From NCBI GenBank assembly GCA_947653315.1, contig CANTGP010000079.1:1-10455 (forward strand): a stretch of 10,455 nt of DNA, written 5' to 3'. The notes beneath the pieces were generated by a model, which was not told where the DNA came from, searched no databases, and worked only from the letters and a program-made list of their open reading frames with translations. Made by a program: the position numbers and the translations under genes. The DNA is from an uncultured Lachnospiraceae bacterium. Lineage in GTDB: Bacteria > Bacillota > Clostridia > Lachnospirales > Lachnospiraceae. Of this stretch, positions 1 to 10,455 are shown piece after piece; position 1 is the stretch's first letter, and each line of letters begins with the position of its first letter.

Positions 1-134
1 CCCTTAGGTATCCGCATTCTGCTAAGAAACTTTCGCCGAAAACGAAGCACGGAAAATCCGGGACAGGCAATCCCGCTGCCACCACCCCACCAAAAAATCC
101 CTCCCATGCTGGGTAAAAAGAAATGAGGGTATAC
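1..134 (+). repeat. Repeat copy 1 (left arm of large inverted repeat)
   Basis: Pairs base by base with 215-348 in inverted orientation (position sum 349); my hand alignment gives 118 of 134 matching positions without gaps. It includes GC-rich blocks and ACGGA at 49-53. The repeat starts at the window edge, so it may extend further left. No open frame in it looks like a gene. Confidence 0.88.
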
Positions 135-214
135 TCTTTACATTTTTCTGGAAAATTAATTAGTTGGTGAGTGGAGTTCCGCTCCTATCTTCTGCCGGAT
201 AAAAAATATAATGT

Positions 215-348
215 GTATACTGTCACTCTTTTTTACCCAGCACGGGAGGGAGTTCTTTGGGGGGCGGCGGCAGCGGGAGTACCTGTCCCGGATTTTCCGT
301 GCTTCGTTTTCGGCGGAAGTTTCTTAGCAGAATGCGGAAACCTAAGGG
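215..348 (-). repeat. Repeat copy 2 (inverted relative to copies 1 and 3)
   Basis: Inverted partner of 1-134, with an 80-base spacer (135-214) that contains AT-rich, promoter-like TATAAT (207-212) without a clear -35. Its part 240-291 is also a perfect 52-base inverted match to 473-524 in copy 3. A 67-codon plus-strand frame across it follows the repeat and is not supported as a gene. Confidence 0.9.
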
Positions 349-417
349 AAACCGTGCACGGATGCACGGTTTAGCCCGATGCGGCATGGATGCCGCTTGA
401 GGGCGACCGCAGCCGGT
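349..417 (+). ncRNA. Candidate structured RNA with two CsrA/RsmA-type GGA hairpins
   Basis: On the plus strand, 349-372 forms a perfect nine-pair stem closing the hexaloop ACGGAT (358-363). Then 381-396 forms a five-pair GC stem closing the hexaloop ATGGAT (386-391), with flanking GCCC (374-377) able to pair with GGGC (401-404). A third short hairpin, ACCG and CGGT around CAGC, is at 406-417. Hexaloops of the form ANGGAT on GC stems are the established target of CsrA/RsmA proteins and are repeated in CsrB/RsmZ-type RNAs. Transcription is not shown: there is no clear promoter or terminator. It might instead be part of a repeat element or of an operon trailer read on the other strand. Confidence 0.4.
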
Positions 418-420
418 GAT

Positions 421-524
421 AACCTAACTCATTCTGCTTAGAAACTCCCAGCCGAAATAAGTGCACGGAAAACCGGGACAGGTACTCCCGCTGCCGCCGC
501 CCCCCAAAGAACTCCCTCCCGTGC
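421..524 (+). repeat. Repeat copy 3 (same orientation as copy 1)
   Basis: Third copy, lying 34 bases downstream of the last operon gene. Bases 473-524 match 291-240 of copy 2 perfectly in inverted orientation (52 bases); the outer part is diverged by substitutions and small gaps. With copy 2 it encloses the hairpin segment 349-420. Any transcript leaving the operon would enter this copy and then copy 2, and could fold into a very long stem. I see no ordinary stem plus U-run terminator between 559 and the repeat. Confidence 0.88.
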
Positions 525-558
525 GTCCCTCCAAACACAACACTCAGGCTAAATTGTT

Positions 559-990
559 CTACTCCCCGTCAAACTCATAAAACCCATACCCCTCAATCAG
601 TTCCACCAGTTTCCCCTCATACCCCTTGGATAAAGCATAAGGATATTCCGCCTCCTGCAAATACTGTACCGCCAAAATATAATGCTTTTGCCCGATTACA
701 TGTTCCCAGTTCGGTCCTTCCTGGTTTTCTTCCCTCCATATCGCGAGATAATTATTGTGGGAACGCACTGCATGACGGACATTCTTATGATACCGGATAC
801 CGTCATACCTGCGCGGAAACCATATGTTTTCCTGCCCCTCTTTTATGGATTTCCCCCAATCCGTCCCCTCAACGGCTATGGCGACGACAAGGGACGGCAG
901 GCAGATTTTCCTGTCCCGCCAATCCTCCACCGCCGGTTCCGCAACCTGACGGACAAATTCATTCCTTTCTTTCCGCAACGCAATCCGCAT
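559..990 (-). CDS. Compact glucosaminidase-like (GH73/FlgJ-type) protein
   Basis: A 143-residue protein resembling a minimal N-acetylglucosaminidase domain, an enzyme group that cuts the glycan strands of peptidoglycan. Seen: NEFVRQVAEPAVEDW at 10-24, ICLPSLVVAIAVEGTDWGKS at 29-48, with Glu41 at the position of the family's catalytic Glu, and a C-terminal LVELIEGYGFYEFD like the usual end of FlgJ/LytG-type domains. The standard NNLFGIK block after the catalytic Glu is not visible (NIWFPRRYDG instead), so it is divergent and activity is uncertain. There is no signal peptide and no wall-binding domain. ATG 990 has AAGGAG about eleven bases upstream and lies inside the end of the phosphatase gene (32-base overlap), indicating coupling. 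It is the last gene of the operon, so wall-cutting functions bracket the whole set. Confidence 0.72.
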   Translation of the reverse strand: MRIALRKERNEFVRQVAEPAVEDWRDRKICLPSLVVAIAVEGTDWGKSIKEGQENIWFPRRYDGIRYHKNVRHAVRSHNNYLAIWREENQEGPNWEHVIGQKHYILAVQYLQEAEYPYALSKGYEGKLVELIEGYGFYEFDGE

Positions 991-3196
991 CCTTCCGGCT
1001 CTCCTTTCCGCAGGATACCTCTTTTTTCCTGCAAATCAAATGGTTTTTTCCTTCCGTGTATTTGTAACCGATCCAGTCCATCCGCTTCTTTACCAAATAA
1101 ATACCCAAACCGCCTTTCTTCCTGTCTTCCAGTAATTCCTCCACGTCGGGATCCGGACGTTCCAGCGGATTATAAGGGATTCCGTCATCCTCGAAATACA
1201 GGCAGATTTCCCGTTCCCGTGTCTTGCCGCCCTCTGACGGGGTGTCTTCCACCGCAATTCCAAGCGTGACTTCTTTTGCCCCGCTGTAATAGCAGATATT
1301 GGAATAAATTTCATCCACCGCCATTTGTATTTTCAGGATGGTCTGTATGGATATTCCATTATCCAATAGCGTGTTTTCCACAAAATCCGCAAATTCACGG
1401 ATATGCCCCATATCCGGTATGCCGGTTTTTTTCTCATATACCGTTCCATGGTAGGTAAGCCCTATCATCGTAATATCGTCGAATTGTTCGGTATCTTTTT
1501 GGAAACGGCTGATGTCTTCCCATATTTCCTTTAACAATTCCTCCGGTGTCCTTACATTTTCTTTTTCCGCCACTGTTTTCAACCGCCCTTCCCCGTATAA
1601 TTCCTTTTGCACACTGGTGGCTTCCGTTACGCCGTCCGTGTAAAGCAGAATGGTATCTTCCTTATCCAAGTGTATCCGCGACGCACGGTAGGGCGCTCCC
1701 TCCATGCCCGCCAATACCAGCCCGCCAAGAGTCATGTCATAATAACAGTCCCCTTCCCGTTTCCGTATCAGGGGACGGCAATGCCCCGCATTGACAAAAA
1801 CAAGTTCCCCGGTGGAAAGGGTCAGAATACCAATCCATGCGGTTACGAACATACCGTTTTTGTTATTGCCGCAAAGCCTGTCATTGATTTCCCCTACCGC
1901 CTGCTCCAAAGGATTGCCGGCCGCCATATGGCTCATGATATGGCTGCGGATTAACGTGCGGGATACTACCATGAACAATGCCGCAGGTACCCCTTTGCCG
2001 GATACATCCGCCATGACCAGCGCCAAACGGTCCCCGTCCAGCAGAAAAAAATCATAAAAATCGCCGCCCACCCCTTTTGCCGGCATCATAAACGCCGCAA
2101 TGGAAAATTCTTTCCGGTCGATAAAAGCCCCTTCCGTCTCCGGCAGCATGTCCGCCTGCAGTCTCGCCGCCACCGTCAGTTCCGTCCGTATTTTTTCCTT
2201 TTCCGCCGTAATCCTTGTCATGCTTTCGATATAATAACCGACATCCTGCATCATTTTCCAAAATGCCGCCGCCAAATATCCGGGTTCCCCGGACAGCCGT
2301 GCCAGTTCCCTGCATTCCTTCATCCAAACCGCCATACTTTCTTCCATGGCTTTCCCCCCTGTTTCTCCGGCTCCCTTCCGCCTCCTGTCCGCGTATCCTA
2401 CCGCCACTTTGGAAAGTTTTTCGATAGGAATGGTTACTTTGTTCTCCAAATGCCCTAAAAAACAGATTGAAACCCCGCACAAGGCAAAAAAATCCAGGGA
2501 AACCCGTATATATACCCGGTTCCAAAGCTGTACCGCATCTTCCGTATTATGCACGGCTTCCGCATAGGATGCAATCCCCATGAAAAGGGCGGAAAGCATA
2601 CTTAAGAGCAAAAAAATAAGCACAAACCTCACGTTCAGCGTCACCACATGACGGCGCTCCTGTCCTCCCGCCATACTGCACAGGAGGATAACAGGTATTC
2701 CAAGCAGTACGGAAAACACCAGGTTATTAAAAAACAAAAGCAGGGTGGATTGTGACCAAAACACACCGAGTCCGAGGAAATGCAGCATTCCCCCAAGCAT
2801 AACCGCCATCAGAGCGGAATCCAAACATACAATCCCTATGTAACGCTTAATATCCTCCACGTTATGAAACCATATCCCGCCCTTTTTTCCGTCCTTCCGT
2901 TTTCTTTTTCCCCGCCACAGAAGATGGGGCAGCCATCCGTACAGAAATTGCGGGAGAAATCCGTACAGGCATACCGGCAGCGGGTACCCGGAAAGCAAAT
3001 CCGCCGCAAAATTGCCCGCCGCACACCCAAACGCTCCCGTGGCGCCAAATAATAATCCAAACGCAGTAGGAAACGCGCTTGCCGGACGTACTTCCGTCAA
3101 TCCCGCCAATCCGAACAACTTACGGAACGGCATCGTAACCAAAAAGAACAGAACGGCAGTGATTAAACATATATTTATTTCTTTTAAAATTTTCAT
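959..3196 (-). CDS. Membrane sensor fused to SpoIIE/PP2C phosphatase and RsbW-like ATPase
   Basis: A 745-residue partner-switching regulator. Residues 1-255 form a membrane domain with about seven or eight helices, homologous to the preceding gene (LTEVRP at 33-38, GNFAADL at 61-67). A linker with charged helices (255-345) follows. Residues ~346-583 are a SpoIIE-type PP2C phosphatase: GGDFYD 377-382, MADVSGKG 395-402, VNAGHCRPL 468-476, LYTDGVTEA 518-526 and FDDIT 572-576, so the metal-binding aspartates are present. Residues ~590-725 are an HATPase_c/RsbW-like domain: MAVDEIYSN 625-633 (N box with Glu629 and Asn633), EDDGIPYNPL 669-678 and GGLGIYLV 695-702. In known systems these are a STAS phosphatase and kinase; here both are in one chain, with the STAS partner in the same operon. 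ATG 3196 with AGGGG is preferred; the frame upstream to 3343 is antisense to nothing but overlaps the preceding gene. It overlaps the last gene by 32 bases. Confidence 0.93.
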   Translation of the reverse strand: MKILKEINICLITAVLFFLVTMPFRKLFGLAGLTEVRPASAFPTAFGLLFGATGAFGCAAGNFAADLLSGYPLPVCLYGFLPQFLYGWLPHLLWRGKRKRKDGKKGGIWFHNVEDIKRYIGIVCLDSALMAVMLGGMLHFLGLGVFWSQSTLLLFFNNLVFSVLLGIPVILLCSMAGGQERRHVVTLNVRFVLIFLLLSMLSALFMGIASYAEAVHNTEDAVQLWNRVYIRVSLDFFALCGVSICFLGHLENKVTIPIEKLSKVAVGYADRRRKGAGETGGKAMEESMAVWMKECRELARLSGEPGYLAAAFWKMMQDVGYYIESMTRITAEKEKIRTELTVAARLQADMLPETEGAFIDRKEFSIAAFMMPAKGVGGDFYDFFLLDGDRLALVMADVSGKGVPAALFMVVSRTLIRSHIMSHMAAGNPLEQAVGEINDRLCGNNKNGMFVTAWIGILTLSTGELVFVNAGHCRPLIRKREGDCYYDMTLGGLVLAGMEGAPYRASRIHLDKEDTILLYTDGVTEATSVQKELYGEGRLKTVAEKENVRTPEELLKEIWEDISRFQKDTEQFDDITMIGLTYHGTVYEKKTGIPDMGHIREFADFVENTLLDNGISIQTILKIQMAVDEIYSNICYYSGAKEVTLGIAVEDTPSEGGKTREREICLYFEDDGIPYNPLERPDPDVEELLEDRKKGGLGIYLVKKRMDWIGYKYTEGKNHLICRKKEVSCGKESRKDADCVAERKE

Positions 3197-3245
3197 TCTT
3201 TTACCCCTATCCGCTTTGGCGGACCCTAACCCGATGGCAGATGTT

Positions 3246-3956
3246 TTAAACCGATAACAGAAATAGCCCTGCTGCCGCAGGCACGGATACCGCCAGCATC
3301 CACGGCGACCCTTCCGGATTCCGCTCCAATACTTCCACCGCAACCCAAAGCAGAATCATCAGACCGGCATACACAGGCAGTACCGTCCTTTTTCCAAAAC
3401 CGCTCTCCAAAAAACGGTATCTCTCCGGGGCATTACACCCCTGTATGCCCACACTGTCGGAAGTAAGAACAATCAGTATGGGCATTCCCAAACCGATGGA
3501 AAATCCTATATTATTAAAAAACACATATGTATAAATCTGCCTGAGCCACGTTCCCTGCAGCAGGTAAAGCCCAAACGATAAAATCCACGCTACGGTCATG
3601 GCGCCAAGCAGGCAGATAAAACAGTAACGGAAAATGTTTTTTCCGCTGTGCAAATTCGGCGCATCCTCCGACAAAAGGTACCACAACCGGTAGGGCAGCC
3701 ATGCCGCCATAAAATTTCCGATAAAACCCAACACGGAATTTAAGGAAAACGTTCCTGCCAAATCCGCAATCAGGTTCCCCAAGCCGCATGCCAAGGCGCC
3801 CACCGGTCCGCATAACAACCCCGCCACCGGCGGTATGGCGTTAACGGGTCTTACTTCCGTCAGCCCCTCTACCAATACCATCACCTTAAACGAAATCCCC
3901 AAAATAAGAAAAACCGCCAAAACAATAAAAAACTGTTTCTGTTTCCCCGTTTTCAT
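3246..3956 (-). CDS. Polytopic membrane protein, paralogue of the sensor domain of the next gene
   Basis: A 236-residue membrane protein with about six hydrophobic helices. It shares two blocks with the N-terminal domain of the phosphatase encoded next. The first is LTEVRPVNAIPPVAGLLCG at 32-50, continuing with a GALACGLGNLIADL-type segment; the phosphatase has LTEVRPASAFPTAFGLLFG at the same place. The second is FFNNIGFSIGLGMPILIV at 147-164, matching FFNNLVFSVLLGIPVILL. The small, Gly-rich helices with conserved Asn and Asp recall ECF-transporter S components, but I cannot confirm that. The frame is open far upstream to 4451, but that part is the antisense-like shadow of the transporter gene; ATG 3956, overlapping the transporter stop as ATGA, is the right start. 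It may bind the same ligand as the phosphatase or form a complex with it. Confidence 0.78.
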   Translation of the reverse strand: MKTGKQKQFFIVLAVFLILGISFKVMVLVEGLTEVRPVNAIPPVAGLLCGPVGALACGLGNLIADLAGTFSLNSVLGFIGNFMAAWLPYRLWYLLSEDAPNLHSGKNIFRYCFICLLGAMTVAWILSFGLYLLQGTWLRQIYTYVFFNNIGFSIGLGMPILIVLTSDSVGIQGCNAPERYRFLESGFGKRTVLPVYAGLMILLWVAVEVLERNPEGSPWMLAVSVPAAAGLFLLSV

Positions 3957-4840
3957 TTTCCCCAATCCTCCAAAAACGAAAGCCCTGCCACGACCGCGCC
4001 AAATGCAATCAATACGGCTCCTGCCGCGGAGGATGCCAGAAAAGCCTGTCCGCCCCCGTAAGCCGCAGGCAAAAGCAAGGACAAAACCAAAGTTACCACC
4101 GGTTCGGTGGAAGCAATAACGGTTACGCTTATGGCATCCGTATATTTCTGTGAAAACATTAAGGCAATATAGGCATATGCCTTGGAGAAAAATGCCAAAA
4201 TAAAAATATTGGAAAGCAATTCCCTTGTATATTCCAGCCCGAAGAAAGTATCGGGATTTTCCCTGTACCAAAGGACGAAACCCGTAAGCGCGGTAAAAAT
4301 CATTTGGACAATACAGATTAACAACGGATCTTCTTCCTTGGCATATCCGTCCACGGCAATGGTATATACCGCCGAACTGACACAGCCGCCCAGCATGTAG
4401 GCAGTTCCCAAACCGGAAAATCCCCTTACGGAAAATCCGCTGCCGACACACAATCCCGCCAAAATAATTATGGCGCCCACCATATGGTTTAACGTAGGTC
4501 TCTTATGGAAAAACCATTGCAGCAACGGAACGGCAATAATGGTCAAAGCCGCAAGAAAACTGGCATTTGCCGGATCCAGCATGGAAATTCCCTTCTTTTC
4601 CAAAAGCAGATTAACGCTTAAGATGGCGGAAAGCCAAAATCCCCGGACCCACGTCTTTTTACGCAGGTTTTTTAATTTACCCGCAAATGCTGCCGACAGA
4701 ATGATTGCCGCAATGCCGCAGGTCAATGTAAGGTACGCATAAGAGGAAAAATCCGGCGGAAGGTTCCGGATAAAAATATAAGACGCCGCCCAACAGAGCG
4801 TAATGGAAAAAAGCAGGATATTATTTTCCGTTTTCGTCAT
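3953..4840 (-). CDS. DMT-superfamily transporter with two EamA domains
   Basis: A 295-residue polytopic membrane protein with about ten hydrophobic helices in two EamA repeats (residues ~5-137 and ~145-287). Typical marks include ITLCWAASYIFIRN near the N-terminus, LDPANASFLAALTIIAVPLL at the end of repeat 1, and IASTEPVVTLVLSLLL in repeat 2. DMT proteins of this type export or import small metabolites such as amino acids or nucleotide derivatives; the substrate cannot be read from sequence. The ATG at 4840 follows GGGAGGGG with a four-base gap and overlaps the DUF3574-like gene by 20 bases. Its stop overlaps the next ATG as ATGA. Its place inside a signalling operon suggests it moves a ligand or product linked to the pathway, but a passenger role is equally possible. 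Confidence 0.9.
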   Translation of the reverse strand: MTKTENNILLFSITLCWAASYIFIRNLPPDFSSYAYLTLTCGIAAIILSAAFAGKLKNLRKKTWVRGFWLSAILSVNLLLEKKGISMLDPANASFLAALTIIAVPLLQWFFHKRPTLNHMVGAIIILAGLCVGSGFSVRGFSGLGTAYMLGGCVSSAVYTIAVDGYAKEEDPLLICIVQMIFTALTGFVLWYRENPDTFFGLEYTRELLSNIFILAFFSKAYAYIALMFSQKYTDAISVTVIASTEPVVTLVLSLLLPAAYGGGQAFLASSAAGAVLIAFGAVVAGLSFLEDWGK

Positions 4841-5435
4841 GGAACCCCTCCCTTTCCTCCCGTATTCCGCTGTAATACATGGAACCGGTATTTTTCTCCT
4901 CCAATAAAACGGAATCTTGGTTCAACGCCGGAAGGATATCGTCCATAATTTTTATGATATCTTCTTCTTTCCCACGGACGGTATAAACCAACGTCTGTTC
5001 GCTGGTCAGCTTTCCTTTTTGGTCCACCCAGCCGCCTTCCGCCCTTGTCATGGTATAACCGCCTGCATACCGGATACAGATTCCGCTTATGATTTCTTCC
5101 GCTTCCTCCGTGGAAACCAACTGCCGGTATTCATCCTTGTCATTTAACCCGATATACAGGATATATTCTTTTTCCGCGCCGTTATCCGTGATTCCCGTGA
5201 TTCCTCTTTGCCCTGCCTCCTCCCCCGTTCCGGCTATTTCCCACCGTTCCGTCAGGAAATAAGTGATGCCTCCGCCCATACCTCCGGCCAAAACAAAGGC
5301 AATACATGCGAGCAGGACGGTTTGTGTCTTCCATTTACCACTGCATTTATGATTACATTTACTATTACATTTCCATATATCATCATATGTATTGTTCTGT
5401 TTGCATTTCGATTCCTGATTCCCGTACCTCTGCAT
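4821..5435 (-). CDS. Membrane-anchored DUF3574-like protein with cytosolic Cys cluster
   Basis: A 204-residue single-pass protein. Residues 1-37 are polar and carry four cysteines (11, 23, 27, 31) in a Cys/Lys/Asn-rich setting. Residues ~38-62 are a Gly-rich membrane helix (LLACIAFVLAGGMGGGITYF). Residues ~90-190 resemble DUF3574: YILYIGLNDKDEYRQLVS, then GYTMTRAEGGWVDQKGKL, TSEQTLVYTV and MYYSG. The positive N-terminal side suggests the C-terminal domain is outside the cell. The start is uncertain: I use ATG 5435, but TTG 5447, close to GGGGGGAAGG, is possible, and a longer frame to 5504 would overlap the STAS gene. It overlaps the transporter gene by 20 bases. The Cys set could bind metal or sense redox, which is inference. 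DUF3574 has no firm function. Confidence 0.72.
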   Translation of the reverse strand: MQRYGNQESKCKQNNTYDDIWKCNSKCNHKCSGKWKTQTVLLACIAFVLAGGMGGGITYFLTERWEIAGTGEEAGQRGITGITDNGAEKEYILYIGLNDKDEYRQLVSTEEAEEIISGICIRYAGGYTMTRAEGGWVDQKGKLTSEQTLVYTVRGKEEDIIKIMDDILPALNQDSVLLEEKNTGSMYYSGIREEREGFHDENGK

Positions 5436-5463
5436 ATCTTCTTTCAAATTCCTTCCCCCGGTA

Positions 5464-5763
5464 TTATTCCAAATCCATGATTTCCGAAAAACCCGTAATG
5501 ACAAACACTTCCCTTACTTCCTCGTTGGCGTTTTGGACTGCCAGTCTTCCGTTCTGTTTTTTCATGGCCTTATGGGCGGAAAGCAATACCCTTAAACCCG
5601 CCGAAGATATGTATTCCAAATCCGAGAAATCCAGGATAACTTCCTTCCGTCCCTTCATCTCCCCTTCCAATTCCTCCTCAAGCTGCGGTGCCGTGGAGGT
5701 ATCCAGCCTGCCGCACACCTTTAAAACAATTTTGTCCTGTTTTCTCTTTATTTCAATGATCAT
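5464..5763 (-). CDS. STAS-domain anti-sigma-factor antagonist (SpoIIAA/RsbV type)
   Basis: A 99-residue single STAS domain. In known partner-switching systems, this protein binds an anti-sigma kinase when unphosphorylated and releases the sigma factor or other target; the kinase phosphorylates it on Ser and a PP2C phosphatase reverses this. Seen here: VCGRLDTSTAPQLEEEL at 16-32, LDFSDLEYISSAGLRVLL at 44-61 and an FVITGFSEIM end. Aligned by eye with SpoIIAA (MDSSGL), the phosphorylatable serine is Ser54 and the next position is Ala55. The start is ATG 5763, with AAGGAG and a five-base gap, overlapping the preceding stop as ATGA; a start at 5790 would add nine unlikely residues. The matching phosphatase/kinase is encoded four genes downstream in the same operon. 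No sigma factor is in the window, so its final target is unknown. Confidence 0.93.
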   Translation of the reverse strand: MIIEIKRKQDKIVLKVCGRLDTSTAPQLEEELEGEMKGRKEVILDFSDLEYISSAGLRVLLSAHKAMKKQNGRLAVQNANEEVREVFVITGFSEIMDLE

Positions 5764-6047
5764 AAAGACTCCTTTTCTTCTTCCTCCCATACGGGCTTTC
5801 GCGTAAAACCCACATGATAAGTGATTTTTTCCATGGTCAGTTCATGCTCCCCGATCAGATACCTTCCGACGGTAATGTCTTTTCCCACAATCACCCCTTT
5901 CGGGTAGCCGCTTAGGCATTTATTTAAAAGCGCTGCCTGTGCCTCCCTGGACTGGTCCGAAAGGGGATTATTGGGATTCACGCTCCCGATGGGAACTAAT
6001 TTTATATACCGGATATCTGCCAGGGTTGTTTTCTCATCCCGGCTCAT
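5760..6047 (-). CDS. Small protein of unknown family upstream of the STAS gene
   Basis: A 95-residue protein with no family I recognise. It has mixed polarity and looks folded (DIRYIKLVPIGSVNPNNPL, then AALLNKCLSGYPKGVIVGKD and ITVGRYLIGEHELTMEKITY), with a Glu-rich end (EEEEKESL). There is no membrane segment. It overlaps the DUF2589 gene before it by 14 bases and the STAS gene after it as ATGA, so its translation is probably coupled to both. The ATG at 6047 has no well-spaced Shine-Dalgarno: the only GA-rich sites are right next to it or about 15 bases away. This is consistent with coupling, but a different start is possible. Position suggests a link between the DUF2589 group and the signalling group. 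Confidence 0.7.
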   Translation of the reverse strand: MSRDEKTTLADIRYIKLVPIGSVNPNNPLSDQSREAQAALLNKCLSGYPKGVIVGKDITVGRYLIGEHELTMEKITYHVGFTRKPVWEEEEKESL

Positions 6048-7254
6048 CCTCTATCTGTTTATCCCCTTTCTTCCCGTCCGGCAATGCCGCCGGAGCACGT
6101 CCTGCCACCGCATCGCTGTATTCCGACTTTTTGTTGAAAATTTCCGTCTCTATCTGACTGACGTTTCTTTGGTTATCCACCGCACTTTTCTGTGCGCCAA
6201 GCAGGGCGGCATAATACGTTTCGCCTTTTTCGTATTCCTGCAGGTTTCCGTTTCCGTCCAATGCTTTTAGGGCAAACATTTCCGATACCCTGTCCGGAGA
6301 CGTATTGCTGTCGGCAATCATCCTGACAAAATCCCCCGCCTGGTTTTGGAATACATTCCAACATTGGTTGATTTCATCCATTGCCTGACTGTAACCCATT
6401 ACCAGCTTATCGCTTTCCTCTTTCTTCTTCTCCGCTGCCTCCCTCTCCGCGTCCGTTTTGGCTTCTTTTATTTCTTTATCCAATTTATCCCGGTCAATGG
6501 CGTTAATCAGTTTGGTCACGGTTCCCTGGTAAACATTTAACTGGGAACTGCCGATTCTTTTTAACTGTGCCAGACTGTTTTCAAGCCCTCCTTTGGCAGC
6601 CCCCAAACGGCTTTCCATTTGGCTGATTTCGCCGCGCAGCGCTTTTAATCTTTCCGCTTTCAGCCGCGCCTGTTCGGAAAGGCTTTGTCCGTTACCATCC
6701 TTAATGCTGCTTCCCACTAACATCGGCGCCACGTTAGCCGCCATCATGTCAAGTACCCTTGCCAGCCCTTCGGGTGTCCCGTGATTGGTGGCGCGGACGT
6801 CCACATGGTACTTTGCCGAATTATCGGAACTTCTCGTATTGGACTGGTGGGCGCTGATGCTGCCGGTCACACTGACTTTTACGATACCGAGATTAACGCT
6901 TCCGGTAATCGATGCCCCCATATCCATGGAAGATTCCTGCCGTTCGCTCTGTTTTACTTCCATATCGAATAAAATATTTACTTCATCCACCTGAAGATTG
7001 GGAATGGGCACGATTGCCAGCAGTGGAATGTCCACTTTCATTTCATCCAAATTACTGGTTCCGTCTTCGTTCGCACTGCGTTTCTGGTACCCAAATGCTA
7101 CCGTCTGTACTTTTCCTTCCCCGTCAAATCCTACACGGTTTATAAAGTCTGCCGTGGAATTGGCCAGTAAGGTACTGGCGTCCGCCGCCGCCCTTAAGGG
7201 GGCTCCGATTAACTGATCCATCTGTAATCCTGCAAATTGTTCCGCAATTGCCAT
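6034..7254 (-). CDS. DUF2589-family protein with central coiled coil (second, larger copy)
   Basis: A 406-residue protein. Residues ~8-105 are a clear DUF2589 domain: FAGLQMDQLIGAPLRAAADA, then VQTVAFGYQ, then IPLLAIVPIPNLQVDEVNI and LFDMEV. Residues ~110-185 add a Gly/Ser-rich beta region (MGASITGSVNLGIVKVSVTG) that is typical of longer family members. Residues ~190-285 are Lys/Glu/Ala-rich and helical, probably a coiled coil, followed by more helix and a polar, charged tail ending QIEDEPG. It has no signal peptide or membrane helix. A GTG codon at 7275 would add seven residues, but AAGGAGGA at about 7267-7261 is correctly spaced for the ATG at 7254, so I start there. The stop overlaps the next gene by 14 bases. 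With the first DUF2589 gene it forms a divergent pair with the same domain order, suggesting hetero-oligomers. Biochemical function is unknown. Confidence 0.88.
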   Translation of the reverse strand: MAIAEQFAGLQMDQLIGAPLRAAADASTLLANSTADFINRVGFDGEGKVQTVAFGYQKRSANEDGTSNLDEMKVDIPLLAIVPIPNLQVDEVNILFDMEVKQSERQESSMDMGASITGSVNLGIVKVSVTGSISAHQSNTRSSDNSAKYHVDVRATNHGTPEGLARVLDMMAANVAPMLVGSSIKDGNGQSLSEQARLKAERLKALRGEISQMESRLGAAKGGLENSLAQLKRIGSSQLNVYQGTVTKLINAIDRDKLDKEIKEAKTDAEREAAEKKKEESDKLVMGYSQAMDEINQCWNVFQNQAGDFVRMIADSNTSPDRVSEMFALKALDGNGNLQEYEKGETYYAALLGAQKSAVDNQRNVSQIETEIFNKKSEYSDAVAGRAPAALPDGKKGDKQIEDEPG

Positions 7255-7284
7255 AAAAATTCCTCCTTCCTGCACAGAAACCTG

Positions 7285-7902
7285 TTATGAATGCATAACC
7301 GTCTTTAATTCATTTACCGCAACGATTCCAGTCAAAGGTGTATTTCGGTAAGCCGATAATTCCCCTCTGATTTCTTCCACCTCCTCCGGTGTCTTCTTTA
7401 CGAATCCCGTGGTTTGGAAGTATGCTTCCGTCACTTTTTCCTCCCGGTCATCCACAACAATTACCTGCCTGCATGCCGCAACATAAATATCATCTTCCTT
7501 AAGCTGTATGATAATGACAAAATCCAGTCTCCGCGAATCGCTGTCATTTTCATCGCCGGATTCCCTGCATCTCATACCGCCAACGGTAATGCTCGGCTCA
7601 TCATGAATGGTAAACCGGATTTCCTTCTCCCCATCCCCTTCTTCCGGCAAAACGTCGTAAGCCTGCCGGAAAAGATTCGTAGGATCTTCGGAATCGCCGT
7701 ATTTCGCAAACAAATCTTCCCATTCTTCTTCTTTCTTTAATGCGCCGTATATCCTGTCCGACCGCTCAAACCATTCCACTTTTGCATTTCCGTCCGCCAT
7801 GGCATTTTCCACCACGATGTCAAACTTGTGTCCTATCCTTTTATTTTGGCTGTCCGTGACTGACATTACATTACATACTTTTATTTCCATAATTGTTTTC
7901 AT
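7285..7902 (-). CDS. Acidic soluble protein of unknown family
   Basis: A 205-residue protein I cannot place in a family. It begins with a beta-like segment (MEIKVCNVMSVTDSQNKR) and is strongly acidic. It contains an Asp/Glu/Ser-rich linker around 115-123 (ESGDENDSD), between strands that read FTIHDEPSITVGGMRC and LDFVIIIQLKEDDIYVAACRQVIVVDD. The pattern suggests an all-beta or alpha/beta fold. There is no signal peptide, membrane segment or recognisable catalytic motif. The ATG at 7902 overlaps a TGA of the K-rich upstream frame as ATGA, consistent with coupling. Met5 (codon at 7890) is an alternative, with AGAAAGGA about eleven bases upstream. It lies 30 bases before the second DUF2589 gene. 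Likely an accessory subunit of the DUF2589 group, inferred from position only. Confidence 0.75.
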   Translation of the reverse strand: MKTIMEIKVCNVMSVTDSQNKRIGHKFDIVVENAMADGNAKVEWFERSDRIYGALKKEEEWEDLFAKYGDSEDPTNLFRQAYDVLPEEGDGEKEIRFTIHDEPSITVGGMRCRESGDENDSDSRRLDFVIIIQLKEDDIYVAACRQVIVVDDREEKVTEAYFQTTGFVKKTPEEVEEIRGELSAYRNTPLTGIVAVNELKTVMHS

Positions 7903-7917
7903 CCTTTCTTACTAATT

Positions 7918-8062
7918 ACTTCTTTGCTTTTTCTTTGTCCTTTTTTGTCTTTTCTTTTTTCTCTTTTATTTCTTTTTTCCTTTTTTCTTTGTTCCTTTTT
8001 TCTTTTTTCCTTTTTTTCTTTGTTATCTTTTCCTTTTTGTCTTTTCTTTGTTTCTTTTATTC
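7918..8062. repeat. Polypurine/polypyrimidine low-complexity tract
   Basis: About 145 bases with almost only T and C on the plus strand, made of irregular T-runs separated by C, CC or TG. It includes a perfect 21-base mirror repeat at 7992-8012 centred on the C at 8002 (T6 on each side, then CC, then TT). Mirror-symmetric polypurine tracts can form triplex (H-) DNA, and the T-runs are prone to replication slippage. On the minus strand one frame reads through the whole tract as Lys/Glu/Arg codons. It covers the end of the 107-residue gene and the gap before the next gene. Composition is unlike the rest of the window. Confidence 0.85.
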
Positions 8063-8346
8063 CAAAATGTCCGGAGTGTCCGCAGCGGATTGAAAACAGA
8101 TTTTTTTCTTTTTGGCAGGAATTCCAAACCAATAATGTTTACGCTATCCACCCAAACCCACATTTCCCCGCCGGCATTCCGAAGTTCCGCATCCGACTGT
8201 AAATCCAGCATAAGCCGCAAATTCATCTCCTCCGCCAATTCTTCCGCATGAAGAAATATTTTCTGCCGGATGCGTTCCTGTTCTTCCCTGCGCAGCCTTT
8301 CCTTTTCCTTCCTTTTTCTTCCCATCCACAACCTTTTTTTATTCAT
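8023..8346 (-). CDS. Small charged protein of unknown family, 3' end in polypurine tract
   Basis: A 107-residue protein that I do not recognise. Residues ~8-45 form a very basic, then amphipathic, helix (KRKEKERLRREEQERIRQK...). A compact segment follows (LMLDLQSDAELRNAGGEMWVWVDSVNIIGLEFL), which looks like a small folded domain. The rest is Lys/Arg-rich, and the frame stops at TAA 8023-8025 inside a purine-rich tract. The ATG at 8346 overlaps the preceding stop by eight bases. Met8 (codon at 8325) has a better AAGG site and could be the true start. The +1 frame stays open from 8132 through the tract to 7899, and its TGA overlaps the next gene's ATG at 7902. The gene may therefore originally, or sometimes, end there with a long Lys/Glu/Arg tail of 50 or more residues. 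Position between the DUF2589 genes suggests a partner protein. Confidence 0.6.
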   Translation of the reverse strand: MNKKRLWMGRKRKEKERLRREEQERIRQKIFLHAEELAEEMNLRLMLDLQSDAELRNAGGEMWVWVDSVNIIGLEFLPKRKKSVFNPLRTLRTFWNKRNKEKTKRKR

Positions 8347-9196
8347 AATCTTTATCCAATCCTGCTTCGATTTCCTTATTCATGATCTTTTCCTGATATT
8401 CCATAATCCGGTTTGCAATGTTGGACTGCGCCATCAGGTATTTATCCTTGTCAAACTCCCTCGTTACTTCCTCATAGGCATCATAGCTGATTTGCTGCAT
8501 CCGCTCCTGCTCCGTAATCATATCCGAAATCTTTTGGTAAAGCTGTTTCAGCTTCTTGATTTTCGCCTTCATCTTGGAAACCTGCTGCCAGGTATCCTTC
8601 TGTTCCACGGTTCCCAAATTTCCGTCTATCGCCACCGGAGTGGTATCCGTTTTCTTGGCAATCTGGTTGGAACTGAACAAATCCGTCAGCCGCATGATAC
8701 CTTCCGTCGCAGGCAGGGAAGAAATCCGCATCCGGTAATTGACGCGGGGAAGAAAATCGCTTTCCCTCTGCTCCGGGGAACAGATACGCGCCATAATCCG
8801 GCAGTTTCCTTCTTCCCCCTTTTCCGCCATTACTTCGGTGGAGAAATCAATTTCCGCCTTTTCCACATTCAAATTGGTAATGGGAACAATCGACAAAAGG
8901 GGAACCTGCATTTGGAGGTTGTCCACACTATACCCCTCATCGCCTTCCGGACGGACCTGTTCGTAGGCAATATTCATGTTATTTAACCGCACCGTTTCTT
9001 CCTGCCCATTCTGCCGCAGGGTACCCATACTTTTAATGGCATCCACAACCTGCGCACGCAACTGCTGGTTGGATTTGGCAAGGGCATGCAAAGGCGCATA
9101 AACCAAATCATCCAACGGAATAAAATCACTGTCCTTATAACCTTCCTGTCCGCTGCCGCCCGCAGCTTCTTCCCGGTATTCCCTGTCTTCCGCCAA
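8339..9196 (-). CDS. DUF2589-family protein with C-terminal coiled coil (first copy)
   Basis: A 285-residue soluble protein. After an acidic, disordered-looking tail (1-23), residues ~24-130 match DUF2589: the FIPLDDLVYAPLHALAKSN helix, a strand set, and the family core QVPLLSIVPITNLNVEKAEI followed by DFSTEV. The second DUF2589 protein of this operon carries the equivalent core IPLLAIVPIPNLQVDEVNI. Residues ~200-280 are highly charged and helical, probably a coiled coil. There is no signal peptide or membrane segment. The start is TTG at 9196, chosen because AGGAGG lies eight bases upstream. The stop overlaps the next gene's ATG by eight bases. The function of DUF2589 is unknown; the coiled coil suggests oligomerisation, perhaps with the other DUF2589 protein. 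Lying directly behind a wall hydrolase suggests the product must pass, or act at, the cell wall, but this is inference. Confidence 0.85.
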   Translation of the reverse strand: MAEDREYREEAAGGSGQEGYKDSDFIPLDDLVYAPLHALAKSNQQLRAQVVDAIKSMGTLRQNGQEETVRLNNMNIAYEQVRPEGDEGYSVDNLQMQVPLLSIVPITNLNVEKAEIDFSTEVMAEKGEEGNCRIMARICSPEQRESDFLPRVNYRMRISSLPATEGIMRLTDLFSSNQIAKKTDTTPVAIDGNLGTVEQKDTWQQVSKMKAKIKKLKQLYQKISDMITEQERMQQISYDAYEEVTREFDKDKYLMAQSNIANRIMEYQEKIMNKEIEAGLDKDYE

Positions 9197-9237
9197 TGTT
9201 CCTACCTCCTATCCTGCGGACTTATGGGATATTTCCA

Positions 9238-10272
9238 TTATCCCATAAAAAGCGCCCTTTCTTCTTCCCTGCGCCGCACCAGTCCGGCGAGGACTTTTCC
9301 GCCGCCCTTATTGTACTGGAGCATTTTATCCGCCACGGTATCCGCATCCCTGCCCGTTACCAACTTCTGCAGATTGCCGTTTCCGCAGTTATAACAAAAA
9401 CTGGTCAAGGCATCGAAACGGTTTTGGGTCAACGGGAAAGTAATCAATCCCTTTTTCAAGCAATTGTTCACATAATCCCCGTATTTTTTCAAATCCTCCT
9501 TCAGCAATGCCTTTGCCGCATCCTCGGAAGCCAGCCTGTCCCCGGGATTCACTCCCGCCGTATGCCCGTACCCAATCGTCCACACGCCTGCCGGACACTT
9601 ATAAGCCTCTAAACGGCATCCTTCAAACCCGGCAACCAATTCCACACACCGGTCCGAAACCTTCATTTCCCCTGCCGTCTTCGCCGTCCCAACGCCGGAA
9701 ATCACCCCATGCATTGCAGCACTGACATCCGCCCGGAAACCGTCCATGGAATAACCGCACTGCAGCCCCTCCCAAAGATGATCGGGATCGCCATGTCCGG
9801 AAGCAATTCCCCTTTCATGCCCCTCCTTATGGCTGACAATAACCCCGTCCGCAAGGGGATCCAGCCCGAATTCCCTGCAAAGAAACGCAAACAACTCCAC
9901 CGCCGCATCATACGTCCTTTTTACCACAGCCAACGCCGCATCCCTGACGGAACAGGTAAAGGAAGCGCCCCCCGTATACTTCAAACAGGAAGGCTCACAC
10001 ATCTCCACCCCAATATGAGTATCGTTGGAACTCCCTCCCCCATGCCATGCCCGGTGGTCCCAGGGCAGGGTTTGGTACACCTTCCCCGTATTGCCGTCAA
10101 TAAAAGCATGGACACATGCCCTCGCCGCATCCGGACGGTTCCACTGACGCATAAACACCTCCGCCGAAGGCTGGGGACAACCTACGCTGTGCAGCATTAG
10201 CCCCCGTACCTTAATCTTCCTCCCTGCCTGAAAGCAGGGATTTTTTGTCAGAATACTCTCCAAAATTTCCAT
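9238..10272 (-). CDS. Two-domain endolysin-like enzyme: PGRP/amidase plus GH24 lysozyme
   Basis: A 344-residue peptidoglycan hydrolase with two catalytic modules. Residues ~15-175 look like a PGRP/Amidase_2 domain (N-acetylmuramoyl-L-alanine amidase, cutting glycan from stem peptide). Candidate zinc ligands are His28 in the LMLHSVG strand and His160 in SGHGDPDHLW; an Asp lies where T7-type amidases have the last ligand. Residues ~203-343 are a GH24 phage-type lysozyme: the catalytic Glu217 in GFEG, then YKCPAGVWTIGYGHT at 224-238. Cys226 sits where T4 lysozyme has Asp20, a substitution common in phage endolysins. The C-terminal helices and LVRRREEERALF end are typical of GH24. There is no signal peptide or membrane segment, so export would need a holin, lysis or an unseen route. 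The ATG at 10272 has AGGAGG seven bases upstream. It is the first gene of the operon, 41 bases before the DUF2589 gene. Family assignment is firm; its role outside a prophage is inferred. Confidence 0.93.
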   Translation of the reverse strand: MEILESILTKNPCFQAGRKIKVRGLMLHSVGCPQPSAEVFMRQWNRPDAARACVHAFIDGNTGKVYQTLPWDHRAWHGGGSSNDTHIGVEMCEPSCLKYTGGASFTCSVRDAALAVVKRTYDAAVELFAFLCREFGLDPLADGVIVSHKEGHERGIASGHGDPDHLWEGLQCGYSMDGFRADVSAAMHGVISGVGTAKTAGEMKVSDRCVELVAGFEGCRLEAYKCPAGVWTIGYGHTAGVNPGDRLASEDAAKALLKEDLKKYGDYVNNCLKKGLITFPLTQNRFDALTSFCYNCGNGNLQKLVTGRDADTVADKMLQYNKGGGKVLAGLVRRREEERALFMG

Positions 10273-10279
10273 ACCATAT

Positions 10280-10285
10280 CCTCCT
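10280..10285 (-). promoter_or_regulatory. Ribosome binding site of the first operon gene
   Basis: On the minus strand this reads AGGAGG, followed by a seven-base spacer (ATATGGT) and the ATG at 10272. It fixes the start of the endolysin-like gene and indicates strong initiation. Confidence 0.8.
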
Positions 10286-10302
10286 TTTCATCCGGTATGT
10301 AA

Positions 10303-10340
10303 ACATAATACGATATTATGTAAAAGCATCTTTCCGCCAA
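10303..10340 (-). promoter_or_regulatory. Candidate operon promoter overlapped by a 19-base operator-like dyad
   Basis: On the minus strand, TTGGCG (10340-10335) is followed by a 16-base spacer and TAATAT (10318-10313), a plausible sigma-A-type -35/-10 pair. It would start transcription about 30-35 bases before the first ATG. The stretch 10303-10321 is a perfect dyad, ACATAATA and TATTATGT around a three-base centre. It covers the -10 hexamer and the likely start site. That placement suits a dimeric repressor that blocks the promoter. The regulator is not in the window. The dyad is seen directly; its function as promoter and operator is inferred from position. Confidence 0.4.
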
Positions 10341-10455
10341 TTTAGGGCTGGGGAGGGGGAAAGGGGAGGACGCACATAGCGGGAGGGGGATGGCCTGTAT
10401 GGTTTTGACCGCCCCGGGGTTTTTGGTTGCCCGTGCCTGTGACTGTTCAAACCTG

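Follow-up and report, generated by a model that had tools for sequence, protein, structure and literature searches.

A candidate phase-variable, signal-gated lysis and release cassette with paired DUF2589 genes in Lachnospiraceae

In the type 10 secretion system, represented by YenLC and SmaLC, lysis of a specialised subpopulation was shown to release cytoplasmically folded proteins, according to the parts of PMC10847048 drawn on here. The cassette described below is from an uncultured Lachnospiraceae bacterium (GCA_947653315.1, contig CANTGP010000079.1, positions 1 to 10,455 of the forward strand; this whole 10,455 nt stretch is termed the window). As in the portions of PMC10847048 consulted, it displays a regulated phage-type endolysin outside of a prophage, but subpopulation lysis and release, which were shown for YenLC/SmaLC, are here proposed. 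The lysin lacks a signal peptide and is located outside a prophage, as type 10 secretion systems are defined; however, no holin gene was found, and the cassette is therefore not filed as a member. In place of a recognised holin or spanin there are a DUF2589 pair and the small proteins g3 and g6. Further differences from YenLC/SmaLC are the Gram-positive hosts, a partner-switching module within the operon, and a promoter on an apparent invertible segment.

The second point of comparison is the invertons of gut Clostridia. In the sections of PMC11892184 used here, inverton group 139 is described with invertase group 35, and 32 of 33 group-139 invertons are from the class Clostridia. The cassette is similar in having inverted repeats and a nearby tyrosine recombinase, but its cargo is a lysis cassette, and identity of its repeat sequences to those of group 139 is not implied. 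Words starting with lysozyme, amidase, hydrolase or phage are absent from the main text of PMC11892184, the part of that paper considered. Two of the inverton hallmarks, repeats flanking a promoter that faces the operon in one orientation (25 loci) and a linked recombinase, are found in cassette loci.

The operon consists of twelve minus-strand genes that run from 10272 down to 559 (ORF coordinates, with likely ATG starts). Genes overlap at six of eleven junctions and the largest gap is 120 bp, which bears out the co-directed, tightly spaced arrangement of the original prediction. The first gene, g1 (9238..10272), encodes a bifunctional phage-type lysin with N-acetylmuramoyl-L-alanine amidase (Amidase_2) and GH24 Phage_lysozyme domains, and matches phage endolysin families (PHROGs). 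None of 54 g1 ORFs displays a signal-like hydrophobic N-terminus, and neither g1 nor g12 of the window has a hydrophobic N-terminus. The last gene, g12 (559..990), is glucosaminidase-like, with a Glucosaminidase match below the Pfam cut-off, and is endolysin-like by PHROGs. It is optional and present in nine relatives; thus the earlier statement that hydrolases lie at both ends is limited to the window and nine of 46 relatives.

Between these are g2 (DUF2589-A, 285 aa, 8339..9196; DUF2589 E 1.4e-15) and g5 (DUF2589-B, 6034..7254; E 2.9e-39), whose product has a long tail at its C-terminus and whose ORF opens at 7275 with a likely ATG at 7254. The two proteins score 136.8 and 59.0 bits, above the PF11655 gathering cut-off of 23. 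They are accompanied by g3 (8023..8346), a small variable protein of 107 aa; g4 (7285..7902), a candidate cargo gene of 205 aa found solely in the window and L005; and g6 (5760..6047), a conserved partner of 95 aa with a predicted beta-alpha-beta-beta-alpha fold (pLDDT 84.7). The proteins of g3, g4 and g6 have no match to a Pfam family, and two DUF2589 proteins with three partners of no family are as first described. Downstream are g7 (5464..5790), a STAS anti-anti-sigma-type protein with an SSAGLR motif (E 1.2e-20); g8 (4821..5435), with one hydrophobic segment and a DUF3574-like match just under the cut-off; g9 (3953..4840), an EamA-family transporter; g10 (3246..3956), an ECF-S-like membrane protein by a weak match; and g11 (959..3196), a multi-span membrane sensor with SpoIIE PP2C (E 9.8e-46) and HATPase_c_2 (E 2.4e-13) domains. 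The predicted combination of a STAS protein with a membrane PP2C/HATPase regulator is thus confirmed.

The same core is found in 46 fetched loci, nearly all from Lachnospiraceae, and this recurrence exceeds chance. Both DUF2589 genes are on one contig in 45 of the 46 relatives, g3 is present in 43, g6 in 42 and the STAS gene in 38. The lysin is found in 41 of the 42 relatives whose DUF2589-A starts more than 1.6 kb into the contig, and the PP2C gene in 28 of the 34 that have more than 6.5 kb downstream. Not all of the twelve genes belong to the core. Five are optional: g4, found in one relative; g8 and the EamA gene g9, in five each; g10; and g12. A separate ECF-S-like g10 accompanies g8/EamA and, from a reading of labels, is found in L005, L031, L035 and L038. 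Additional genes differ among loci, and some are lectin-like. The flanks vary from genome to genome; these, and with them the non-prophage setting, were assessed by clustering and reading of flanks rather than by a systematic scan for phage genes. Sheath, tube or baseplate genes of an extracellular contractile injection system were not noticed in cassette loci, in an analysis not aimed at them; in L297 an eCIS_core protein is encoded about 2 kb from the cassette. One test set for the original prediction was the constancy of DUF2589 neighbours in related genomes. Since the unit recurs with differing flanks, such constancy is found inside Lachnospiraceae.

Upstream of the lysin, inverted repeats are found in 25 loci, often with an adjacent tyrosine recombinase, and delimit a putative invertible segment of about 120-470 bp. 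A consensus promoter pointing away from the operon crosses the distal repeat in all 25. An outward TTGACA (at most one mismatch) with a spacing to the -10 of exactly 17 bp is present at the distal repeat in 25/25 and at the proximal repeat in 0/25. After inversion in silico, TTGACA stands ahead of the proximal -10 in 24 loci; the remaining one (L032) failed through a coordinate error. When the two -10 elements of each locus are compared with TATAAT, the proximal is the closer match in 20 loci, the two tie in four, and the proximal is the poorer match in one (L008). A repeat scan with no fixed core recovered all 21 strict pairs given, and also those of L008, L032 and L299, with 0 hits in 340 control windows; the strict pair does not occur again in 778,822 bases of cassette loci. 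The L042 type, which includes the cultured carrier Lachnospiraceae COE1, gave no repeats. In three switch regions, a generic scan for promoters gave 3, 2 and 2 sites, as compared with 1.5, 1.1 and 1.7 in shuffles.

Of the 25 loci with repeats, 16 have the recombinase adjoining them, versus none of 14 without repeats (p 9e-5; L011, which has a single repeat and a recombinase, is excluded from this comparison). A 17th is on L099. A recombinase is found upstream in 17 of the 46 loci (Phage_integrase E 4.7e-24), and the genomes of L009, L017 and L018 have the recombinase in trans. In L299 the core of the repeat site and the recombinase diverge together, and in G812 a recombinase with the same repeats precedes a different operon. 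From this anatomy we infer that many relatives have their operon promoter on an invertible segment. All 25 assemblies display the OFF orientation and none the ON orientation. In L018 a promoter match of 9 of 12 positions faces the operon as assembled; thus the OFF state may leak.

In the window, the proximal repeat ATATCGTATTATG (10304..10316, minus strand, reading towards g1) is alone on the contig, with a -10 of TATTAT at 10305-10310. At 10328-10333, where the -35 would be placed, the sequence is AAAGAT; the assembled orientation thus has no -35. The sole recombinase in the assembly is 33% identical and none is close. The promoter of the window operon is probably likewise on an invertible segment. 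The original prediction had noted neither the proximal repeat nor the promoter switch, and likewise lacked the recombinase and the occurrence in phages described below; the promoter switch in 25 loci, the DUF2589 pairs of phages and the variable extra genes are new.

Partner-switching systems in which PP2C and HATPase are in one protein include HsbR/HsbA, SypE/SypA and SiaA/SiaC. The cassette resembles these in having a STAS gene beside that of a PP2C protein with the HATPase on the same chain, but differs in its membrane input, which is dCache/HAMP or ECF-S-like; a SiaA model gives a match (E 2.9e-9) that is far below its cut-off. The serine motif is kept in 40 of 40 STAS proteins. Among 34 sensor proteins, HATPase_c_2 is found in 32 and a dCache domain in 29; the presence of PP2C in all 34 is by choice, as 33 are from relatives picked by their PP2C motif. 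The parts of the module appear intact, and phosphorylation of the STAS protein is putative. The scan of window genes gave no sigma factor, and the cassette has no known partner-switch target.

To our knowledge, the function of DUF2589 (PF11655) is not known. A relative is encoded by 152 viral contigs, and pairs of A and B types occur in phages. In the 80 viral contigs examined of these 152, an endolysin-like gene is near DUF2589 in 54, and the phage pair shares a strand with it in just 20 of the 54. DUF2589 is named in a transcriptome paper on A. fulgidus (PMC3949148, of which a part was consulted). The g6 gene is also found downstream of DUF2589-B on plasmids of Vibrio and deltaproteobacteria. 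Lysins beside DUF2589 at other loci belong to mutually unrelated families (PF11860, GH24, GH25, Amidase_2), and no lysin is visible at eight of 13 non-cassette DUF2589 loci. Thus the link between DUF2589 and lysins is frequent but not obligatory. The original interpretation is supported in part: the unit recurs within Lachnospiraceae, but neither these loci nor the five optional genes bear it out. No holin was recognised, and g2-g6 have no match to phage lysis families (PHROGs). Transmembrane-like segments are absent from g2-g7; g8 has one, but g8 is limited to five relatives. The conserved helix of DUF2589 is weakly amphipathic.

The favoured reading, to which we give an even chance, is that of a phase-variable, signal-gated, phage-derived chromosomal cassette for self-lysis and release, akin in its action to a type 10 secretion system but with no recognised holin; its inversion and lysis are inferred. 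The assembled segment would be the OFF state, which the tyrosine recombinase would invert in a few cells; the -10 within the proximal repeat would thereby gain a -35, and the operon would be started. As a second gate, the PP2C/HATPase membrane sensor would dephosphorylate or phosphorylate the STAS protein and thereby block or release the step that follows. When the signal reaches an ON cell, its cytoplasmic lysins, which combine two or three activities against the wall, would gain access to that wall and break the cell open. The DUF2589 pair with g3 and g6 may serve in membrane passage, in timing, or as a particle for release, and variable cargo genes between or after the lysins would provide released material. 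Signal-controlled release with lytic enzymes, as originally proposed, is retained in this reading; a DUF2589 complex, envelope assembly and an exit path gained no support here. A more specific version, offered tentatively and as rather less than probable, is that DUF2589-A/B and g6 are a new lysis effector common to phages and bacteria, acting in place of a holin or as a particle of two proteins that can be released. It would be double-locked in Lachnospiraceae, with inversion picking the cells and the partner switch the moment, and bursting cells would release a varying cargo, lectin-like or enzyme-like, in the gut.

Alternatively, DUF2589-A/B, g3 and g6 may form a cytoplasmic or envelope-spanning particle, for which the lysins make a local hole in the wall of a cell that survives. 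The coupling of DUF2589 and g6 with no visible lysin in L062, L064 and L068, and a DUF2589 gene near eCIS-type genes (eCIS_core, Pvc16_N) in L072, are consistent with such an envelope machine. We consider it unlikely, as two or three wall-cutting activities per operon exceed the need of a local opening, and the core proteins of the window have neither signal peptide nor transmembrane-like segment. A static segment that never inverts, with the outward promoter producing antisense RNA against the recombinase and another signal running the cassette, would explain the identical orientation in 25/25 assemblies. It would also fit the 18 of 42 loci (those whose contig includes the lysin gene) that are missing a complete repeat pair, and the LytTR-type gene found upstream in six of 14 repeat-less loci with at least 1 kb upstream. 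However, in 24 of 25 loci the proximal repeat keeps a -10 that is no worse than its distal counterpart and is useless without an imported -35. The 17 bp spacing holds at both halves, and recombinase and repeats co-occur even before another operon; static repeats are therefore judged improbable.

Phage DUF2589 pairs, and the compatibility of signal-gated lysins with an abortive response, could also point to a cassette that lyses infected cells before phage maturation, with DUF2589 as a phage-derived sensor or decoy. No PADLOC model matched below E 0.09 when seven proteins of the window and three from relatives were scanned (STAS, PP2C and transporter genes were outside this set), and cargo-like genes and the dCache sensors are better suited to outside signals, which makes anti-phage suicide very unlikely. 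The phage relatives of the lysins and DUF2589 might suggest a decaying prophage lysis module with no present function. This reading is already disfavoured and has only the slightest probability, given open frames, a gene order kept in 46 loci, conserved motifs, and regulators absent from phage lysis modules.

If the favoured reading of gated self-lysis is true, gut Clostridia would possess in this cassette a programmed system for self-lysis and release, which would also provide a functional setting for DUF2589. The orientation of the segment would report committed cells, readable straight from DNA, and altruistic lysis in the gut would become countable from long reads.

The twelve genes of the window are all on the minus strand, running from position 10272 to 559, and gene calls and domain searches returned the same twelve genes as the original prediction, whose gene list is correct. 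In transcription order they encode a lysin with Amidase_2 and Phage_lysozyme domains (g1), DUF2589-A (g2), two proteins without a family (g3, 107 aa, and g4, 205 aa), DUF2589-B (g5), a 95 aa protein without a family (g6), a STAS protein (g7), a protein with a single hydrophobic segment (g8), an EamA protein (g9), an ECF-S-like membrane protein (g10), a multi-span sensor with SpoIIE-PP2C and HATPase domains (g11) and, last, a glucosaminidase-like protein (g12). To our knowledge DUF2589 is a family without a known function. The window is one contig (C79) of a 3.24 Mb assembly in 508 contigs, given as 81% complete, and the records closest to it by DUF2589-B belong to Lachnospiraceae.

A single scan of genome contigs with DUF2589-B yielded 46 loci, placed in Lachnospiraceae with the exception of L028 (a Gastranaerophilales MAG) and L045 (Eubacterium). 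Both DUF2589 genes are on the contig in 45 of the 46, and a lysin is found in 41 of the 42 loci where DUF2589-A starts more than 1.6 kb into the contig. The g3, g6 and STAS genes are present in 43, 42 and 38 of the 46 loci, respectively, and a PP2C-motif protein in 28 of the 34 loci with more than 6.5 kb downstream; several of the absences are contig ends. Core gene order is constant and flanking genes vary by locus. Among the optional genes, g4 is shared by a single relative, g8 by five, EamA by five and g12 by nine (the window being included in these counts), and in 24/46 loci their place is taken by a gene of ~360 aa, the single scanned member of which has a sub-cutoff GNAT match. The serine motif was found in 40/40 STAS proteins. 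The window's sensor and 33 others picked by their PP2C motif have the domains SpoIIE (34/34), HATPase_c_2 (32/34), HAMP (30/34) and dCache_1 (29/34); the window's own protein has neither HAMP nor dCache. The cassette is uncommon: with the window's genome counted each time, the g6 profile matches 8 of 397 genomes at family level, and DUF2589 is found in 8 of 291 genomes at class level and in 2 of 398 at phylum level. In L295 (G004:C64), from the window's genus, a DUF2589-like protein that has diverged (a profile match, with no Pfam match) is followed by g6 and STAS, and there is no lysin; this locus appears to be a cassette that has decayed or been stripped.

Inverted repeats are found upstream of the operon. 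In the record containing L073 and L005 they lie in the interval that separates the lysin gene from a tyrosine recombinase upstream of it. Strict pairs, ATACGATAT...ATATCGTAT, spaced 121-469 bp apart, are present in 22 loci, every one before the lysin, and nowhere else in 778,822 bases of loci. Addition of L008 and L032, each with one altered base, and of L099, a contig from the genome of L034 that is probably the upstream half of the L034 cassette, gives 25 switch loci. A scan made without the core sequence recovered 21 of the 21 strict pairs supplied (L047 was left out), together with L008, L032 and L299, and matched 0 of 340 control windows. A 13-base form of the site is confined to the cassette in seven of the 8 carrier genomes searched (two of the seven, G009 and that of L005, seem to be one genome); the eighth, that of L016, has a variant.

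The distal repeat is part of a consensus promoter. In 25/25 loci it supplies the -10, and 17 bp from this, inside the segment, stands a TTGACA with no more than one mismatch; the promoter is directed away from the operon. The same -35 slot at the proximal repeat is matched with at most one mismatch in 0/25 (mean 4.4 of 6 mismatches), and with at most two in 1 of the 21 loci counted. When the segment is inverted in silico, TTGACA or TTGACT is positioned 17 bp before the proximal -10 in 24 of 25 loci, this -10 being TATTAT, TATAAT or, in L008, TAATAT; for the remaining locus, L032, the distal promoter and repeat pair were recovered by the core-free scan. Compared with the distal -10, the proximal one is a better match to TATAAT in 20 loci, an equal match in 4 and a poorer one in 1 (L008). 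Generic promoter scans gave 3 sites in L008, 2 in L018 and 2 in L005, versus 1.5, 1.1 and 1.7, respectively, in shuffled sequences, thus the geometry is not visible by such scans alone. A weak 9-of-12 promoter match faces the operon in L018 as assembled. Terminator-like hairpins that face the operon in the OFF orientation (promoter facing away) are found in the segments of L008 (one, 1261-1287) and L005 (two, 6474-6624), and none was found in that of L018. L011 has a single repeat between recombinase and lysin gene (6362-7343), the invertible segment probably having been deleted or collapsed in assembly.

The window has a proximal repeat at 10304-10316, with a TATTAT -10 and no -35, and the contig ends ~140 bp past it. 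No second copy of the site was found in the incomplete assembly of the window's genome, where the best recombinase is only 33% identical. Thus the putative switch of the window rests on its nearest relative L005 (DUF2589-B 90% identical, a starred pair on the tree), which has the complete OFF arrangement.

Recombinases of one family are found upstream in 17/46 loci (that of L005 matches Phage_integrase, E 4.7e-24). In the two comparisons that follow, close kin are each counted and some of the 25 repeat loci have little upstream DNA. An adjoining recombinase is found in 16/25 loci with repeats versus 0/14 without (p 9e-5). Repeat-less loci frequently have a different regulator: a LytTR-type gene, confirmed by Pfam in L006 and L036 and otherwise assigned by clustering, is found in 6/14 of them (with at least 1 kb upstream) versus 0/25 (Fisher p 9e-4). 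The 14 exclude L011, which has one repeat and a recombinase, and L029, L040 and L041, with little upstream DNA. L009, L017 and L018 have repeats and no adjoining recombinase, and one is present elsewhere in the genome (55-59% identity); the genomes of the repeat-less L006, L023, L042 and L044 have none at E 1e-20. In L299 the DUF2589 set is preceded by a more distant recombinase and by a pair of repeats whose core, ATACTATAT, is different, thus site and enzyme differ together. This set (L299:6908-10771) comprises DUF2589-A and -B of phage/proteobacterial type, g6 and an amidase in a Lachnospiraceae genome. In genome G812 the same repeats and recombinase family are found before a quite different operon (L089, G812:C1:3160000-3179000), which by reading has an endonuclease/phosphatase-like gene among others; its sites at 9005 and 9185 are in OFF orientation, with a further half-site at 6414. 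On the DUF2589-B tree, which has several long branches and unsettled bootstrap values, the repeat label (window included) changes 7 times (6-9 in bootstrap trees; starred branches force 3). Thus the switch appears to have been gained and lost on several occasions.

Variable genes, the putative cargo, occupy one of three positions: separating split lysin genes, ahead of the lysin, or following the sensor. Jacalin-like lectin genes are in or adjoin the cassette at L036:7556 and L297:4674 (Pfam-supported) and at L012:7508 and L035:11254 (by clustering; that of L035 has no Pfam match). An eCIS_core protein is beside L297, and HExxH motifs were seen by eye in proteins of L007, L018 and kin. A further, recurrent family of putative cargo (cluster 5; 311-469 aa; L009, L015, L016, L032, L045, L049) has conserved AKPH, GDYD.H and QHG.Q.NY motifs and no Pfam or PDB match; the other variable genes are of families without a match. 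Toxin-like readings of these genes are leads only.

DUF2589 is also found outside the cassette. Two plasmids of Vibrio and one of a deltaproteobacterium have g6 following DUF2589-B, which on the Vibrio plasmids is preceded by a second gene annotated DUF2589. Among 13 non-cassette loci read (L062-L072, L091, L299), a wall hydrolase is nearby in five (PF11860 in L063 and L067, GH24 in L065, GH25 in L072, Amidase_2 in L299). By lysin profile and reading, and Pfam on some, no lysin was found in the other eight (L062, L064, L066, L068-L071, L091); in L062, Pfam gives no wall domain for a gene with a peptidoglycan-binding annotation, and L068 retains A, g3, B and g6 with neither lysin nor STAS. In L072 (1030-13145) the DUF2589 set and GH25 lysozyme adjoin eCIS_core and Pvc16_N genes. 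A GIY-YIG-like protein (sub-cutoff) directly follows the lysin-less DUF2589 pair at L069:8514-9107, and similarly in L070. A short open reading frame at L074:7662-7964 fuses a double-glycine-type leader to the DUF2589 N-terminal helix alone, resembling a bacteriocin precursor; G207 has a similar short match.

In one scan of IMG/VR a DUF2589-B relative was found on 152 viral contigs. Of the 80 examined, 73 have a further gene belonging to one cluster (PF11655 in the single member scanned), which in 59 is directly upstream and on the same strand. A gene of an endolysin-like cluster is found in 54 of the 80, at a median distance of 1.6 kb, and in 20 of these 54 it shares the strand of DUF2589; of two members of this cluster, one matches both PHROG endolysins and PG_binding_1 and the other lacks a Pfam match. 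Some neighbouring genes match holins, spanins or tail fibres weakly. Since these contigs look like related phages, the closeness of DUF2589 and endolysin may partly reflect shared descent.

The content and conservation of the cassette, its repeat-promoter geometry, its linkage to recombinases and the lack of signal-like N-termini on its lysins are established. In the mechanism that we propose, the promoter segment would invert, ON cells would express the operon as a single transcript, the lysins would get to the wall at a step gated by the partner switch, and the cells would lyse and release cargo. Inversion is very probable. The all-OFF assemblies are expected if ON cells are rare or dying, and equally if the segment is static. 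A role in lysis and release is about an even proposition, or slightly better. The joint role originally predicted, signal-controlled release or envelope assembly of a DUF2589 complex, is supported in part: the gene content holds, and no lysin was seen in eight of the 13 non-cassette DUF2589 loci.

The nearest working model is the type 10 secretion system (T10SS) of Yersinia entomophaga, in which a subset of cells lyses by a holin/endolysin/spanin cassette (PMC10847048). There a holin is a defining part, whereas no recognised holin was found in the present cassette; thus the latter may work like a T10SS but is not classed as one. For Clostridia of the gut, invertons (recombinase-invertible promoters) that have tyrosine recombinases have already been described (PMC11892184). 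Among titles and the beginnings of abstracts, mostly outside subscription journals, no description of a DUF2589-lysin-switch combination was found. The cassette would bring together an inverton, a lysis cassette and a partner switch, each of a known kind, around DUF2589.
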